Shown here: one piece after another, positions 1-64,000 of the stretch | Position numbering within the stretch: the stretch's first letter is position 1 | How the letters are laid out: every line of letters begins with the position of its first letter | Source: Ruminiclostridium josui JCM 17888 | GTDB lineage: Bacteria > Bacillota > Clostridia > Acetivibrionales > DSM-1351 | Length of the DNA stretch: 64,000 bases | Assembly: GCF_000526495.1 (NCBI RefSeq) | Contig: NZ_JAGE01000001.1 | Location: 1,424,001-1,488,000, forward strand | Reading direction: 5' to 3' | Program-made: the position numbers and the translations under genes | Notes under the pieces: generated by a model | What the model was told of the DNA's origin: nothing | Seen by the model: the letters and a program-made list of their open reading frames with translations, nothing else | Databases searched by the model: none

Positions 1-23
1 ATCTTACCTACTTCAAGTGGCAT
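1..23 (-). CDS. S1-domain RNA-binding protein, YabR-like (5' end only)
   Basis: Only the first seven codons (MPLEVGK) are inside the window, read leftwards from an ATG at 23. A strong ribosome binding site (GAGGAGG) lies upstream. The MxxEVG start is typical of small S1-fold proteins of the YabR/general stress protein 13 type, which bind RNA. In Bacillus subtilis yabR follows divIC in the yabP-yabQ-divIC-yabR-spoIIE order, and this gene has exactly that position. The identification rests on this N-terminus and on synteny; the rest of the gene is not visible. Confidence 0.6.
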
Positions 24-68
24 AAAATAAGAAATCCTCCTCAACAACAGCCATAGATAAGCAATCAT

Positions 69-90
69 AATGTACAAAATATTGTACATT
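69..90. promoter_or_regulatory. 22-bp inverted repeat between divIC and the S1 gene
   Basis: Perfect 9-bp arms (AATGTACAA and TTGTACATT) are separated by AATA. The repeat lies in the 119-bp gap upstream of the S1-domain gene. No T-run follows it on either strand, so it does not look like an intrinsic terminator. Its size and symmetry suit a dimeric DNA-binding protein, but the protein is unknown. Confidence 0.4.
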
Positions 91-142
91 GCTTAAAAGC
101 AATTCGATTATATATCATATAATATAATCCGTCAAGCAATTG

Positions 143-421
143 TTACTTATTGGTGTCTATATAAATTTTCTCACCATCTTTAACATATCCAAGCTTATCT
201 CTTGCAATCTTTTCAGCAAATTCCTCTGTATTTATCAGAGACTTTTGTTTCTCCAACTGCTGTTTTTTTACTTCCTCAGAATGAATATTTGCTTTCAAAG
301 CAGATAACTTTGAATTACCTGCCTCCAGCAACGACTGTTGATGGTAAACGGTATATACAAAGTAGCAAAATGCAGCAATTAAAATAAACGTCCATACAGT
401 GAATTTCTTTCGTTTTTTCAT
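143..421 (-). CDS. divIC: Septum formation initiator, DivIC/FtsL-type
   Basis: This is a 92-residue bitopic membrane protein of the cell-division septum. It has a basic N-terminus (MKKRKK), one hydrophobic segment at about residues 8-27, a coiled-coil region at about 28-65 rich in Leu, Glu and Lys, and the C-terminal ARDKLGYVKDGEKIY motif typical of the family. In related Firmicutes DivIC forms a complex with FtsL and DivIB. It follows yabQ and precedes the S1-domain gene, as in Bacillus subtilis. Length and architecture are normal. Confidence 0.9.
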   Translation of the reverse strand: MKKRKKFTVWTFILIAAFCYFVYTVYHQQSLLEAGNSKLSALKANIHSEEVKKQQLEKQKSLINTEEFAEKIARDKLGYVKDGEKIYIDTNK

Positions 422-496
422 TGTTTTTCCTCGTAAGATATTATCTTTGATATGTTATTTCTTATATTCTATATGTCGGCTAAAACTCCTTCTACA

Positions 497-1036
497 TTAA
501 GTCTTTTTTCGAACTTTTCTTATAAATCTATCCCAAAGCTTTGCCTTTTTAATTCTGGTCTGCGCTGCCCCTTTTGCCTTATGCACCGCTTTTCCAAATA
601 CCCGGAATAACAATCTGCCCAATTTCCCAAAACATCTCCCCATAAACCTTAAGGGTACTGATATAATTTTATAAATTAATTTGAAAGGATAAGTTACCAC
701 CCTCCAAATAAATAATACTATTCTTTTGATAAAATTAATAACCATCATTGAAGAAGCAATTACAAATTTGCTAAAAAGAGATAAATATAAAATAACTCCA
801 AGGATATTTCCTATAAAAATAAAACCTCTCATCTGTCCATCATTACTGTTATATACAGTTAAAAACACAATAATTGCAGACAGCAGCCAGAAAATTATAT
901 CTTCCACGCTGAGAATTATTACATTTGTCTTAATTGCTCTTCTTTTTATTCTTAAAATATCATATAAAAAAGCTAAAACTCCACCCGCCAAAACAGCATA
1001 AAAAAATATGTATACCTGTTCAACAATTAAATTCAT
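497..1036 (-). CDS. yabQ: Spore cortex biosynthesis protein YabQ
   Basis: This 179-residue protein has hydrophobic segments in the first half (about residues 5-25, 40-62, 70-105), then a strongly basic C-terminal tail. That matches YabQ, a membrane protein of the outer forespore membrane needed for spore cortex formation in Bacillus. It sits 23 bp downstream of yabP and upstream of divIC, the conserved order. The assignment relies on membrane topology, length and context more than on catalytic motifs, since the family has none. Confidence 0.85.
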   Translation of the reverse strand: MNLIVEQVYIFFYAVLAGGVLAFLYDILRIKRRAIKTNVIILSVEDIIFWLLSAIIVFLTVYNSNDGQMRGFIFIGNILGVILYLSLFSKFVIASSMMVINFIKRIVLFIWRVVTYPFKLIYKIISVPLRFMGRCFGKLGRLLFRVFGKAVHKAKGAAQTRIKKAKLWDRFIRKVRKKT

Positions 1037-1059
1037 TAGCTACCACAAGCCCTTATATT

Positions 1060-1344
1060 TTATTTAAACATTTTACCGAAAAAAGACTTAGACTTGCCGG
1101 TTTCTCCATCACTGTATTCAAGTGAGAAAATATCTCCATCCACAACAAGCTCATTAGAATCAAGGTTCAGTTTGCTAATGTGCAGTTCTGCTCCCCTAAT
1201 AATAAGAACACCTAATTCAGTTACTGCTATAATACTTTCTTCATTAAAACTCTCTACGTCAATTACCCCTGTTACACGTAACTTCTCCCTGTTATCAAGG
1301 GTAATGGTTTGATTCATAGGTTTTACAGTCTTTTTATCTTCCAT
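1060..1344 (-). CDS. yabP: Sporulation protein YabP
   Basis: This is a 94-residue soluble protein with the YabP/YqfC fold signature: a beta-rich core containing TLDNREKLRVTGV and ESIIAVTELGVLIIRG, then LDSNELVVDGDIFSLEY. YabP is conserved in endospore formers. It is transcribed with yabQ and divIC on the minus strand, downstream of the S4-domain gene, as in Bacillus. Its molecular function is not established. Confidence 0.9.
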   Translation of the reverse strand: MEDKKTVKPMNQTITLDNREKLRVTGVIDVESFNEESIIAVTELGVLIIRGAELHISKLNLDSNELVVDGDIFSLEYSDGETGKSKSFFGKMFK

Positions 1345-1416
1345 AAATCCAGCCTCCCTATTGTATCCATCATAAATCCCATTAATTATATATGCCTGTA
1401 CAATATGAAAAAGAAC

Positions 1417-1460
1417 ATTAAAAAAGGATTTAATCTACCTCTTACGGTTGATTAAACCCT
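1417..1460 (-). terminator. Rho-independent terminator after the S4 gene
   Basis: On the minus strand an 11-bp stem (AGGGTTTAATC pairing with GATTAAATCCT) is followed directly by TTTTT. It lies just beyond the S4 gene stop and probably separates the mazG-hup-S4 part from the yabP-yabQ-divIC part. Confidence 0.7.
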
Positions 1461-1474
1461 TTATTTATTAATGC

Positions 1475-1714
1475 TTATATTAGCATGTACATTTCTTTTG
1501 CATCATCTTTTGCAACATGCTCTGTTATACGTGTTATTTCAATTTTAGTTGTGTTGTTTCCAAATTGAATTTCAACTATGTCTCCAACTTTTACTTCTGA
1601 GCCGGGTTTGGCTACTCTATCATTTATTTTAACTCTTCCTTGCTCACAAACCTCATTGGCTACTGTCCGTCGTTTGATTAGTCTGCTAACTTTTAAGTAC
1701 TTGTCTATTCTCAT
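1475..1714 (-). CDS. S4-domain RNA-binding protein (YabO/RqcP family)
   Basis: This protein of about 79 residues consists of one S4 domain: MRIDKYLKVSRLIKRRTVANE near the start, then GRVKINDRVAKPGSEVKVGD. Such small proteins (YabO, renamed RqcP in Bacillus) bind stalled 50S subunits in ribosome-associated quality control. The ATG at 1714 is preferred because GGAGG lies just upstream; a GTG at 1726 would overlap that site. The gene has the Bacillus position, between mazG and yabP, though hup intervenes here. Confidence 0.88.
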   Translation of the reverse strand: MRIDKYLKVSRLIKRRTVANEVCEQGRVKINDRVAKPGSEVKVGDIVEIQFGNNTTKIEITRITEHVAKDDAKEMYMLI

Positions 1715-1784
1715 TTTAACCTCCACATTCTGATATGTATCATATTAGCTGATACACCAAAACCAATTGTCCCGTAATTAATTA

Positions 1785-1842
1785 AAAGGATTACAAGTTC
1801 AACCAGGGAAGCGTAACTTTTTGCTCCCCTTGCTGAAACTTG
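1785..1842 (-). terminator. Hairpin after hup
   Basis: An imperfect stem of about 18 bp (CAAGTTTCAGCAAGGGGAGC with GCTTCCCTGGTTGAACTTG on the minus strand) lies 8 bp beyond the hup stop. The T-run after it is weak (TCCTTTTAATT), so it may act as an attenuating or stabilising hairpin rather than a full terminator. Confidence 0.5.
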
Positions 1843-1849
1843 CCAGGTA

Positions 1850-2125
1850 CTATTTGTTAATCATTTCCTTTAAGTCTTTTCCGGCCTTAAATACAGGAGC
1901 TTTACTCTCCGGAATACTAATTTCCTCCATTGTTTGTGGGTTTCTGCCTTTTCTGGCTGCTCTCTGTTTTACTTCAAATGATCCAAAGCCAATAAGCTGA
2001 ACCTTGTCCCCACTGGTCAACGCTTCTTCTATGCTTTCCAGCATTGCATTTAAAGCTCTATCTGAGTCTTTTTTTGAAAGTCCCGACTTCTCTGCCATTT
2101 TGTCTACCAATTCCGACTTATTCAT
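1850..2125 (-). CDS. hup: HU family DNA-binding protein
   Basis: This 91-residue histone-like protein has the HU fold: helix MNKSELVDKMAEKSGLSKK, conserved GDKVQLIGFGSFEVKQRAARKGRNP, and the beta-arm tail PVFKAGKDLK. It binds DNA as a dimer and compacts the nucleoid. It lies 45 bp downstream of mazG with its own Shine-Dalgarno (GGGAGGAAT region). HU is common at this position in Clostridia but absent from the Bacillus block. Confidence 0.95.
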   Translation of the reverse strand: MNKSELVDKMAEKSGLSKKDSDRALNAMLESIEEALTSGDKVQLIGFGSFEVKQRAARKGRNPQTMEEISIPESKAPVFKAGKDLKEMINK

Positions 2126-2170
2126 TAGTAATTCCTCCCATTTGGTTACTACATTATGATTTTATCCATT

Positions 2171-2956
2171 TTACTCACATTTATTCATTTTAGCCTCATT
2201 CCACAACTCATCCATTTCTGAAAGGGTCATATCATTTAAATCTTTTCCAAGTTCTGCTGCTTTTTTCTCTATATACTCGAATCTTTTAATAAATTTATTT
2301 GTAGATTGGGTTAGCGATAATTCGGGATGAACTTTGCAAAAGCGGGACAAATTTACTACTGAAAAAAATAAATCACCCATTTCTTCTTCAATTCCAGCTT
2401 TATTGGAGTTTACTACTTCTTTCTCCAGTTCGTCTATTTCCTCTCTTATTTTTGCAAAAACATCGGATGTCTTATCCCAGTCAAATCCCACTTGGGCCGC
2501 CTTTTGCTGAACCTTGTAGCTTCTCATAAGTGCAGGCAGGTTTTTAGGAACATCCTCAAGTACTGAGGCTTGGCTTACAAGTCCTTTTTCCTTTTTCTTT
2601 ATTTCTTCCCAGTTCACAAGAACTTGGTCAGAGGTATCGGCCTTTACATTTCCAAAAACATGAGGGTGACGGTGAATAAGCTTATCACAGATGCCATTAA
2701 TCACGTCATCCATGGTAAAATCTCCGTTCTCCTCTGCTATAACCCCATGAAAGACCACCTGTAAAAGTACATCTCCAAGTTCTTCAACCATCTTCTTCTT
2801 ATCCTTTAAATCTACTGCTTCAAGGTACTCATAAGTTTCCTCTATGAAATACCTCTTTAAACTTTCATATGTCTGCTCACGGTCCCAAGGGCAACCGTTC
2901 TCACTTCGCAGAGTCTTCATAATATCTATTAATCTATCCAATTTAACTTCACTCAT
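2171..2956 (-). CDS. mazG: Nucleoside triphosphate pyrophosphohydrolase MazG (YabN C-terminal type)
   Basis: This 261-residue protein has two tandem MazG helical domains. The first has LRSENGCPWDREQT and the metal-binding EETYEYLEAVD and EELGDVLLQVVFH acidic motifs at about residues 15-75. The second has EIDELEKEV and EEEMGDLFFSVVN at about 170-210. The family hydrolyses non-canonical or damaged NTPs to NMP and pyrophosphate. Bacillus YabN fuses an N-terminal methyltransferase-like domain to MazG; that extension is absent here, giving the E. coli-like length. Confidence 0.93.
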   Translation of the reverse strand: MSEVKLDRLIDIMKTLRSENGCPWDREQTYESLKRYFIEETYEYLEAVDLKDKKKMVEELGDVLLQVVFHGVIAEENGDFTMDDVINGICDKLIHRHPHVFGNVKADTSDQVLVNWEEIKKKEKGLVSQASVLEDVPKNLPALMRSYKVQQKAAQVGFDWDKTSDVFAKIREEIDELEKEVVNSNKAGIEEEMGDLFFSVVNLSRFCKVHPELSLTQSTNKFIKRFEYIEKKAAELGKDLNDMTLSEMDELWNEAKMNKCE

Positions 2957-3067
2957 ATTAATTCTCCAATTGCCTGTATACGTATTTTCCTTTTCTTGTT
3001 ATTATACTACATTTTCAGCATTATAACCATGACATATGCAAATGAAGACTAATATATTCAATTATCG

Positions 3068-3439
3068 TTAAAGAGCCTCCTCTTCTATATCTTCTATTTC
3101 CTGTTCATCGAAATCCTTTTGCTTTGCATCAGCAAAAAACACCCTGTCTGCAACAACTTCCGTAACATAGTGCCTATTTTTTTCTTCATCCTCCCAAACC
3201 CTGGTATGTATGCTTCCCTGAAGGGCTATACGATGGCCTTTTGAAAAATACTTACTTGCAAACTCTGCGGTTTTTCCCCACGTAACAATAGGAATAAAAT
3301 CCGCAGTTTTATCATTTGTCACCTTTCTAGGATCCCTATCTACAGCCAAAGTAAAAGAACCCACTGCCCTCATTTTCTTGGTTGTGTACCTAAGATCAAC
3401 ATCTTTTGTTAACCTTCCTACAAGACTGACATTATTCAT
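3068..3439 (-). CDS. ssb: Single-stranded DNA-binding protein, OB fold
   Basis: This protein of about 123 residues starts MNNVSLVGRLTKDVDLRYT and contains the SSB core (SFTLAVDR, DFIPIVTWGKTAEFASKYFSKGHRIALQGSI). It binds single-stranded DNA. The ATG at 3439 has AAAGGAGG at ideal spacing; an upstream start at 3475 would add 12 atypical residues. The acidic tail is short and lacks the canonical DDDIPF end that recruits repair proteins, so this may be a secondary SSB and not the main replication one. It lies between spoVT and mazG. Confidence 0.88.
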   Translation of the reverse strand: MNNVSLVGRLTKDVDLRYTTKKMRAVGSFTLAVDRDPRKVTNDKTADFIPIVTWGKTAEFASKYFSKGHRIALQGSIHTRVWEDEEKNRHYVTEVVADRVFFADAKQKDFDEQEIEDIEEEAL

Positions 3440-3789
3440 AAAAAAATCCTCCTTTGCTCCATTTATAAGGAACATATTTTATTACAGCAACCATTTTCAC
3501 GCTGCTGCAGGTGTGCAAATGCCGGACTTGTGAAAATAAGGTTGACATGTTCAAGCTATTAATAGAAATTTAAGAAACAAAAATCTAAGAATTGGTGCCT
3601 TTAATTTGATTTTATTTTTGAGAAACTTTTGATAAAAAAGAAAGTTTTTAGAAAATTTTACTTACAAAAGAAATTATATATTTAACATTACTACCTGTCA
3701 ACTGTTAAATATAAATGGGAGGATTGATAATAATCCCCCCTAAACAAAATAAATTATATTTAAATAAAAATAACCTATTGACCTATGCA
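3440..3789. other. 350-bp AT-rich gap between ssb and spoVT
   Basis: No convincing coding frame or RNA gene is visible. The stretch holds the ssb upstream region and a hairpin close to spoVT (listed separately). Confidence 0.5.
3717..3740 (-). terminator. Hairpin downstream of spoVT
   Basis: A 9-bp GC-rich stem (GGGGGGATT with AATCCTCCC, one wobble) lies about 50 bp beyond the spoVT stop and is followed by ATTTATATTT on the minus strand. It is a plausible terminator despite the interrupted T-run. Confidence 0.5.
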
Positions 3790-4344
3790 CTATTGTTCCA
3801 TTTGTTTTCCTAAAAACCCTGCTGCTGATTGAGCAAGCTTTGCTTCAACTTCTCCCATTCTTACATTTGCATCCGTAGAAAGCATTATTACAGCTCCTAT
3901 CGGATCACCTTCTGAAATAATTGGCGAAACAACCTGGGAGGTATATTTTCTTTCACCATTTTCTTCTGCCAAAATTGAAATCGACTTTTCTTCAGGAGAT
4001 TTTATAAGTAATGTTGTTTTCTCCTCTATAGTTTTCTCAACATCAGAGCTAAGTTGTTTTTCAAGAAATTCTTTTTTTGATGCACCGGATACTGCAATTA
4101 CCGTATCTCTGTCAGTAATACATGTAATGTGCCCACTAGTTTTATGCAGTGACTCTGCATACTGTGTTGCAAAATCACTAAGTTCTCCAATCGGAGAATA
4201 TTTCTTTAAAATAACCTCCCCTTCCTTATCTGTAAATATTTCTAGAGGATCTCCCTCTCTAATTCTCAAGGTTCTTCTTATTTCTTTTGGTATTACAACT
4301 CTTCCTAAATCGTCTATACGTCTAACTATCCCAGTTGCTTTCAA
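3790..4344 (-). CDS. spoVT: Stage V sporulation protein T, AbrB-family regulator
   Basis: This 184-residue regulator has an N-terminal AbrB-type swapped-hairpin DNA-binding domain (MKATGIVRRIDDLGRVVIP, then EIRRTLRIREGDPLEIFTD). Its C-terminal GAF-like domain occupies about residues 55-180. SpoVT tunes sigma-G-dependent genes in the forespore in Bacillus. It lies between mfd/prsA and mazG as in the Bacillus block. The ATG at 4344 has a good upstream AGGAGG. Confidence 0.95.
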   Translation of the reverse strand: MKATGIVRRIDDLGRVVIPKEIRRTLRIREGDPLEIFTDKEGEVILKKYSPIGELSDFATQYAESLHKTSGHITCITDRDTVIAVSGASKKEFLEKQLSSDVEKTIEEKTTLLIKSPEEKSISILAEENGERKYTSQVVSPIISEGDPIGAVIMLSTDANVRMGEVEAKLAQSAAGFLGKQMEQ

Positions 4345-4462
4345 AGTATATTACCTCCTTAATAGGTTATTTTAGTCTTATTATTGTTTTGTTGATGATT
4401 TTTTATACATAATTGGTAGTGCAATTAGATACAACCATTTTCTAGATATATTTTAAGTCGTA

Positions 4463-4509
4463 AAAAGGGACTGACTGCACAACTATTGGTTATGCATCCA
4501 GTCCCTTTT
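4463..4509 (-). terminator. Rho-independent terminator after the PrsA-like gene
   Basis: On the minus strand an 11-bp stem (AAAAGGGACTG with CAGTCCCTTTT) encloses a loop of about 25 nt and ends in a T-rich run. It lies 36 bp after the stop of the foldase gene and separates it from spoVT. Confidence 0.75.
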
Positions 4510-4544
4510 ATTTTTTACAAAAGTAGTAGTATATATTAGTATAA

Positions 4545-5636
4545 TTATTTGTATAGGGTTTTATCAATTTTTGCTAAAGCATCTTCATCTTTCTTAAGCG
4601 GGAACTCTTTCTTCCAGCTGTCTAATTTCTTTGTTAGGAATTCTTCGTTAAATTTGTTATTCAGGATTGTTGACTTTATAGTGTCTTTAACATCATCAAA
4701 CTTGGTTTCTTCTCTTTTTTCAAATCTCATAACATGATATCCGTATGAAGTTTCAACAATACCGGTATCTCCTGCCTTGTGGTTTGCAAATGCCCATTCT
4801 TCAAATTGTGACACCATTTCACCCTTACCAAAGGTATAAACACCTTTGTTATTTACAGTACCGTCTTGAGCCTTATCATCGGAGTTCTTCTCAGCAAGTT
4901 CCTGCATGTCAGCACCTTCTTGGATTTGCTTCAAAAGGTTTTCTGCCTTTTCCTTAGCTTCTTTCTTCTTACCCTCAGTAAAAGCTGCACCTGTTTGCAA
5001 ATCCTGTGTTGCAACAAGTATATGTGTTACGGTTACTTTATCATAGTCAGCTTTATGCTCATCATATTGCTTCTTAATCTCATCGTCAGTTACTTTGATT
5101 TTGTTTCTTTCGCTTTCAATGTATTTCTGTGACAAAACAAGCTCTTTGTAAACTTCTTTGTAATCATTCAGAGATACACCATAATCATTTTTTAACTGCT
5201 TTTCGGCTTCTGCCCTGCTTCCGCCGGCATTTTGAATTCTTTGATTGATTGCTGCTTCAATATTATCCAAATCTGCTTTTTCAAGCTTGATACCAGCTTC
5301 TTTTGCCTTGATTAGCTGAATTTTGATTTCCTGAATACTATCGAGTGTAGCTTTCTTGATTTGTTCTTTTGCTGTACTTCCTTGATACTTCTGATTCCAA
5401 TCAAAATTTGTAGAATCTTGAGTTTGTGCGTTCTGAAGGAATGAACTCATATTGAACTTTGACAATACCATGTATTCCTCTTTTGAAATGCTCAAATCTC
5501 CTACTTTTCCAACATCTCCTGAAGACATACTAAAAATAACGACTACAGCTATTACTGCAACTACCAGTATAGCCGCAATAATTCCTATAATCAGCCCTTT
5601 TGATGTCTTTTTCACTTTAGCGTTTTCGTTTTCCAA
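4545..5636 (-). CDS. Membrane-anchored parvulin-type peptidyl-prolyl isomerase (PrsA/SurA-like foldase)
   Basis: This 363-residue protein has one N-terminal membrane anchor (about residues 14-36), a SurA-like helical chaperone segment (about 45-190), and a parvulin domain (about 198-310). The parvulin domain contains VTHILVATQD, KNSDDKAQDG, GVYTFGKGEMVSQFEEWAF and SYGYHVMRFE. The family helps fold exported proteins outside the membrane. No lipobox Cys follows the anchor, unlike Bacillus PrsA. The start is TTG at 5636 with GGGGAGA upstream. It is inserted between mfd and spoVT. Confidence 0.9.
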   Translation of the reverse strand: MENENAKVKKTSKGLIIGIIAAILVVAVIAVVVIFSMSSGDVGKVGDLSISKEEYMVLSKFNMSSFLQNAQTQDSTNFDWNQKYQGSTAKEQIKKATLDSIQEIKIQLIKAKEAGIKLEKADLDNIEAAINQRIQNAGGSRAEAEKQLKNDYGVSLNDYKEVYKELVLSQKYIESERNKIKVTDDEIKKQYDEHKADYDKVTVTHILVATQDLQTGAAFTEGKKKEAKEKAENLLKQIQEGADMQELAEKNSDDKAQDGTVNNKGVYTFGKGEMVSQFEEWAFANHKAGDTGIVETSYGYHVMRFEKREETKFDDVKDTIKSTILNNKFNEEFLTKKLDSWKKEFPLKKDEDALAKIDKTLYK

Positions 5637-5720
5637 AGGTAATCTCTCCCCATTTTTTTATTCAAAACCTAATTTGTAACCTGAATTTTACAAATTACTT
5701 TCGATTATAATTATATTCAA

Positions 5721-8700
5721 TTATCCATTAGACTGCAATTCAATAATGTATTGTAACAAAATCTTAATATTTGCCAAATTTTCTCTTCCCGATGAATTTA
5801 TTAACTTAAATGACAAATAAGGGTTGCTGCTAGCATTAAGCATAATCCTTCTAGGGTACTTATCCATAAGCACTCCCAGATATTTCGATACTGCTGAAGC
5901 AGATTTACTAAGAGCAAACAAAATTGTATCATCCTTCTGTGAAATGCCAATAAATCCGCACTCCACAGCAAGTGCTTTGATATATGCAATGTCCATTAGA
6001 TTTTCCACTTCTTCGGGAATGTCTCCATACCTGTCAATTAGTTCATCTCGTAAATCAATTACATCATTTTCATTCTGTATTGCAGCAATTTTCTTATACA
6101 TGTCAATTTTCTGCTCTTCTGAGCTTATATATTCATCATCAATATATGCATTAACATTTATGTCAACTGTCATTTCCTCGTCCGTCGTGCGTACTTCTTT
6201 TCCACTTAGTTCCTGAACCGCTTCATCCAGCAGTTTACAGTACATTTCATAACCAACTGTTTCCAAATGGCCATGTTGCTCCGGACCCAGTAAGTTTCCC
6301 GCACCTCTTATTTCAAGATCACGCATGGCTATTCTAAAACCTGAACCGAATTCAGTAAACTCTTTAATAGCCTGAAGTCTTTTTTCTGCTACCTCAGACA
6401 GAACCTTGTCCTTCTTATATGTGATGTAGGCATATGCAAGCCTGTTGGATCTTCCAACCCTACCTCTAATTTGATAAAGCTGAGATAAACCCATTTTGTC
6501 GGCATCCTCTACAATAATGGTATTAACATTTGGCATATCAAGCCCCGACTCAATAATAGTAGTACATACAAGCACGTCATACTCTCCGTTTATAAAACCG
6601 TACATTACATCTTCCAGTTCTTTTTCGTTCATTTGTCCATGGGCAATTGCAACTCTGGCTTCAGGAATCATCGCCCTGATTTCCTGTGCTTTTAAGTCAA
6701 TGCCTCTTACCCGGTTATACATATAGAAAACCTGACCGTTTCTGGCCATTTCACGAATTATACCATCACGGATAAGTTCCATATTATATTCCATAACGTA
6801 TGTCTGAACAGGGTATCTTTCTTCCGGAGGGTCCTCCAAAACGCTGATATCCCTTATTCCAACCAACGACATGTGAAGTGTTCTGGGAATAGGTGTAGCC
6901 GTCAAAGTTAGTACATCAACATTCGGTTTTAGGGCTTTAAGCTTTTCTTTGTGGGTTACGCCGAAGCGTTGTTCCTCATCTACTACTAGTAGTCCAAGAT
7001 CCTTAAATTCAATATCCTTTTGCAGAAGTCTATGTGTACCTATAAGTATATCTGTGTTTCCTGCCTTTACGGATTTTACAATTTTCTTCTGTTCCGCTGG
7101 AGTCCTGAATCTGCTCATTACATCCACGGTTACCGGAAAGTCGCTCATCCTCTTTTTAAAGTTTTCGTACAGCTGTTGAGCTAAAATAGTAGTTGGCGCA
7201 AGATATGCTACCTGTTTCCCATCCATGACTGCCTTGAATACAGCTCTTATAGCGACTTCTGTTTTTCCATAGCCAACATCTCCACAAAGAAGTCTGTCCA
7301 TAAGTCTATCCGATTCCATATCCTTTTTTATTTCATCAATACATTTAAGCTGGTCATCGGTTTCCTGATACGGGAATAACTCTTCAAATTGCCTTTGCCA
7401 AACAGTATCTTTACAAAAGGCATGGCCTTTTGCAGACTGTCTTTGGGCATATAGCTTTATCAGTTCCGCCGCAAGCTGCTGCAAAGATTCCTTTACACGA
7501 CTTTTTGTTTTTGCCCACTCAGTTCCACCAAGCTTATTGACTTTAGGAGTCTTTCCTTCTGAACCAATATATTTTTGAAGCAAATCCAGCTGGTTAGTGG
7601 GAATGTAAAGAAAATCTCCCTCTTGATACCGAATTTTAAGATAATCCCGTTTAACGTCACCTACACTAAGCTTTTCAATACCTATATACTGACCTATGCC
7701 GTGGGCCTGATGTACAACAAAGTCGCCAACATTTAAATCAGAAAATGCCTTTATTTTGTTGCCCGCTCTCTTTGCCTTTGCTTTCTTTATTCTTTTATCT
7801 TGACCAAAAACCTCAATATCACTTATTACTACAAAAGCAGCCGTTGGGTATTCAAAGCCTTTTTGCAAACTACCATGAGTTACAACAACCTCTCCGTTCT
7901 GTATCCTATACTCGGAATTATCTTTGTAACTGGAGGAAATCTCATTTGTTGCAAGGGTTTCAACCAACCTGTGTCCTCTGCCGCTAGGGCCTGAAAGAAC
8001 TATAATTTTATATTCCTTTTTTCTAAACTGTCCTATGTCATCCACAAGTAAATCTATATGATTTTGGTATGAGTTCCCTGATTTACATGGTATCGATATC
8101 TGGTTATATGGCCTGATAAGGGAGTTGTTAGCTGAAAGGGCGGACAATGTTACAGTCCTCAAATTCAAAATCCGATCTACTATTGTGTCTATGGAAAATG
8201 CCCATTCTGCGCCTTTAGGCAGAATACCGCCTTTTTCCATCAGGCTCTTTGCAAGTTCTTCATGTTCCAGCTGAACATTCTCAATTCTTTGGGTTATCCT
8301 AAGGGTTTCATCCAGAATTATTATTGATTCACTCTCAATGTAGTCTATTATAGAAGCAGGAGTTTCTAATATATACGGAAGGTATCTGTCAATACCCGGA
8401 AAATAATGGTGCTCAATCAGGTTATCTATATCTTCTTCAACACGCTTTGATATATTTATAACAACTTCACTGTTGTCCTTCTGCTTTAGCTTTTTAACGT
8501 AGTCCGCCAAATCTTTTTTTATCTTTAAAATTATTATTTCCTTTGATTTTTCCCTGTAAACTACATCTCTCGCAGGAGGAATTCTGCAATGGTCAATTGA
8601 GTCGGTAGACCTCTGTGTGGTTTCATCAAAGTACCTGATAGAATCAACTTCAGTATCAAATAATTCAATACGTACCGGATGTTCGCTATTTATACCAAAA

Positions 8701-9245
8701 ACATCTATAATTCCTCCGCGGACAGCAAACTGGGCTTTTCCCTCGACAGTTTCAACTCTTTCATAGCCATACAGAACAAGCTTAGCGACCAGTTCATCAA
8801 GGTCTATTTGTGAGCCTAAGGAGAAATCTATAACTCCTCCTCTAAAGAGTTCGACAGGTGAAATCATCTGTATAAGTGCTTCAGCGGACATTACAATCAG
8901 CTTGTAATTTCCCTCTAAGCACCTCAGCAGGGTTTTTGATCTCTGATATATTATATCGTTGCTTCTGGCCTCTATATTATAAAGCATAGTCTCTTTTGGA
9001 GGGTAATACAAAACATCGTCCCCCAGAAAAAAGGCAAAATCTTCATAAGCTCGTCTGGCCTGCATTTCATTGTACGTTATATACAGTCCTCTTCTCTGTA
9101 AATGAGTACATAGGGAATATATCAGATGCACTTTTTGAGAATCTGATGGCCCGGTAACCGATACAGGCCCTTTCCCCTCACGCACGTTCGTTAAAAGGGT
9201 ATTATATTCATCTATTTTCAAGAGAGGGTCTGTAAAAAAATTCAT
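5721..9245 (-). CDS. mfd: Transcription-repair coupling factor Mfd
   Basis: This 1174-residue ATP-dependent translocase removes RNA polymerase stalled at lesions and recruits the UvrABC excision machinery. In order it shows a UvrB-like N-terminal region, the RNA-polymerase-interaction domain around residue 510 (VGDFVVHQAHGIGQYIGIE), a RecG-like motor with Walker A GDVGYGKTEVA near 655 and DEEQ box near 755, motif VI QIRGRVGRSNR, and the C-terminal UvrA-binding-type domain. Length is normal. It lies 21 bp downstream of pth, as in Bacillus. Confidence 0.98.
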   Translation of the reverse strand: MNFFTDPLLKIDEYNTLLTNVREGKGPVSVTGPSDSQKVHLIYSLCTHLQRRGLYITYNEMQARRAYEDFAFFLGDDVLYYPPKETMLYNIEARSNDIIYQRSKTLLRCLEGNYKLIVMSAEALIQMISPVELFRGGVIDFSLGSQIDLDELVAKLVLYGYERVETVEGKAQFAVRGGIIDVFGINSEHPVRIELFDTEVDSIRYFDETTQRSTDSIDHCRIPPARDVVYREKSKEIIILKIKKDLADYVKKLKQKDNSEVVINISKRVEEDIDNLIEHHYFPGIDRYLPYILETPASIIDYIESESIIILDETLRITQRIENVQLEHEELAKSLMEKGGILPKGAEWAFSIDTIVDRILNLRTVTLSALSANNSLIRPYNQISIPCKSGNSYQNHIDLLVDDIGQFRKKEYKIIVLSGPSGRGHRLVETLATNEISSSYKDNSEYRIQNGEVVVTHGSLQKGFEYPTAAFVVISDIEVFGQDKRIKKAKAKRAGNKIKAFSDLNVGDFVVHQAHGIGQYIGIEKLSVGDVKRDYLKIRYQEGDFLYIPTNQLDLLQKYIGSEGKTPKVNKLGGTEWAKTKSRVKESLQQLAAELIKLYAQRQSAKGHAFCKDTVWQRQFEELFPYQETDDQLKCIDEIKKDMESDRLMDRLLCGDVGYGKTEVAIRAVFKAVMDGKQVAYLAPTTILAQQLYENFKKRMSDFPVTVDVMSRFRTPAEQKKIVKSVKAGNTDILIGTHRLLQKDIEFKDLGLLVVDEEQRFGVTHKEKLKALKPNVDVLTLTATPIPRTLHMSLVGIRDISVLEDPPEERYPVQTYVMEYNMELIRDGIIREMARNGQVFYMYNRVRGIDLKAQEIRAMIPEARVAIAHGQMNEKELEDVMYGFINGEYDVLVCTTIIESGLDMPNVNTIIVEDADKMGLSQLYQIRGRVGRSNRLAYAYITYKKDKVLSEVAEKRLQAIKEFTEFGSGFRIAMRDLEIRGAGNLLGPEQHGHLETVGYEMYCKLLDEAVQELSGKEVRTTDEEMTVDINVNAYIDDEYISSEEQKIDMYKKIAAIQNENDVIDLRDELIDRYGDIPEEVENLMDIAYIKALAVECGFIGISQKDDTILFALSKSASAVSKYLGVLMDKYPRRIMLNASSNPYLSFKLINSSGRENLANIKILLQYIIELQSNG

Positions 9246-9265
9246 TCTGCACCTCCGGCTTTTGA

Positions 9266-9835
9266 TTATTTATTAAAGTTGTTCATTGCCTTTTCCGGGC
9301 CGCTTTGCGTTATCATTACTGCTGCTTGTGCCGCTTTTTCAATACTTTGGTCAATTATCTGTCTATCCTCTTTAGAGAATTTACTAAGAACATAATCAGC
9401 CAAATCCCATTTTTCCGGTGCTCTTCCGATACCGATTCTCACTCTTGGAAATCGGTCATCCTGTAATTGGTATATTATGGATTTCATGCCATTGTGAGTG
9501 CCGGAACTGCCTTTAGGTCTTACTCTTATTCTGCCCGGTTCAAGATCAATATCATCATATATTACTATTAATCTTTCAATAGGAAGCTTGTACCAGTCAA
9601 CTATTTCCCTAACACTTTCCCCACTCAGGTTCATAAAAGTTTGAGGCTTTACAAGAATGGTTCTGACTCCCTCTATATCACCTTCTCCGTATACCGCCTT
9701 AAAACCGATTTTGGATAGTTTTATATTATACTTGGCTGATATATAATCTATAGCATCAAATCCAACGTTATGTCTTGTATTTACGAATTTAGTGCCTGGG
9801 TTGCCAAGCCCCACAAGAAGATATACATCTCCCAT
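9266..9835 (-). CDS. pth: Peptidyl-tRNA hydrolase
   Basis: This 189-residue enzyme cleaves peptidyl-tRNA released from stalled ribosomes. It carries the family landmarks VGLGNPGTKFVNTRHNVGF (catalytic His in NTRHNVG), KPQTFMNLSG, VIYDDIDLEPG, and KGSSGTHNGMKSI. It lies between prs and mfd, the conserved Firmicute order. Length is typical and nothing is missing. Confidence 0.98.
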   Translation of the reverse strand: MGDVYLLVGLGNPGTKFVNTRHNVGFDAIDYISAKYNIKLSKIGFKAVYGEGDIEGVRTILVKPQTFMNLSGESVREIVDWYKLPIERLIVIYDDIDLEPGRIRVRPKGSSGTHNGMKSIIYQLQDDRFPRVRIGIGRAPEKWDLADYVLSKFSKEDRQIIDQSIEKAAQAAVMITQSGPEKAMNNFNK

Positions 9836-9879
9836 CTTTGCCGCCTCCTATCATTTGCATATAAAATATTCATGCCTAA

Positions 9880-9907
9880 AAGGGCGGTTCCTAAAAAGAA
9901 CCGCCCC
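9880..9907 (-). terminator. Rho-independent terminator after prs
   Basis: A 10-bp GC-rich stem (GGGCGGTTC with GAACCGCCC) has a 7-nt loop and a TTTTA tail on the minus strand. It lies 26 bp beyond the prs stop, so pth-mfd are probably expressed separately or by readthrough. Confidence 0.8.
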
Positions 9908-9932
9908 AGAAAATCAAATTCAAATATATAGC

Positions 9933-10892
9933 TTATATCTGTGTAAACAATGTACTAATAGATATATCACCATATATTCTTTCTATAGCTTCAGCAAAAA
10001 CTCCTGCTACAGACAAGGACTTAATCTTGTCAATTTTCTTTTCTTCGCTTAATGTTATAGTATTTAATGTAACCAACTCTTTTATTGCAGATTCACTAAT
10101 TCTCTGAATCGCAGGCCCCGAAAGCACACCATGTGTACAGCTTGCGTATACTTCCTTTGCACCAGCCTCTATAAGAGCATTAGCTCCGTTGACAATAGTC
10201 CCTCCTGTATCAATCATATCATCAACAAGGATTACCTTTTTATTTCTTATGTCACCTATTATATTCATTACTTCTGAAACATTTGCCTTAGGACGTCTCT
10301 TATCGATTATAGCCAACGGGCAATCCAGTCTTTCAGCAACCTTTCTAGACCTTGTAACACTGCCTACGTCAGGAGAAACGACTACAACATCCTCCAGGCT
10401 GGCAAATTTCTCCTTGAAATATTCGGCAATAATAGGTAGACCCAAAAGATGATCCACAGGTATATCAAAAAATCCTTGTATCTGTGGAGCGTGCAAATCC
10501 ATAGTAAGTATTCTGTCTGCTCCGGCTATTGTTAAAAGATTTGCAACAAGTTTGGCAGAAATAGGATCTCTTGCCCTTGCCTTTCTGTCCTGTCTGGCAT
10601 ACCCAAAGTACGGAATAACTGCTGTAATTCTACCTGCTGAAGCTCTTTTTACAGCATCAATCATAACCAAAAGCTCCATAAGATTATCATTTATCGGCTG
10701 ACAAGTGGATTGAATGATAAACACATCTGAACCTCTTACTACTTCACCGATATTAACAGCTGTTTCTCCGTCACTAAACCTTCCAACGTTCGCAATACCT
10801 ACGGGTATTCCAATTTTTTCAGCTATTTCATCAGCTAAAGGCTTATTAGAATTACCTGTAAATATCTTAATATCCTTTCCGTGCAGATTCAT
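9933..10892 (-). CDS. prs: Ribose-phosphate pyrophosphokinase (PRPP synthetase)
   Basis: This 319-residue enzyme makes PRPP from ribose-5-phosphate and ATP for purine, pyrimidine, NAD, His and Trp synthesis. Visible motifs are [10 protein letters not shown], the flexible loop region [16 protein letters not shown], the metal and ribose segment [19 protein letters not shown], and the PRPP loop [16 protein letters not shown]. It follows glmU, as in Bacillus. PRPP is also the effector of PurR encoded in the same block. Confidence 0.98.
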
Positions 10893-10931
10893 TTCAATTC
10901 TCCTTTATATTACATTTATATTATTGTGTGT

Positions 10932-12104
10932 TTATTTTCGCTTTAAATCCTTCTTTGTAACCCAATCCTGCTTTATCGTCTGTCTTTGACGTGCTATTGC
11001 CAGAGAATTTTCAGGCACTTCCTCTGTTATGGTTGAACCTGCAGCAATATACGCATCATTTTTTACAACAACAGGCGATACAAGATTTACATTACATCCT
11101 ATAAATGAATTATCTCCAACAATTGTCTTGTTTTTGTTCTTTCCGTCATAATTTACAAAAACAACGCCACATCCTATATTAACATTTGAACCTACCTCGG
11201 CATCACCAACATATGTCAGATGTGAGATTTTAGTTCTGTCTCCGATAACTGATTTTTTAATTTCAACAAAATCTCCGATTTTAACGTTCTTGCCCACATT
11301 ACTTCCCGGTCTCAGATATGCAAATGGTCCCACATGAGTCTCATCTCCGATGGAGCTGTCATATGCAACTGAATTTGCTACTTCAACATTATTTCCAATC
11401 TTACAGTTGACAATTCTTGAGTTAGGACCAATTATGGAGCCCTCACCCACAACTGTATTTCCCTCTATTATGGTATTTGGCATAATTATAGTATCCTCGC
11501 CGATAACCGCACCTGCATCTATAAAAGTAGATGAGGGATCCATTACAGTAACACCTGACAGCATAACCTTTTTCAATATAACGGATTTGATTTCCCCTAT
11601 AGCAATTGAAAGAGCTTCCCTGTCATCGACCACAATAAATTGAGTTTTATCTTCAGAAGATATCTTGTTTTTGTTTTGAAATGATTGGAATATTTGGGCA
11701 ATGTTAAACTTTGAAAATGATTGAATACCTAATTCATTTATACGGCCTAGAAAGTTTTTGCTTTTAAACACATAGACCGAAGCTTTCCCATTACAGGAAA
11801 TAATAGCTGTCGCGTCGTTCCCCTCTGATGTATGTTTTTCCAGTAAATGCCTGAAAGTATCGGCCAGTATCAGTGGCTGGTCTCCCCAGTTTATTATAAA
11901 ATTCTCCGAATTTCCGATTAAATCCTTTGCTCTGCATATATCATCAGAATTTATTGATTGAGCTTCACCTGTAATTTCAGCTAATGCAGACCCGGACCAC
12001 TGTAATACACTTTGGCCAAGTACACTATGGTTTTCTACAGGTTTTTTTGATTTAAACGTACTACTATTACTGTCTGTAATGACTAATCCAATAATTTTAT
12101 TCAT
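10932..12104 (-). CDS. glmU: GlmU-like protein: intact acetyltransferase half, degenerate uridyltransferase half
   Basis: This 390-residue protein sits at the glmU position (spoVG-glmU-prs); normal GlmU has about 455 residues. The C-terminal left-handed beta-helix (about residues 195-390) is complete, with hexapeptide repeats, GPFAYLRPGS, VEIKKSVIGD, SHLTYVGDAEVGSNVNIG and VNYDGKNK, which carry the GlcN-1-P acetyltransferase active site. The N-terminal Rossmann half lacks the LAAGxGTRMKS nucleotide loop, reading VITDSNSSTFKSKKP instead, and the QLGTAHA and GYGRI segments are missing. Only GDQPLI recalls the usual GDTPLL. GlcNAc-1-P uridylylation by this protein is therefore doubtful. Confidence 0.88.
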   Translation of the reverse strand: MNKIIGLVITDSNSSTFKSKKPVENHSVLGQSVLQWSGSALAEITGEAQSINSDDICRAKDLIGNSENFIINWGDQPLILADTFRHLLEKHTSEGNDATAIISCNGKASVYVFKSKNFLGRINELGIQSFSKFNIAQIFQSFQNKNKISSEDKTQFIVVDDREALSIAIGEIKSVILKKVMLSGVTVMDPSSTFIDAGAVIGEDTIIMPNTIIEGNTVVGEGSIIGPNSRIVNCKIGNNVEVANSVAYDSSIGDETHVGPFAYLRPGSNVGKNVKIGDFVEIKKSVIGDRTKISHLTYVGDAEVGSNVNIGCGVVFVNYDGKNKNKTIVGDNSFIGCNVNLVSPVVVKNDAYIAAGSTITEEVPENSLAIARQRQTIKQDWVTKKDLKRK

Positions 12105-12244
12105 TATTTAGCCCCCACTGTATTTTACAGGATATATTCTCTCATTTTTATCATATAATTTCAACCCGTTAATATAACTAAAATTTAGCCATAAATAATT
12201 CTCATTATATTACATTTATAGTACTATATGTAATCGGGTGACAT

Positions 12245-12276
12245 AAAAAAAGATACCTTTTACAGTATCTTTTTTG
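12245..12276 (-). terminator. Rho-independent terminator after spoVG
   Basis: An A/T-flanked stem (AAAAAAGATAC with GTATCTTTTTT) lies 20 bp after the spoVG stop, with T-runs on both sides. It may work in both directions, though both neighbouring genes run leftwards. Confidence 0.75.
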
Positions 12277-12295
12277 TTCTTGGAATCAATGCTTT

Positions 12296-12547
12296 CTATG
12301 AATTCTTATAGCTTTCAAGAATAGCAGTTTGAAGTTTTTCTCTAGCCGCAGCATTTATAGGATGTGCGATATCTCTGAATTCACCGTCCGGTGTTTTCCT
12401 GCTGGGCATTGCAATAAATAGGCCGCTCTGACTTTCGATTACTTTGATGTCGTGTACAACAAACTCATTGTTGAATGTTACAGAAACTACTGCTTTCATT
12501 TTTCCTTCAGTTTCAATTTTTCTGATTCTGATATCTGTGATTTCCAT
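12296..12547 (-). CDS. spoVG: Septation/sporulation regulator SpoVG
   Basis: This 83-residue protein matches SpoVG closely: [11 protein letters not shown] start, [22 protein letters not shown], then [24 protein letters not shown]. SpoVG binds nucleic acid and affects septation, sporulation and expression of several pathways. It lies between purR and glmU, exactly as in Bacillus except that yabJ is absent. The gap to purR is about 130 bp. Confidence 0.97.
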
Positions 12548-12674
12548 ATTGGCGAACCCTCCAAGAAGTATTATGTTTTAAATACAATATTCGCCATAAA
12601 TGCTAAAAATCCTTCTTTTTGTACATTATTTTTACATATTTTTGGTTTATTTTACATCACTTTATGTTTTCCGG

Positions 12675-13487
12675 CTAAATATTAGGCTTTATGTCGATGG
12701 AATTATTCTCCTGCATCTTAGATGTATTAAGTTTCATCAAAGAATAGTAATTTTCTACAAGTTTTTTATCCGGCACACTTGTTTCTATCACAACTCCAAT
12801 TCCAACTACCTCACTGTCAAACTGGTTTGCCAATTCAATAATGCCTTTTGAAGTTCCTCCGGCCTTCATAAAGTCATCTATAAATAGTATCTTTGAATTT
12901 CGCTTTAATGATTTCATAGGAAGTACCATTGTCTGTATCTTCTTTGCTGAACCGGATGCATAGTTAATGTTTACAGATGCTCCATCAGTGGCTTCGTTAT
13001 AGTGTCTTACTATTACCAACGGAACGTTAAGGTACTGTGCAGTTGCAAAAGCAATTGGTATCCCCTTTGTTTCCACCGTAATAACACAATCTAGCTCCAA
13101 ACCTGAAAATCTGGTAGCAAACATCATTGCCATTTTGTTAACCCATTCGGGGTTATAAATAATATCCAGCATATATAAAAACCCCCCAGAGAGTATTCTA
13201 TCCGGGTGAGATAATTCTTTTGCAAGTTCTTCCAAAGTTTCATGTATAGCCTTTTCGCCCATAAATGGAACATATTTAACTCCACCTGAAGCTCCAGATA
13301 TAGTACAAATATTTCCCATTGAGTTCTTACTAAATGTTTTTTGCAGTAATTCCAGGTCCTCACTTATTGTAGATTTTGCAGAACCGAACATTTCCGAAAA
13401 ATATCCAAGTGTAAATATCTTGTTCGGATTGTCGCACAAAGTTTTGATTATAACTGAAATCCTTTCATTTCTTTGGATTTTATCCAT
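12675..13487 (-). CDS. purR: Purine operon repressor PurR (PRPP-responsive)
   Basis: This 270-residue regulator has an N-terminal winged helix (MDKIQRNERISVIIKTLCDNP, FTLGYFSEMFGSAKSTISED) and a C-terminal phosphoribosyltransferase-like domain. The latter contains the PRPP loop KILFIDDFMKAGGTSKG. In Gram-positives PurR represses purine genes and PRPP releases it. The ATG at 13487 is chosen because GGGGAGA precedes it; an upstream start at 13502 would overlap that site. It is divergent from murC. Target operators were not identified here. Confidence 0.95.
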   Translation of the reverse strand: MDKIQRNERISVIIKTLCDNPNKIFTLGYFSEMFGSAKSTISEDLELLQKTFSKNSMGNICTISGASGGVKYVPFMGEKAIHETLEELAKELSHPDRILSGGFLYMLDIIYNPEWVNKMAMMFATRFSGLELDCVITVETKGIPIAFATAQYLNVPLVIVRHYNEATDGASVNINYASGSAKKIQTMVLPMKSLKRNSKILFIDDFMKAGGTSKGIIELANQFDSEVVGIGVVIETSVPDKKLVENYYSLMKLNTSKMQENNSIDIKPNI

Positions 13488-13773
13488 AAAATCTCCCCAC
13501 ATCTTTAGTTTACATCATAGCTATTATACAATAATATAATGAATAATAAAACTTAAATTACAATCATAATTCGGATTAAATCATTTTATCTAATATTTAT
13601 CCCATATACATCATACAATATGTAGAAGATGTTATAGCTGTAAAATTGATTAAATATATATATTCCTTTTACATTTATATGAAAATATTGTATTATCTTT
13701 TTTAGTAGAACTTACTTTATGTAGAATTCTCTAACAAATTTTTATTTAGCAATACAACAAGGGAGTGTTTTCT

Positions 13774-15177
13774 TTGAATAATAATTCAAACATTTTAGAT
13801 TCTGAAAAAATCAGGCGTATCCATTTTATAGGAATCGGCGGATCCAGCATGAGCGGTCTTGCCGAAATTCTTTTGGCAAAAGGCTACCATGTATCAGGCT
13901 CTGATATTAAGTCTTCCAGTGCAACTCAAAAACTTGAGAGCAAAGGTGCTGAAATATTTATAGGGCATCGTGCCGAAAATATTACAGAACCAGACCTTAT
14001 TGTTTATACTGTTGCCGTTAAAGAGGATAACCCTGAAATGATCCGTTCAAAAGAGCTGGGTATCCCTGTCATAGACCGTGCCGAGCTTTTAGGACTCCTC
14101 ATGAAAAAGCATTCCTTTGGAATTGCCGTTGCAGGCACTCATGGCAAAACTACCACAACCTCAATGATAACAACAATAATGCTGGAGGCAAATACAGATC
14201 CTACAGCGCATATCGGAGGTGAACTGGACTGCATAGGAGGTAATACCCGCATCGGAAGCTCTGAATATTTTATAACCGAAGCATGTGAATATTATGGAAG
14301 CTTTTTAAAATTCCACCCTTTTATGGCAGTAGTTTTAAATATTGAAATAGATCATGTGGATTACTTCCGTGATTTAGATCATATTAAGTCAACCTTTGGT
14401 GAATTTGTTTCTCTAGTTCCTAATAACGGTTATATTATAGCCTGCGCTGATGATGAAAATACTCTTTCCGTTGTCAGCAAAAGAGATTGTAATATTGTAA
14501 CTTATGGATTAAAGAACAAGGATGCTATTTGGACTGCAAAAAATATAACATACAATAGCATGGGCTGTGCTTCTTTTGACGTATATAAAGAGGGTATAAA
14601 AATGGGAAATATCTCTCTATCAGTTCCGGGCCCTCACAATGTAAGCAATTCTCTTGCTGCTATTGCCGCAGCACACACTTGCGGATGCAGTATGGAAGAC
14701 ATAGCATATGGACTTTCTAAATTCGGCGGAAGTCACAAGCGATTTGAGTTAAAAGGCTTAGTTGATAACATTAAGGTTATTGATGATTATGCTCACCATC
14801 CTTCTGAAGTTCAGGCTACTCTAAAAGCAGCCAAAAGCAGCGAGCATAATAAAATATGGTGTGTTTTTCAGCCCCACACCTATACACGAACAAGAGCCTT
14901 TTTGAATCAATTTTCAGAATCTTTTGGAGAAGCTGATAACATAATAATAACTGATATATACGCTGCCCGGGAAAAAGACACCGGAGATATCCATGCTAAA
15001 ATGCTTGCAGAAAGAATTCGAGAGAAAGGCAGCAATGCAGTTTATATAAGTGATTTTCAGGACATAGCTGAGTATCTTGATAAAAATGCTCAACCTGGAG
15101 ATCTCATTCTCACAATGGGGGCGGGAGATATAGTAAGATGTGGTGAGATGTTCTTGAACCTAAGAGCAAATAAGTAA
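13774..15177 (+). CDS. murC: UDP-N-acetylmuramate--L-alanine ligase
   Basis: This protein of about 467 residues adds L-Ala to UDP-MurNAc, the first peptide step of peptidoglycan. It shows the N-terminal Rossmann GIGGSSMSGLAEIL, the ATP loop AGTHGKTTTTSMI, the central NIEIDHVDYF motif, and C-terminal DDYAHHPSEV and HTYTRTR. The TTG at 13774 is preferred, since AAGGGAG ends 9 nt upstream and a GTG at 13765 lies inside it. It is divergent from purR and ends at a bidirectional terminator shared with fabZ. Confidence 0.97.
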   Translation: MNNNSNILDSEKIRRIHFIGIGGSSMSGLAEILLAKGYHVSGSDIKSSSATQKLESKGAEIFIGHRAENITEPDLIVYTVAVKEDNPEMIRSKELGIPVIDRAELLGLLMKKHSFGIAVAGTHGKTTTTSMITTIMLEANTDPTAHIGGELDCIGGNTRIGSSEYFITEACEYYGSFLKFHPFMAVVLNIEIDHVDYFRDLDHIKSTFGEFVSLVPNNGYIIACADDENTLSVVSKRDCNIVTYGLKNKDAIWTAKNITYNSMGCASFDVYKEGIKMGNISLSVPGPHNVSNSLAAIAAAHTCGCSMEDIAYGLSKFGGSHKRFELKGLVDNIKVIDDYAHHPSEVQATLKAAKSSEHNKIWCVFQPHTYTRTRAFLNQFSESFGEADNIIITDIYAAREKDTGDIHAKMLAERIREKGSNAVYISDFQDIAEYLDKNAQPGDLILTMGAGDIVRCGEMFLNLRANK

Positions 15178-15185
15178 CGTCAGTA

Positions 15186-15226
15186 AAACAACCTCTTGGA
15201 GCTTAATCCAAGAGGTTGTTTTTTAT
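15186..15226. terminator. Bidirectional terminator between murC and fabZ
   Basis: A 13-bp stem (ACAACCTCTTGGA with TCCAAGAGGTTGT) has a T-run on the plus strand and A/T-rich flanks on the other. It lies between the convergent murC and fabZ genes. Confidence 0.85.
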
Positions 15227-15233
15227 TTTAAAT

Positions 15234-15662
15234 TTATGCCTTAGTCATTGCAAACTTGATTTCCCCTTGTGCTGCAATCTTACCGTCTACACTTGCCTTA
15301 ACCTTTGCCTTGGTAACTCCAAGCTTACTCGTTAGAATCTCAGCTTCCAAGGTAAGAACATCCCCAGGCATTACTTGATTTTTAAATTTCATTTCTTCAA
15401 TTCCAGCAAATACACCTAATTTACCTTTGTTTTCTTCCAAAACAGCAACAGCTATCCCTGCTGCCTGTGCCAAAGCCTCTACTATCAACACACCTGGCAT
15501 TATTGGATATTCTGGAAAATGTCCTTGAAAAAACGGCTCATTACTAGAAACATTCTTTACTGCAACTACTTTTTTCCCCGGTTCAAGTTCTATAACTTTA
15601 TCAACCAGTAAAAACGGATACCTGTGGGGTAATAATTCCCTGATTTCTTTATTTGTAAGCAT
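15234..15662 (-). CDS. fabZ: 3-hydroxyacyl-ACP dehydratase FabZ
   Basis: This 142-residue hot-dog-fold enzyme dehydrates 3-hydroxyacyl-ACP in type II fatty-acid synthesis. It shows [14 protein letters not shown], the catalytic-His loop [20 protein letters not shown], and Glu in ALAQAAG. In Bacillus fabZ (ywpB) lies after flhP; here two extra genes separate them. Length and motifs are normal. Confidence 0.97.
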
Positions 15663-15767
15663 ATGTCCTCCAATTATCTTTTAATACACATAATTATGAC
15701 TAGGTAATATATTCGACTATATAATCCAAAAATCCTTTTATCTTATAAATTTTTACACCAAAGTCAT

Positions 15768-16919
15768 TTATTTAATCTTTACTATAAAGCACCCTGCTAC
15801 CGGTCTCTCAATGCCTTCATAGGAAGGTCTGTTTCGGAGGCTGCCGTTTATAATCATCTGTGAAGAAGCTCCTCCGTCCAGCATTGCCGCATCCTTTACT
15901 CCTATTTTAATCAGATATTCACCCATTTCTTTGCCTGTCATTCCTTCACTGTATCCCGGCTGACGTCCATCAGATACCAGCATAATTATTTTGCCGTCTG
16001 TCTTAATACCGATAATGGTTCTAGGATCTCGATTGCTTAGAGTACCTGCCCATTTATCACGTTCAGGAACTACTAATTTTCCATCTTTGACAAGCATACT
16101 TCCACATTCATATGCTTGGTAGTGGTATCCCAAATATGGCTCTATCCTAATATCGACTGTATCCCCTGCTTGTAAACCCATTTTTTCAGGCAGGTTAGCT
16201 TTATCACCATAAAAGCTAATAACATTGGCATCTTTCTTCATTTTAACTTCTTTTGCATACTCTATTACCGCTGTTATTGTGTTATCCTCAACAATTATTG
16301 ATGTATTTTTTATTTCAGCTCTGTTTGTGCTTCCAAATTTGTAATTATATAGAATAATATCGTTATCTTTACCTATCCTGTTCATATCATTTATCTTGAC
16401 TTTATTACCATTATGCTCTAGATAAATATTTGAATAAAAAGTATCGAATCTGGCTCCTTTTTTATCAACAATTAGCACAGGGCTCATTCCCGTTGAAGCA
16501 GTCAGCATATGTCCATCTATTGCTACCATGCCTGCAGGATCACCATATTGATAAAAAAACCCTCCGTTAACTGCTGCATATGCTCCATTTCTTTTGCAAA
16601 TGTCAGATAATTTTTCAAAGCCAAATATATTATCAAATGACAATGCCGGCTTGAATTCAACTCTCTCATCTCTTGGATCAAACTCCAGCATATAAATTTC
16701 CTGCTTACACTCGTTTATGGTTTCTGTTACATGTTTATATTGAACAGGTGAAGGCACCACTGAATTTGATGATGCAACCGATGAACTCAAAGTATTATAA
16801 GCATTCTCTGAAATATTATTATCTTGGAAAAATAAAAATTGTCCTACATAAATTAACATGAAGGACAATGCGAAAAACAATCCAATATTTATAATCAGTT
16901 TCTGATTATTTCTTTTCAT
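15768..16919 (-). CDS. Membrane-anchored phosphodiester glycosidase (NAGPA-domain) protein
   Basis: This protein of about 383 residues has an N-terminal membrane segment (about residues 9-28) and a long extracytoplasmic NAGPA/DUF2233 domain (about 85-380). Landmarks are AAVNGGFFYQYGDPAGMVAIDG, NRDPRTIIGIKTDGKIIMLVSDGRQPG, and AAMLDGGASSQMIING. The family cleaves or binds phosphodiester-linked sugars such as those in wall polymers; the substrate here is unknown. The ATG at 16919 has GGAGGAG upstream and overlaps the FlgJ-like gene by 14 bp, implying co-translation. Confidence 0.85.
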   Translation of the reverse strand: MKRNNQKLIINIGLFFALSFMLIYVGQFLFFQDNNISENAYNTLSSSVASSNSVVPSPVQYKHVTETINECKQEIYMLEFDPRDERVEFKPALSFDNIFGFEKLSDICKRNGAYAAVNGGFFYQYGDPAGMVAIDGHMLTASTGMSPVLIVDKKGARFDTFYSNIYLEHNGNKVKINDMNRIGKDNDIILYNYKFGSTNRAEIKNTSIIVEDNTITAVIEYAKEVKMKKDANVISFYGDKANLPEKMGLQAGDTVDIRIEPYLGYHYQAYECGSMLVKDGKLVVPERDKWAGTLSNRDPRTIIGIKTDGKIIMLVSDGRQPGYSEGMTGKEMGEYLIKIGVKDAAMLDGGASSQMIINGSLRNRPSYEGIERPVAGCFIVKIK

Positions 16920-17304
16920 CAAATACTCCTCCGGTAACTGAGGCAGAATCTTCTTGTTTATACTTTCTTGACAACTGCTTGTACATCATATCACCTAAGC
17001 CAATTCCCCTTTTTGATGCAACTTCACAAAGCTGGTCATCAAGCATTGAATTGTATATATCAGAAGCAGTGTCACTTCCAAGATAATCCGATTTTGGTAC
17101 CGTAGCTTTCATCTGTTTATAAAGCATGCTTATAAACAGGCTTTCAAACTCATGACACACTTCTTTTAATTCACTGTCATCGCCTTTATCAGCAGCCTCT
17201 CTAAGCCGTTTTTCAAAACTGTCCTCAGAGACTTTGGAGCTGGTACTTTTGGCAGTATCAAATACATTTTTTGAATTAATGCTTCCTACTTCCATTATAT
17301 TCAC
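16906..17304 (-). CDS. Flagellar rod-binding protein, FlgJ N-terminal domain only
   Basis: This 132-residue protein contains the rod-binding domain (CHEFESLFISMLYKQMKATVPKS, then MLDDQLCEVASKRGIGLGDMMYKQL). In many proteobacteria this domain is fused to a peptidoglycan hydrolase to pierce the wall during rod export; here no hydrolase domain follows. It is 7 bp downstream of flgG/flhP and overlaps the next gene, a phosphodiester glycosidase. Confidence 0.85.
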   Translation of the reverse strand: MNIMEVGSINSKNVFDTAKSTSSKVSEDSFEKRLREAADKGDDSELKEVCHEFESLFISMLYKQMKATVPKSDYLGSDTASDIYNSMLDDQLCEVASKRGIGLGDMMYKQLSRKYKQEDSASVTGGVFDEKK

Positions 17305-17311
17305 CTATTTT

Positions 17312-18124
17312 CTATCTTCTCAAATTATTTGCTATCTGAAGCATATCGTCAGAAGATTGTATTGCTTTTGAGCTAACTTCGTATGCTCTCTGCGCAACAA
17401 TAAGCTTTACCATTTCGTCAACAACCTGAACATTAGAAGATTCAAGAAAACCCTGCTTCATGATACTCTTAGCATTTTCAACTTCAGTAACCTGTACAGG
17501 TTCTCCAGTTGCTGAATTGCTTGAGTAAAGGTTGTTTCCTACCGCTTCTAATGCGTACTTGTTAGGGAAAATTACCATGCCTATAGTCTGATCCATAGGA
17601 ATGCTAACGCCTTCTGCATCTTTATAGCTCATCTCTCCAAGGGGAGATACTGAAAGTTCTGAAATATTTACTTCAGGGTCGAATAGTATCTCTTCTCCTG
17701 AACTGTCTAAAACAGCGTATCCATCGGATGTAGTGAGTCTCTTCATACCATCCTCTGTAATACTTAGCTTAAAGGAACCATCCCTTGTATACTGAACAAT
17801 TCCTTGTGGCCCCATTATAGTGAAGAAGCCTTCACCATCTATAGCAAAATCAAGATTGGAACCTGTCTGCTCAGGAGTACCATTATCAAAGTTTCTCACT
17901 GTGGAGCTTACCACCGTTCCATGTCCTACCTGAAGATTCACAGGCTTTCCGGCATCATTTAGAACATATGCCCTATCCATTGTCTGGTACAGGAGGTCCT
18001 TGAATTCTGCTTTTTCCTTTTTATATCCAGTGGTATTAACATTTGCAAGATTATTTGAAATAACATCTACATTGAACTGTTGAGCCTTCATTCCTGAACC
18101 GGCTGTATATAATGCTCTCATCAT
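17312..18124 (-). CDS. flgG: Flagellar distal-rod protein FlgG/FlhP
   Basis: This 270-residue flagellar basal-body protein starts MMRALYTAGSGMKAQQ, contains the rod signature NNLANVNTTGYKK and central FAIDGEGFF, and ends with the coiled helix VVDEMVKLIVAQRAYEVSSKAIQ. It has the C-terminal FlgG/FlgF core and normal length. In Bacillus the equivalent pair flhO-flhP follows mbl; the same order occurs here. Confidence 0.92.
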   Translation of the reverse strand: MMRALYTAGSGMKAQQFNVDVISNNLANVNTTGYKKEKAEFKDLLYQTMDRAYVLNDAGKPVNLQVGHGTVVSSTVRNFDNGTPEQTGSNLDFAIDGEGFFTIMGPQGIVQYTRDGSFKLSITEDGMKRLTTSDGYAVLDSSGEEILFDPEVNISELSVSPLGEMSYKDAEGVSIPMDQTIGMVIFPNKYALEAVGNNLYSSNSATGEPVQVTEVENAKSIMKQGFLESSNVQVVDEMVKLIVAQRAYEVSSKAIQSSDDMLQIANNLRR

Positions 18125-18174
18125 AGCCTTTAACCCTCCAAAGAAATTTAAAATATATGTCTATCGGAATCTAA

Positions 18175-18972
18175 TTATCTAACCAAACCTACTTCATTTA
18201 CTGCTTTTTCTAACGTTCCATCCTGAGCTTGCAGCACTTTCTGGTTTGCCTCATAAGCTCTCATAACAGTTATCATGTCAACCATCTCATCTATAACATT
18301 AACATTTGACTGTTCATCGTACCCCTGAATAACTGAACCTGTAAACTCTACTATCTCGCTTCCGTTATTCTGAACCAAATTATTTCCAAACTTTCTTAAT
18401 TGAGTTGAATCTGAAAACTGTGCAATACGAAGAGTATCAACAATAGCTCCATTCTGCATTATGTTACCTTTGCTGTCAACTGTGAAATCACCTGGTTTAA
18501 GGGTTATAGGTCCTTTTTTACCTAATACAGCATATCCATCCCCTGTTACCAGCTGATTGTTGGCATTAAGAGAAAAAGAGCCATTTTTTGTATAGAACTC
18601 CTGCATTGTGTTATCCTGTGGATTAATTACTCCTACAGTGAAAAATGCAGGACTTGCTGTCTCACCCGTATTATTATCTTGTATTGCCAGGTCGTATCTG
18701 TCTCCGGTCTGCACCATCTGACCTTGAGTGTAATACGTATATACTTCTCCGACATCACTACTGAGTTCCATTGTACCAACAACAGCTGATGGATTGGTGG
18801 GACTCTGTGTGTCGTTAATTCTCCTTGTTAAAATTTCAGGAAAACTCTGATAAACTACTGTATCCTTCTTGTATGCCGTAGTATTGACATTTGCCATATT
18901 ATTTGTGATAACGTCTAGTTTTTTTTGATTTGCCAGCATACTCCACGCAGAAGTATATAACCCTCTAATCAT
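18175..18972 (-). CDS. flhO: Flagellar rod/hook-basal body protein FlhO-like
   Basis: This 265-residue paralogue of the next gene starts MIRGLYTSAWSMLANQ, has NNMANVNTTAYKKD, a central DLAIQDNN region and the C-terminal VIDEMVDMITVMRAYEANQKVLQ. It is a proximal-rod component of the FlgF/FlhO group. It lies 50 bp upstream of flgG/flhP and downstream of the mreB-like gene. Confidence 0.88.
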   Translation of the reverse strand: MIRGLYTSAWSMLANQKKLDVITNNMANVNTTAYKKDTVVYQSFPEILTRRINDTQSPTNPSAVVGTMELSSDVGEVYTYYTQGQMVQTGDRYDLAIQDNNTGETASPAFFTVGVINPQDNTMQEFYTKNGSFSLNANNQLVTGDGYAVLGKKGPITLKPGDFTVDSKGNIMQNGAIVDTLRIAQFSDSTQLRKFGNNLVQNNGSEIVEFTGSVIQGYDEQSNVNVIDEMVDMITVMRAYEANQKVLQAQDGTLEKAVNEVGLVR

Positions 18973-19075
18973 AAGATATCTCCTTATGTAAATTCATTAC
19001 TCTATATATCGGCAGCTATAATGAATTACTTTAGATTTTTTCTATACGAAAATAATTACTAATATATCCTAATAT

Positions 19076-19104
19076 TAAAAAAAGGGGTAAATATTTTACC
19101 CCTG
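19076..19104 (-). terminator. Rho-independent terminator after mbl
   Basis: A 9-bp stem (AGGGGTAAA with TTTACCCCT) lies 12 bp beyond the mreB-like stop and is followed by TTTTTT on the minus strand. The flagellar pair downstream therefore probably has its own promoter. Confidence 0.8.
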
Positions 19105-19115
19105 TATTGCTATTT

Positions 19116-20153
19116 TTATCGTTTATAACTTGCCCTGTTTTCTGTAAGCGCACTAGCCTCGATAGCCTCTATATTGTCCAGCGCTTTACCTGTTCCAAGG
19201 GCTACACAAGATATGGAATCATCTGCAATTATTACATTTATACCTGTTTTCTCCTGAAGCAGTTTATCCAAACCGTAAATAAGGCTTCCTCCACCTGTCA
19301 TAACTATACCCCTGTCGCTGATATCAGCAGCAAGCTCCGGTGGTGTACGTTCAAGAACTGAATGTACTGCTTCAACAACACTTGAAATAGGTTCTTCCAA
19401 TGCTTCCATCATTTCAGTTGAAGAAATAGTAATTGTCTTTGGAAGTCCTGAAATCAGGTTCCTTCCTCTGATATCCATTGTAACCTCCTGAACTCGTGGA
19501 TAAACCGTACCTATGTTGATTTTCAATTCTTCCGCAGTTCTTTCACCTATCATAATGTTATGCTTTTTACGCATATAACGAACAATAGCTTCGTCAAACT
19601 TGTCTCCGGCAATCTTTATGGAAGTGCTTACTACTGTACCACCTAACGATATTACCGCAATATCCGTAGTACCGCCGCCCATGTCAACAACCATGCTACC
19701 GCACGCCTTTGAAATATCAATGCCTGCTCCAATAGCAGCCGCAATAGGTTCTTCTATCAAATATGTCTTTCTAGCTCCGGCTTGCATGGATGCGTCTATT
19801 ACCGCACGCTTTTCAACTTCTGTAACTCCACTGGGAACACAGACCATTATCCTTGGTTTGAAAAACTTTCTGTTCCCGGTTACTTTATTTATGAAATATT
19901 TAAGCATTCTCTCTGTTATGTCATAATCAGAAATTACACCTTCGCGCAGAGGCCTGATAGCCACTATATTTCCAGGTGTTCTTCCCAGCATTCTTCTTGC
20001 CTCTTCGCCTACCGCAAGTAATTTATTTGTATTCTTATCTATAGCTACAACGGATGGTTCCCTTAATACAATTCCCTTACCTTTAATGTATACAAGTACT
20101 GTGGCTGTCCCCAAATCAATACCGATGTCCTGTCCAAATCCCAAACGAAACAA
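19116..20153 (-). CDS. mbl: MreB-family actin (Mbl position)
   Basis: This 345-residue bacterial actin guides elongation of the side wall. It shows GQDIGIDLGTATVLVYIKG (phosphate 1), VVDMGGGTTDIAVISLGG (phosphate 2), LIEEPIAAAIGAGIDI and the adenosine motif GIVMTGGGSLI. The neighbours flhO and flhP identify it as the Mbl orthologue by synteny. Sequence alone cannot separate Mbl from MreB/MreBH. Confidence 0.93.
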   Translation of the reverse strand: MFRLGFGQDIGIDLGTATVLVYIKGKGIVLREPSVVAIDKNTNKLLAVGEEARRMLGRTPGNIVAIRPLREGVISDYDITERMLKYFINKVTGNRKFFKPRIMVCVPSGVTEVEKRAVIDASMQAGARKTYLIEEPIAAAIGAGIDISKACGSMVVDMGGGTTDIAVISLGGTVVSTSIKIAGDKFDEAIVRYMRKKHNIMIGERTAEELKINIGTVYPRVQEVTMDIRGRNLISGLPKTITISSTEMMEALEEPISSVVEAVHSVLERTPPELAADISDRGIVMTGGGSLIYGLDKLLQEKTGINVIIADDSISCVALGTGKALDNIEAIEASALTENRASYKR

Positions 20154-20326
20154 CTCCTTGATTTCCTTAATTTGATAATCTAACAGAAATTATAACCATT
20201 TATAAAGTATGATATATATTTGTACATATTAAGTCAAAATTATCTATTATTTATATTATCATATTAATTTAATAATGCAATATTTTTGTATCTTTTAAAA
20301 GTTACAAAATGGTAATTATTCTTGCG

Positions 20327-21517
20327 TTATAAGGCCACTTTATCTAAAATCCCTCTAAGCTTTGCAATTGCTATTCCGTAATTGCATATACTTATATTCT
20401 GAGCTAGGGCTGACTCTATACGTGATAATACATATTTTCTGTTGAACATACAACAGCCACATTGAATAACTAGAGAGTATTTTGACAAATCCTTTGGAAA
20501 ATCTGTTCCACTAACAATGTCAACAGTCAGACCTTCGCCCACCTTTTGTCTGAGAAGTCTTGGAAGCTGCACACGTCCAATATCTTCATTTAATGGCACA
20601 TGGGTACAGGCCTCTGCAATCAAAACAGCTGATTCCTCAGTAAGTGCGTCTATTGCTTCTGCACCCTTAATGTATGCAGAAATATCACCCTTGTATTCTG
20701 CGAACAGTACAGAAAATGATGTTAATAGGCTTTCTTCAGGCTTTTGCGCATACACCTTGTCAAACACCTGGGAATCAGTAATTATTAACTTTGGGGGCTT
20801 TGACATTGCCTTTAGTGCATTGTCAAGCTTGTCAGTAGTAACGCTCATAACCATACATTTTAAATCAAGCAAATCTCTGATTACCTGTACCTGTGGCAAA
20901 ATCAGACGCCCCTTTGGAGCCTGAATATCCTGAGGCATAACCAGCAGTACCAAGTCTCCTTCATTGACAAGATGGGCTGTTATACTGCTTACCTCAAAAT
21001 CTTCCGGCACGGCTCTTATAAGTTCTTCTCTTACTTTATCAAGTCCTGTTTTTTCCTTTGCACTGATAACGATTGGCATCAGCCCAAGAGTTTCCTCTAC
21101 CTGTTTTTTTATATCACTGGTATTTTCAAGTATATCTGCTTTATTAATAACAGGTATAACAGGTATTTTACGTTTTTTTAGCTCCTCAGTCCATTCCTTT
21201 TCCAGCGAAAGCTCTGTTCCTGAGAAAAAAACAATGGCTACATCTGTTTTTTCAATGGCCTTGCGAGTTTTTTCAATTCTCAATTCTCCTAAAGTTCCAA
21301 CATCGTCAAACCCCGCTGTATCAATAAACATAACTGGACCTAAGGGATGCAGCTCCATGGCCTTGTATACGGGGTCGGTGGTGGTTCCAGCGATTTCAGA
21401 TACCAATGCAATATCCTGTCCCGTTATTGCATTAATTAGTGAAGATTTCCCGCTGTTTCTTCTGCCGAACAGCGCAATGTGCAACCTGTTTGCACCCGGT
21501 GTATTTGTAAGACTCAT
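20327..21517 (-). CDS. hydF: [FeFe]-hydrogenase H-cluster maturation GTPase HydF
   Basis: This protein of about 396 residues is the scaffold on which the 2Fe subcluster is assembled before transfer to the hydrogenase. It has an N-terminal GTPase domain (GRRNSGKSS, DTAGFDD, NKAD), a dimerisation domain, and a C-terminal cluster domain with CTH and CGCC matching the CxH...CxxC iron-sulfur site. The ATG at 21517 is chosen over 21559 because AGGAGGA precedes it and it then follows hydG by 16 bp. It is the last gene of the regulator-hydG-hydF operon. Confidence 0.96.
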   Translation of the reverse strand: MSLTNTPGANRLHIALFGRRNSGKSSLINAITGQDIALVSEIAGTTTDPVYKAMELHPLGPVMFIDTAGFDDVGTLGELRIEKTRKAIEKTDVAIVFFSGTELSLEKEWTEELKKRKIPVIPVINKADILENTSDIKKQVEETLGLMPIVISAKEKTGLDKVREELIRAVPEDFEVSSITAHLVNEGDLVLLVMPQDIQAPKGRLILPQVQVIRDLLDLKCMVMSVTTDKLDNALKAMSKPPKLIITDSQVFDKVYAQKPEESLLTSFSVLFAEYKGDISAYIKGAEAIDALTEESAVLIAEACTHVPLNEDIGRVQLPRLLRQKVGEGLTVDIVSGTDFPKDLSKYSLVIQCGCCMFNRKYVLSRIESALAQNISICNYGIAIAKLRGILDKVAL

Positions 21518-21533
21518 TTTTATTCCTCCTAAT

Positions 21534-22946
21534 CTAGAACCTGAAATCCCTCTTACCATTATGGAGATCTCTTAAATGTTCTTTTACGATTCTTTTGACA
21601 TCTTCGTTTTGCAGTAACTCTACTTCTTTTTCTATCATTTTCTCGCCTTTTTGCCTTGTATCTTCTGATGCATAGTCTTCCAAATATTCCTTTAGTGTCA
21701 TAATTGCATTGGGATGACAAACATGGGCAATTGCACCGCTCTTAACAAGTCTCATAAACCTGTCCCCTGTTCTGCCTTCCCGGTAGCACGCTGTACAGAA
21801 GCTTGGAATGTATCCCAGAGTCAAAAGCCAGTTAACTATTTCGTCCATAGTTCTTGTATCATTAACTTCAAATTGAGCAGAATTCTCAGCTTCTTTTTCT
21901 ACATAACCACCCACACTTGTGGATGACCCTCCACTGATTTGGGAAACACCCAATTTAAGACATTCCCTACGGGTCTTTTCCGATTCTCTTGTGGACATGA
22001 TTATACCGGTGTATGGTACTGCTATACGAAGTATTGCTACAATTTTTTCAAATATGGAGTCAGGTACTGCATTGGAATATTCCTTCAAATCCACATCATC
22101 AGCCGGTCTTATACGTGGCACGCTGATTGTGTGAGGCCCAACTCCCATTGCATCCTCCAAATGCTTTGCGTGCATAAGCAAGCCCACAAAATCATATTTG
22201 TAAAGATTCAGTCCAAAGAGAACACCAAGCCCTACATCATCTATTCCACCCTCCATTGCTCTGTCCATGGCCTCAGTATGATAAGCATAGTTATGTTTTG
22301 GCCCCTTGGGGTGCAGATATTCGTATGTTGGTTTATGGTAAGTTTCCTGAAATAATATATAGGTTCCTATTCCCGCATCCTTGAGCTTTTTGTAATTTTC
22401 AACTGTTGTAGCGGCAATGTTCACATTTACACGGCGTATTGCACCGTTTTTGTGCTTTATTCCATAAATTGTTTTTATACTTTCCAATACATATTCTATA
22501 GGACAATTTTCAGGATCCTCTCCCGTTTCAAGGGCAAGTCGTTTGTGACCCATATCCTGCAAGGCCTTAACTTCTCTGACAATGTCTTCTTGAGACAACT
22601 GTTTTCTTGCGATATGCTTGTTTGAACCGTGGTATGGACAATATCTGCATTCATTCACACAGTAGTTTGAAAGATATAGGGGTGCAAACATTACTATCCT
22701 ATTTCCATAAAATTTATTTTTAATATGCTCTGCAAGCTTAGACACCCTTTCTTTAACTTCATCTAGCTCACATTCCAATAATACTGCTGCTTCCCTGTAG
22801 CTTAGTCCTTTATACTCAGCTGCCTTCTGAAGAATATCTTCTATAAGTGGCATATTCTCCTTGTTCTTGCGGGCATACTCCAGTGTTTCTAAAATTTCCG
22901 CATCATTAATAAAGTCCTCGGCTTTTTTTGATTTGCTGTTATACAT
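21534..22946 (-). CDS. hydG: [FeFe]-hydrogenase maturase HydG, radical SAM tyrosine lyase
   Basis: This protein of about 470 residues cleaves tyrosine to supply the CO and CN ligands of the H-cluster. The N-terminal radical-SAM barrel carries CVNECRYCPYHG (C-x3-C-x2-C). The C-terminal auxiliary cluster site is CTACYREGRTGDRFM followed about 20 residues later by HVCHPNA. The ATG at 22946 has GGAGGAAG upstream; a GTG at 22961 lies within that site. It lies between the TM1266-type gene and hydF. Confidence 0.97.
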   Translation of the reverse strand: MYNSKSKKAEDFINDAEILETLEYARKNKENMPLIEDILQKAAEYKGLSYREAAVLLECELDEVKERVSKLAEHIKNKFYGNRIVMFAPLYLSNYCVNECRYCPYHGSNKHIARKQLSQEDIVREVKALQDMGHKRLALETGEDPENCPIEYVLESIKTIYGIKHKNGAIRRVNVNIAATTVENYKKLKDAGIGTYILFQETYHKPTYEYLHPKGPKHNYAYHTEAMDRAMEGGIDDVGLGVLFGLNLYKYDFVGLLMHAKHLEDAMGVGPHTISVPRIRPADDVDLKEYSNAVPDSIFEKIVAILRIAVPYTGIIMSTRESEKTRRECLKLGVSQISGGSSTSVGGYVEKEAENSAQFEVNDTRTMDEIVNWLLTLGYIPSFCTACYREGRTGDRFMRLVKSGAIAHVCHPNAIMTLKEYLEDYASEDTRQKGEKMIEKEVELLQNEDVKRIVKEHLRDLHNGKRDFRF

Positions 22947-23006
22947 ATTTACTTCCTCCACAAAACAGATTTTTAATCTGACATTTCGAGGATGTTATAA
23001 GTGGAT

Positions 23007-23252
23007 TTATATTTTTGAATAAACAGTCTTTGTATTGACTCCCTTTAACATTCCCAATTTCCCTGAAAGTGAGCTAATGATATCATTTGGGGCATCAACA
23101 ACCACGCTTATAATGGAGACACCCTTTTCACGATATGGAATCCCCATTCTTCCAACTATATATTTTCCGAATTCATGTAGTATCAGGTTTATCTTTTCTG
23201 CTGACGATAAATCATCAACTATTATTCCTATTAGAGCAATCCTTGTCTCCAT
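23007..23252 (-). CDS. TM1266-type iron-only hydrogenase system regulator
   Basis: This ACT-like protein of about 81 residues starts METRIALIGIIVDD and contains YIVGRMGIPYREKGVSIISVVVDAP, the signature of the family associated with [FeFe]-hydrogenase maturation genes. Its ligand and action are not established. The ATG at 23252 follows GGGAGG; a longer start at 23303 would lie inside the leader terminator. It is the first gene of the hydG-hydF operon. Confidence 0.9.
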   Translation of the reverse strand: METRIALIGIIVDDLSSAEKINLILHEFGKYIVGRMGIPYREKGVSIISVVVDAPNDIISSLSGKLGMLKGVNTKTVYSKI

Positions 23253-23428
23253 TTGGCTGCCTCCCTCACAAATAAAATAAAACCCCTGATGCTTTACAGG
23301 CACAGGGGTTCTCCTAATCCACCTTATAGCACCGCCTTACCACTTGGGACTAACCCTCGTGCATTCAGAACGATATTTGAAATAAATCTCTTTACTCTCA
23401 GCATTAAAACTTTGAGCTCAGATACTTT
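23253..23428 (-). ncRNA. Structured 5' leader of the hydrogenase maturation operon, candidate riboswitch
   Basis: The transcript from the promoter at 23435-23463 has a leader of about 175 nt. Its 3' part holds a terminator hairpin (AACCCCTG at 23303-23310 pairing with CAGGGGTT at 23281-23288) followed by TTTATTTTATTT. The 5' arm of that hairpin lies in a strand (23300-23310) that can instead pair with 23352-23362 (GCACGAGGGTT, 10 of 11 positions including one wobble). The enclosed 41 nt contain a D-arm-like CCAAGTGGTAAGGC. Mutually exclusive stems ahead of the operon are the layout of a transcriptional riboswitch or attenuator. It was not recognised as a known class. Confidence 0.6.
23275..23310 (-). 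terminator. Intrinsic terminator within the hydrogenase-maturation leader
   Basis: A perfect 8-bp stem (AACCCCTG with CAGGGGTT) with a 14-nt loop and a T-rich tail lies about 20 nt before the Shine-Dalgarno of the TM1266-type gene. Its position before the first gene implies attenuation rather than end of transcription. Confidence 0.8.
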
Positions 23429-23434
23429 GATAAT

Positions 23435-23463
23435 ATTTTAACATATTCATACAGCACCTTCAA
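23435..23463 (-). promoter_or_regulatory. Sigma-A-type promoter of the hydrogenase maturation operon
   Basis: On the minus strand, -35 TTGAAG (23463-23458) and -10 TAAAAT (23440-23435) are separated by 17 bp. Transcription would start near 23428. Confidence 0.7.
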
Positions 23464-23555
23464 GTTAATAATTACCCACCTTTTTAGATAAATATTGCAA
23501 AACCTTTCCTACACTACTAAAATATATGTAACCCAAAAATTACGGAGGAAGTTTT

Positions 23556-23948
23556 ATGAATTGGTTCAGAAAATTTATGATTGGAAGGTACGGGCCTGAT
23601 CATTTGTCCGCCGGACTTCTTTTTTTATCATTGCTAATTTCATTAATAGGTATGTTTGTACCAGTTAGCTGGTTTGGTTATCTGTCTTATATTCCACTAG
23701 TACTATGCTTTTACAGAATGTTTTCTAAAAATATTTATCGCAGAAGAGCAGAAAATAATAAATTCTTGGTTTTCTGGAATCCAATTGCCAGTTGGTTTTT
23801 TAAAAGAAAAAAACGCTTAATGGATTCTAAAACTCACAGGTATTACAAATGTCCTCAATGCAAACAAGAGGTACGCGTTCCCAAGGGTAAGGGAAAAATA
23901 CAGATAACCTGTCCAAAGTGCAGGACAGAGTTTATACGTAAATCCTAA
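23556..23948 (+). CDS. Membrane protein with C-terminal zinc ribbon
   Basis: This 130-residue protein has two hydrophobic segments (about residues 18-38 and 40-58) and a basic linker. Its C-terminal zinc ribbon reads CPQCKQEVRVPKGKGK then CPKCRTEF (two CPxC pairs). Such proteins are frequent in Clostridia but their role is unknown. The ATG has AGGAGG upstream. It is divergent from the hydrogenase maturation operon and convergent with a small Cys-rich gene. Confidence 0.8.
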   Translation: MNWFRKFMIGRYGPDHLSAGLLFLSLLISLIGMFVPVSWFGYLSYIPLVLCFYRMFSKNIYRRRAENNKFLVFWNPIASWFFKRKKRLMDSKTHRYYKCPQCKQEVRVPKGKGKIQITCPKCRTEFIRKS

Positions 23949-23964
23949 TTATATAGAAAACTTG

Positions 23965-24132
23965 CTAAGACCCACCTAGTGTGGGTTTTTCAGTTTTCTT
24001 TTTTGCACGCTTGCAGTATGGTAGGTATTTTGAGTTTTCACTGTGGTATTTTAAGCACTCATCACATTTACCGTGGCGGACACATGATTTCTTTTTGCAG
24101 TTGCACTTTTCTAATCCGTTTTCAAGTATCAT
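23965..24132 (-). CDS. Small Cys-rich protein (55 residues), function unknown
   Basis: A minus-strand frame starts at ATG 24132 with a strong AGGAGGGGG about 9 nt upstream and a TTGACA box at 24188-24183. The product is basic with six Cys: CNC, then SC, then CDEC, and YC near residue 40 (pattern C-x-C-x4-C-x5-C-x2-C...C), plus two His. It looks like a compact metal-binding module. Its last codons run through the terminator of the convergent gene. No function is recognised. Confidence 0.7.
   Translation of the reverse strand: MILENGLEKCNCKKKSCVRHGKCDECLKYHSENSKYLPYCKRAKKKTEKPTLGGS
23968..23990 (+). terminator. Rho-independent terminator after the zinc-ribbon gene
   Basis: A stem (ACCCAC with GTGGGT) followed by TTTTT lies 20 bp after the stop. 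It overlaps the last codons of the convergent Cys-rich gene. Confidence 0.75.
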
Positions 24133-24221
24133 CTTTTAACCCCCTCCTGATTTATTAATTTAATTAAATTATTCTATTTATATGTCAAGTATCCCCCGTT
24201 GCCAGGTAAATGTCAACTGAT

Positions 24222-24254
24222 AAAAAGCCGGGGCCCTTTAGCTCCCGGCTTTTT
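24222..24254 (-). terminator. Terminator after the YitT-like gene (copy 1 of a repeated hairpin)
   Basis: A strong stem (AAGCCGGG with CCCGGCTT) with flanking A and T runs lies about 85 bp after the stop. The core of about 28 bp is identical to the hairpin after spoIIID at 26878-26909. Confidence 0.8.
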
Positions 24255-24339
24255 ACTTACTTGATTTTTCATAAAAAAGTAAAACTGCTTTTTGCGGAAA
24301 GATAAATTTGTTGTAGTTTATTAAATATTAGCTTTCATC

Positions 24340-24969
24340 TCACGCTTCCTCACTTCCGGTGATAATACTGTCCCGTTTTAACAAGTCAAAGGTTGCGTCA
24401 ATAGATTTAAAGACTATAAAGTAAGCTATAAGTGAGTACATAGCCTGCTCCCAACCGAAAACCAATCCGGACAAGGAAACTATAAATATATTAACTGCGA
24501 CATATATTGTACCGGAAGAATTAATTCCATTCATTTCATAATATTTTCTTCTGCACTGAAACCCATCCACAAGAGCACCAAATCGCAATATCAATCCCAG
24601 ACCTATTCCCAGAGATATACCCCCAAAAATAGTAGATTGCAGAATGTACTCCTGCTCTATTTGAATAGGCCTGAATACCGACAACCAGAAAATCATAGAA
24701 GCTACTGCTGCCATAGTAGGTAATACGAATTTCTTTCCTCTATGACGGTATCCGAATATCATAAAAGGAAAATTCAGCAATACAATTATGGCACTAAGAG
24801 GAATTTCCATGATATAACTTATCATAACAGCTGTTCCTATAATACCTCCCGCAATGAGATTATGTGAACTAAAAAATATTTCCACACCTACTGCAATCAA
24901 TAATGCACCTAGAAATATGAATATAAAGTTTATAACTTTTCTAGTAATCAAATATTTTTTTCCATTCAT
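24340..24969 (-). CDS. YitT-family membrane protein, short form
   Basis: This protein of about 209 residues has five or six hydrophobic segments and the YitT hallmark SSHNLIAGGIIGTAVMISYI. Typical YitT proteins have about 280 residues with a C-terminal cytoplasmic DUF2179 domain; that domain is absent here. Function is unknown. The ATG at 24969 is chosen because AAGGAGG lies upstream; a longer frame from 25047 would overlap the antiporter gene and lacks such a site. It is 31 bp downstream of the antiporter gene. Confidence 0.82.
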   Translation of the reverse strand: MNGKKYLITRKVINFIFIFLGALLIAVGVEIFFSSHNLIAGGIIGTAVMISYIMEIPLSAIIVLLNFPFMIFGYRHRGKKFVLPTMAAVASMIFWLSVFRPIQIEQEYILQSTIFGGISLGIGLGLILRFGALVDGFQCRRKYYEMNGINSSGTIYVAVNIFIVSLSGLVFGWEQAMYSLIAYFIVFKSIDATFDLLKRDSIITGSEEA

Positions 24970-25000
24970 AACAGAAGACCTCCTTACGACAGCTTCATAT

Positions 25001-26200
25001 CTAATTTTCTCTTTTCCTTCGTCCGAAAATCTTTTGTAATCCATCATAAATCGGAGCTGAATGTTTAGCCATCAGCGGGCCAGCAATCGCTAAAATAAGC
25101 ACGTATAACACTGCAAAGGATTGGATAACTGGCATAAGTCCTCCGGCTTTTCCCATGTTCGCCATGATAATGGAAAATTCACCTCTTGATACCAATGTAA
25201 GCCCTATATTTGCTCTGGCCTTCCCTTCAATCCCTGCCACTCGCCCCGCTATTATACCTGAAACCATATTCCCGATAATTGTAAGCAGCGCAGCAATGAT
25301 TGCCATCCAAACTGCACCACCCAAAGACAACGGGTCAATTGTCAATCCAAAGCTAAAGAAGAAAACGGCTCCAAAAAACTCTTTGAAAGGAAGCATATTG
25401 TGCTCTATCCTTTTTGCGTGTACAGACTCTGCAAATATAAGTCCCACCAGCAGTGCACCTATAGCCTCAGCGACATGCAGAGATTCTGAAAATCCTGCAA
25501 CCAGGAACAGAAATGCCATTACTATTAGCAAGAATATTTCTGTAGACGGAATATCCATAAGTTTATCCAAGTATTTTATTAATCTCTTTCCAACAAAAAG
25601 CATAAACAGTATAAAAATTATAGATGTGGCCGCAGTGAGAATAATCCCCCATACAGATTTCGACCCGCTCAATAGTAATCCTGATAATATGGAAATATGT
25701 ATGGCAATAAATAAATCATCAAACATTATCATTCCCATTATTATTTCCGTTTCCTTATTAGCTGTTCGCTTAAGGTCCATAAGCACTTTAGCAACAATTG
25801 CTGTTGAAGAACTGGTCATAATACCGCATATAACCAGAGTTTCTTTTATGGGGAGACCGCCAATCCACCCCATTAGCAAACCAGTTGAAAAATTAATTAA
25901 GATATAGAATAGACCACCAGTTAATATTGATTTCCCCGCTTTGACAAACCTTGATACAGAGAATTCCATTCCCAGACTAAAAAGAAGGAAAAGAATACCC
26001 AGACGTCCCATAAACTCAATAAATTGGGAACTTTCAATAAATCTAAGATCAAATATCCCATAATGCGGGGCATGTGGACCTACAGCCATCCCAATTAATA
26101 TGTAAAATGGAATAACTGAAAAGCGTAACCTCTTAGATATCAACCCCATTGCTGCTATTAATGCAACTGCTAAACCAATTTCAAAAATTAAGTTGTGCAT
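25001..26200 (-). CDS. CPA2-family cation:proton antiporter
   Basis: This 399-residue protein has about 12 hydrophobic segments across its whole length. It shows the KefB/GerN-type features LFLLFSLGMEFSVSRF, an acidic pair in a membrane segment (MFDDLFIAIH), VAEAIGALLVGLIFAES, and LVSRGEFSIIMANMG. The family exchanges Na+ or K+ for protons. No cytoplasmic TrkA-N/RCK domain follows, so this is the transport core only. It is probably co-transcribed with the YitT-like gene. Confidence 0.9.
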   Translation of the reverse strand: MHNLIFEIGLAVALIAAMGLISKRLRFSVIPFYILIGMAVGPHAPHYGIFDLRFIESSQFIEFMGRLGILFLLFSLGMEFSVSRFVKAGKSILTGGLFYILINFSTGLLMGWIGGLPIKETLVICGIMTSSSTAIVAKVLMDLKRTANKETEIIMGMIMFDDLFIAIHISILSGLLLSGSKSVWGIILTAATSIIFILFMLFVGKRLIKYLDKLMDIPSTEIFLLIVMAFLFLVAGFSESLHVAEAIGALLVGLIFAESVHAKRIEHNMLPFKEFFGAVFFFSFGLTIDPLSLGGAVWMAIIAALLTIIGNMVSGIIAGRVAGIEGKARANIGLTLVSRGEFSIIMANMGKAGGLMPVIQSFAVLYVLILAIAGPLMAKHSAPIYDGLQKIFGRRKREN

Positions 26201-26877
26201 TTATAACCCCCTATCTTTAATAAAAATTTTTTAAAATATCAAAACCCTTTCTCTTCCATGACGATTAATGTGGAATCAGGAGTGAATTTGCACCATGATA
26301 AACGTCTAAATCAAAAGGATATTTTTCTCCCTCACTTCATTGTTAGGGCAACAGTCCTTTTAATATTCATAGAACCGTTATATCCGCATATTTAGTTGTA
26401 ATCTTGTTTCAATACTTTAGATAAAACTTTTGTAAAATATTGATAATCAAATGGCTATATAAATGTTAATCAACCATTTTTTTAATAGATAAGAATTAGA
26501 TGGTATTCATCGTATTCTCATTTTAGCCTATTTAAGCATAAATTTCAATACTTTATTTCAAATTTTAAAGTTAAAATTATTTATCTGTGATTATCGCAAT
26601 AAATCATTGATTATTTCAACAAATCATTTTTGACATTTTATGAAATTAGTGAAACACTAATTTGGCTATTTATATAAGCATGTATTTATGTAAACAAATT
26701 GCTTTGGAAAAATTTAAATATTACTACTCCTTCCTTAAATTTTGCTCTGACATCATATCCTGAATATTTAGATAATTTGTCCATAAACAAGCCAACCTGA
26801 ACTTGTAAAATATTTAAATGTTGTCATTATTAAAATTCAGTGAATTTATAGAAAAAGATGAATACACATTAACAATG
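26201..26877. other. Long AT-rich non-coding stretch with small repeats
   Basis: About 680 bp separate the antiporter start from the spoIIID terminator. No frame with a credible ribosome binding site was found. The stretch contains two adjacent 20-bp direct repeats (26589-26608 and 26609-26628, three mismatches) and a perfect inverted repeat at 26643-26663 (AAATTAGTG, AAA, CACTAATTT). Confidence 0.5.
26589..26628. repeat. Tandem 20-bp direct repeat
   Basis: Two adjacent units share GATTAT, CAA and AAATCATT at the same spacing and differ at three positions. A 21-bp palindrome follows 14 bp later. Confidence 0.6.
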
Positions 26878-26909
26878 CAAAAGCCGGGGCCCTTTAGCTC
26901 CCGGCTTTT
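26878..26909 (-). terminator. Terminator after spoIIID (copy 2 of a repeated hairpin)
   Basis: A stem (AAGCCGGG with CCCGGCTT) lies 25 bp beyond the spoIIID stop. The sequence core is identical to the hairpin at 24222-24254, in the same orientation. Confidence 0.8.
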
Positions 26910-26934
26910 CTTTACTTTACTTCTCTATGTAAAT

Positions 26935-27183
26935 TTATTTTGCCTGATATTTTGCCTTTGTTGCTTCGCCGCCGCGTATATGCCTTTCTGCCTTATTTTC
27001 CTCGAGTATTACCCTTACTTGGTTCATAAGTGCAGGATTTATTTTTTCCAACCGTTCGGTTACGTCCTTGTGGACAGTGCTCTTGCTTATTCCAAACTTT
27101 TTAGCGGCGTATCTTACTGTTGTCCTTTTGTCGATGATATAATTTGCAAGTTCCAAGACCCGCTCTTCTATGTACTCCTTCAA
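26935..27183 (-). CDS. spoIIID: Sporulation transcriptional regulator SpoIIID
   Basis: This protein of about 82 residues is a mother-cell DNA-binding regulator acting with sigma-E. The helix-turn-helix region VRYAAKKFGISKSTVHKDVTERL and the basic C-terminal GGEATKAKYQ match SpoIIID. The TTG at 27183 is preferred because AGGGGGG lies upstream and the product then aligns with the Bacillus start (KEYIEER). A start at 27210 would lie before that site. In Bacillus spoIIID precedes mbl; here 6.8 kb of other genes separate them. Confidence 0.95.
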   Translation of the reverse strand: MKEYIEERVLELANYIIDKRTTVRYAAKKFGISKSTVHKDVTERLEKINPALMNQVRVILEENKAERHIRGGEATKAKYQAK

Positions 27184-27361
27184 CCATATACCCCCCTTTT
27201 GATAAGGCATTATTCACTGCATCGTAGATATATTATCCTTTAAGCAAGTTTAAACTCACAAAAAGCTGTATGTCATCGTCTACAGTGTATATATATGCCT
27301 CTTGAGAGGGGCTTATGAATGATAGCTGTAAAATTTAGTAAGAAGCGTTGCGAAACTGATT

Positions 27362-27931
27362 TTATTTATAGGTGCCATTAAATGCACCTTTAAATATTTT
27401 TATAATTTCTTCTGCAAGAACATCTGCTGATTTGTCAGGCTCATTGTATAGCCAATACATTAGCAGCTGGCTATAGCCTGCAACATAGAATCTTGTCTCG
27501 GTTATGTAAAATGAATCTCCACTGGCTTTATCTGCACCGATCGTATTATTTAATATAGTAGTAAACCAGTCAAAAATCAGCTTTTGAAAAAAATTATTAA
27601 ATGATTGCTGCTTATCATCCTTAAATGCATTTTTAAAGAATTTTCGGTTCTCTTCAAAGTAACGAAGAATTCTGGGTACCTGATTTATTGATTGCTCTAT
27701 CAATGATTCTCCCGCAACAGCGTCATAATCAATTACAAGCATTTGCGTTACTATCTGGTACAGTAAATCATACTTATCTCTAAAGTGATAATAAAAGGAA
27801 TGTCGGTTTACTCCCGCTATATCAGTGATATTTTTTACCCTGATTTTGTCAAATGGCATTTTTGTCATTAAATATTGGAATGCTTCAATTATAGCTGTTC
27901 TTGTTCTGGTTTTTTTATGCTGATATTTCAC
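27362..27931 (-). CDS. TetR-family transcriptional regulator
   Basis: This protein of about 189 residues has an N-terminal TetR helix-turn-helix (RTAIIEAFQYLMTKMPFDKI, then VKNITDIAGVNRHSFYYHF) and a helical ligand-binding C-terminal part of the type seen in DhaS-like regulators. The GTG at 27931 is preferred because AAGGGAG precedes it; a GTG at 27940 lies in that site. It is divergent from the glycosyltransferase gene, with an inverted repeat between them, which suggests it controls that operon. Confidence 0.9.
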   Translation of the reverse strand: MKYQHKKTRTRTAIIEAFQYLMTKMPFDKIRVKNITDIAGVNRHSFYYHFRDKYDLLYQIVTQMLVIDYDAVAGESLIEQSINQVPRILRYFEENRKFFKNAFKDDKQQSFNNFFQKLIFDWFTTILNNTIGADKASGDSFYITETRFYVAGYSQLLMYWLYNEPDKSADVLAEEIIKIFKGAFNGTYK

Positions 27932-27958
27932 TAATATCACTCCCTTATTATTTTTTTG

Positions 27959-27978
27959 GACAAACTCTTAATTTTGTC
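27959..27978. promoter_or_regulatory. Candidate TetR operator
   Basis: An inverted repeat GACAAA-8 bp-TTTGTC lies in the divergent promoter region between the TetR gene and the glycosyltransferase gene. The role is inferred from position and symmetry. Confidence 0.45.
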
Positions 27979-28039
27979 TATTTAAATAGTATACTGATTG
28001 GTAATATAATTCTCAATAGTAAAATATTTCCAAAAAGGA

Positions 28040-29266
28040 GTGATAGTTATATCTCATGTATTATTTATTAATGTATTTGGGCACGGACATATAAACCCCA
28101 CCATTAGTATAGTTAGTGAATTGATAAGCAGAGGAGAGAAAGTTACATACATAGCAGGAGAAGAATTTAGGGACAAAATAGAAGATACAGGTGCCAGATT
28201 TATTGGATATAAGAATTTTGACGAACTTGGATTCAATAACGGTGACATTAGCCCTACAGAAATTCAGCCTCAGTTAATGGAAATAGCTCGTGTTTATGTG
28301 GAAATTATTGAAACGATTTTCAACATTAAGGACAGTTTTGACTATATAATATATGACTCATTATTTTTCATAGGAGCGGAAGTCGCCAGAATATTAAAAA
28401 TCCCTGCTATCAGCTCTAATTCTACTTTCGCAGTAAATGGTAAAACGAATTATCTGTCAGAGTTTTTTACAAGGTTTGGTCCAGTTATAAAAGGGCTTAT
28501 CAATAAACCTGAATTCTCAGCAATTATTAATTTTTTAAAGGAAAAGTACGGAATAATCGTACCTGATTTATTAAGCATACATAAAGTGAAAAGTAATATG
28601 AATATCGTCTATACTTCAAGATATTTTCAAATCCATGGAGAAAGTTTTGATGACAGTTATAAGTTTATTGGCCCTTCAATATCTGACAGAAAAGAAATAC
28701 TAGAACCTGAACTGGTAAGTAGAGAAAAAAGCAAAATCATCTATATTTCTCTAGGCACTATATTTAACAAGTCTATAGAATTTTATGAAAGCTGTTTTAA
28801 AGCTTTCAGAGATATGGATGCAAAAATTATTATGTCTGTTGGCACCAATATAGATATGAACAGCTTTAAAGACATTCCTGACAACTTTATTATCAGGAAT
28901 TATATGCCTCAGCTAGAAATTCTAAAACATACGGATCTCTTTATAACTCATGGTGGGATGAATAGTACCAATGAAGGATTATATTATTCCGTACCCCTGA
29001 TAGTTGTCCCTCATTTTTTTGATCAACCAGTTGTAGCATACAGAGTTGCCGAACTTGGTGCTGGTATAGTAATCGAAAAAAACAAAGTATCTCCTGCTCT
29101 TTTAAAAGATTCCGCTACCAAGATTCTTTCTGACAAGTCTTACAAAGTAAACAGTGAAAAAATAGGTAAATCACTGCGAGAATCAGGAGGGTATAAGAAA
29201 GGAGTTGATGAAATTTTTATTTTAAAAGGCAGTAAAAGAGCAGCAGATAATCTTATTTACATTTAA
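28040..29266 (+). CDS. MGT/UGT-type glycosyltransferase (GT1, GT-B fold)
   Basis: This protein of about 405-408 residues has the N-terminal acceptor domain start HVLFINVFGHGHINPT, typical of macrolide-type glycosyltransferases. The C-terminal donor domain carries the PSPG-like HGGMNSTNEGLYYSVPLIVVPHFFDQ. It transfers a sugar from a nucleotide donor to a small molecule or lipid. The start is uncertain: GTG 28040 overlaps the Shine-Dalgarno, whereas homologues begin at the residue encoded by ATA 28049, which is well spaced. It is followed by a secreted hydrolase after 28 bp. Confidence 0.9.
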   Translation: MIVISHVLFINVFGHGHINPTISIVSELISRGEKVTYIAGEEFRDKIEDTGARFIGYKNFDELGFNNGDISPTEIQPQLMEIARVYVEIIETIFNIKDSFDYIIYDSLFFIGAEVARILKIPAISSNSTFAVNGKTNYLSEFFTRFGPVIKGLINKPEFSAIINFLKEKYGIIVPDLLSIHKVKSNMNIVYTSRYFQIHGESFDDSYKFIGPSISDRKEILEPELVSREKSKIIYISLGTIFNKSIEFYESCFKAFRDMDAKIIMSVGTNIDMNSFKDIPDNFIIRNYMPQLEILKHTDLFITHGGMNSTNEGLYYSVPLIVVPHFFDQPVVAYRVAELGAGIVIEKNKVSPALLKDSATKILSDKSYKVNSEKIGKSLRESGGYKKGVDEIFILKGSKRAADNLIYI

Positions 29267-29294
29267 AAAATAATTATTCTAGGAGGTTTATATT

Positions 29295-30005
29295 ATGAAG
29301 AAAAAATTAATTTCGTCACTTCTTTGTATAGTACTTATATTTGCTAATATTTTAGGTTCAAATGTATACGCTTTTGAAATTAATTTGGACCCGGGAATAC
29401 AATCTTTTATTGATAAATCAAAGGTAAATACAAAAGAAGCGGAGGCAATTTATAAAGAAATAATTGATACACTAAACTTTCAGTTATACATAGAAAAAAA
29501 CTGGAGCAATTTATCTGTAGAAAAAGATATGGATTTATATAATTCTACTGACAAATGGGTTGGAAAACCGGGAGACATTCTCATTACAGTGTTTGATAAA
29601 ACTAACAGTGATATCAATGCAATAACTATGGGTTCCCTTACCACACATGCTGCTTTTGTAGATTCTGATCCTACAAAAGTTCTGGAACTTTTTCAAGATG
29701 GTATAGGAAACCGTGTAAATGACTGGAGAACACGATACAAAAAAATCCTTGTTGTACGTCCAAAGGTTGAACCAAAAATTATAACAGACGCTATTGCATA
29801 CGGACATACAAAAATCGGTACTCCATTCAGCTATTTCAGCAATATTTTCAATAAAACAAAGATAGATAAATACTATTGCTCACAGTTTGTATGGGATTGT
29901 TATTTCAAAAGCGGAGTTGACTTGGATGGAAATGGCGGCAAAGCCGTTTTCCCATATGATTTTTTAAGAAGTGATAAAGTGTCAATTGTTTATAAGCAAG
30001 GCTAA
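29295..30005 (+). CDS. Secreted permuted NlpC/P60-like cysteine hydrolase (YiiX type)
   Basis: This 236-residue protein has a signal peptide (MKKKLISSLLCIVLIF..., cleavage probably after VYA near residue 26). A permuted papain-fold domain follows, with GDILITV, the conserved His in TTHAAFVDSD, and the catalytic Cys in YYCSQFVWDCYF. YiiX-like enzymes act on lipid-linked or amide substrates at the cell surface; this substrate is unknown. It lies 28 bp after the glycosyltransferase and presumably shares its operon. Confidence 0.85.
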   Translation: MKKKLISSLLCIVLIFANILGSNVYAFEINLDPGIQSFIDKSKVNTKEAEAIYKEIIDTLNFQLYIEKNWSNLSVEKDMDLYNSTDKWVGKPGDILITVFDKTNSDINAITMGSLTTHAAFVDSDPTKVLELFQDGIGNRVNDWRTRYKKILVVRPKVEPKIITDAIAYGHTKIGTPFSYFSNIFNKTKIDKYYCSQFVWDCYFKSGVDLDGNGGKAVFPYDFLRSDKVSIVYKQG

Positions 30006-30021
30006 TCCATTAAATTAAGTT

Positions 30022-30132
30022 AAATGGGCTGTCAAATACCTGTACTCCAGTATAAATTGTATCAATGATTGCTTCTAAGCTTACATTGATACAATTTATA
30101 CTCATAAGTACTAGTTAAGCAACAGCCCATTT
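30022..30132. repeat. Foldback element, short deletion derivative (copy A)
   Basis: This 111-bp element has terminal inverted repeats AAATGGGCTGT/ACAGCCCATTT and a second inner pair around TATAAATTGTATCAATG. Its two halves match the two subterminal parts of the longer copy at 37348-37660, with the middle missing. It lies between the convergent NlpC/P60-like gene and serS, where the hairpin could also end transcription. Confidence 0.75.
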
Positions 30133-30161
30133 TATGTTCCTTTACCTATAAAGATAAACTC

Positions 30162-31439
30162 TTATTTAATTACCGCTTTACCACCCATATAAGGCTGTAA
30201 TGCCGCCGGTATATTTACTGAGCCGTCTGCATTAAGGTTATTTTCCAGAAATGCAATAAGCATTCTCGGTGGAGCAACAACTGTATTATTAAGCGTATGA
30301 GGAAAATATTTTCCATTTTCTCCGTCAACACGGATTTTCAAACGGCGAGCCTGAGCATCTCCAAGATTTGAACAGCTTCCAACCTCGAAGTATTTCTTTT
30401 GTCTTGGTGACCACGCTTCTATATCCACTGATTTAACCTTCAAATCAGCAAGGTCTCCTGAACAACATTCCAAAGTTCTAACAGGAATATCCAGGGAGCG
30501 GAATAAATCCACTGTGTTCTGCCACATTCTGTCATACCACATCATGCTATCCTCAGGCTTACAGACTACTACCATTTCCTGTTTTTCAAACTGATGTATT
30601 CTGTAAACTCCTCTTTCTTCTATACCATGAGCTCCTTTTTCCTTTCTGAAGCATGGTGAATAGCTTGTCAGAGTGTGAGGCAGTGATGCTTCAGGAATTA
30701 TGGTGTCTATAAACTTTCCTATCATTGAATGCTCACTTGTTCCAATCAAGAACAAATCTTCACCCTCTATTTTGTACATCATGGCTTCCATTTCAGCAAA
30801 GCTCATAACCCCAGTTACAACCTCGCTACGTATCATAAAAGGAGGTATACAGTAAGTAAAACCACGGTCTATCATAAAATCCCTAGCATATGAAATTACA
30901 GCAGAATGTAGTCTTGCAATATCCCCCATCAAATAGTAGAAACCGTTTCCTGCAACCTTTCTGGCACTATCTAAATCAATTCCTTTTAACTTTTCCATTA
31001 TTTCAGTATGATAAGGAATCTCAAAGTCAGGTACCACCGGCTCGCCATAACGCTGAACTTCTACGTTTTCACTGTCATCCTTTCCTATAGGAACACTAGG
31101 GTCAATTATATTAGGAATGGTCATAAGGATTTTCTTTACTTTCTCTTCAAGCTCATTTTCTTTTACTTCTAAAGCTGCCAAACGTTCAGATTGAGCTGTA
31201 ACCTGCTGCTTCATTTCCTCTGCCTCAGCCTTTTTACCCTGAGCCATAAGTCCGCCAATCTGCTTTGAAATCTTATTTCTGTTGGCTCTTAAAGTTTCTG
31301 CTTCTTGCTTTGTGCTTCTCAGCTCAGAATCCAAAGCGATAACCTCGTCAACTAACCCAAGCTTTTTATCCTGAAATTTATTCCTTATATTCTGCTTTAC
31401 AATTTCGGGATTTTCTCTGACAAATTTTAAATCTAACAT
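30162..31439 (-). CDS. serS: Seryl-tRNA synthetase
   Basis: This protein of about 425 residues is a class II synthetase. It has the N-terminal tRNA-binding coiled coil (about residues 30-110), then catalytic motifs GFYYLMGDIARLHSAVISYARDF, SPCFRKEKGAHG...GVYRIHQFEKQE (motif 2) and the C-terminal NNTVVAPPRMLIAFLENN (motif 3). The ATG at 31439 has AGGAGG upstream; the longer frame to 31511 runs into the T-box terminator. Expression is controlled by the T-box leader. Confidence 0.98.
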   Translation of the reverse strand: MLDLKFVRENPEIVKQNIRNKFQDKKLGLVDEVIALDSELRSTKQEAETLRANRNKISKQIGGLMAQGKKAEAEEMKQQVTAQSERLAALEVKENELEEKVKKILMTIPNIIDPSVPIGKDDSENVEVQRYGEPVVPDFEIPYHTEIMEKLKGIDLDSARKVAGNGFYYLMGDIARLHSAVISYARDFMIDRGFTYCIPPFMIRSEVVTGVMSFAEMEAMMYKIEGEDLFLIGTSEHSMIGKFIDTIIPEASLPHTLTSYSPCFRKEKGAHGIEERGVYRIHQFEKQEMVVVCKPEDSMMWYDRMWQNTVDLFRSLDIPVRTLECCSGDLADLKVKSVDIEAWSPRQKKYFEVGSCSNLGDAQARRLKIRVDGENGKYFPHTLNNTVVAPPRMLIAFLENNLNADGSVNIPAALQPYMGGKAVIK

Positions 31440-31489
31440 CCTTGTTCCTCCTGTATTAAATATTATAGTTTTTACAAAATAAATAAAAT

Positions 31490-31725
31490 CAAAAAAACCT
31501 TCCAATCCCATATAACAATGGGACGGAAGGTATCCGCGTTGCCACCCAAATTGCCGATAAAAATTATCGACCTCTCGACAAAAGTACTATAAAGGGTACC
31601 AACCTCTCGATTCGTCACCGACAGCTCCAAAAGTGGATAGACTCATTTTCTCACCGATTTTCACCACCCATCGGCTCTCTTCAGAAAAAAATAAATCATA
31701 GCTTTTATTATCGCTGTTTTTTGAT
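31490..31725 (-). ncRNA. T-box leader of serS
   Basis: The minus strand carries the T-box motif GGGTGGCAACGCGG (about 31534-31548) and the terminator hairpin ACCTTCCAATCCCAT/ATGGGACGGAAGGT (31497-31531) ending in TTTTTTT. Stem I-like helices lie upstream to about 31725. Uncharged tRNA binding favours the antiterminator. Specificity for tRNA-Ser is inferred from the gene; the specifier codon was not fixed. Confidence 0.9.
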
Positions 31726-31788
31726 ATTTTGATATATTATTTTCTATTATATATATATTTATTCCAGTTTTCAAGTATTCATGCTGTT

Positions 31789-32349
31789 TTAATCAACCAC
31801 TTCACATTCACGCATTGCAAGAATTGTCTGCTGTATAAGGTAATCCAATTCCCATCCCAGTAATTCTGCACCACGCTCTATAACCTCTCTAGAACATCCA
31901 GCTGCAAAATTGGATGTCTTATATTTTTTCTTAACTGATTTAACTTCAAGATCCGAAACACTTTTTGAAGGCCTCATAAGTGCCACAGCGCCAATAAGTC
32001 CTGTTAGCTCATCTACTGCATAAAGAACCTTTTCCATTTGATGTTCTGGCTTGATGTCCACTGTGAGTGCATATCCATGACTTGCAGTAGCGCGAATAAT
32101 CCTGGGATCTATTCCTCTTTCCTTCATGATTTCCTGCTGCTTTATACAGTGCTCCTCAGGATATTGCTCAAAATCCAAATCATGGAGTAAACCCACAATT
32201 CCCCAGAAATCCTCTTCCTCCGAATAACCCAACTGCCTTGCAAAATATCGCATAACACCTTCTACAATCTGTGCGTGCTTCAAATGAAAAGCATCCTTGT
32301 TATACTCTGTAAGAAGCTCCCACGCTTTTTCCCTTGTTATTGTACTCAT
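31789..32349 (-). CDS. HD-domain phosphohydrolase
   Basis: This 186-residue protein contains HAQIVEGVMRYFAR, the metal-binding HD pair in GLLHDLDFEQYPEEH, and ASHGYALTVD with a further His, then AVDELTGLIGAV. This is the single-domain HDIG type with conserved H...HD...H...D ligands. The substrate cannot be predicted. It lies between serS and the C-S lyase, all on the minus strand. Confidence 0.85.
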   Translation of the reverse strand: MSTITREKAWELLTEYNKDAFHLKHAQIVEGVMRYFARQLGYSEEEDFWGIVGLLHDLDFEQYPEEHCIKQQEIMKERGIDPRIIRATASHGYALTVDIKPEHQMEKVLYAVDELTGLIGAVALMRPSKSVSDLEVKSVKKKYKTSNFAAGCSREVIERGAELLGWELDYLIQQTILAMRECEVVD

Positions 32350-32393
32350 ATCTACTCCACCTCTTAATGTTCTTAATGTAAAATATAAATATA

Positions 32394-33569
32394 TTATAGT
32401 CTATTTACAGCCGCTTCAAGCTGTAGAAAAGCCTTTTCCAGTATTACTCTAGGGCAGGCAATGTTTATCCTTTGAAAGCCTTTTCCCTCTTCCCCAAACA
32501 TTGTCCCACCGTCAAGCCACAGCTTTGCATCTCTTACTATAAGTTTTTCAAGCTCTGCTTCAGTTAACTCAAGCTCCCTGAAATCCAGCCATACCAGATA
32601 AGTTCCCTGTGGCTCCACAAGCTTTATTTTATGCAGTCTTTCTGCAAGAAAATTTCTTACAAAAGACAAGTTTCCAGCAAGATAAGCCTTTAACTGCTGC
32701 AGCCATTCATGGCCATACTGGTAAGCTGCCTTGCAGGCGACAATTCCCATAGTATTAATCTGGCCATGTCCGGTCTTGTTAATTTCATTTTTTATTGCTT
32801 TTTTAAGTTCTCTGTTACTTATTATTATATTGGACACCTGCAGTCCTGCAAGGTTAAAGGTTTTACTGGGAGCGGTACATGTAATAGTAATATCAGCAAA
32901 TTCAGGTTTTATATTTGCAAAAACTTCATGTCTATATCCGCTATATATGAAATCCGCATGAATTTCATCAGATATAACTGTAACACCATGCCTAAGACAT
33001 ATATCACCCAGCCTTACAAGCTCCTCTCTTGTCCATACCCTTCCAACCGGGTTGTGAGGATTGCACAGAATAAACAATTTTACACCGTTCTCTATTATTT
33101 TAGCCTCAAAATCTTCAAAATCTATAGAATAAGTTCCACTATTATATATAAGAGGATTATTTACAAGAGTTCGTCCGTTATCAATTATTACATTTGAAAA
33201 AGGATAATACACAGGTCTCTGAATCATAACCGCATCCTCTTTTTCAGTAAGTGCCCTAACTGCCATAGCAATTGCAAAAACAACTCCGGGTGTTTTAACA
33301 AGCCAAGAAGGGTGTATATCCCAATCATAGTTGTCCACAAACCACTGCTGTAGAACCTGAAAGTAGTCTTCCCTTGTTTCGGAGTATCCAAAAATGCCGT
33401 GTTCGCCTGACTTTACGAGAGCCTCTATGACTGGAGCTGGTGTTCTGAAATCCATATCTGCAACCCATAAGGGTATGGCATCATCAGGTATCCCGTTTAT
33501 CCCGTGGAAGTCGTGCTTTACTGAATTTGTATTTTTTCTGTCAATTACTTCGTCAAAATTATAGTTCAT
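32394..33569 (-). CDS. patB: MalY/PatB-type cystathionine beta-lyase (C-S lyase)
   Basis: This 391-residue fold-type I PLP enzyme starts NYNFDEVIDRKNTNSVKHD, contains IPLWVADMDFRTPAPV, LCNPHNPVGRVWT, and the PLP Lys in APSKTFNLAGLQVSN. PatB-type enzymes cleave the C-S bond of cystathionine or cysteine conjugates to give thiol, pyruvate and ammonia. It is divergent from cysK, so Cys formation and Cys/cystathionine breakdown face each other across a 244-bp promoter region. Confidence 0.93.
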   Translation of the reverse strand: MNYNFDEVIDRKNTNSVKHDFHGINGIPDDAIPLWVADMDFRTPAPVIEALVKSGEHGIFGYSETREDYFQVLQQWFVDNYDWDIHPSWLVKTPGVVFAIAMAVRALTEKEDAVMIQRPVYYPFSNVIIDNGRTLVNNPLIYNSGTYSIDFEDFEAKIIENGVKLFILCNPHNPVGRVWTREELVRLGDICLRHGVTVISDEIHADFIYSGYRHEVFANIKPEFADITITCTAPSKTFNLAGLQVSNIIISNRELKKAIKNEINKTGHGQINTMGIVACKAAYQYGHEWLQQLKAYLAGNLSFVRNFLAERLHKIKLVEPQGTYLVWLDFRELELTEAELEKLIVRDAKLWLDGGTMFGEEGKGFQRINIACPRVILEKAFLQLEAAVNRL

Positions 33570-33813
33570 AAATAACCTCCTTTACACTTAATTTAATTCC
33601 TTTAATCTTACAATGATTGGAAATCAAAGTCAATATCCTAGTAAACATATATGATAAATAATATTATTAATTCTAAATCTATTGACATTTGAAAATATGG
33701 GGAATATAATTAATACATACTAATTATATAAGAAATGTATGTAATAATTTACCTGACTCACATATGAATTACTCACCGATATTTACATCTAATATAAAAG
33801 GAGCGTATTAAAC

Positions 33814-34743
33814 ATGGCAAAAATATACAAAAGTCTTACTGATCTCATTGGAAAAACTCCACTTTTGGAATTATCAAACTACGAAAAAGCACACAACTTA
33901 AATGCAACTATTATTGCAAAACTGGAATATTTCAATCCAGCAGGAAGCGTTAAAGATAGAATAGCAAAAGCTATGATTGATGATGCCGAAGCAAAGGGTA
34001 TTTTAAAAGAGGGCTCCGTAATAATTGAGCCTACCAGCGGAAACACAGGAATTGGCCTTGCATCAGTTGCTGCGGCAAGAGGATATAGAATTATTCTTAC
34101 CATGCCTGAAACAATGAGTATTGAGCGTAGAAATCTATTAAAAGCATATGGTGCAGAGCTTGTATTAACCGAAGGTGCAAAGGGTATGAAAGGTGCAATT
34201 GCAAAAGCTGAAGAACTGGCAGCAACTACTCCAAATAGCTTTATTCCGGGTCAGTTTGTGAATCCAGCAAACCCTGCTATCCACAAGGCTACTACCGGCC
34301 CTGAAATCTGGGAAGACACAGACGGAAAAGTTGATATATTTGTTGCCGGAATAGGCACAGGCGGAACAATAACCGGAACAGGTGAGTACTTGAAATCACA
34401 GAACCCAAATGTAAAAGTAGTTGCAGTTGAGCCTGCAAGCTCTCCTGTACTTTCAAAAGGAACTGCTGGTGCCCACAAGATTCAGGGCATTGGTGCAGGT
34501 TTTGTTCCTGATACTTTGAACACAAAGATTTATGATGAAATAATTGCAGTTGAAAACGATAATGCTTTTGCAGCAGGTAGAGAGCTATCAAAGGCAGAAG
34601 GCCTTTTAGTAGGTATTTCATCAGGTGCAGCACTTTGGGCTGCAACTGAGCTTGCAAAACGTCCTGAAAATGCAGGGAAGACAATAGTAGTTCTACTTCC
34701 CGATACTGGCGAAAGATATCTGTCAACACCTTTATTCTCCTAA
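33814..34743 (+). CDS. cysK: Cysteine synthase A (O-acetylserine sulfhydrylase)
   Basis: This 309-residue fold-type II PLP enzyme makes cysteine from O-acetylserine and sulfide. It has the PLP Lys in [15 protein letters not shown], the phosphate loop [26 protein letters not shown] and the C-terminal [13 protein letters not shown] and [11 protein letters not shown]. Length is typical. It ends at its own terminator, with coaB, coaC and hydE downstream on the same strand. Confidence 0.97.
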
Positions 34744-34772
34744 TAATAAGCCTAATAAATTAAAATCACTAG

Positions 34773-34823
34773 GCAAAAGGCAGATGAAAGCTGTAAAAAG
34801 CTTTTATCTGCCTTTTGTCTGGT
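34773..34823 (+). terminator. Rho-independent terminator after cysK
   Basis: A long stem (GGCAAAAGGCAGATGAAAG with CTTTTATCTGCCTTTTGTC, nearly perfect) lies about 30 bp after the cysK stop, followed by GGTTTTG. It separates cysK from coaB. Confidence 0.75.
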
Positions 34824-34912
34824 TTTGATTATACTGCCACCATTGAAATAACGCATTATAAATGTTAAAGTATATTCAATAAGTACAGAAAAAGACAGTA
34901 AATAGTTGGGAT

Positions 34913-35710
34913 GTGAGCATATTGGTTGTGTTGATTACGGCAGGTGGAACAATTGAAAAAATTGATGACGTAAGAGCTATTTCAAACAATTCCACCGGAA
35001 GATTAGGAACTGCAATAGCAGATGCTTTTTTGAGCACAGGGTCTATAGAAAAGATTTTCTATGTCTGCGGACAAAATGCAGTTATACCTTCATCAAATAA
35101 AGTAAGTATAATAAGGATAGAAAGTGTAGCACAGCTTGCATCAACATTGGAGGAAATCCTTTCAAGTCACAAGGTTGATATAGTAGTTCATTCCATGGCA
35201 GTAAGCGACTATGGTGTTGATTTTGTTACAACAAAGGACAGCATTTGTAAATCCATTGAAAACTATTTTCTGGAGAATCCGGAAAACATGGCAGCACTGC
35301 ATCCTAAAGACCTTGCTGAAAACATAACCGACTATGTATTCTGTAATTCAGCAATTAATAACGAAAATAAGCTAAGTTCCAATATAAACAACCTTATAAT
35401 AACTCTGAAAAAGACTCCTAAAATCATCGGAATGATAAAAAAACTTCAGCCTGAAACAACCCTCGTAGGCTTCAAGCTTTTGAGCAATGCGGCAGAAGAA
35501 GAGTTAATAGACATCGGTTACAGCCTGCTCGAGAAAAATAATTGTGAAATGGTACTGGCAAATGATATGAGCCAGATTACTAATGACAGTCATAGGGGAC
35601 ACCTGATTTTCAAGGATAAGTCGTACCTTACATGTCAAACAAAGTCACAGATAGCAGATGCAATAGTTTCTCATTCTATTAAAATTACTTTAGCCAAAGG
35701 GAGGGGTTAA
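34913..35710 (+). CDS. coaB: Phosphopantothenate--cysteine ligase, stand-alone CoaB
   Basis: This 265-residue protein matches the C-terminal half of bifunctional CoaBC: TAGGTIEKIDDVRAISNNSTGRLG corresponds to the GGT-EPID-VR-NxSSGKMG signature. SMAVSDYGVD and LKKTPKIIGMI follow. It joins 4'-phosphopantothenate to cysteine in CoA synthesis. The start is GTG at 34913 with a weak GGGA upstream. coaC follows after 1 bp, so the two are translated together. The split arrangement resembles that of streptococci. Confidence 0.88.
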   Translation: MSILVVLITAGGTIEKIDDVRAISNNSTGRLGTAIADAFLSTGSIEKIFYVCGQNAVIPSSNKVSIIRIESVAQLASTLEEILSSHKVDIVVHSMAVSDYGVDFVTTKDSICKSIENYFLENPENMAALHPKDLAENITDYVFCNSAINNENKLSSNINNLIITLKKTPKIIGMIKKLQPETTLVGFKLLSNAAEEELIDIGYSLLEKNNCEMVLANDMSQITNDSHRGHLIFKDKSYLTCQTKSQIADAIVSHSIKITLAKGRG

Positions 35711-35711
35711 C

Positions 35712-36248
35712 ATGAAAAATATTATACTCGGAGTAACCGGAAGTATCGCAGCCTACAAAGCAGCCGACATAGCAAACATACTGACCAAACGAGGTTACAA
35801 CGTTGACGTTATTATGACAAAAAGTGCAATGGAATTTATCACTCCCCTAACCTTTCAATCCCTGACCAAAAACAAGGTTTACTGGAATATGTTTGAGGAG
35901 ATTACACCAAAAGAAATAAAGCACATATCACTTGCAAAGAAAGCTGACTTGTGTCTGATTGCACCGGCCAGTGCTAACATCATAGGTAAAATTGCATCAG
36001 GTATCGCTGATGACATGCTGACAACAGTAGTAATGGCAATGAACAAAGTGCCTGTATACATTTGTCCTGCCATGAACACCAACATGTATAATAACCCCAT
36101 TGTTCAGCGAAATATCAGTATTCTTTCAGAACTCGGCTACAGATTTATTGAGCCCAAAGAAGCTATTCTGGCCTGCGGAGACCTTGGAAAAGGTGCTTTA
36201 GCCGATGTTGAGACTATAATAAATACTGTGGAAGCATATTTTAAATAG
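35712..36248 (+). CDS. coaC: Phosphopantothenoylcysteine decarboxylase, stand-alone CoaC
   Basis: This 178-residue FMN flavoprotein has the N-terminal LGVTGSIAAYKAADIANIL, active-site His in IKHISLAKKADL, PASANIIGKIASGIADDMLTT, PAMNTNMYNNP, and the catalytic Cys in ACGDLGKGAL. It decarboxylates phosphopantothenoylcysteine to phosphopantetheine. All active-site residues are present. Its partner coaB lies just upstream and hydE 55 bp downstream. Confidence 0.93.
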   Translation: MKNIILGVTGSIAAYKAADIANILTKRGYNVDVIMTKSAMEFITPLTFQSLTKNKVYWNMFEEITPKEIKHISLAKKADLCLIAPASANIIGKIASGIADDMLTTVVMAMNKVPVYICPAMNTNMYNNPIVQRNISILSELGYRFIEPKEAILACGDLGKGALADVETIINTVEAYFK

Positions 36249-36303
36249 CTCAAATGGTGGTATATATATTATATCGTTGTTAAAATTTTCAGGAGGCCTT
36301 TTA

Positions 36304-37341
36304 ATGAAAGAATTAATTGATAAACTTTATGAAACTCAAGGACTTGAAAGAAGTGAGCTGCTTTTAATACTAAACAATTTCAATGCAGACATAAGCAAAT
36401 ATCTCTTTGAAAAAGCACGATTTGTTTCCAGAAGCCATTTTGGTAACTCCATTTATACAAGAGGCTTAATAGAATTTACCAATTTTTGTAAAAATGATTG
36501 CTATTACTGCGGCATCAGCAGAAGTAATAAAAATGCAGACAGATACAGATTAAGTACGGAAGAAATCCTCTCATGCTGTGAAACAGGCTATGAACTTGGT
36601 TTCAGAACCTTCGTTTTACAAGGCGGTGAGGATGGATATTATACAGCGGACAAGGTTGTTGAAATAATAAAAAGCATTAAATCAGCATACTCAGACTGTG
36701 CTATAACTCTTTCTATCGGTGAACACAGCTATGAGGACTACAAGAATTTTTTTGAAGCCGGAGCTGACCGCTATCTGCTTCGTCATGAAACGGCAACGGA
36801 CGAGCATTACAACAAGCTTCATCCCAAAGAACTCTCCTTGGCTTATAGAAAGCAATGTCTGTATAATCTAAAAGAAATCGGGTTTCAGGTAGGAACAGGC
36901 TTTATGGTAGGCTCACCTTTCCAAACTATGGATAATATAGCGGAGGACTTATTATTTATAAAGGAATTTAAGCCCCACATGATTGGAATAGGGCCTTTCA
37001 TACCACATAAAGACACAAGGTTTTTAAATGAAAAGCAAGGCAGTCTGGAACTCACACTTTTACTTATAGGAATATTAAGGCTTATGAACCCCAAAGCTCT
37101 TATACCTGCAACTACTGCCTTGGGAACCATTGATTCTAAGGGCCGGGAAATGGGTATTCTGGCAGGGGCAAATGTTGTAATGCCTAACCTTTCACCTGTT
37201 TCTGTCAGGAAAAAATATGCTCTGTATGACAACAAGATATGCACAGGAGAGGAAGCAGCAGAATGTAGGTTCTGCCTTCAAAACCGAATGCAGAAAATCG
37301 GCTACCAGCTTGTTGTTGACAGAGGAGATTATAAAGAATAG
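36304..37341 (+). CDS. hydE: [FeFe]-hydrogenase maturase HydE, radical SAM
   Basis: This protein of about 345 residues has the radical-SAM motif CKNDCYYCGI (C-x3-C-x2-C) and HydE features: FRTFVLQGGEDGYYTADK, RYLLRHETATDEHYNKLHP, TGFMVGSPFQTMDNIAEDL, and C-terminal CRFCLQNR. HydE processes a precursor in assembly of the H-cluster dithiomethylamine bridge. The ATG at 36304 has GGAGGCC upstream; 36277 would overlap it. It lies 13 kb from hydG-hydF and behind coaB-coaC. Confidence 0.95.
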   Translation: MKELIDKLYETQGLERSELLLILNNFNADISKYLFEKARFVSRSHFGNSIYTRGLIEFTNFCKNDCYYCGISRSNKNADRYRLSTEEILSCCETGYELGFRTFVLQGGEDGYYTADKVVEIIKSIKSAYSDCAITLSIGEHSYEDYKNFFEAGADRYLLRHETATDEHYNKLHPKELSLAYRKQCLYNLKEIGFQVGTGFMVGSPFQTMDNIAEDLLFIKEFKPHMIGIGPFIPHKDTRFLNEKQGSLELTLLLIGILRLMNPKALIPATTALGTIDSKGREMGILAGANVVMPNLSPVSVRKKYALYDNKICTGEEAAECRFCLQNRMQKIGYQLVVDRGDYKE

Positions 37342-37347
37342 CAAAGC

Positions 37348-37660
37348 AAATGGGTTGTCACAATAATTTTCATCTTTTTTTAACCTGTACTTAAAGAGTA
37401 TAAATTGTATCAATGGAAGCTTGGTTAAAGATATTTGCAAATGTTTATCGGCGAATCAAGGATATTTTACCGGAAAACCTACACGATGTAGGTTTTAGCG
37501 ACACAATGAATCATGGACAATGAATGTGAGCGACGGTAAAGTATCATATGATGAGCCGCTAGAAACTACTGCAAATATCTTGGAAGCAATCATTGATACA
37601 ATTTTATACGGGAGTACAGGTGTTAAAATAGAGAAACTTCTGTTTTGTGCCAACCCATTT
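37348..37660. repeat. Foldback element, full-length copy B
   Basis: This 313-bp element has 14-bp terminal inverted repeats (AAATGGGTTGTCAC/GTGCCAACCCATTT, 13 of 14). Inside are subterminal inverted repeats of about 60 bp (TATAAATTGTATCAATG...AGATATTTGCAAA and its mirror), then TTTACCG/CGGTAAA, and a central hairpin AAAACCTACA-CGA-TGTAGGTTTT. The whole element is one long imperfect palindrome. It contains no transposase, so it resembles a MITE. The 74-codon frame inside it is not a gene. Confidence 0.8.
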
Positions 37661-37768
37661 ATAAGCTACTTAAGCAAAGCATTTGCTATAAGCTTGTCAA
37701 ACTTTCTTATATCAACATATTTTTGCAGATTTATTTTTATATGACCTGTACCGTAAAACATAATTCAA

Positions 37769-38869
37769 TTATCTTACCACTCTGGCACTTTGCCCTTTCA
37801 TAACACTTTCAACTTCTTTAAGGCTTGCCATGGAAGTATCCCCGGGGGTAGTCATTGCAAGTGCCCCATGGGCAACGCCATAGTTTACAGCTTTTTGTGC
37901 ATCTCCTGTTGTCATCAAGCCATAAACCAATCCTGAAGCAAAACTGTCTCCTCCCCCTACCCTGTCATAAATCTCAAGTCCCGGGAATTCAATGGACTTG
38001 TAAATGGTACCATCAGCCCAGCATATCGCACGCCAGTCATTAACAGTAGCAGTTTTTACTCCTCTCAACGTAGTTGCAACCGCTTTCAAATTCGGGTATT
38101 CTCGGACAACCCTGTCTATCATTTTCTTGTAGCCTTCTATATCAAGTTCTTTGAGGTTTTTATCATTACCTTCAACTTCAAAGCCCAAACATTGAGTAAA
38201 GTCCTCTTCGTTTCCAATCATAACATCTATATACTTTGCAATTTCCTTGTTTACTTCCTGGGCCTTTTTACTTCCTCCAATGTAATTCCAGAGAGATGGT
38301 CTGTAATTTAAATCATAGGAAACGATGGTATTACACTTCTTTGCAGTCTTTACAGCCTCAATGACCACCTCTGGCGTAGTTTCAGACAATGCAGCAAAAA
38401 TTCCACCTGTGTGAAACCATCTTGTCCCCAGTTTACCGAATATATATTCCCAATCTATGTCCCCCACCTTCAATTGTGATGCCGCAGTATTCGCCCTGTC
38501 TGAAACTCCAAGAGCTGCTCTTATTCCAAAACCTTTTTCAGTAAAATTCAAACCGTTTCTTACAGCCCTACCTATACCGTCAAAAGGTATCCATTTAATC
38601 AGAGAGGTATCAACTCCACCCTGTAAAATCAAATCTTCAATGAGTTTTCCAATATCATTATCGGCAAAAGCAGTAACAACGGCACATTTCATTCCAAAGC
38701 ACTTGCGAAGCCCACGGGATACATTGTATTCTCCTCCGCCTTCCCAAGCTTTGAATTCTCTGCTGTTTCTTATCCTTCCATCCCCCGGATCAAGTCTCAA
38801 CATTACTTCTCCCAGAGAAATACAATCATATGTATAACTTCCTTCAGGTTTTAAATTCAGAATAGACAT
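37769..38869 (-). CDS. kdgK: PfkB-family sugar kinase, probable 2-keto-3-deoxygluconate kinase
   Basis: This 366-residue kinase starts YDCISLGEVMLRLDPGD and carries the C-terminal PfkB signature YDRVGGGDSFASGLVYG with the catalytic Asp. GGGEYNVSRGLRK marks the substrate region. KdgK phosphorylates KDG to KDPG in uronate/pectin breakdown. The specificity is inferred from the adjacent KDPG aldolase 33 bp upstream. The sequence is longer than many KdgK (about 310-340), with inserts near residues 230-260. Confidence 0.88.
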   Translation of the reverse strand: MSILNLKPEGSYTYDCISLGEVMLRLDPGDGRIRNSREFKAWEGGGEYNVSRGLRKCFGMKCAVVTAFADNDIGKLIEDLILQGGVDTSLIKWIPFDGIGRAVRNGLNFTEKGFGIRAALGVSDRANTAASQLKVGDIDWEYIFGKLGTRWFHTGGIFAALSETTPEVVIEAVKTAKKCNTIVSYDLNYRPSLWNYIGGSKKAQEVNKEIAKYIDVMIGNEEDFTQCLGFEVEGNDKNLKELDIEGYKKMIDRVVREYPNLKAVATTLRGVKTATVNDWRAICWADGTIYKSIEFPGLEIYDRVGGGDSFASGLVYGLMTTGDAQKAVNYGVAHGALAMTTPGDTSMASLKEVESVMKGQSARVVR

Positions 38870-38902
38870 AACAGCCTCCTTATTTGCTCTTTAGAATAAC
38901 TC

Positions 38903-39544
38903 TCAGGCCCTAGCCTGCTTTACCTTTTCAATAAATTGCTTTCCTATTGTAACAATTGACTCGTAGTCGCCCTTTTTAGCTCCAGCAGTTAAATTTCCCC
39001 CAACTCCTACTGCAACACTTCCTGCTTTTATCCATTCTGCTGCATTTTCAAGGTTTACTCCTCCAGTAGGCATGAGTTTTATCTGAGGTAATGGGCCTTT
39101 AAATGCCTTAATAATAGCTGGCCCAAAAAGTTCTCCCGGAAATACCTTTACAATGTCAGCACCTGCTTCCATGCACTCAACAGCCTCTTTAACAGTCATT
39201 GCTCCAGGCATACAGGCTATCTGATATCTGTTGCAAACCTTAACAACCTCTTTGTTCAGGCAAGGACTTACAATAAACTGAGCACCTGCAAGAATAGCTG
39301 CTCTGGCTGTCTCAGGATCAAGAATAGTACCTGCTCCGATTAAAATCTTATTGTCCTTGTTGGACTCTGCCAGCTTTTTAATTACGTCCAGTGCACCATT
39401 TACCGTAAAGGTTATTTCAATGGCACTGATTCCTGCCTCTACACAGGAGTCGGCTATTTTCATAGCCTGTTCAGAGCTATCAGCCCTGACAACTGCCACA
39501 ACACCACAATCGCAAATCTTTTTCAACACTTCATTCTTATCCAT
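38903..39544 (-). CDS. eda: KDPG/KHG aldolase
   Basis: This 213-residue class I aldolase splits KDPG to pyruvate and glyceraldehyde-3-phosphate. It shows VVAVVRADSSEQAMKIADS, AIEITFTVNGA, LIGAGTILDPETARAAILAG, the Schiff-base Lys in DIVKVFPGELFGP, and LMPTGGVNLENA. It is the first gene of the eda-kdgK operon and divergent from a GntR regulator. Confidence 0.95.
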   Translation of the reverse strand: MDKNEVLKKICDCGVVAVVRADSSEQAMKIADSCVEAGISAIEITFTVNGALDVIKKLAESNKDNKILIGAGTILDPETARAAILAGAQFIVSPCLNKEVVKVCNRYQIACMPGAMTVKEAVECMEAGADIVKVFPGELFGPAIIKAFKGPLPQIKLMPTGGVNLENAAEWIKAGSVAVGVGGNLTAGAKKGDYESIVTIGKQFIEKVKQARA

Positions 39545-39591
39545 AATATTACCTCACAAGAATTATTGAATAACTTCATCTTATATATTAA

Positions 39592-39603
39592 TATACTAGT
39601 ATA
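39592..39603. promoter_or_regulatory. Candidate operator of the eda-kdgK operon
   Basis: A perfect 12-bp palindrome TATACTAGTATA lies 48 bp upstream of eda, in the gap to the divergent GntR gene. FadR-subfamily regulators bind short palindromes of this kind. The link to this regulator is inferred from position. Confidence 0.5.
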
Positions 39604-39751
39604 CAAGTTAAGTGTCAATCCACTAAATAAAGTAGCCCATTACCACTAAGTTCAGATAAAAGCATACTACTGTAAATTGTAAATGTTGTACTTACTGTGC
39701 TAAAATTGAACAAGAATTTATTAAAAGTTTTTGCATGTATAGGAGCGTATC

Positions 39752-40429
39752 ATGAATAGATTTCAAAGAAATGTACTTCCACTTAAAGAAGTAATTTATA
39801 TGGAAGTTAAAAATAAAATACTAAATCTAGATTATAAACCCGGTCAAATGATTAGTGAGACAGAAATATCAGAACTGCTGAATGTCAGCAGAACCCCTGT
39901 AAGAGAAGTATTTATACGGCTGTCCTACGAAAAGCTCATTAATATATATCCTCAGAGGGGAACCTTTGTATCACTAGTAGACCTTTCCTATGTAAAGGAA
40001 AGCGTTTATATGAGAAACCTTTTGGAATGTCAGATTGCAGGTGAAATAATTGACAGTGGAATGAAGAATTTACCCGCAGAAATAAAAAAGAACATACTTT
40101 TACAGAAAGACTTGGTTGAAAATAGCGGCAATATAGAAGAATTTTTAGAACTTGACAATGATTTTCACAAGGTAATTTTTAAGTCTGTAAACCATGAAGT
40201 AATCTGGGACATTATAAGTACAACCAGAATTCACTACAACAGATTTAGGCTTTTGACAATGTATGAACCTGAAATGCTGAACAGAGTATTTCAAGAGCAT
40301 TTTGACATTATGAGCAAAATAGAAGAAGGCGATAAAAAAGGCTGTAATACATTACTCAAAAAGCATCATTACAACGGACTGGAACATGCAGATATACTGA
40401 AGGAGAAGTATCCGGGGTATTTTCTTTAA
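39752..40429 (+). CDS. GntR-family regulator, FadR subfamily
   Basis: This 225-residue regulator has an N-terminal winged helix (VKNKILNLDYKPGQMISETEISELLNVSRTPVREVFIRL) and an all-helical FCD domain (about residues 85-215) with DNDFHKVIFK and metal-binding His residues. FadR-type proteins sense carboxylates such as uronate or keto acids. Facing eda-kdgK, it is probably their repressor. Confidence 0.92.
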   Translation: MNRFQRNVLPLKEVIYMEVKNKILNLDYKPGQMISETEISELLNVSRTPVREVFIRLSYEKLINIYPQRGTFVSLVDLSYVKESVYMRNLLECQIAGEIIDSGMKNLPAEIKKNILLQKDLVENSGNIEEFLELDNDFHKVIFKSVNHEVIWDIISTTRIHYNRFRLLTMYEPEMLNRVFQEHFDIMSKIEEGDKKGCNTLLKKHHYNGLEHADILKEKYPGYFL

Positions 40430-40442
40430 TATATAATAATTT

Positions 40443-40701
40443 CTCTGTTTTAACGAAGGTACTCCCGTATAAAATTATATCAATGATTGCTTCCTAGATA
40501 TTTGCAAGAGTTTCTAGCGGCTCATCTTAGGATATTTTACCGTCGCTCACATTCATCATCCATGATTCATGGTATCGCTAACACCTACATCGTGTAGGTG
40601 TTCCGGTAAAATCTCCTTGCTTCGCCGACAAAAAACTGCAAATATCTTTAACCAAGCTTCCATTGATACAATTTATATTTTAAGTACTGGTTAAAAAGAT
40701 A
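40443..40701. repeat. Foldback element, copy C (opposite orientation, ends truncated)
   Basis: About 258 bp align closely with the reverse complement of copy B, including TATCAATGATTGCTTCC, TTTCTAGCGGCTCATC, CGTCGCTCACATTCAT, CACCTACATCGTGTAGGTG and ACCAAGCTTCCATTGATAC. The outer AAATGGGTTG repeats are missing. It occupies nearly all of the gap between the GntR gene and the next membrane-protein gene. Confidence 0.78.
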
Positions 40702-40729
40702 AATTTATTTTACTACTTACCACTTGTAC

Positions 40730-41395
40730 CTACATATTTACTTTATGGCTTCTGGTTACTTCGAACTTTTCCAGCCAGCCTTTTTTAAATTTGAGTGAAA
40801 TATATCCGACAATACTTGTAGCAAGGGCCCCTAATGAATCAACTATTAAATCCTTCATAGTATCTGCCAGGGCATCCCTTCCCATCATCAAACTTCCGTC
40901 TTCATGAGCAAATTTCTGCATATTAAGGCCCAGTAGCTTATCAAAGGCAAACTCATATATCTCCCATAATGCACCTATTGCCAATGCAAATGAAAAGGCA
41001 AAAACCGCTACAAATAATGGGCTCAGATTTATCTGTACTTTATCGGAATCATTCAAAAGCTTTACAATTGAAAATCCAAGCGCGCCTATCATTGCACCGC
41101 TGAAAGTGTGAAGAACAGTATCCCAGTGGGGTATCTTGTAATAGAAACTTCTAACCTCACCAAGGTATATAGCTGCATACAGAAAAAATACAAAAACTAT
41201 ATGCATAAAACCGGGAATATTAATTTTCCATTTTCTCTCAATAATTGAAGGAAGGAACATAATAATCATTCCCATAATACACTGAATCAGCATAAGGACA
41301 TAGTCGCTTCTCAGCTTTACAAAGGCTTGTCCCGCAACGGGCTTTGAAGGTGCAGTAATAACATTTATAAGTGAAAAAATCGTTGATAATACCAA
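40730..41395 (-). CDS. Polytopic membrane protein, function unknown
   Basis: At least 221 residues carry five hydrophobic segments. Features include WDTVLHTFSGAMIGALGFSIV with a membrane-embedded His, GALWEIYEFAFDKLLGLNMQKF, and GRDALADTMKDLIVDSLGA. That resembles YjdF/DUF2238-like membrane proteins. The coordinate given uses a TTG at 41395 without a ribosome binding site. The frame stays open to 41467, adds another membrane segment, and would place an ATT start at 41455 behind GGGGTG. The real protein is probably about 20 residues longer. Confidence 0.72.
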   Translation of the reverse strand: MVLSTIFSLINVITAPSKPVAGQAFVKLRSDYVLMLIQCIMGMIIMFLPSIIERKWKINIPGFMHIVFVFFLYAAIYLGEVRSFYYKIPHWDTVLHTFSGAMIGALGFSIVKLLNDSDKVQINLSPLFVAVFAFSFALAIGALWEIYEFAFDKLLGLNMQKFAHEDGSLMMGRDALADTMKDLIVDSLGALATSIVGYISLKFKKGWLEKFEVTRSHKVNM

Positions 41396-41561
41396 TGTTG
41401 CAAAAACAAACCAAAAAGTAGTCTTTTCCCAATTAATCTTTTTATTGATAAAAATAAAATCACCCCACTAATAAATTAACCGTATATAACTAAATATCAT
41501 ATTGAATACTTTATAACACTGGAATTTCAGGGTCAAGTTTAATTTTTAACAAAGTCAAAAA

Positions 41562-41612
41562 ACAAGCCGCATAACCATGCCACTTAATGTTGACATTGAT
41601 TATACGGCTTGT
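41562..41612 (-). terminator. Terminator after the iron alcohol dehydrogenase (paired hairpin 1)
   Basis: A long stem (ACAAGCCGTATAATCAATG with its partner ending ATGCGGCTTGT) is followed by TTTTTTG on the minus strand. Its right half (GGCATGGTTATGCGGCTT) is identical to that of the adhE terminator at 42949-42991. Confidence 0.8.
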
Positions 41613-41632
41613 TGTTATATAATATCTGCAAA

Positions 41633-42802
41633 TTACTTATATGATTTGGTATAGATTTCAACAACATCTTTATCGGTAAGCTTCACAGGGTCACAAGCAA
41701 ACAAACCTCCCATTGTATGTCTTGCATTCTTTGCTAAATCTTCCATTTCACTAAGCTTAATACCGTATTCAGACATTTTTAAATCATCTACTCCGCAAGC
41801 TTTTTGAAGCTCTACTAATGCTGTCACAAAGTCCATAGGATCCTTTGCATCTTTTTTGCCCAGAGCTACAGCCATGTCAATCATTCGCTGATTGCAAGCG
41901 CCTGATTTAGCAAAAAACGTATAGTACTCCCTGCTTACCATAATAAGTCCTGCTCCATGGGGTAAATCAGGATGCAATGCGCTCATGGCATGTTCCAATG
42001 AATGTTCTGAAGTACAGCCTGAGGTGGATTCAACCATTCCCGCAAGTGTATTTGCCAAAGCAACCTTTTCACGTGCCTCTTCGCTGGAACCGTCCTTTAC
42101 TGCCTTTGAAAGATATTTACCTATGAGCTCTATACTCTTTAGGGCATAGATGTCACTCATTTCATTTGCAACTACATTTATATATCCCTCTGTGCTATGG
42201 AAAAGTGCATCAAAGCCCTGATAGGCTGTAAGATGTGCAGGAACTGTCATCATCAGGTCAGGGTCAACTATAGATAGAACAGGAAAAGTCTTATCATAGC
42301 CAAAACCGATTTTTTCATTGGTCTCGTCATTGGTTATAACTGTCCAAGGATCAGCTTCCGTACCTGTACCGGCAGTAGTTGTAATAGCCACCACAGGCAG
42401 CGGATCAACAGGAACCGGCTTACCTTTACCAGAGCCACCACCTACATAATCCCAATAATCACCTTCGTTTGAAGCCATTACAGCAATAGATTTTGCAGAA
42501 TCAATACTGCTGCCGCCTCCAAGACCAATAACAAAGTCGCAGCCATTTTCTCTTGCAAGCTTTGCTCCTTCCATAACATGTGGTTTTATGGGATTGGGCA
42601 AGATTTTATCAAATATAATGAATTCTACATTTGCCTTTTTTAGCTCCTCTTCCACCCTTTTAAGATAACCGTGTTTTTTCATAGACGTTCCGGCTGATGT
42701 GACAATCAAAGCCTTTTTACCTGGTAAGCGCTGACTGTGAAGATTTGAGAGCTGTCCCTTACCAAAAAGTATTCTAGACGGAATAAAATAATTAAAACTC
42801 AT
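41633..42802 (-). CDS. Iron-containing alcohol dehydrogenase
   Basis: This 389-residue protein has the family III (Fe) ADH fold: FVIGLGGGSSIDSAKSIAV for NAD(P) binding, TAGTGTEADPWTVITN, and metal ligands in QGFDALFHSTEGY and SLEHAMSALHPDLPHGAGL. It reduces an aldehyde to an alcohol or the reverse; the substrate is not predictable. It lies next to adhE with the same kind of terminator but has its own upstream gap. Confidence 0.93.
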   Translation of the reverse strand: MSFNYFIPSRILFGKGQLSNLHSQRLPGKKALIVTSAGTSMKKHGYLKRVEEELKKANVEFIIFDKILPNPIKPHVMEGAKLARENGCDFVIGLGGGSSIDSAKSIAVMASNEGDYWDYVGGGSGKGKPVPVDPLPVVAITTTAGTGTEADPWTVITNDETNEKIGFGYDKTFPVLSIVDPDLMMTVPAHLTAYQGFDALFHSTEGYINVVANEMSDIYALKSIELIGKYLSKAVKDGSSEEAREKVALANTLAGMVESTSGCTSEHSLEHAMSALHPDLPHGAGLIMVSREYYTFFAKSGACNQRMIDMAVALGKKDAKDPMDFVTALVELQKACGVDDLKMSEYGIKLSEMEDLAKNARHTMGGLFACDPVKLTDKDVVEIYTKSYK

Positions 42803-42948
42803 CTGGTAAAATCCTCCTTTATGAAATACTTCATGTATGAATATTCAATATATATTTATACCCTTTAATTCATACTTCAAATACAAAATATGTACCTATA
42901 TCTATAGTGATTTTACATCATTATTATTAAAAAAACTGTCAAAAATAA

Positions 42949-42991
42949 GCCGCATAACCATGCCAACTTCATATGGCATTTATTATGCGGC
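42949..42991 (-). terminator. Terminator after adhE (paired hairpin 2)
   Basis: A stem (GCCGCATAA with TTATGCGGC, plus inner ATGCCA/TGGCAT) lies 28 bp beyond the adhE stop and is followed by TTATTTTTG on the minus strand. Part of it repeats the hairpin at 41562-41612. Confidence 0.8.
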
Positions 42992-43018
42992 TCACCAAGT
43001 AATTTATAAGGATGTTTT

Positions 43019-45622
43019 TTACTTGCCGTAGTAAGCTTTAAGGTACATATCCTTGATTTCGCTTAAGAGCGGATATCTTGGGTTGGCACCTGTGCACTGA
43101 TCATCGAATGCCTGTTCAACCATTTCATCCAAGTTTGCAAGGAATTTTTCCTCATTCACACCTGCCTCCTTGATAGTCCTAGGCAATCCTATTTTTGCTT
43201 TTAATTCATCTATTTTGGTTATAAGCTTTTTGAATTTATCTTCATCACTGGAACCTGTAATCCCTATAAAAGATGCTATTTCTGCATATCTCTTGAGTAT
43301 TTCAGGATACTTGTACTGTGAGAATGCACCCATCTTTGCAGGAGCTTCAGCTATGTTAAATTTCATTACTTCTGTAATAAGCAGTGCATTTGCCACACCG
43401 TGAGGCAGGTGGTGGAATGCTCCCAGCTTGTGAGCCATTGAGTGGCAAACACCAAGGAATGAGTTTGCAAATGCCATACCAGCCATTGTCGATGCATCAG
43501 CCATCTTTTCTCTTGCTATAGGATCTTTTGCACCATTTTCATATGCTGAAGGCAAGTATTCAAAAATACTCTTTGTTGCTTGCAATGCAAGCCCCTTTGT
43601 ATAATCTGTTGAAAGCATTGAAGCATATGCTTCAAGAGCATGTGTCAAGGCATCTATACCAGAAGCTGCTGTTAAACCCTTTGGCATGTTCATCATAAGA
43701 TCTGCATCAACAATAGCCATCTTAGGCATGAGTTGGTAATCAGCAAGAGGATACTTAACACCTGACTGTTCATCGGTAATAACTGCAAATGGTGTTACCT
43801 CTGAACCTGTTCCTGCTGATGTTGGGATAGCAACAAAGTATGCCTTCTCACCCATCTTAGGGAATGTGTATACTCTTTTTCTAATATCCATAAATCTCAT
43901 TGCAAGGTCTTGGAAATCAACTTCAGGATGTTCATACATTGTCCACATGATTTTACCTGCATCCATTGCAGAACCTCCACCTATTGCTATGATGACATCA
44001 GGTTTAAAATCTCTCATTGCTGCGGCACCAAGCTTTGCACAAGCGAGAGTTGGGTCTGGAGCTACGTCAAAGAAAGTATGATGCTTGATATTCATATCGT
44101 CCAAAAGATTTGTTACAGCTTTAGTATATCCGTTGTTGTAAAGGAATGAGTCTGTAACTATGAATGCTCTTTGCTTATTCAGCTCTGTCTTGAGTTCTCT
44201 TAATGCAACACCAAGGCATCCTTTCTTAAAATAAACTTTTTCAGGTGCTCTGAACCACAGCATATTCTCTCTCCTCTCGGCAACAGTCTTAATATTAAGC
44301 AGATGCTTTACTCCGACATTTTCTGATACGGAGTTACCGCCCCATGAACCGCAGCCAAGGGTAAGTGACGGAGCAAGTTTAAAGTTGTAGAGGTCCCCGA
44401 TTCCTCCCTGTGCAGATGGTGTATTTATAACAATTCTGCAAGTCTTCATTCTTGCAGTGAATTTATCAAGTTTATCCTTGCAGTTTACAGTATCAATATA
44501 TAATGAAGCAGTGTGACCAAAACCTCCATCTGCTATAAGTTTTTCAGCCTTTAATAAAGCATCATCAAAGCTTTTGGCCTTGTACATAGCAAGTACCGGT
44601 GAAAGTTTTTCATGTGCGAAAGCTTCTGATAATTCTAGTGACTCAACTTCTCCTACCAATATCTTTGTTTCTGCCGGGACATCTATACCTGCCATTTTTG
44701 CAATAGTATGAGCTGACTGACCAGCGATTTTAGCATTTAATGCACCGTTAATTAATATAATTTCTCTTACCTTTTGAGTTTCTTCCTTATTAAGCATGTA
44801 TGCGCCTCTGAGAACAAACTCTTTTTTAACTTCATTATATATATTATCTAAAACAATTACTGACTGCTCAGAAGCACAAATCATACCATTGTCAAATGTT
44901 TTAGAAACAATAACCGAGCTTACTGCAGTCTTAATATCTGCACTTTCATCAATTATTGCAGGTACGTTACCTGGTCCAACACCTATCGCCGGCTTTCCTG
45001 ATGAGTATGCAGCCTTAACCATACCTGGTCCGCCTGTAGCAAGTATTATATCCGCTTCCTTCATAACTCTTTCGGAAAGCTCTATTGTAGGCTCATCAAT
45101 CCAACCGATGATTCCCTTTGGTGCACCTGCTGCAACAGCTGCTTCCAATATAATATTTGCTGCCTCAATAGTACATTTCTTTGCTTTTGGATGTGGTGAG
45201 AATATAATTCCATTTCTTGTTTTCAATGCGATAAGTGCCTTAAAAATAGCGGTAGAAGTTGGGTTTGTGGATGGTACTATAGCTGCCACAACACCTAAAG
45301 GTTCAGCTATCTTTGTTATTCCGAAAGCTTCATCACGTTCAATAACACCGCAGGTTTGTGTGTCCTTATATGCATTGTAAATGTATTCTGCTGCATAATG
45401 GTTTTTTATTACTTTATCTTCTACAATACCCATTCCTGTTTCAGCATAAGCCATTTTAGCAAGAGGAATTCTCTTTTTATTAGCAGCAAGTGAAGCAGCT
45501 AGAAATATTTTGTCAACCTGTTCCTGTGTGAATGTTGAATATTCTTGCTGGGCCTTCTTTACCTCTGCTAGCTTTTCCAGCAGAGTGTCTACACTATTTA
45601 CTACCAAATTTTTCTTAGCCAT
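43019..45622 (-). CDS. adhE: Bifunctional acetaldehyde-CoA/alcohol dehydrogenase AdhE
   Basis: This 867-residue fermentation enzyme makes ethanol from acetyl-CoA with two NADH. The N-terminal aldehyde dehydrogenase domain (about residues 1-440) has the catalytic Cys in NGMICASEQSVIV and FKLAPSLTLGCGSWGG. The C-terminal Fe-ADH domain (about 450-867) has IAIGGGSAMDAGKIMW, TSAGTGSEVTPFAVITD and the Fe-ligand region SMAHKLGAFHHLPHGVANA. Length is normal. Two Rex-like boxes lie upstream, consistent with NADH/NAD control. Confidence 0.97.
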   Translation of the reverse strand: MAKKNLVVNSVDTLLEKLAEVKKAQQEYSTFTQEQVDKIFLAASLAANKKRIPLAKMAYAETGMGIVEDKVIKNHYAAEYIYNAYKDTQTCGVIERDEAFGITKIAEPLGVVAAIVPSTNPTSTAIFKALIALKTRNGIIFSPHPKAKKCTIEAANIILEAAVAAGAPKGIIGWIDEPTIELSERVMKEADIILATGGPGMVKAAYSSGKPAIGVGPGNVPAIIDESADIKTAVSSVIVSKTFDNGMICASEQSVIVLDNIYNEVKKEFVLRGAYMLNKEETQKVREIILINGALNAKIAGQSAHTIAKMAGIDVPAETKILVGEVESLELSEAFAHEKLSPVLAMYKAKSFDDALLKAEKLIADGGFGHTASLYIDTVNCKDKLDKFTARMKTCRIVINTPSAQGGIGDLYNFKLAPSLTLGCGSWGGNSVSENVGVKHLLNIKTVAERRENMLWFRAPEKVYFKKGCLGVALRELKTELNKQRAFIVTDSFLYNNGYTKAVTNLLDDMNIKHHTFFDVAPDPTLACAKLGAAAMRDFKPDVIIAIGGGSAMDAGKIMWTMYEHPEVDFQDLAMRFMDIRKRVYTFPKMGEKAYFVAIPTSAGTGSEVTPFAVITDEQSGVKYPLADYQLMPKMAIVDADLMMNMPKGLTAASGIDALTHALEAYASMLSTDYTKGLALQATKSIFEYLPSAYENGAKDPIAREKMADASTMAGMAFANSFLGVCHSMAHKLGAFHHLPHGVANALLITEVMKFNIAEAPAKMGAFSQYKYPEILKRYAEIASFIGITGSSDEDKFKKLITKIDELKAKIGLPRTIKEAGVNEEKFLANLDEMVEQAFDDQCTGANPRYPLLSEIKDMYLKAYYGK

Positions 45623-45736
45623 AATAAGTCACCCTCCATTTTCTTGAATTCAAAAATTGATTTAATTCTAAACCACCAACTAAATGTTTATAATTTGTTG
45701 CTTTTTTAACATTTCATCCTTAAGCTCTTATTTACA

Positions 45737-45754
45737 ATGTTAATTATTTAACAA
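45737..45754. promoter_or_regulatory. Rex-type operator 1
   Basis: ATGTTAATTATTTAACAA matches the Rex consensus TTGTTAA-4-TTAACAA at 13 of 14 specified positions. It lies about 115 bp upstream of adhE. Confidence 0.65.
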
Positions 45755-45769
45755 TTAAGTTGTAACTCT

Positions 45770-45787
45770 TTGTTAATTAATTGTCAA
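45770..45787. promoter_or_regulatory. Rex-type operator 2
   Basis: TTGTTAATTAATTGTCAA matches the Rex consensus with a perfect left half and two differences in the right half. It is 33 bp from operator 1 centre to centre, about three helical turns, which would allow side-by-side binding. Confidence 0.5.
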
Positions 45788-45981
45788 TGTTTTTTTGATT
45801 TTTTTTTAACAATCTTTAAAGTTAATGAATTAAGGTAATTTGTTACAAAAATCATTTATATAATGTCAGAATATTATCGAATAATAATGATTTGAATATT
45901 TATACTTTTTTTGTATAATATATGACATAGTTATTGATAATTTTAGCAATGGCTAATGAATAGTAAAGTGAGGTTATTCAA

Positions 45982-46626
45982 TTGAGTATATTAAATGAAA
46001 TTTCTCAAGCATTGCAGTCAGGCAAAGCCAAAGTTGTCAAAGAATTAGTTCAAAAAGCTATTGACGAAGGTTTATCAGCTACTGAAATTTTAAATAGCGG
46101 CTTGTTGGATGGAATGTCTGTTATTGGTGAAAAGTTTAAAAATGATGAAATTTACGTTCCTGATGTACTGATAGCTGCAAGAGCTATGAATGCCGGTACC
46201 GATATTCTCAAACCACTTCTTGTTTCCAGCGGTGCAAAGGCTGTAGGAAAGGTTGTTATAGGAACAGTATTTGGTGATCTTCATGACATCGGTAAAAATT
46301 TGGTTAAGATGATGCTGGAAGGAAGAGGTTTGGAAGTTGTTGATTTAGGGGTAAATGTACCTGCACAGAAATTTATTGATATGGCAATTCAGGAAAATGC
46401 TCAAATAATATGTTGTTCTACTTTACTTACAACAACTATGCCTGAAATGGAAATGGTTGTTAATGCTGCCAAAGCTGCCGGCATCAGAGAAAAAGTGACT
46501 ATTATGATTGGCGGGGCCCCTGTTAATCAAAGCTATTGCGATAAGATTGCAGCAGATATATATACACCGGATGCTGCTTCAGCTGCTGAGGAAGCTGTTA
46601 AAGCATGCAAATCTGCGAAAGCTTAA
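45982..46626 (+). CDS. Corrinoid (B12-binding) protein of methyltransferase systems
   Basis: This 214-residue protein has an N-terminal four-helix cap (LLDGMSVIGEKFKNDEIYVPDVLIAARAMN) and a cobalamin-binding Rossmann domain with the lower-ligand His in GTVFGDLHDIGKNLV. ICCSTLLTTTM and MIGGAPVN follow. Such MtbC/MttC-type proteins shuttle methyl groups between a substrate methyltransferase and a second acceptor. The start is TTG at 45982 behind GTGAGGT. DUF1638 and reactivase genes follow; no methyltransferase gene is in the window. Confidence 0.93.
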   Translation: MSILNEISQALQSGKAKVVKELVQKAIDEGLSATEILNSGLLDGMSVIGEKFKNDEIYVPDVLIAARAMNAGTDILKPLLVSSGAKAVGKVVIGTVFGDLHDIGKNLVKMMLEGRGLEVVDLGVNVPAQKFIDMAIQENAQIICCSTLLTTTMPEMEMVVNAAKAAGIREKVTIMIGGAPVNQSYCDKIAADIYTPDAASAAEEAVKACKSAKA

Positions 46627-46691
46627 CATTTCCTATATGATTGTAAACAGTACAAACCTAGCGTATGTTTGAATGTAAAGGGTGAAATTAA

Positions 46692-47453
46692 TTGCTTCGA
46701 CTAAAAGTTATAGCTTGTGATGTACTAAACAGAGAAATATCCTATCTTGCCAGTCAATCAGAGCATTATACCGATGTAACCTTTGTTCATCAAGGGTTGC
46801 ACGATACCCCTGATGAGTTGAATAAACGCCTTCAGTATGAAATTGACAAGGCAAATGAAGGTTTTCCATATAACTACTTTGATACCTGTCCTGATTATGA
46901 TTATATAATTGTGTGCTATGGACTTTGCAGTAACGGAATTACGGGAATAAGCAGCCAACGGCTGCCCATGGTAGTCCCCAGAGCTCATGACTGCATCACC
47001 CTGCTTTTAGGCTCCAAGGAAAAGTATATGGATTTATTCAGACAGAAACCCGGAACTTACTGGTTCTCAGCTGGATGGATTGAACGGGGCTGGCAGCCTG
47101 GGGAACTTAAATACACGACTCTCCAAAGGGAATACATTCAGAAATACGGTGAAGAAAATGCCGAATATCTTATGGAAATGGATAAAAGCTGGATGAAAGA
47201 ATACAATAATGCCGGTTTTATTTCATGGAATTGCTTAAACAACAATGAATTTTACAGGTCAGCGGCACGCTCTGCTGCTGATTTTTTAAATTGGGATTTC
47301 TTTGAAGTCCCCGGTAATCCCAGTCTTTTGGAAAATATGTTAAATGGCAGATTTAATGAGAATGAAGTTCTCATAGTTCCGCCGGGCGCAAAAATTTCCC
47401 CGTCTAATGACAATGACATAATAACAGTCGAAGGAGATAATCGGGATGTTTAG
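46692..47453 (+). CDS. DUF1638 protein
   Basis: This 253-residue protein matches the DUF1638 family: start LRLKVIACDVLNREISYL, FVHQGLHDTPDELNKRLQ, CYGLCSNGITG, LPMVVPRAHDCITLLLGSKEKY and YWFSAGWIERG. Conserved Cys and His residues suggest metal or corrinoid chemistry, but the family has no established role. It is found beside corrinoid methyltransferase components and overlaps the reactivase gene by 8 bp, indicating translational coupling. The start is TTG at 46692. Confidence 0.88.
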   Translation: MLRLKVIACDVLNREISYLASQSEHYTDVTFVHQGLHDTPDELNKRLQYEIDKANEGFPYNYFDTCPDYDYIIVCYGLCSNGITGISSQRLPMVVPRAHDCITLLLGSKEKYMDLFRQKPGTYWFSAGWIERGWQPGELKYTTLQREYIQKYGEENAEYLMEMDKSWMKEYNNAGFISWNCLNNNEFYRSAARSAADFLNWDFFEVPGNPSLLENMLNGRFNENEVLIVPPGAKISPSNDNDIITVEGDNRDV

Positions 47454-49287
47454 TGTAACGGTCAGAAATAAAGACAATACAAAAGTATATATGGCAGACA
47501 AGGGCAAAAATTTACTTGAACTTCTCCGGGAAAATGAGTATTATATTGATTCTCCCTGCAATGGGAATGGAACTTGTGGTAAATGCAAAGTAAAACTTAT
47601 CCAAGGTACCAGCAATCAAGCTACAGAAGAAGAAATAAAACTCCTTGGCACAAAAGCTCTTGAAAACGGCTACAGATTGGCTTGCCGATACAATATTCAC
47701 TCAGATATTGAAATTTCTATAGACAGTAATGATCTTTCTGCAAATATAGCTACAGAAAGCATTCAGATAAATAATGAACTAAATCCGCTGGTTACAAAGG
47801 TTTGTAAAGTTCTTGAAAAACCGTCACTTGACAATTCTGCCTCAGATTTTATTAGATTAATGCATGGAGAATGTAACAATAATCCCCTTGAGATAAACGA
47901 TTTGGGGCTTTTAAGAAATATTCCCCATGCTATTAGAAAAAATAATTTTGAAGTAACCCTTTTAAAAGACTCATTGAATATAGTGGCAGTGGAGTCAGGA
48001 AATACTGCAAATACTTTGTACGGAGTGGCTGTAGACATTGGAACAACCACCATTGCTGCTTACTTGGTAGACTTAACTACCGGTAACAAGGTCTCAGTTA
48101 CTTCCTTGCTAAATCCCCAAAAGGCATTTGGTGCAGATGTAATATCACGTATTAGTTATATTATGGAAAACCAACATGGATTGGAACATCTTAATAGTTT
48201 GCTTATTCAGTCATTAAATGTATCTATTTCAATTTTATGTAAACAAACAGGAATTTCTGCAATTGATATTTATGCAATAACATTTGCGGGAAACACAACT
48301 ATGCTGCATCTGCTGCTTAAAGTAAATCCGTCAAATATTGCCTATGCACCCTTTGTTCCGGTTTTCACCTCCACTGTAAAGGTAAGGGCCAGAGAATTAT
48401 CCATAGATATTAATCCTAATGGCACTGCTTATATTCTGCCCGGGGTATCGGCATATGTGGGTGCAGATACAGTGGGAGCAGTACTGGCTGTGGGTATGCA
48501 TCAGCAGACTTCTGCTTCTCTGTTAATTGATATAGGAACCAACGGAGAAATTGTTCTTGGAGGCAAAAACGGCATGTACGCCTGTTCGGCAGCGGCAGGT
48601 CCTGCTTTTGAGGGAGCAAATATAAAAAATGGCATGGGAAGTGTCACTGGTGCCATTAACAGCGTGTCTTTAAAACATGGAATATCATATACCACTATTG
48701 GGCATACAAAACCAATGGGACTATGCGGTACAGGTGTTGTTGACCTTCTGGCAGAGCTTCTTGAAGTTGGGATAGTTGACGATACAGGAAGAATAGATTT
48801 GACATGGAGGCCGGATTCTCCCGAGCAGGAACCTCTTTGTGACAGAATTGTTTCCGTGGACGGAGTTACTGCTTTTGTACTATGCAAAGCAAGTGAAACC
48901 CTTTCCGGCAGTGAAATACTTCTTACCCAGCGTGACATTCGTGAAATTCAGAATGCTAAATCTGCTATAGCTGCCGGAATAAGAGTACTTGTCAAAAATG
49001 CCGGAATTAGTTTTGATGATATTATGAAGGTGTATTTAGCAGGTGGCTTCGGAAGCTATATTAATATTGACAGTGCATTAAAAATCGGCCTTATCCCAAA
49101 AGAACTGGAAGGCCGCATAGTATCTGTGGGAAACGCCGCAGCCCAGGGAGCTATAGATGTTCTTAACAACAAGTCCCTATTGTCTGCGGCACAGGAAATA
49201 AGTAAATCCATTAATTACACAGAGCTTTCCAACAGTAAGGATTTTAATGATTACTACGTAGACTGTATGACCTTTGAGGAAATATAA
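47446..49287 (+). CDS. Corrinoid-activation ATPase, RACo/RamA-like with 2Fe-2S domain
   Basis: This 613-residue protein has an N-terminal ferredoxin-like 2Fe-2S domain (CNGNGTCGKCKVKL, distal Cys in RLACRYN). A linker follows, then an ASKHA ATPase domain with GVAVDIGTTTIAAYLVDL, IDIGTNGEIVLG and YLAGGFGSYINID. Such enzymes reduce inactive Co(II) corrinoid to Co(I) at the expense of ATP. Its partner is probably the corrinoid protein of the same operon. It converges with the cobalamin transporter operon, the stops being 18 bp apart. Confidence 0.93.
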   Translation: MFSVTVRNKDNTKVYMADKGKNLLELLRENEYYIDSPCNGNGTCGKCKVKLIQGTSNQATEEEIKLLGTKALENGYRLACRYNIHSDIEISIDSNDLSANIATESIQINNELNPLVTKVCKVLEKPSLDNSASDFIRLMHGECNNNPLEINDLGLLRNIPHAIRKNNFEVTLLKDSLNIVAVESGNTANTLYGVAVDIGTTTIAAYLVDLTTGNKVSVTSLLNPQKAFGADVISRISYIMENQHGLEHLNSLLIQSLNVSISILCKQTGISAIDIYAITFAGNTTMLHLLLKVNPSNIAYAPFVPVFTSTVKVRARELSIDINPNGTAYILPGVSAYVGADTVGAVLAVGMHQQTSASLLIDIGTNGEIVLGGKNGMYACSAAAGPAFEGANIKNGMGSVTGAINSVSLKHGISYTTIGHTKPMGLCGTGVVDLLAELLEVGIVDDTGRIDLTWRPDSPEQEPLCDRIVSVDGVTAFVLCKASETLSGSEILLTQRDIREIQNAKSAIAAGIRVLVKNAGISFDDIMKVYLAGGFGSYINIDSALKIGLIPKELEGRIVSVGNAAAQGAIDVLNNKSLLSAAQEISKSINYTELSNSKDFNDYYVDCMTFEEI

Positions 49288-49305
49288 ATCGAATACGTTC
49301 TCTCT

Positions 49306-50523
49306 CTAAAGCACCTCATGCAGTCTGGAAGAATTTATTACTGCAACCGCCCTTTTTTTAAGGCGGTTGTATATTTCTGTAGCTTTACCGTCTGTAAAAT
49401 CTCTGGTCTCAGGCGGATCGTCCTCAATTATAACAAGCTTTTCCGCCTGCTCCGCAGCCTCCAGATTTCTCATATTTTGCAATCCCAAAGGCATATTGCA
49501 GAGTATTGTTGTATGAGAATTCTTTATATATGCAATATTCTCATTGAAAAGTTCATCGGAAATGCAGGTGAAAGGCTTTTCCATAAGATAGTCTATACCA
49601 AACACTTCTGCTGATGCTATATCACTGTCGCCCTGAGAAAAAACCCCTGCCGATATATAATACCCTTGTTCGTAGAGCTGTCTTATTACACTTCCGGCTG
49701 TTCCACCTCCGCCTATTACGTGAAACCTTACTGATTTGTTTTTTTCATTAATCTTATGAATGTAAATATCCAACAAACCTGTTATTCTATTTTTGTAAAC
49801 TAGTGCATTTACACCATATACTCTTGACAAATTCAGGGAGGTAAGTACATCCTCAGGACTTCCATCTGCAACAACCTGTCCGCCATTCATAAGAATAAGT
49901 CTTGTACAGTATTTCGCTGCAATTTTAAGGTCATGGATTGCCGCTAATACGGTTTTTCCTTGATCAGACAAGTCCCTTGAATATTTGAATATCTGTTCCT
50001 GATATGTTATATCCAGACTTGCAGTAGGTTCATCCAGAAGTATGACATCTGTTTCCTGTGTCAAGGTTTTGGCAAAAAGTACTCTCTGCCTTTCCCCTCC
50101 TGACATCTCATTTATTGCAAAATCTTCTAGCTTTTCAGTGTCTGTATACTCCATGTTTTTTCTTGCAATCTTATAATCCTCTTTACTCTCTCTTTGCAGT
50201 CTCTTAAGATAAGGATACCTTCCCATAAGTACTACTTCCCTTGCAGAGAATGGAAAATCTATTTGGGTATTCTGATGCATCAAAGCAACCTTTTCGGCAA
50301 GGCTTTTGTTACTTATATGATTTATCCATATTCCTTGGACCTTTACAGTACCTTCTGCTTTATAAATGCCGTTCAAACTTTTGAGCAGTGTGGTTTTACC
50401 TGCACCGTTGGGACCTATTAGACCAACAAACTCTCCTTGTTTTACTTTCAGGGAAATGTTATCAAGGATTCTTTTATTATTAATCTCATAACTGAGGTTT
50501 TGTATTTCAATAATGTTATCCAT
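49306..50523 (-). CDS. btuD: Cobalamin ABC transporter ATPase with extra C-terminal Rossmann-like domain
   Basis: This 405-residue protein has a standard ABC ATPase domain (about residues 1-255): Walker A GPNGAGKTTLL, Q-loop MHQNTQID, signature NEMSGGERQRV, Walker B VILLDEPTASLD and the H-loop His in AAIHDLK. About 140 further residues carry HVIGGGGTAGSVIRQLYEQG, a nucleotide-binding-like loop. Typical BtuD or FhuC proteins end near 255-270. The extra domain is not recognised; a role in handling the imported corrinoid is inference. It overlaps nothing and follows btuC by 1 bp. Confidence 0.9.
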   Translation of the reverse strand: MDNIIEIQNLSYEINNKRILDNISLKVKQGEFVGLIGPNGAGKTTLLKSLNGIYKAEGTVKVQGIWINHISNKSLAEKVALMHQNTQIDFPFSAREVVLMGRYPYLKRLQRESKEDYKIARKNMEYTDTEKLEDFAINEMSGGERQRVLFAKTLTQETDVILLDEPTASLDITYQEQIFKYSRDLSDQGKTVLAAIHDLKIAAKYCTRLILMNGGQVVADGSPEDVLTSLNLSRVYGVNALVYKNRITGLLDIYIHKINEKNKSVRFHVIGGGGTAGSVIRQLYEQGYYISAGVFSQGDSDIASAEVFGIDYLMEKPFTCISDELFNENIAYIKNSHTTILCNMPLGLQNMRNLEAAEQAEKLVIIEDDPPETRDFTDGKATEIYNRLKKRAVAVINSSRLHEVL

Positions 50524-50524
50524 A

Positions 50525-51577
50525 TTAGATTACCGTCCCCCCTTCCTTTTTGCTTCTTAGCAAAAGGTAAAGGAAATAAGGAGCTCCCACTAATGCTGTA
50601 ATTATTCCTACTCCAATCTCATACGGAACAACTACCACACGTGCTACAAGATCACAAGCCACAAGAAAAATAGCCCCTCCGATACTGCTGGCAGGCAACA
50701 GCTTTTTATAATTGGGACCAACCAGAAGTCTCATTATGTGAGGAACAATCAGCCCCACAAAACTTATGGCTCCGCTTACGCAAACTGCACTTGCTGTGGC
50801 AATGGAGACCAATACCAGCAGTACGGTTCGTATTTTCCCTGAACTCAAGCCTACAGACTTTGCTTCCTCTTCTCCCAACATGAGAACATTTAAGTCCCTT
50901 GAAAAAACAAACATAAGTGTAACACTTAGAATAATTGGAACCACTACCAACTGTACGTGTTCCCAACGTCTGCCATCAAGGCCTCCTGTAGACCAGAAAA
51001 GAAACTCTTTAACCTGATAATCGTAGGATAGAGTTAATATAATATTTGTTATTGCTCCTATAAAAGTACTCACCGCAATTCCAGAAAGCATAAGTGTAAG
51101 TACAGGTACCTTACCTTTTTTGTAGGACAGTATGTAAATTACAAATATCGCAACAAATGCTCCCGTAAATGCAAACATCGGCATAAAATACATGCTTACA
51201 GCAGTTAACCCTAACTTTATAGCTAGAACAGCTCCTAAACCGGAACCACTGGATATTCCCAATAATCCCGGGTCTGCCATGGGATTTCTGAACATTCCCT
51301 GCATAACTGCACCGGATGAAGCAAGGGCTGTCCCTGCAAGTGCAGCTACCAACACTCTTGGAAACCTAACAAGAAAAATTATAGGTTCTTGTCCTTCAGC
51401 AAATGTTGCATTTTTTAAAATACCGATATTTTTCAAAATGATTTTAAAGGTATCGAAGAAAGGTACATTCACAGCTCCTATTGCTGTTCCCGCAACCATT
51501 ACAATCAGCAGAAGAATCAGCATTCCCGGTATAATTCCTATATTTGTCAGGTTTTTTTTGATTTTAGTATTTTTCAT
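50525..51577 (-). CDS. btuC: Cobalamin ABC transporter permease, BtuC/FecCD type
   Basis: This 350-residue membrane protein has about 10 hydrophobic segments. It carries FecCD signatures: FLVRFPRVLVAALAGTALA, GAVMQGMFRNPMADPGLLGI, LMLSGIAVSTFIGAITNI, and GAISFVGLIVPHIMRLLVGP, which couples to the ATPase. It lies between the binding-protein and ATPase genes under the cobalamin riboswitch. Confidence 0.95.
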   Translation of the reverse strand: MKNTKIKKNLTNIGIIPGMLILLLIVMVAGTAIGAVNVPFFDTFKIILKNIGILKNATFAEGQEPIIFLVRFPRVLVAALAGTALASSGAVMQGMFRNPMADPGLLGISSGSGLGAVLAIKLGLTAVSMYFMPMFAFTGAFVAIFVIYILSYKKGKVPVLTLMLSGIAVSTFIGAITNIILTLSYDYQVKEFLFWSTGGLDGRRWEHVQLVVVPIILSVTLMFVFSRDLNVLMLGEEEAKSVGLSSGKIRTVLLVLVSIATASAVCVSGAISFVGLIVPHIMRLLVGPNYKKLLPASSIGGAIFLVACDLVARVVVVPYEIGVGIITALVGAPYFLYLLLRSKKEGGTVI

Positions 51578-51589
51578 GTTTCCTCCGGA

Positions 51590-52585
51590 TTACTTAAACA
51601 GTTCCGGATAGGCAACCTTTGCTATATCCTCCACTGCCAGTACAGCGTATTGAGATGTTGATGAAATATGATTATAGGGTATTGAAATAATTTTATTATT
51701 CTTTACTGCGTTTATATCAGCAAGTGCCTTATCAGCCTTTATTTTTTCACTCAAAGAATCAAAGTTAATCTTAGTATCATAATACCAGGACGGCAGAATA
51801 ATAATCTGGGGGTTATACTTTATTATCATTTCCTTAGACAACTCAGGCCATCCTTCAAGTCCATCCCTTGATACTGGGTTTATAAGCCCGGCTCTTGTAA
51901 CAATGTCATCAAAATTAGTCCCCTTACCACTTGTGCTACTCATTTCACTGTAATCAAGTACAGTTTGTTTCTGGTCATCGTTAATTTGCTCAATTTTATC
52001 GGATATAACCTTTAGCTTTTGATTTATCCATTCAATTATTTCTTGTGCTTTGGCTTCCTCACCTACAATTTTTCCCAAAATTTCAAGGTTTTCTTTCACC
52101 TCATCAATATTTGATGGTATATTTAGCATAAACACTGTTATATTTGCATCTCTTAGCTGCTTAATGACATTTGCATCTGACATACTATCCATAAGAACAA
52201 GATCCGGCTGCAATGCAATTATTTTTTCCGCATTGGTCTCAGTTCTCTTCCCTACTCCCTTAGCTTCAGCCGCAATATTGGAAACATTGGCATCGTCTAC
52301 ATAATAAGTCAAAGCGGCAATTCTGCTTTTATCTATCATAGACATAAGCATTTCACAAGTACCAAGGGGCAAACTTACTATTTTCTCCGGCTTTGCCTTA
52401 ATAGTTACCTTTGTGCCCTTTGAATCCTCCAATGTCAGAGGAAATTTTTCGGTTTTAGTGCTTGTATTAATTACCGGAGTGGTTTCCTGTGCCTGCTGAT
52501 TTGCATTGTTATTACATGCCCCCAAGATTCCGGTTATAAAAATCACTGCTAATATCAAAGATAAGATTTTCAAATTTCTTTTCAT
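51590..52585 (-). CDS. btuF: Cobalamin-binding lipoprotein, BtuF type
   Basis: This 331-residue protein has a lipoprotein signal (MKRNLKILSLILAVIFITG, lipobox LGAC with Cys at about 24) and a periplasmic-binding-protein fold of the BtuF/FhuD class. Motifs are KPEKIVSLPLGTCEMLMSM, NAEKIIALQPDLVLMDS and YNPQIIILPSWYY. It delivers corrinoid to BtuCD. The first gene of the operon, it follows a cobalamin riboswitch, which supports corrinoid rather than iron-siderophore specificity. Confidence 0.93.
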   Translation of the reverse strand: MKRNLKILSLILAVIFITGILGACNNNANQQAQETTPVINTSTKTEKFPLTLEDSKGTKVTIKAKPEKIVSLPLGTCEMLMSMIDKSRIAALTYYVDDANVSNIAAEAKGVGKRTETNAEKIIALQPDLVLMDSMSDANVIKQLRDANITVFMLNIPSNIDEVKENLEILGKIVGEEAKAQEIIEWINQKLKVISDKIEQINDDQKQTVLDYSEMSSTSGKGTNFDDIVTRAGLINPVSRDGLEGWPELSKEMIIKYNPQIIILPSWYYDTKINFDSLSEKIKADKALADINAVKNNKIISIPYNHISSTSQYAVLAVEDIAKVAYPELFK

Positions 52586-52631
52586 TTTCTAGTATCTCCT
52601 AACATTACATATTTTTACTCTTTAAATACAA

Positions 52632-52663
52632 AAGCCCTTTAAACGTTTTGTGTTTAAAGGGCA
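52632..52663 (-). terminator. Terminator of the cobalamin riboswitch
   Basis: A 13-bp stem (GCCCTTTAAACAC with its complement) is followed by TTTT on the minus strand, between the aptamer and btuF. It is the likely expression platform. Confidence 0.8.
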
Positions 52664-52669
52664 TAATTC

Positions 52670-52870
52670 CATCCGGATTTCAAATAAACACACCCCCTAT
52701 CACTCGTAGAGTTAACAGTGTAAGCATACAGACAGGTATTCTGACTAAGGCATCAACACTCTCCATTCCTTCCCAGTTAATATACCAGTGGATTATATGG
52801 AGAACTCCTCCAACACAGCGGCGGGACCGTGCAGGGCTCAAACCTGCTTCCCTTATCTGTAGCTTTTATT
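52670..52870 (-). ncRNA. Cobalamin riboswitch
   Basis: The minus strand contains a run reading AAGCAGGTTTGAGCCCTGCACGGTCCCGCCGCTGTG, then CCACTGG...AACTGGGAAGG and the B12-box-like AGTCAGAATACCTGTC. These are in the order and spacing of the adenosylcobalamin aptamer. It precedes a transporter operon and a terminator, so binding probably stops transcription. Confidence 0.92.
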
Positions 52871-52992
52871 AAGTTATACTGTATATACTAATATAAAATA
52901 AAGTTAATAGCAAATACAATTAGGAGACATTTTCGTCCAAATTTCTTACTTTAGCGAATCTGTCAATTCAATACCATATATGTCAAACTATA

Positions 52993-54174
52993 TTAATATT
53001 TGATAATCTCTTTTAAAAAACTTTGTCCCGGGAATTTGTTCTCTGCATTAAAAACATCTGCAATGGTGCAGGCTATATCAGCAAAAGTTTTTCTTGTTCC
53101 AAGATTTATATCCTCTCGTATACCTTTGCCATAGATAATTACTGGTACATGTTCCCTTGAATGGTCAGTACTTGGAGTAGTAGGGTCACAGCCATGGTCC
53201 GCTGTAATTATCAGCATATCGTTGTCTTTCATTGCTGATAAAATTTCAGGCAACCTATTATCAAATTCCTCTAAAGCCTGTTTATAGCCTTGCGGATTAT
53301 TTCTGTGTCCGAATACCATGTCAAAATCTACAAGATTTGTAAAAATTAAGCCTTTATTCTTTTGAGCCATAAATTTTAATGTAACGTCAACACCATCCAT
53401 GTTGTTTTTTGTATGTTCAGCAACAGTGACTCCCTTTTTCGAAAATATATCCTCAATTTTTCCTACTGCAATAACATCCAGACCCTTTTTACTTAGAATA
53501 TCCAAAACCGTATCCGATGTGGGCTCTGCAGAAAAATCCCTTCTGTTTGGTGTTCTTGTAAAATTACCCGGTTCACCTATAAACGGCCTGGCAATAACAC
53601 GACCAACCATATGTTCCCCTTGCAGCATTTCCCTTGCTATACTACAAATACGGTACAATTCTTCCAAAGGGACAACTTCCTCATGGGCTGCTATCTGAAA
53701 TACACTGTCCGCCGACGTATAGACTATAAGCTTTCCTGTTTTCATGTGTTCTTCGCCGTATTCCTTGATTATTTCAGTTCCCGATGCAGCGCAGTTTCCA
53801 AGAACACCTTTTCCTGTAAGTTTTATAAACTCATCAAGGACTTCTTTTGGAAAACCATCAGGATATGTGGGAAATGGGTACTTAAGCTGAAGTCCTGCGA
53901 TTTCCCAATGCCCTGTTATAGTATCCTTTCCTTTTGAAACCTCCGCCATTCGCCCATAACTTCCTGTAACATGTTCCGGTACGGGAAGATAGTCCACTCC
54001 ATCTATCTTTCCCAATCCAATACGACTAAGGTTAGGAAGGCTTATTCCATTGCAAACCTTCACTATATTTCCCAAGGTATTGCTTCCTTTATCTCCGTAC
54101 TCTCCTGCATCCGGAAGTTCACCTATTCCCACACTGTCAAGTACAATCATAATCACTCTATCTATATTTGTCAT
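52993..54174 (-). CDS. deoB: Phosphopentomutase
   Basis: This 393-residue alkaline-phosphatase-superfamily enzyme interconverts (deoxy)ribose-1- and 5-phosphates in nucleoside salvage. Metal and active-site motifs are [41 protein letters not shown] with the phospho-Thr, [21 protein letters not shown] and [14 protein letters not shown]. Length is typical. It stands alone, divergent from capA. Confidence 0.97.
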
Positions 54175-54401
54175 ATCTGCTCTCCCAATTATTTTTTAAT
54201 ACTTATATATTACTACTTATATGATACCAAAAATTTGGTTTTTCAAACATAATAAAAATTTAATCTAATATTATTTCCACATAATTCAAAAGTATACCAA
54301 TTTCAATTAATATTGTGGTATAGTTTATTATAGTTCATACAAACAGGATACTTCCTGTACGAGACATCAGCCAAAATTCTATAAGAGGAATGGTTTACAT
54401 A

Positions 54402-55676
54402 ATGAAGAAAAAGATGATTATCTTTAAACGTACTTTTTACGTGTTGTGTATTATGTGTTTTCTGCTTTTAGTCAGCACAACAATAATACTTGCAATAAGC
54501 GGCCTTAGTTCAAACCAAATAAGCTCTGCAGCACCAAAGACCCCTGTTCAAAGCAGTATTGTTGCTGATTCATCAAAGAGCACTGATAGTACTCCTGACA
54601 CACCCAAACCCTCAAACTCTACTCCGGTGCCTCAGTCTATAACAATATCTGCTGTAGGAGATATTATGCTGCATCAGGGAAATCTAAATAGTGCATATGA
54701 TTCAAAAAGCAAGAAATATGACTTCAGCGGTTTCTTTGAATATGTGAAACCCTATTTGAGTTCATCTGACCTGACAATAGCTAATTTTGAAACCGTTACA
54801 GCCGGTGCAGATATCAAGTATAGAAGTTTTCCTCTTTTTAACTCCCCTGACAGTATACTTCAGGCTTTGTCTGGAACAGGAGTTGATATACTCTCTACAG
54901 CCAACAATCATTGCCTTGATTGGGGCGTAAATGGTCTTACAAGGACTATTCAAAAAATCAGTGAGTATAAAATGGTGAACATAGGAAGCTCTGTCAATGG
55001 TAAAGACAAATATGTTATTAAAGACGTAAATGGAATTAAACTAGGTATTCTAAGCTATTCTCAGTTTTTCAACGGCCATGAAGCAAAGTTAAGCAGTACT
55101 GATAAAGCCAAATACCTTAGTACATTAACCGAATCCAAGATTCAAAATGATATAAAAGAAGTAAAGGCAAAGGGAGCTGATACGGTTATAGCTGTCCTCC
55201 ACTGGGGAAATGAATATATTCGTACACCAAGTACCTATCAGACAAATTTGTCAAAAAAGGTTTTGTCATGGGGAGCTGATATAATACTTGGTTCTCACCC
55301 CCACGTTGTTCAAAAATCTGAAATAGTAAAAGTAAACGGAAAAAATAAGTTTGTTATTTATTCCATGGGAAATTTTATATCCGGCTACAGGCGTACGGAC
55401 AAAGCAAAACGGTTAAATAAAGTTTATACTGAAGATGGTGTTATCGTTACCCTCAAGCTTGAAAAAGACTACAAAGGCGGTATAAACATTAAAGATGTGA
55501 CTTATATACCAACATGGGTTGATATGTATTCTTCAAAGAATAAAACTGTTTATAAAATACTTCCAGTTCCTTCGCCTGATGTAAATGCCTCTTATATAAA
55601 CAGTAGAAATAAATCCTATGTAAAACAGTCATATAATAATACCATGAGTATAATGGCAAAATTCAATGGCAAATAA
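54402..55676 (+). CDS. CapA-family poly-gamma-glutamate-type metallophosphatase, membrane anchored
   Basis: This protein of about 424 residues has an N-terminal membrane segment (about residues 10-32), a Ser/Thr/Pro-rich linker (about 40-85), then a PGA_cap domain. That domain contains AVGDIMLHQGN, ANFETVT, LSTANNHCLDWG, AVLHWGNEY and GSHPHVVQKSE, the metallophosphatase-like ligands. The family acts on extracellular polyglutamate or unknown polymers. An ATG at 54390 lies almost on the Shine-Dalgarno, so 54402 is preferred, though its spacing is long. Confidence 0.88.
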   Translation: MKKKMIIFKRTFYVLCIMCFLLLVSTTIILAISGLSSNQISSAAPKTPVQSSIVADSSKSTDSTPDTPKPSNSTPVPQSITISAVGDIMLHQGNLNSAYDSKSKKYDFSGFFEYVKPYLSSSDLTIANFETVTAGADIKYRSFPLFNSPDSILQALSGTGVDILSTANNHCLDWGVNGLTRTIQKISEYKMVNIGSSVNGKDKYVIKDVNGIKLGILSYSQFFNGHEAKLSSTDKAKYLSTLTESKIQNDIKEVKAKGADTVIAVLHWGNEYIRTPSTYQTNLSKKVLSWGADIILGSHPHVVQKSEIVKVNGKNKFVIYSMGNFISGYRRTDKAKRLNKVYTEDGVIVTLKLEKDYKGGINIKDVTYIPTWVDMYSSKNKTVYKILPVPSPDVNASYINSRNKSYVKQSYNNTMSIMAKFNGK

Positions 55677-55768
55677 AAATTGTTATAGAAATTTACAAAT
55701 TAAATAAATTCTTATAGAATATATTGTGGTATATATTGTTATAATTTAGAAAGGTACTTCAAAACATA

Positions 55769-57556
55769 ATGCTTAATAATTATTATGATAGAGTTTTAAA
55801 TGCATTCAAGAATACGTCCTATCGAAAATCAGTAATTGTTTCAGCAATATTAATAATTCTAAATGCATTTAAGATAACCCTTTTCAATTACTTAATTCTT
55901 CCGAAAACCGGCGTAAACACATTTGATTATAAATTGGGGATATCTTTACTTGTTAGTGTTATTGTTTTTTCTTTTGTTCTTACCCTGAAGTCAAGATATT
56001 TTTTTTTAGTCGTGTATATAATACAAGGAATATATTGTTTTACTAATATATCATACTTCCTTTATTACCACAGCTATCTGCATTTTCTTCAGTGGATTTC
56101 CTTGTTTAAGGAAGCAATGATTTCCGCTTCCCACTTTGCCAATCCTATAAGTGTTCAGCTGTTGGTAGTTTTTATTGATGTTCCGGTAGCTATATATATT
56201 TTCTTCAAGTGTTTCAAACCTGAAGTCAAAAGTACAAGGCTGCCTTTTTTACGAAATGCCGTTATTGGCTTATCCGCAGCTATTCTTATAGTAATTGAAA
56301 TATTTAACTTTGCAAATGGACAGTCTGTTGTACAGTTTATGAAGGACAGGTATTCAGGAGAAACACGTATAGTGGAAAGATACGGTACTGTTGTAAACGG
56401 TGTAGTTAATATAGTTCAAAATAACACGGAAGAAAAGCTGATTAATCAATTGAATTACGGTAAAAATACTTCTTCCCCAAGTTCTGTAACTACTTCAAAG
56501 AGTACCTCACAGTCACCCAATTATGTATTAATACAAGTTGAATCGATGGATTCAAATATAGTTAAGCAAAAATATAAAGGCTCTTATGTCATGCCTTACC
56601 TTAACTCATTGATGGATAACAGTGTTTATTATCCGTACACCCTCAGCTATCACAAGGGTGGTGGTACGTCAGATGCTGAATTTTCAGTTATAAACAGTGT
56701 TGAGACTCTAGATGCCTTCCCGGCAATCAAGCTGTCATCATACAGCTATCCTAATTCGGTTGTATCCAAACTTGCAAAGGCTTCATATAACACAATGGCT
56801 TTTCACGGCAACGTGGGAACATTTTATAACAGAAATATAGCTTTCTCAAAAATGGGCTTTAAAAAGTTCTATGATATAAGCTCAATGAATTACGATGACG
56901 AAGGCTGGGGTGCACCAGACGACAAGGTCTTCTCATTTGCTTTTGAAAAGATTGAGAAAAGTACAAAGCCTTTTTACACACATATTATTACAATGACAAG
57001 TCACGGCCCCTTTGAAAGTGCCAGACATTATTATAATAACAAGGCTTACGACGATATAGAAAATGAAATTGTGAAGAACTATTATAATTCCTTTAGTTAT
57101 GTTGATGAATCAATAAAGAATTTTGTGGAAAATATTCAAGCAAAATACAGTAACACTTATATAATAATTTATGGTGACCATACTCCTAATATAAACTCAC
57201 AGGATTTTGCTCAGGCTTCGTTTATAGATGGTGACAAATACTTTGAGTTTGTTCCAATGTTTTTGCTTACTCCTGACCACAAGAAATACAAGGAAGATTC
57301 TTTTGTAGCGTCCTTCCTTGACATTTCCCCAACCATATTGGCAACATCAAATCTGTCATATAACGTTAAAACTGATGGAAGAAGCCTGTTGGATACTGAA
57401 ACTCCTCCGGCAAATATACCTTTTAAAGGCGGGTCCTTTGACCGAAGCTGGTTGTATACTACAATAGCAAACCATAAGTATGTGGAAGAAGAACCTTTGT
57501 GGCGTAAATATCTACCATCCTTTATTTCTTCAAACCTTATCGAAAGACATAAATAA
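55769..57556 (+). CDS. LtaS-type phosphoglycerol transferase (sulfatase family)
   Basis: This 595-residue membrane enzyme has five N-terminal hydrophobic segments (to about residue 180) and an extracellular sulfatase-fold domain. The domain contains YVLIQVESMDSNIV, the nucleophile Thr in GGGTSDAEFSVINS, and metal ligands in FYTHIITMTSHGPF and IIIYGDHTPN. LtaS-like enzymes polymerise glycerol phosphate or modify glycans with it. It follows the CapA-family gene after 92 bp, suggesting joint work on surface polymers. Confidence 0.9.
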   Translation: MLNNYYDRVLNAFKNTSYRKSVIVSAILIILNAFKITLFNYLILPKTGVNTFDYKLGISLLVSVIVFSFVLTLKSRYFFLVVYIIQGIYCFTNISYFLYYHSYLHFLQWISLFKEAMISASHFANPISVQLLVVFIDVPVAIYIFFKCFKPEVKSTRLPFLRNAVIGLSAAILIVIEIFNFANGQSVVQFMKDRYSGETRIVERYGTVVNGVVNIVQNNTEEKLINQLNYGKNTSSPSSVTTSKSTSQSPNYVLIQVESMDSNIVKQKYKGSYVMPYLNSLMDNSVYYPYTLSYHKGGGTSDAEFSVINSVETLDAFPAIKLSSYSYPNSVVSKLAKASYNTMAFHGNVGTFYNRNIAFSKMGFKKFYDISSMNYDDEGWGAPDDKVFSFAFEKIEKSTKPFYTHIITMTSHGPFESARHYYNNKAYDDIENEIVKNYYNSFSYVDESIKNFVENIQAKYSNTYIIIYGDHTPNINSQDFAQASFIDGDKYFEFVPMFLLTPDHKKYKEDSFVASFLDISPTILATSNLSYNVKTDGRSLLDTETPPANIPFKGGSFDRSWLYTTIANHKYVEEEPLWRKYLPSFISSNLIERHK

Positions 57557-57568
57557 GCATATAAAATT

Positions 57569-57599
57569 ACAAGAGGCGGGTGTTACCTACCTCTTGTTT
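57569..57599. terminator. Bidirectional terminator between the LtaS-like and NdpA-like genes
   Basis: A stem of about 11 bp (ACAAGAGGCGGG with CTACCTCTTGT) lies 13 bp after the LtaS-like stop. Its right arm encodes the last codons of the convergent gene. Confidence 0.65.
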
Positions 57600-58630
57600 A
57601 TTATTTTACCAACGTTTTTGATTATGATTGATATAGAGCCGTCAGGGTTGTTTGCAAATTCTATCATATCCCTGTTGTCATAATAACTCAACGGGAAATT
57701 TATCTCAATGCCTGTATCTGTCTTGATTTTATGGGTTTTAAATTTTTTCTCTGCCAATTTATCTGGTACTGTAATGGCTTCATCAGTAAGACCGGCTTTT
57801 TGAATTTCCTGTATATACTCTTCCCTGACTGCAAGATTCGTTTCGAAGACCTCCTGAGCTATTTCATCCACCCGTATTTCATTCTTTTCTTCCAACCCTT
57901 CGGATACAACCTTCTTAAGCTTTGCTACCTTGTCAAAGTCCTCGTCATAGTATTTTTTGCTTATTTTCTGTGTAACTTTATCAATAATTTTCAGCTTTTG
58001 GTTGTCAGACAAATCAGTTGAACAGTTAATCAAATAATTGGACATATAAAATTCTTTTGTACCGTTTATTTCGTAAGCTTTTTCAATTAGCTTTATTTCA
58101 CCAGTTTCCAGACTTATAAGAACAGCCTCATCAACTTTTTGTCCATCCGACGGTAAAAGTGTTTTATGTCTAATAATTGTATTTACCGCCCCTTCCTCCA
58201 TCTGGCTTACGTAGTGAGTATATCCTGTTTTATAATTCAGTTTCAATAACCCCAGATATGGTTCATTGTCTGCAAGAAAATGACAGCATATAAGATCTCC
58301 TGGAGCTATATCAATATTTTTAAGCATAAAATCAAAGGTCATAGTTGCAATGGCACGGGTTACTTCCATAAAACAGCCCAAATCCTCTTTGAGTGCATAG
58401 CACATATCTCGTACCGTATTTACTTCACCCGTAAACTGAGCTTTTTTCAAGTTTGCATCATCAAAGGTTTTGGAAATATGCTTTTCTAAAAAGTCCGCCA
58501 ATTCTCCGCTTAGTTCAAGTTCCTTATCAGAAAGTACAGGAAAGTTTACGCTGTTGTCTAAAATATGCAGGACAGCTCTGTTTATATGAATACTGTATTC
58601 CATAATATCAAGTGTTATCTCCTTTTTCAT
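57587..58630 (-). CDS. Nucleoid-associated protein, NdpA/YejK-like
   Basis: This 347-residue protein matches the 37-kDa nucleoid-associated family: ISIHINRAVLHILD-type start, SVNFPVLSDKELEL, IAPGDLICCHFLADNEPYLGLLKLNYKTGY, and DKVTQKISKKYYDEDFDKV. The E. coli homologue sits on DNA with unknown function. Length is typical. It stands alone between convergent and divergent neighbours. Confidence 0.83.
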   Translation of the reverse strand: MKKEITLDIMEYSIHINRAVLHILDNSVNFPVLSDKELELSGELADFLEKHISKTFDDANLKKAQFTGEVNTVRDMCYALKEDLGCFMEVTRAIATMTFDFMLKNIDIAPGDLICCHFLADNEPYLGLLKLNYKTGYTHYVSQMEEGAVNTIIRHKTLLPSDGQKVDEAVLISLETGEIKLIEKAYEINGTKEFYMSNYLINCSTDLSDNQKLKIIDKVTQKISKKYYDEDFDKVAKLKKVVSEGLEEKNEIRVDEIAQEVFETNLAVREEYIQEIQKAGLTDEAITVPDKLAEKKFKTHKIKTDTGIEINFPLSYYDNRDMIEFANNPDGSISIIIKNVGKIINKR

Positions 58631-58726
58631 TCGAAGTCAAAACCCGCCCTATATTATATCAAACTTTTAATACAAAAAATAATACATATTTGATATAATC
58701 TATTTTAGTGAACAGGAGGAATCTAC

Positions 58727-59428
58727 ATGTTTGGAAAATTAAAATCCTTTATTTACGTTATAAAAGCAAATAGTGCCTACCAAAAAAGTAGTGCCCAAGA
58801 GGCCATAAATTGGTTAGAAAAAGCATATAAAACCGGAAGTGCAAAACCCAGTGTAGTTACAACCTTAGGCTACCTCCTTTTAAAGGAAGGTCATCTTGAT
58901 GAATCATTAAGGATATTTAAGGAGCAGATTAACTCCTCTTCAAATATTAAAGATAATGATTTGTACAGTCTAAAATCCAATTATGCCCTTGCATTGTGGA
59001 AAAACGGCGAACTCGACAGAGCTATTGCAATATATGAAGATATATTCCCCAAATATAAAAATACAATTATTTATGGCAGTCTGGGTTATTTGTATATACT
59101 TAAAGGCGACCTTGAAAAGGCTCTGAAATTCAATCAAGAAGCCATGGAATACAATGATACAGGTACAGTTATATTGGATAATCTTGGTCAAACCTACTAT
59201 CTGATGGGTGAATATGAAAAAGCAGAGGAAATATTTAAAAAATTGATGACATTGTCTCCAAAGTTTCCTGAAGCATATTATGACTACGCACTGGTACTTG
59301 AAAAGTTGGGAAATAAATCAGGTTGTATTGAAAACCTTAAAAATGCATTGAATTACAAGCCAAATTTCCTTTCAGGTGTTACAGTGGAGCAGATTCAGGA
59401 TAAGCTTAAACAGGTTGAAACAGAGTAA
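58727..59428 (+). CDS. Tetratricopeptide repeat protein
   Basis: This 233-residue protein is mostly TPR helices. About five repeats are visible (for example ALWKNGELDRAIAIYEDIF, YLYILKGDLEKALKFNQEAM, TYYLMGEYEKAEEIFKKLM). A short hydrophobic N-terminus is not clearly a signal peptide. TPRs mediate protein contacts; the partner is unknown. It ends at a strong terminator. Confidence 0.88.
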   Translation: MFGKLKSFIYVIKANSAYQKSSAQEAINWLEKAYKTGSAKPSVVTTLGYLLLKEGHLDESLRIFKEQINSSSNIKDNDLYSLKSNYALALWKNGELDRAIAIYEDIFPKYKNTIIYGSLGYLYILKGDLEKALKFNQEAMEYNDTGTVILDNLGQTYYLMGEYEKAEEIFKKLMTLSPKFPEAYYDYALVLEKLGNKSGCIENLKNALNYKPNFLSGVTVEQIQDKLKQVETE

Positions 59429-59450
59429 AATGCTGTGGCGATTGTGAAAG

Positions 59451-59496
59451 AGTTTGCAACGGTAAAGCAACACAAAGTTTAACCGTTGCAAACTTT
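59451..59496 (+). terminator. Rho-independent terminator after the TPR gene
   Basis: A perfect 12-bp stem (GTTTGCAACGGT with ACCGTTGCAAAC) and TTTTTT lie about 20 bp after the stop. The loop is about 17 nt. A-rich flanks on the left may let it serve the convergent SGNH gene also. Confidence 0.85.
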
Positions 59497-59506
59497 TTTA
59501 AATATT

Positions 59507-60199
59507 TTAAAAGTTAAATTCCAACATGGATTCAAGAATCTTTTTATGACCTTTCTCATTAGGATGCATACCATCTGTACAAATCTGTGAGCTGTAGTTT
59601 TTGCTCAGCAAAAAGCCTTCCCTGATATCTATCATTTTGCAGGACATCTGACGTGAAACCCATTCTACGGCATTGTTATACGCTTCCTGCCAACGGTATA
59701 TTCTTGCAACATCACCAAGCCAATGAAGGATATTATCCCTGTTTAAGCCTTTGGATACCCAATTGAAATATCTTTCAGGCTCCAGAGGCGGTAAATTCAT
59801 AAGCACAGGAGTAACTCCTTTTTTCCTGAACATATCAATCATATTTTGCAGGGTGCTTTTGAAGCTTTCAATAGAAGTTTTGGGTTGATGTGGTAAATCT
59901 GGGTTTTCAGCTATCTCTCTCCAGTTAAAATCGCAGTCATTTCCGCCAAATTCTATTATTACAATATTTTCTTTATCTGTAATCATCTTATCTATGGACT
60001 TTGATATTCTGTTTAGGGCTTTTGTGGATGTCATACCAAAGTATGCATTATTCTTCACATTAAACCCTGTTATCTGGGCAAAACTGCTTATACTGTTATC
60101 CTTTATCACTTTATATTTACCGTCATTTTCATCAAAAACAACACCTTTTAAAATGGAATCTCCCCAAACAATTATATTCTTATCAGCTGAATGTGACAT
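59507..60199 (-). CDS. SGNH/GDSL-family hydrolase
   Basis: This 230-residue protein contains the nucleophile block VWGDSILKGVVF (GDS), block III EFGGNDCDFNW (GxND), and the catalytic DGMHPNEKGH (DxxH). No signal peptide is present, so it is probably cytoplasmic. It is likely an esterase or lipase-like deacylase; the substrate is unknown. Confidence 0.88.
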   Translation of the reverse strand: MSHSADKNIIVWGDSILKGVVFDENDGKYKVIKDNSISSFAQITGFNVKNNAYFGMTSTKALNRISKSIDKMITDKENIVIIEFGGNDCDFNWREIAENPDLPHQPKTSIESFKSTLQNMIDMFRKKGVTPVLMNLPPLEPERYFNWVSKGLNRDNILHWLGDVARIYRWQEAYNNAVEWVSRQMSCKMIDIREGFLLSKNYSSQICTDGMHPNEKGHKKILESMLEFNF

Positions 60200-60388
60200 A
60201 GCAATCTCCTATTACCTGTTATTATATGATTAAAATTATGTATTATAATATTAATAATTTATTATCTAGTTTTCAATACTATATTACCCGTTATTGTATT
60301 TCTTGTCAAGCTTATTTAATAACTATGTTGTAATAATGATTCATTATGTTATAATTAAGATAACCATTTATCAGGAGTGATATTCATT

Positions 60389-60991
60389 TTGGATAACAAT
60401 AACATAAATGTAGATAATATAAAAAAAGAACTTAAAGATTTGTCAGCCGCACTTGGCTCATATAAAACAGAAAGTTGGAATCAGTTCCCAGCAATAGATT
60501 TATATATGGACCAGGTAATAACCTATCTTGAAAGACTGCTAAACATTTTTGGGGATACTTCCGATTCGGGCAAGACTATTACATCAAGTATGGTAAATAA
60601 TTACGTAAAAGAAGGATATCTGAAACGTCCCGTAAATAAAAAATATGACCGGGTGCATCTTATATCGCTTTACATTATGTCAATGCTAAAGCCCATACTG
60701 CCAATTCCGCTTATTGCTCGTTCACTGGGTAACTTTAGCAATGAAGATGAGTATCGTAATTTTTACAGCGAACTGACAAGTCTTCAAGACCAGGCATTTA
60801 ATAGCGTTTCTCAAAAGCTTTTAACCCTTATTGAAAATATAAGCGAAGAGGATTATGAAAACTCCTTACGTCTTTTTGCTTTACAGCTTTCAAGCGAAGC
60901 AAATGCTCATAGGATAGCCGCTGAAAAAATAATGTCCTTGCTCAATGAAAATGAAGCATCAAATAAAAATGATAAGGGTAAAAGCAAGTAA
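60389..60991 (+). CDS. DUF1836 protein
   Basis: This protein of about 200 residues matches DUF1836, with a helix-turn-helix-like segment SSMVNNYVKEGYLKRPVNKKYDRVHLISLYIMSMLK. The TTG at 60389 is preferred because AGGAG lies 11 nt upstream; a GTG at 60377 overlaps it. The family is common in Firmicutes and probably regulatory, without a known target. Its stop abuts the convergent ytaF. Confidence 0.8.
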   Translation: MDNNNINVDNIKKELKDLSAALGSYKTESWNQFPAIDLYMDQVITYLERLLNIFGDTSDSGKTITSSMVNNYVKEGYLKRPVNKKYDRVHLISLYIMSMLKPILPIPLIARSLGNFSNEDEYRNFYSELTSLQDQAFNSVSQKLLTLIENISEEDYENSLRLFALQLSSEANAHRIAAEKIMSLLNENEASNKNDKGKSK

Positions 60992-61615
60992 CTATGTAAC
61001 TATTTGATACAAACCTATAATTATCAACAGTATACCCGATATGATGGTTGCTTTTTCTCCTAGAAATTTTGACGCATATCTTCTTCCTATTATTGCCCCC
61101 ACAGATATGGTAATAAGGCTGAAAACTATTACTGCTGCTGACAAGACAAATGCATTAATTCCAAAAACACCTGCGCCAAATCCCGTACCAATACAGTTGG
61201 ATGCCAGTGCTATGCCCAGAAGTATGGATTCTTTAAGTGATATATCCCCGGAATAGTCTCTATCGGCTATACCCGGGTCATCCATTACGGCTTTTATATC
61301 ATCTATGTACTGAATACCGTTACCATAAACCCTTTTAGATTTTCTTCTGTTATTCAAATATCCTATAATTGTAAATATACCCATTAAAATTACAATAGTA
61401 CCTCCAATGGTTTTTCCAAGAGAATCGGAAATGTAGTTTGTCAGTATGTTTCCAAGAAGACTTGACAATAAGGTTGCTATACCCGAAAATAAAGCGATTG
61501 AAATATTTGATTTTAAAGGTACATTTATTTTTCTTGCTCCATATGCCAGACCGATAGCCATATTGTCTAAATTCGGTGCCAGGCACAGTAAAAAAATTGA
61601 TAGAATAACCCCCAC
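60992..61615 (-). CDS. ytaF: Sporulation membrane protein YtaF (MntP-like fold)
   Basis: This 207-residue protein has six hydrophobic segments. Two halves each carry a membrane acidic or Asn motif (LCLAPNLDNMAIGLAYG and LGIALASNCIGTGFGAG). That is the MntP/YtaF arrangement of transporters related to manganese exporters. YtaF is a sporulation-associated subgroup. The start is GTG at 61615 with TGAGGTG upstream. It converges directly on the DUF1836 gene. Confidence 0.87.
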   Translation of the reverse strand: MGVILSIFLLCLAPNLDNMAIGLAYGARKINVPLKSNISIALFSGIATLLSSLLGNILTNYISDSLGKTIGGTIVILMGIFTIIGYLNNRRKSKRVYGNGIQYIDDIKAVMDDPGIADRDYSGDISLKESILLGIALASNCIGTGFGAGVFGINAFVLSAAVIVFSLITISVGAIIGRRYASKFLGEKATIISGILLIIIGLYQIVT

Positions 61616-61794
61616 GGTCTTTTCACCTCAGGATAGTATATTTTCATTTATACGGAATAGTGCGTGTCTCTAAAATGTAATATTTTTTGTAAATCCCATA
61701 CTTTTTTAGTATTTTTATGCTTTTTTATAAAAAAACGTATTGACAATTTGAAATTATGGATGTAATCTTATATTAAATTTAATACCTGCCCTTT

Positions 61795-62075
61795 AAACCG
61801 TTGACGTGGAGATAACGGTGATACGTGCACTTACAGAGAGCAAGGGAAGCTGAGAGCCTTGCAGAACGCAGTACATCAAATGGACCACTGAGGGCGTAGT
61901 CAAATGGAAATTTTCTTTCCAGAGTATTCTACGACGTAGCACATGCGTTATTTGTGGGAAATATGTTTGTATTTCGTAAGTGTGTAAGATTTATTTGCTT
62001 ACAAAACAAGGTGGCACCGCGGGTGAATATTAATGCACTCGTCCTTGACTATTTCAGTCTAAGGGCGGGTGTTTT
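61795..62075 (+). ncRNA. T-box leader of the tryptophan operon
   Basis: The leader contains stem I with CAAGG...CCTTG, a candidate specifier TGG in AAATGGACCACTG at about 61879, the T-box AAGGTGGCACCGCGGGTG near 62010, and a terminator around 62037-62073 ending GTGTTTTTAG. UGG is the Trp codon, fitting trpE downstream. Uncharged tRNA-Trp would promote readthrough. Confidence 0.93.
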
Positions 62076-62119
62076 TAGTTTCTCGAGAAATAAATCTTGA
62101 ACGTAAAAGGAGTGGTATT

Positions 62120-63586
62120 ATGTACAAACCAAGTTTGGAGGAAGCAAAACAATTGTCGGCAGGATATACAATCATACCTGTCAGTTGCGAAATCTTCTCA
62201 GATGTTAAAACACCTATTGCAGTACTCCAAAGTCTTAGAGCTGTAAGCAACCGTTATTATCTTCTGGAAAGTGTTGAAAATGGAGAAAAGTGGGGTCGGT
62301 ACTCATTCTTAGGCTTTGATCCCGTAATTGAGCTTTCCTGCAAGGACGGAAATCTTGAAATCAAAGGTGAATGTTCAAAAAAAGTTTTTACAAATGATCC
62401 CAACAGCCATATCAGAGAAATTCTGAATCAATATAGAAGTCCAAGACTTAATTTTCTTCCTCCTTTTACAGGAGGCTTCGTAGGATACTTTGCGTATGAC
62501 TATATCAAATATTCTGAAAAAACCTTAAAGCTCGACGGAATAGATGAAGCAAACTTTAACGATGTGGATTTAATGCTTTTCGACAAGGTAATAGCCTTTG
62601 ATCATTTTAGGCAAAAAATCATTGTAATTGTAAATATAAAAACTGATAATCTGGAAGCAAATTATGAAAAGGCAATTAAAGAAATAGACCGTACAATAAA
62701 TCTAATTAAGAGGGAAGTCCCTGTTGAAAAATCTGTTTCAAAATTATTGTCACCCTTTACTCCCAAATTCAGCATTGAGGAGTATTCCAAAATTGTGGAG
62801 AAGGTTAAGCACTACATTTTTGAAGGAGATATATTTCAGGCTGTTCCATCCAACAGACAGACAGCAGACTTTGAAGGAAGTCTTTTGGATACATACAGGA
62901 CTTTAAGAACCACCAATCCTTCTCCATATATGTTCTTTGTAAAGTTTGAGGATTTAGAGATAACCGGAACCTCACCAGAAACTCTTATAAAGCTTGAAAA
63001 CGGTAATCTTTCCACCTTCCCTATCGCTGGAACAAGACCCCGTGGAGAAACCGAGGAAAAGGACAAAGAGTTGATTGAAGGCCTTTTAAGTGATGAAAAA
63101 GAACTTTCAGAGCATAACATGCTTGTAGATCTTGGGAGGAACGATCTTGGAAGAATCAGTGAATTCGGAACAGTTGAGGTAAAGGACTATCTCAGTATAA
63201 AGAAGTTCTCTCACGTAATTCATATAGAGTCCAAAGTCACAGGCAAGCTGCGCAAGGATATGGATCAGCTTGATGCCATAACCGCTATCCTCCCTGCTGG
63301 AACTCTTTCAGGAGCACCCAAAATCCGTGCCTGTCAGATAATCAATGAAGTTGAGGGATATAAGCGTGGAATTTATGGTGGTACAATTGGATACATTGAT
63401 TTTACCGGGAATATGGACACCTGTATTGCAATAAGAACAGCAATTCTCAAGGATAAAAAAGTATATGTTCAATCAGGAGGAGGAATTGTTGCAGACAGCG
63501 TTCCCGAAACAGAATACATGGAGACTGTTAATAAGGCAAGAGCCGTAATTAATGCTATAGAGATGTCCGAAAGGGGGATTGACTAA
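62120..63586 (+). CDS. trpE: Anthranilate synthase component I
   Basis: This protein of about 488 residues catalyses the chorismate-to-anthranilate step. It shows the N-terminal ENGEKWGRYSFLGFDP Trp-binding region and FTGGFVGYFAYDYIKY. The chorismate-binding core has GDIFQAVPSNRQ, FPIAGTRPRGETEEKD, NDLGRISEFGTV, LPAGTLSGAPKIRA and RRGIYGGTIGYI-like YKRGIYGGTIGY. The ATG at 62120 has AAAAGGAG upstream; 62069 would lie inside the T-box terminator. Its stop overlaps the trpG start by one base. Confidence 0.97.
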   Translation: MYKPSLEEAKQLSAGYTIIPVSCEIFSDVKTPIAVLQSLRAVSNRYYLLESVENGEKWGRYSFLGFDPVIELSCKDGNLEIKGECSKKVFTNDPNSHIREILNQYRSPRLNFLPPFTGGFVGYFAYDYIKYSEKTLKLDGIDEANFNDVDLMLFDKVIAFDHFRQKIIVIVNIKTDNLEANYEKAIKEIDRTINLIKREVPVEKSVSKLLSPFTPKFSIEEYSKIVEKVKHYIFEGDIFQAVPSNRQTADFEGSLLDTYRTLRTTNPSPYMFFVKFEDLEITGTSPETLIKLENGNLSTFPIAGTRPRGETEEKDKELIEGLLSDEKELSEHNMLVDLGRNDLGRISEFGTVEVKDYLSIKKFSHVIHIESKVTGKLRKDMDQLDAITAILPAGTLSGAPKIRACQIINEVEGYKRGIYGGTIGYIDFTGNMDTCIAIRTAILKDKKVYVQSGGGIVADSVPETEYMETVNKARAVINAIEMSERGID

Positions 63587-64000
63587 TGATTTTACTAATT
63601 GATAATTATGACAGCTTTTCTTATAACCTATATCAGTTTATAGGTACCATAAACAGTGATATAAAGGTTGTAAGAAATGATGAGATTACCATCGAGGAAA
63701 TAGAGGCTTTAAACCCTTCCCATATTATTCTTTCCCCCGGACCCGGTCGTCCTTCAGATGCAGGTATATGCGAAGCAGTAATAAAACACTTTCATAAAAC
63801 AAAGCCCATTTTAGGTGTATGCCTTGGGCACCAGGCAATTTGTGAGACCTTTGGAGCCACTGTTTCATATGCCAAGGTGTTAATGCACGGTAAAAAAAGT
63901 CTCATACACATTGCAAACGGCAGTGCAATTTTTAGAGGTCTGCCTCCCATTATTGAAGGTGCGAGATATCATTCTCTTTCAGCAGTACGCAATACTCTTC
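63586..64000 (+). CDS. trpG: Anthranilate synthase component II, glutamine amidotransferase (5' part)
   Basis: The first 138 codons are present; the window end cuts the gene. It shows MILLIDNYDSFSYNL, the oxyanion region ILSPGPGRPSDAG, and the nucleophile Cys in LGVCLGHQAICE. It supplies ammonia to TrpE, or as PabA to aminodeoxychorismate synthase. The ATG overlaps the trpE stop (TAATG), implying coupled translation. The catalytic His/Glu pair lies beyond the window. Confidence 0.95.
   Translation, partial: MILLIDNYDSFSYNLYQFIGTINSDIKVVRNDEITIEEIEALNPSHIILSPGPGRPSDAGICEAVIKHFHKTKPILGVCLGHQAICETFGATVSYAKVLMHGKKSLIHIANGSAIFRGLPPIIEGARYHSLSAVRNTL

Follow-up and report, generated by a model that had tools for sequence, protein, structure and literature searches.

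What sets the level of the hydrogenase maturation machinery in bacteria, and which signal does it answer to? To our knowledge, little is known about how the amounts of HydE, HydF and HydG are controlled, and we know of no role for the TM1266 family, whose gene opens the hydG-hydF operon of Ruminiclostridium josui JCM 17888. We analysed a 64,000-nucleotide stretch of this genome (hereafter the window), in which a preliminary description had proposed an undescribed riboswitch or attenuator ahead of that operon. Comparison with other leaders supports a new leader RNA with a choice between terminator and antiterminator, whereas the aptamer originally drawn, with its resemblance to a tRNA D-arm, was not upheld. 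An RNA element with such testable on/off logic would offer a direct handle on the signal.

The leader of the hyd operon in the window

All features of the leader and operon lie on the minus strand and are read from 23463 towards 23253 (Table 1). The window TM1266 protein is 96% identical to that of the R. papyrosolvens locus in a protein search, and TM1266 is encoded in all 11 genomes of our genus sample. The promoter had been described as clear; the site exists, yet it is statistically no better than chance, since a scan returned four promoter-like sites compared with 4.5 in shuffles. The leader length proposed earlier agrees with the position of this site. The same intergenic region holds a divergent plus-strand gene (23556-23945) for a small membrane-like protein, whose C-terminal four-cysteine end appears zinc-ribbon-like by eye.

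Table 1 Features of the hyd leader and operon (window positions)
Feature	Position	Strand	Details and basis
Possible sigma-70 promoter, TTGAAG-17-TAAAAT, TG ahead of -10	23435..23463	-	9/12 matches; position suits leader
Untranslated leader, ~175 nt	23253..23427	-	Sequence and promoter position; start near 23427 inferred
Conserved hairpin element, new RNA motif	23327..23378	-	R1 61 bits; comparison of leaders
P1	23332..23373	-	23373-23367 (UCGU-u-CU, bulged base 23369) with 23337-23332 (AGGCGG); RNAalifold and pair counts
P2 (CAC/GUG), 2x2 GA/AA step, P3 (GGG/CCC), 5-nt loop	23341..23361	-	RNAalifold and pair counts
Antiterminator of window lineage	23300..23362	-	23362-23352 (GCACGAGGGUU) with 23310-23300 (AACCCCUGUGC); 10/11 positions paired, single A-C mismatch
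Intrinsic terminator	23265..23312	-	Stem 23312-23279, U-rich tail reaching 23265
TM1266 gene	23007..23252	-	First gene of operon; TIGR03959 / PF21699
hydG	21534..22946	-	TIGR03955, 889 bits; start codon chosen by eye
hydF	20327..21517	-	TIGR03918, 561 bits; start codon chosen by eye

The strong terminator reported just ahead of the first gene was confirmed. Its stem and U-rich tail fold at -18.2 kcal/mol, compared with -7.95 in shuffles (z -4.2, equalled by 0 of 200 shuffles); a simple terminator scanner did not include it in its list. The alternative 11-position stem, described as able to break the terminator, also stood: it is paired at all positions except the one mismatch, and pairing of the 5' strand of the window hairpin with the terminator arm reached -14.9 kcal/mol versus -8.1 for shuffled arms (p 0.019). 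The isolated 63-nt stretch adopts this stem, with a z of just -1.4 and 17 of 200 shuffles equal to it. A window transcript cut before the terminator closes folds into the 11-position stem (-21.1 versus -19.6 when the hairpin is imposed); the full-length transcript folds as hairpin plus terminator. The 11-position stem is the antiterminator of the window leader.

The 41 nt enclosed by this stem had been taken for an aptamer. The conserved fold proved to be a different hairpin, at 23378-23327, which uses strands of the 11-position stem, and the two folds are mutually exclusive. The stretch likened to a D-arm (CCAAGTGGTAAGGC) is present, but comparison of leaders assigns it to this conserved hairpin, where it forms the 3' strands of P3, P2 and P1.

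A conserved, covarying hairpin

We compared the best 80 of 188 TM1266 relatives from a protein search together with 11 loci of the genus. One recurring element was found among the upstream DNA of these TM1266 loci, with the consensus YGU-n-CUGA-(P2-P3)-nnAAGGCR; it was seen upstream of TM1266 and hydE, hydF or hydG in many Clostridia and also in Sporomusa. The window and 41 loci were aligned with MAFFT (A1, 42 rows), and RNAalifold returned, unprompted, the same fold that we had drawn by hand. P1 pairs CGU-n-CU with AGGCG, and a conserved GA, which adjoins P1 in the window (23366-23365), faces nnA. P2 of about three pairs is followed by a 2x2 GA/RA step and by P3 with a usually 5-nt loop.

In A1, 93.4% of 503 cells were paired, and 44 double-change cells were counted compared with 14.1 in shuffles, none of 500 shuffles being as high. 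The rows had been picked with a pattern that contained P1 letters, so the constancy of these letters in A1 is partly due to selection. When a covariance model built from A1 (R1) was run on the window plus 99 loci, 72 matches passed E 0.01, one of them within hydG. It found the element in 49 of 77 TM1266-query loci (the 80 minus three copies of genus loci), many of the 49 being model-building rows.

We then fitted 65 distinct rows to the model built on A1 (A3). In A3, 94.7% of 779 cells were paired, versus at most 50.6% for slid structures. Such fitting favours the model structure, but the unfitted A1 agrees with A3. Covarying conservation in homologous leaders, which had been set beforehand as one of two tests of the proposal, was strong: A3 contained 84 double-change cells compared with 17.9 in shuffles (0 of 500 as high), with both-sided changes in 9 of 12 pairs, including 6/6 pairs of the P2-P3 helix. 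Within P1, C-G changed to U-A in six rows and G-C to A-U in one. The leaders thus contain a conserved, covarying, aptamer-like element of the kind expected of a riboswitch.

Pairing between the hairpin and the terminator

Terminators were called in 69 of 71 leaders, 2 to 275 nt downstream of the element; four calls were doubtful, and both extremes of distance are among these. Pairing and folding were examined in 60 leaders, after dropping six with no or a doubtful terminator (L046, L021, L024, L067, L091, L092) and five near-duplicates (L068, L008, L105, L031, L029). When partners of the terminator 5' arm were sought in the leader plus 150 nt upstream, the best one lay inside the hairpin in 43/60 leaders, with the 3' half supplying it in 24 and the 5' half in 19, compared with 22% predicted from length. 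It lay outside in 17, and upstream of the hairpin in 14 of these. The antiterminator partner is the 5' strand GCACGAGGGUU in most Ruminiclostridium leaders and the 3' strand AAGGCG in many others. Arms paired better with the hairpin strands of their own leader than after permutation among leaders: -7.95 versus -7.25 with the 3' strand (0 of 10,000 permutations) and -9.29 versus -8.86 with the 5' strand (p 0.037).

Folding, with energies that ignore folding order and ligand, gave a similar picture. Transcripts cut before the terminator 3' arm and left to fold freely retained at least three quarters of the hairpin pairs in 2/60 leaders; in 36/60, less than half of these pairs were retained and at least five terminator-arm bases paired upstream. 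By computation, most leaders (43/60 by partner, 36/60 by folding) therefore possess an expression platform that is exclusive with the element. Hairpin and terminator formed together in just 31/60 full-length folds. In the close relative L013, the 5'-strand antiterminator is weak (-9.5 kcal/mol) and the hairpin was retained in the cut transcript.

Since the best partner of the terminator arm lies within the hairpin in most leaders, the hairpin would be an anti-antiterminator, so that a stable hairpin means genes off. The hairpin, with its bulged P1, an internal loop of CUGA and AAGG, and variable P2 and P3, would fold first. If it is held, its strands would stay occupied, the downstream terminator would form and the operon would be off. 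If it opens, one strand would pair with the terminator 5' arm, the terminator would not form and the operon would be read. We infer that this switch operates in cells and that stabilisation of the hairpin turns the genes off, the on/off direction being the one predicted by folding.

Variant, antisense and rejected matches

A sub-type II was recognised at four loci upstream of TM1266 (L010, L026, L054, L088). The order UGU-ua-CUGA, P2, RA, P3, AA, P2' and RAAGGC is kept, with a poorer P1 in L054, whereas the letters of P2 (CGCC/GGCG or CACC/GGUG) and P3 differ; the conserved core reads CRCC-RAAUA...UAUAA-GGYG. All four were missed by the R1 search, and the class is therefore wider than the counts given here.

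Several RNA-model matches of 21-26.5 bits were rejected as chance (L108-L111, L205, L206, L085:4448 and the second matches in G442 (L178) and G436 (L179)), as they lie inside same-strand open frames of 213 to 764 codons. L207, at a contig end, was excluded from the site counts. Two importer sites score near this chance range, L210 with 26.1 bits and L106 with 27.3 (R1) and 31.2 (R2). They were accepted because in each the hairpin is followed by a usual-type terminator, and because two genomes of one genus share this context. One A1 row, L047, had no R1 match at E 0.01 and no R2 match in its genome, so any occurrence in Victivallales comes down to L049, itself a training row (30.3 bits with R1, 26.9 with R2).

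At L067:3299-3350 (minus strand), the element sits immediately beyond the end of TM1266 and in the opposite orientation. Transcription from it would cross TM1266 in the antisense direction and reach hydG, whose position was checked for this locus. Weak opposite-strand elements behind TM1266 (10-16 bits), which look degenerate, were seen at L042, L077, L081 and L089.

Distribution and gene context

Genome scans with R1 matched 17 of the 398 genomes in a phylum sample. Scans with R2 matched 28/245 genomes of a class, 6/25 of one order and 39/40 of those previously known as carriers; in the last set, second copies were left out save those of G409 and G414. Removal of in-frame matches, one contig end and repeats between scans left 42 distinct sites. 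TM1266 comes first at 34 of these, hydE at four and an importer gene at three, and the remaining site lies at a contig end. Downstream, hydE, hydF or hydG is found at 32/42 sites and an ABC importer operon at 9/42, directly after TM1266 at six of the nine and with the importer first at three. The importer consists of a permease, an ATPase and a substrate protein whose relationship to NMT1 and SsuA scores below the NCBIfam cut-offs. At the level of sequence, we regard the hairpin, its covariation, the terminator, their complementarity and the association with hyd and importer genes as established.

All 39 genomes brought in by the RNA model encode TM1266, 13 of them from the phylum sample and five from the genus; G409 and G414, both fetched via TM1266, stand outside this count. 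In the phylum sample, TM1266 occurs in 209/398 genomes and an accepted motif in 13/398. The motif is far rarer than TM1266, and most such operons therefore lack the element or carry forms that the models miss.

Comparison with known RNA classes

The leader had earlier been matched to none of several known riboswitch classes, and a hit to an Rfam family, named as a refuting result, was absent from every search. At gathering score, Rfam gave no match in the window leader and none for the element in 15 loci. A permissive search of the window leader had its best match at E 0.21 (rnk_pseudo, RF01772; 22.3 bits versus a gathering score of 55), the second stem of this family being aligned onto the terminator hairpin. 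Permissive searches of a Sporomusa, an importer-operon and a sub-type II leader, the other three of four leaders searched in this way, identified no family; an rne5 fragment appeared at E 0.055 (12.9 bits versus a gathering score of 180). The Rfam search also located a cobalamin riboswitch elsewhere in the window (52714-52897, minus strand, 82 bits).

Transcription-terminating riboswitches include the TPP, Moco and cobalamin classes. Like these, the hyd leaders combine a conserved covarying 5' element with a strand common to element and antiterminator, and their sites precede both biosynthesis and import genes. Unlike these, they have a fold and sequence without Rfam match, a single bulged hairpin, a ligand that is so far proposed, and two different antiterminator partners, depending on the leader. 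T-box leaders (RF00230) resemble them in the terminator/antiterminator choice and in leader length. However, the T-box model has no match in the hyd leader, while it matches the window at 31516-31720 (minus strand, 101 bits), in line with the original description, which could not match it to this class.

PyrR governs pyr operons by autogenous, protein-dependent attenuation. The hyd leaders are similar in that the hairpin would be an anti-antiterminator and a possible regulator gene comes first at 34/42 sites. They differ in that TM1266 is a different protein, common without the motif and with hypothetical RNA binding. As in PyrR-like control, the candidate regulator gene was found wherever the RNA was (39/39). 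In contrast, the RNA did not occur wherever the protein did (13 versus 209 of 398 genomes, under strict filters and for one sub-type).

In the literature, the words hydrogenase, TM1266, hydG and iron-only are absent from the body of PMC8632094, PMC11109978 and PMC6429828, and the text of PMC2864571 contains none of hydrogenase, NMT1 or hydG. No RNA element before hyd maturation genes was named in the titles, opening lines of abstracts and passages surveyed, including those from PMC7266159, PMC6239172 and PMC3543383; an orphan motif present solely in supplements, or among the 224 candidate RNAs collected in 2017, could escape such a survey.

Nature of the signal

We consider it probable, though far from secure, that the leader represents an attenuator class absent from Rfam 15 and the papers searched, with the hairpin held directly by a small molecule or ion. 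The P1 internal loop would bind a compound that reports sufficient H-cluster assembly, and end-product repression would then cover maturases and importer alike. A directly bound signal of H-cluster supply is favoured because shutting off maturases and importer together is how end-product control would work. Should a ligand prove to be bound, the element would be an RNA sensor for the assembly of an organometallic cofactor.

The main rival effector is TM1266 itself. By analogy with PyrR, the protein, signal-loaded or unloaded, would bind the P1 internal loop of the same attenuator and thereby cause termination of its own operon, a scheme that we rate as possible but rather unlikely. It would account for the presence of TM1266 in every genome entering through the RNA model, compared with about half of the phylum sample, and for its place as the usual first gene. 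Moreover, the conserved part of the RNA is a single internal loop in one hairpin, sufficient for a protein, and the family carries the NCBI label 'putative regulator' and has a solved homologue structure (2nzc). However, in the phylum sample 196 of 209 genomes encoding TM1266 have no accepted motif match, so TM1266 should have another role there. The co-occurrence is itself expected, since leaders of TM1266 served to train the RNA models and TM1266 is in any case linked to hyd genes. Were TM1266 the bound partner, a function would be assigned to a conserved family for which a structure has been solved.

Two other readings were considered. The hairpin could be a mere spacer or RNA-stability element, with the terminator fixing a low level of expression, as the coexistence of hairpin and terminator in 31/60 full-length folds would allow. 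This is very improbable given that terminator arm and hairpin complement each other much better than expected, and more so in the same leader than across leaders, and that the conserved unpaired letters (the GA of CUGA and the first A of AAGG) would be superfluous in a spacer. Sensing of another RNA or of uncharged tRNA, in the manner of a T-box or by D-arm mimicry, was suggested by the appearance of CCAAGUGGUAAGGC in the window; we regard it as extremely improbable. Letters of this stretch outside AAGGC vary between lineages while pairing is kept, and a T-box is detected elsewhere in the window and not in the leader; on these grounds both ideas were rejected.

Importer operons in HydA genomes

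Four genomes (G461, G679, G680, G073; 98-100% complete, 1-4% contamination) have the switch-TM1266-importer arrangement (loci L211, L213, L181, L209) together with HydA (L228, L229, L231, L233). Their HydA is full-length (344-346 bits) with the motifs MPCxxKxxE and EIMxCPGGCxxGGG. The HydG model, which elsewhere acts as a weak detector of HydE and was the one genome-wide search for it here, found nothing in G461 and G073; in G679 and G680 it gave just HydE-like matches that fell well short of the cut-off. No match of the HydF model exceeded the cut-off in these four genomes, the best being partial matches of 95-110 bits to the GTPase part; this model matches all 14 control genomes, one of them over cut-off. 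G521 (93% complete) is a similar case, but with weak HydA matches (100 bits plus a fragment). Three other genomes (G314, G378, G688) combine HydG, HydF and an importer site, and G591 has HydF (581 bits), an importer site and a best HydG match of 181 bits, below cut-off.

Assembly gaps are unlikely as the sole cause of the missing maturases, because the four genomes belong to three families. The finding of HydA genomes in which neither HydG nor HydF was detected led us to consider salvage of an H-cluster compound. In this speculative and improbable scheme, the hairpin would act as a riboswitch sensing a building block or intermediate of the H-cluster, and the NMT1/SsuA-like importer would bring this compound in. 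If so, bacteria with HydA and without HydF and HydG would salvage the compound as others salvage vitamins, and the cofactor of [FeFe]-hydrogenase or a precursor would pass between cells.

A radical SAM protein follows the TM1266-importer genes in G521 and G680, the latter scoring 193 bits with the HydE model (cut-off 254.6). By locus, the HydE-like protein ends the TM1266-importer operon at L213:5019-6062 (193 bits, below the HydE cut-off) and, as a counterpart, in L212, both in genomes where no HydG was found. Two new candidates for a part in H-cluster metabolism emerge from the regulon, the importer and a radical SAM enzyme resembling HydE.

The first HydA motif in the four genomes reads TSCSPGW, as it does in three HydG-bearing genomes. 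Of ten loci examined, nine (L227-L234, L236) yielded a HydA frame with these motifs, and in eight of the nine the first motif is TSCSPGW instead of TSCCPGW.
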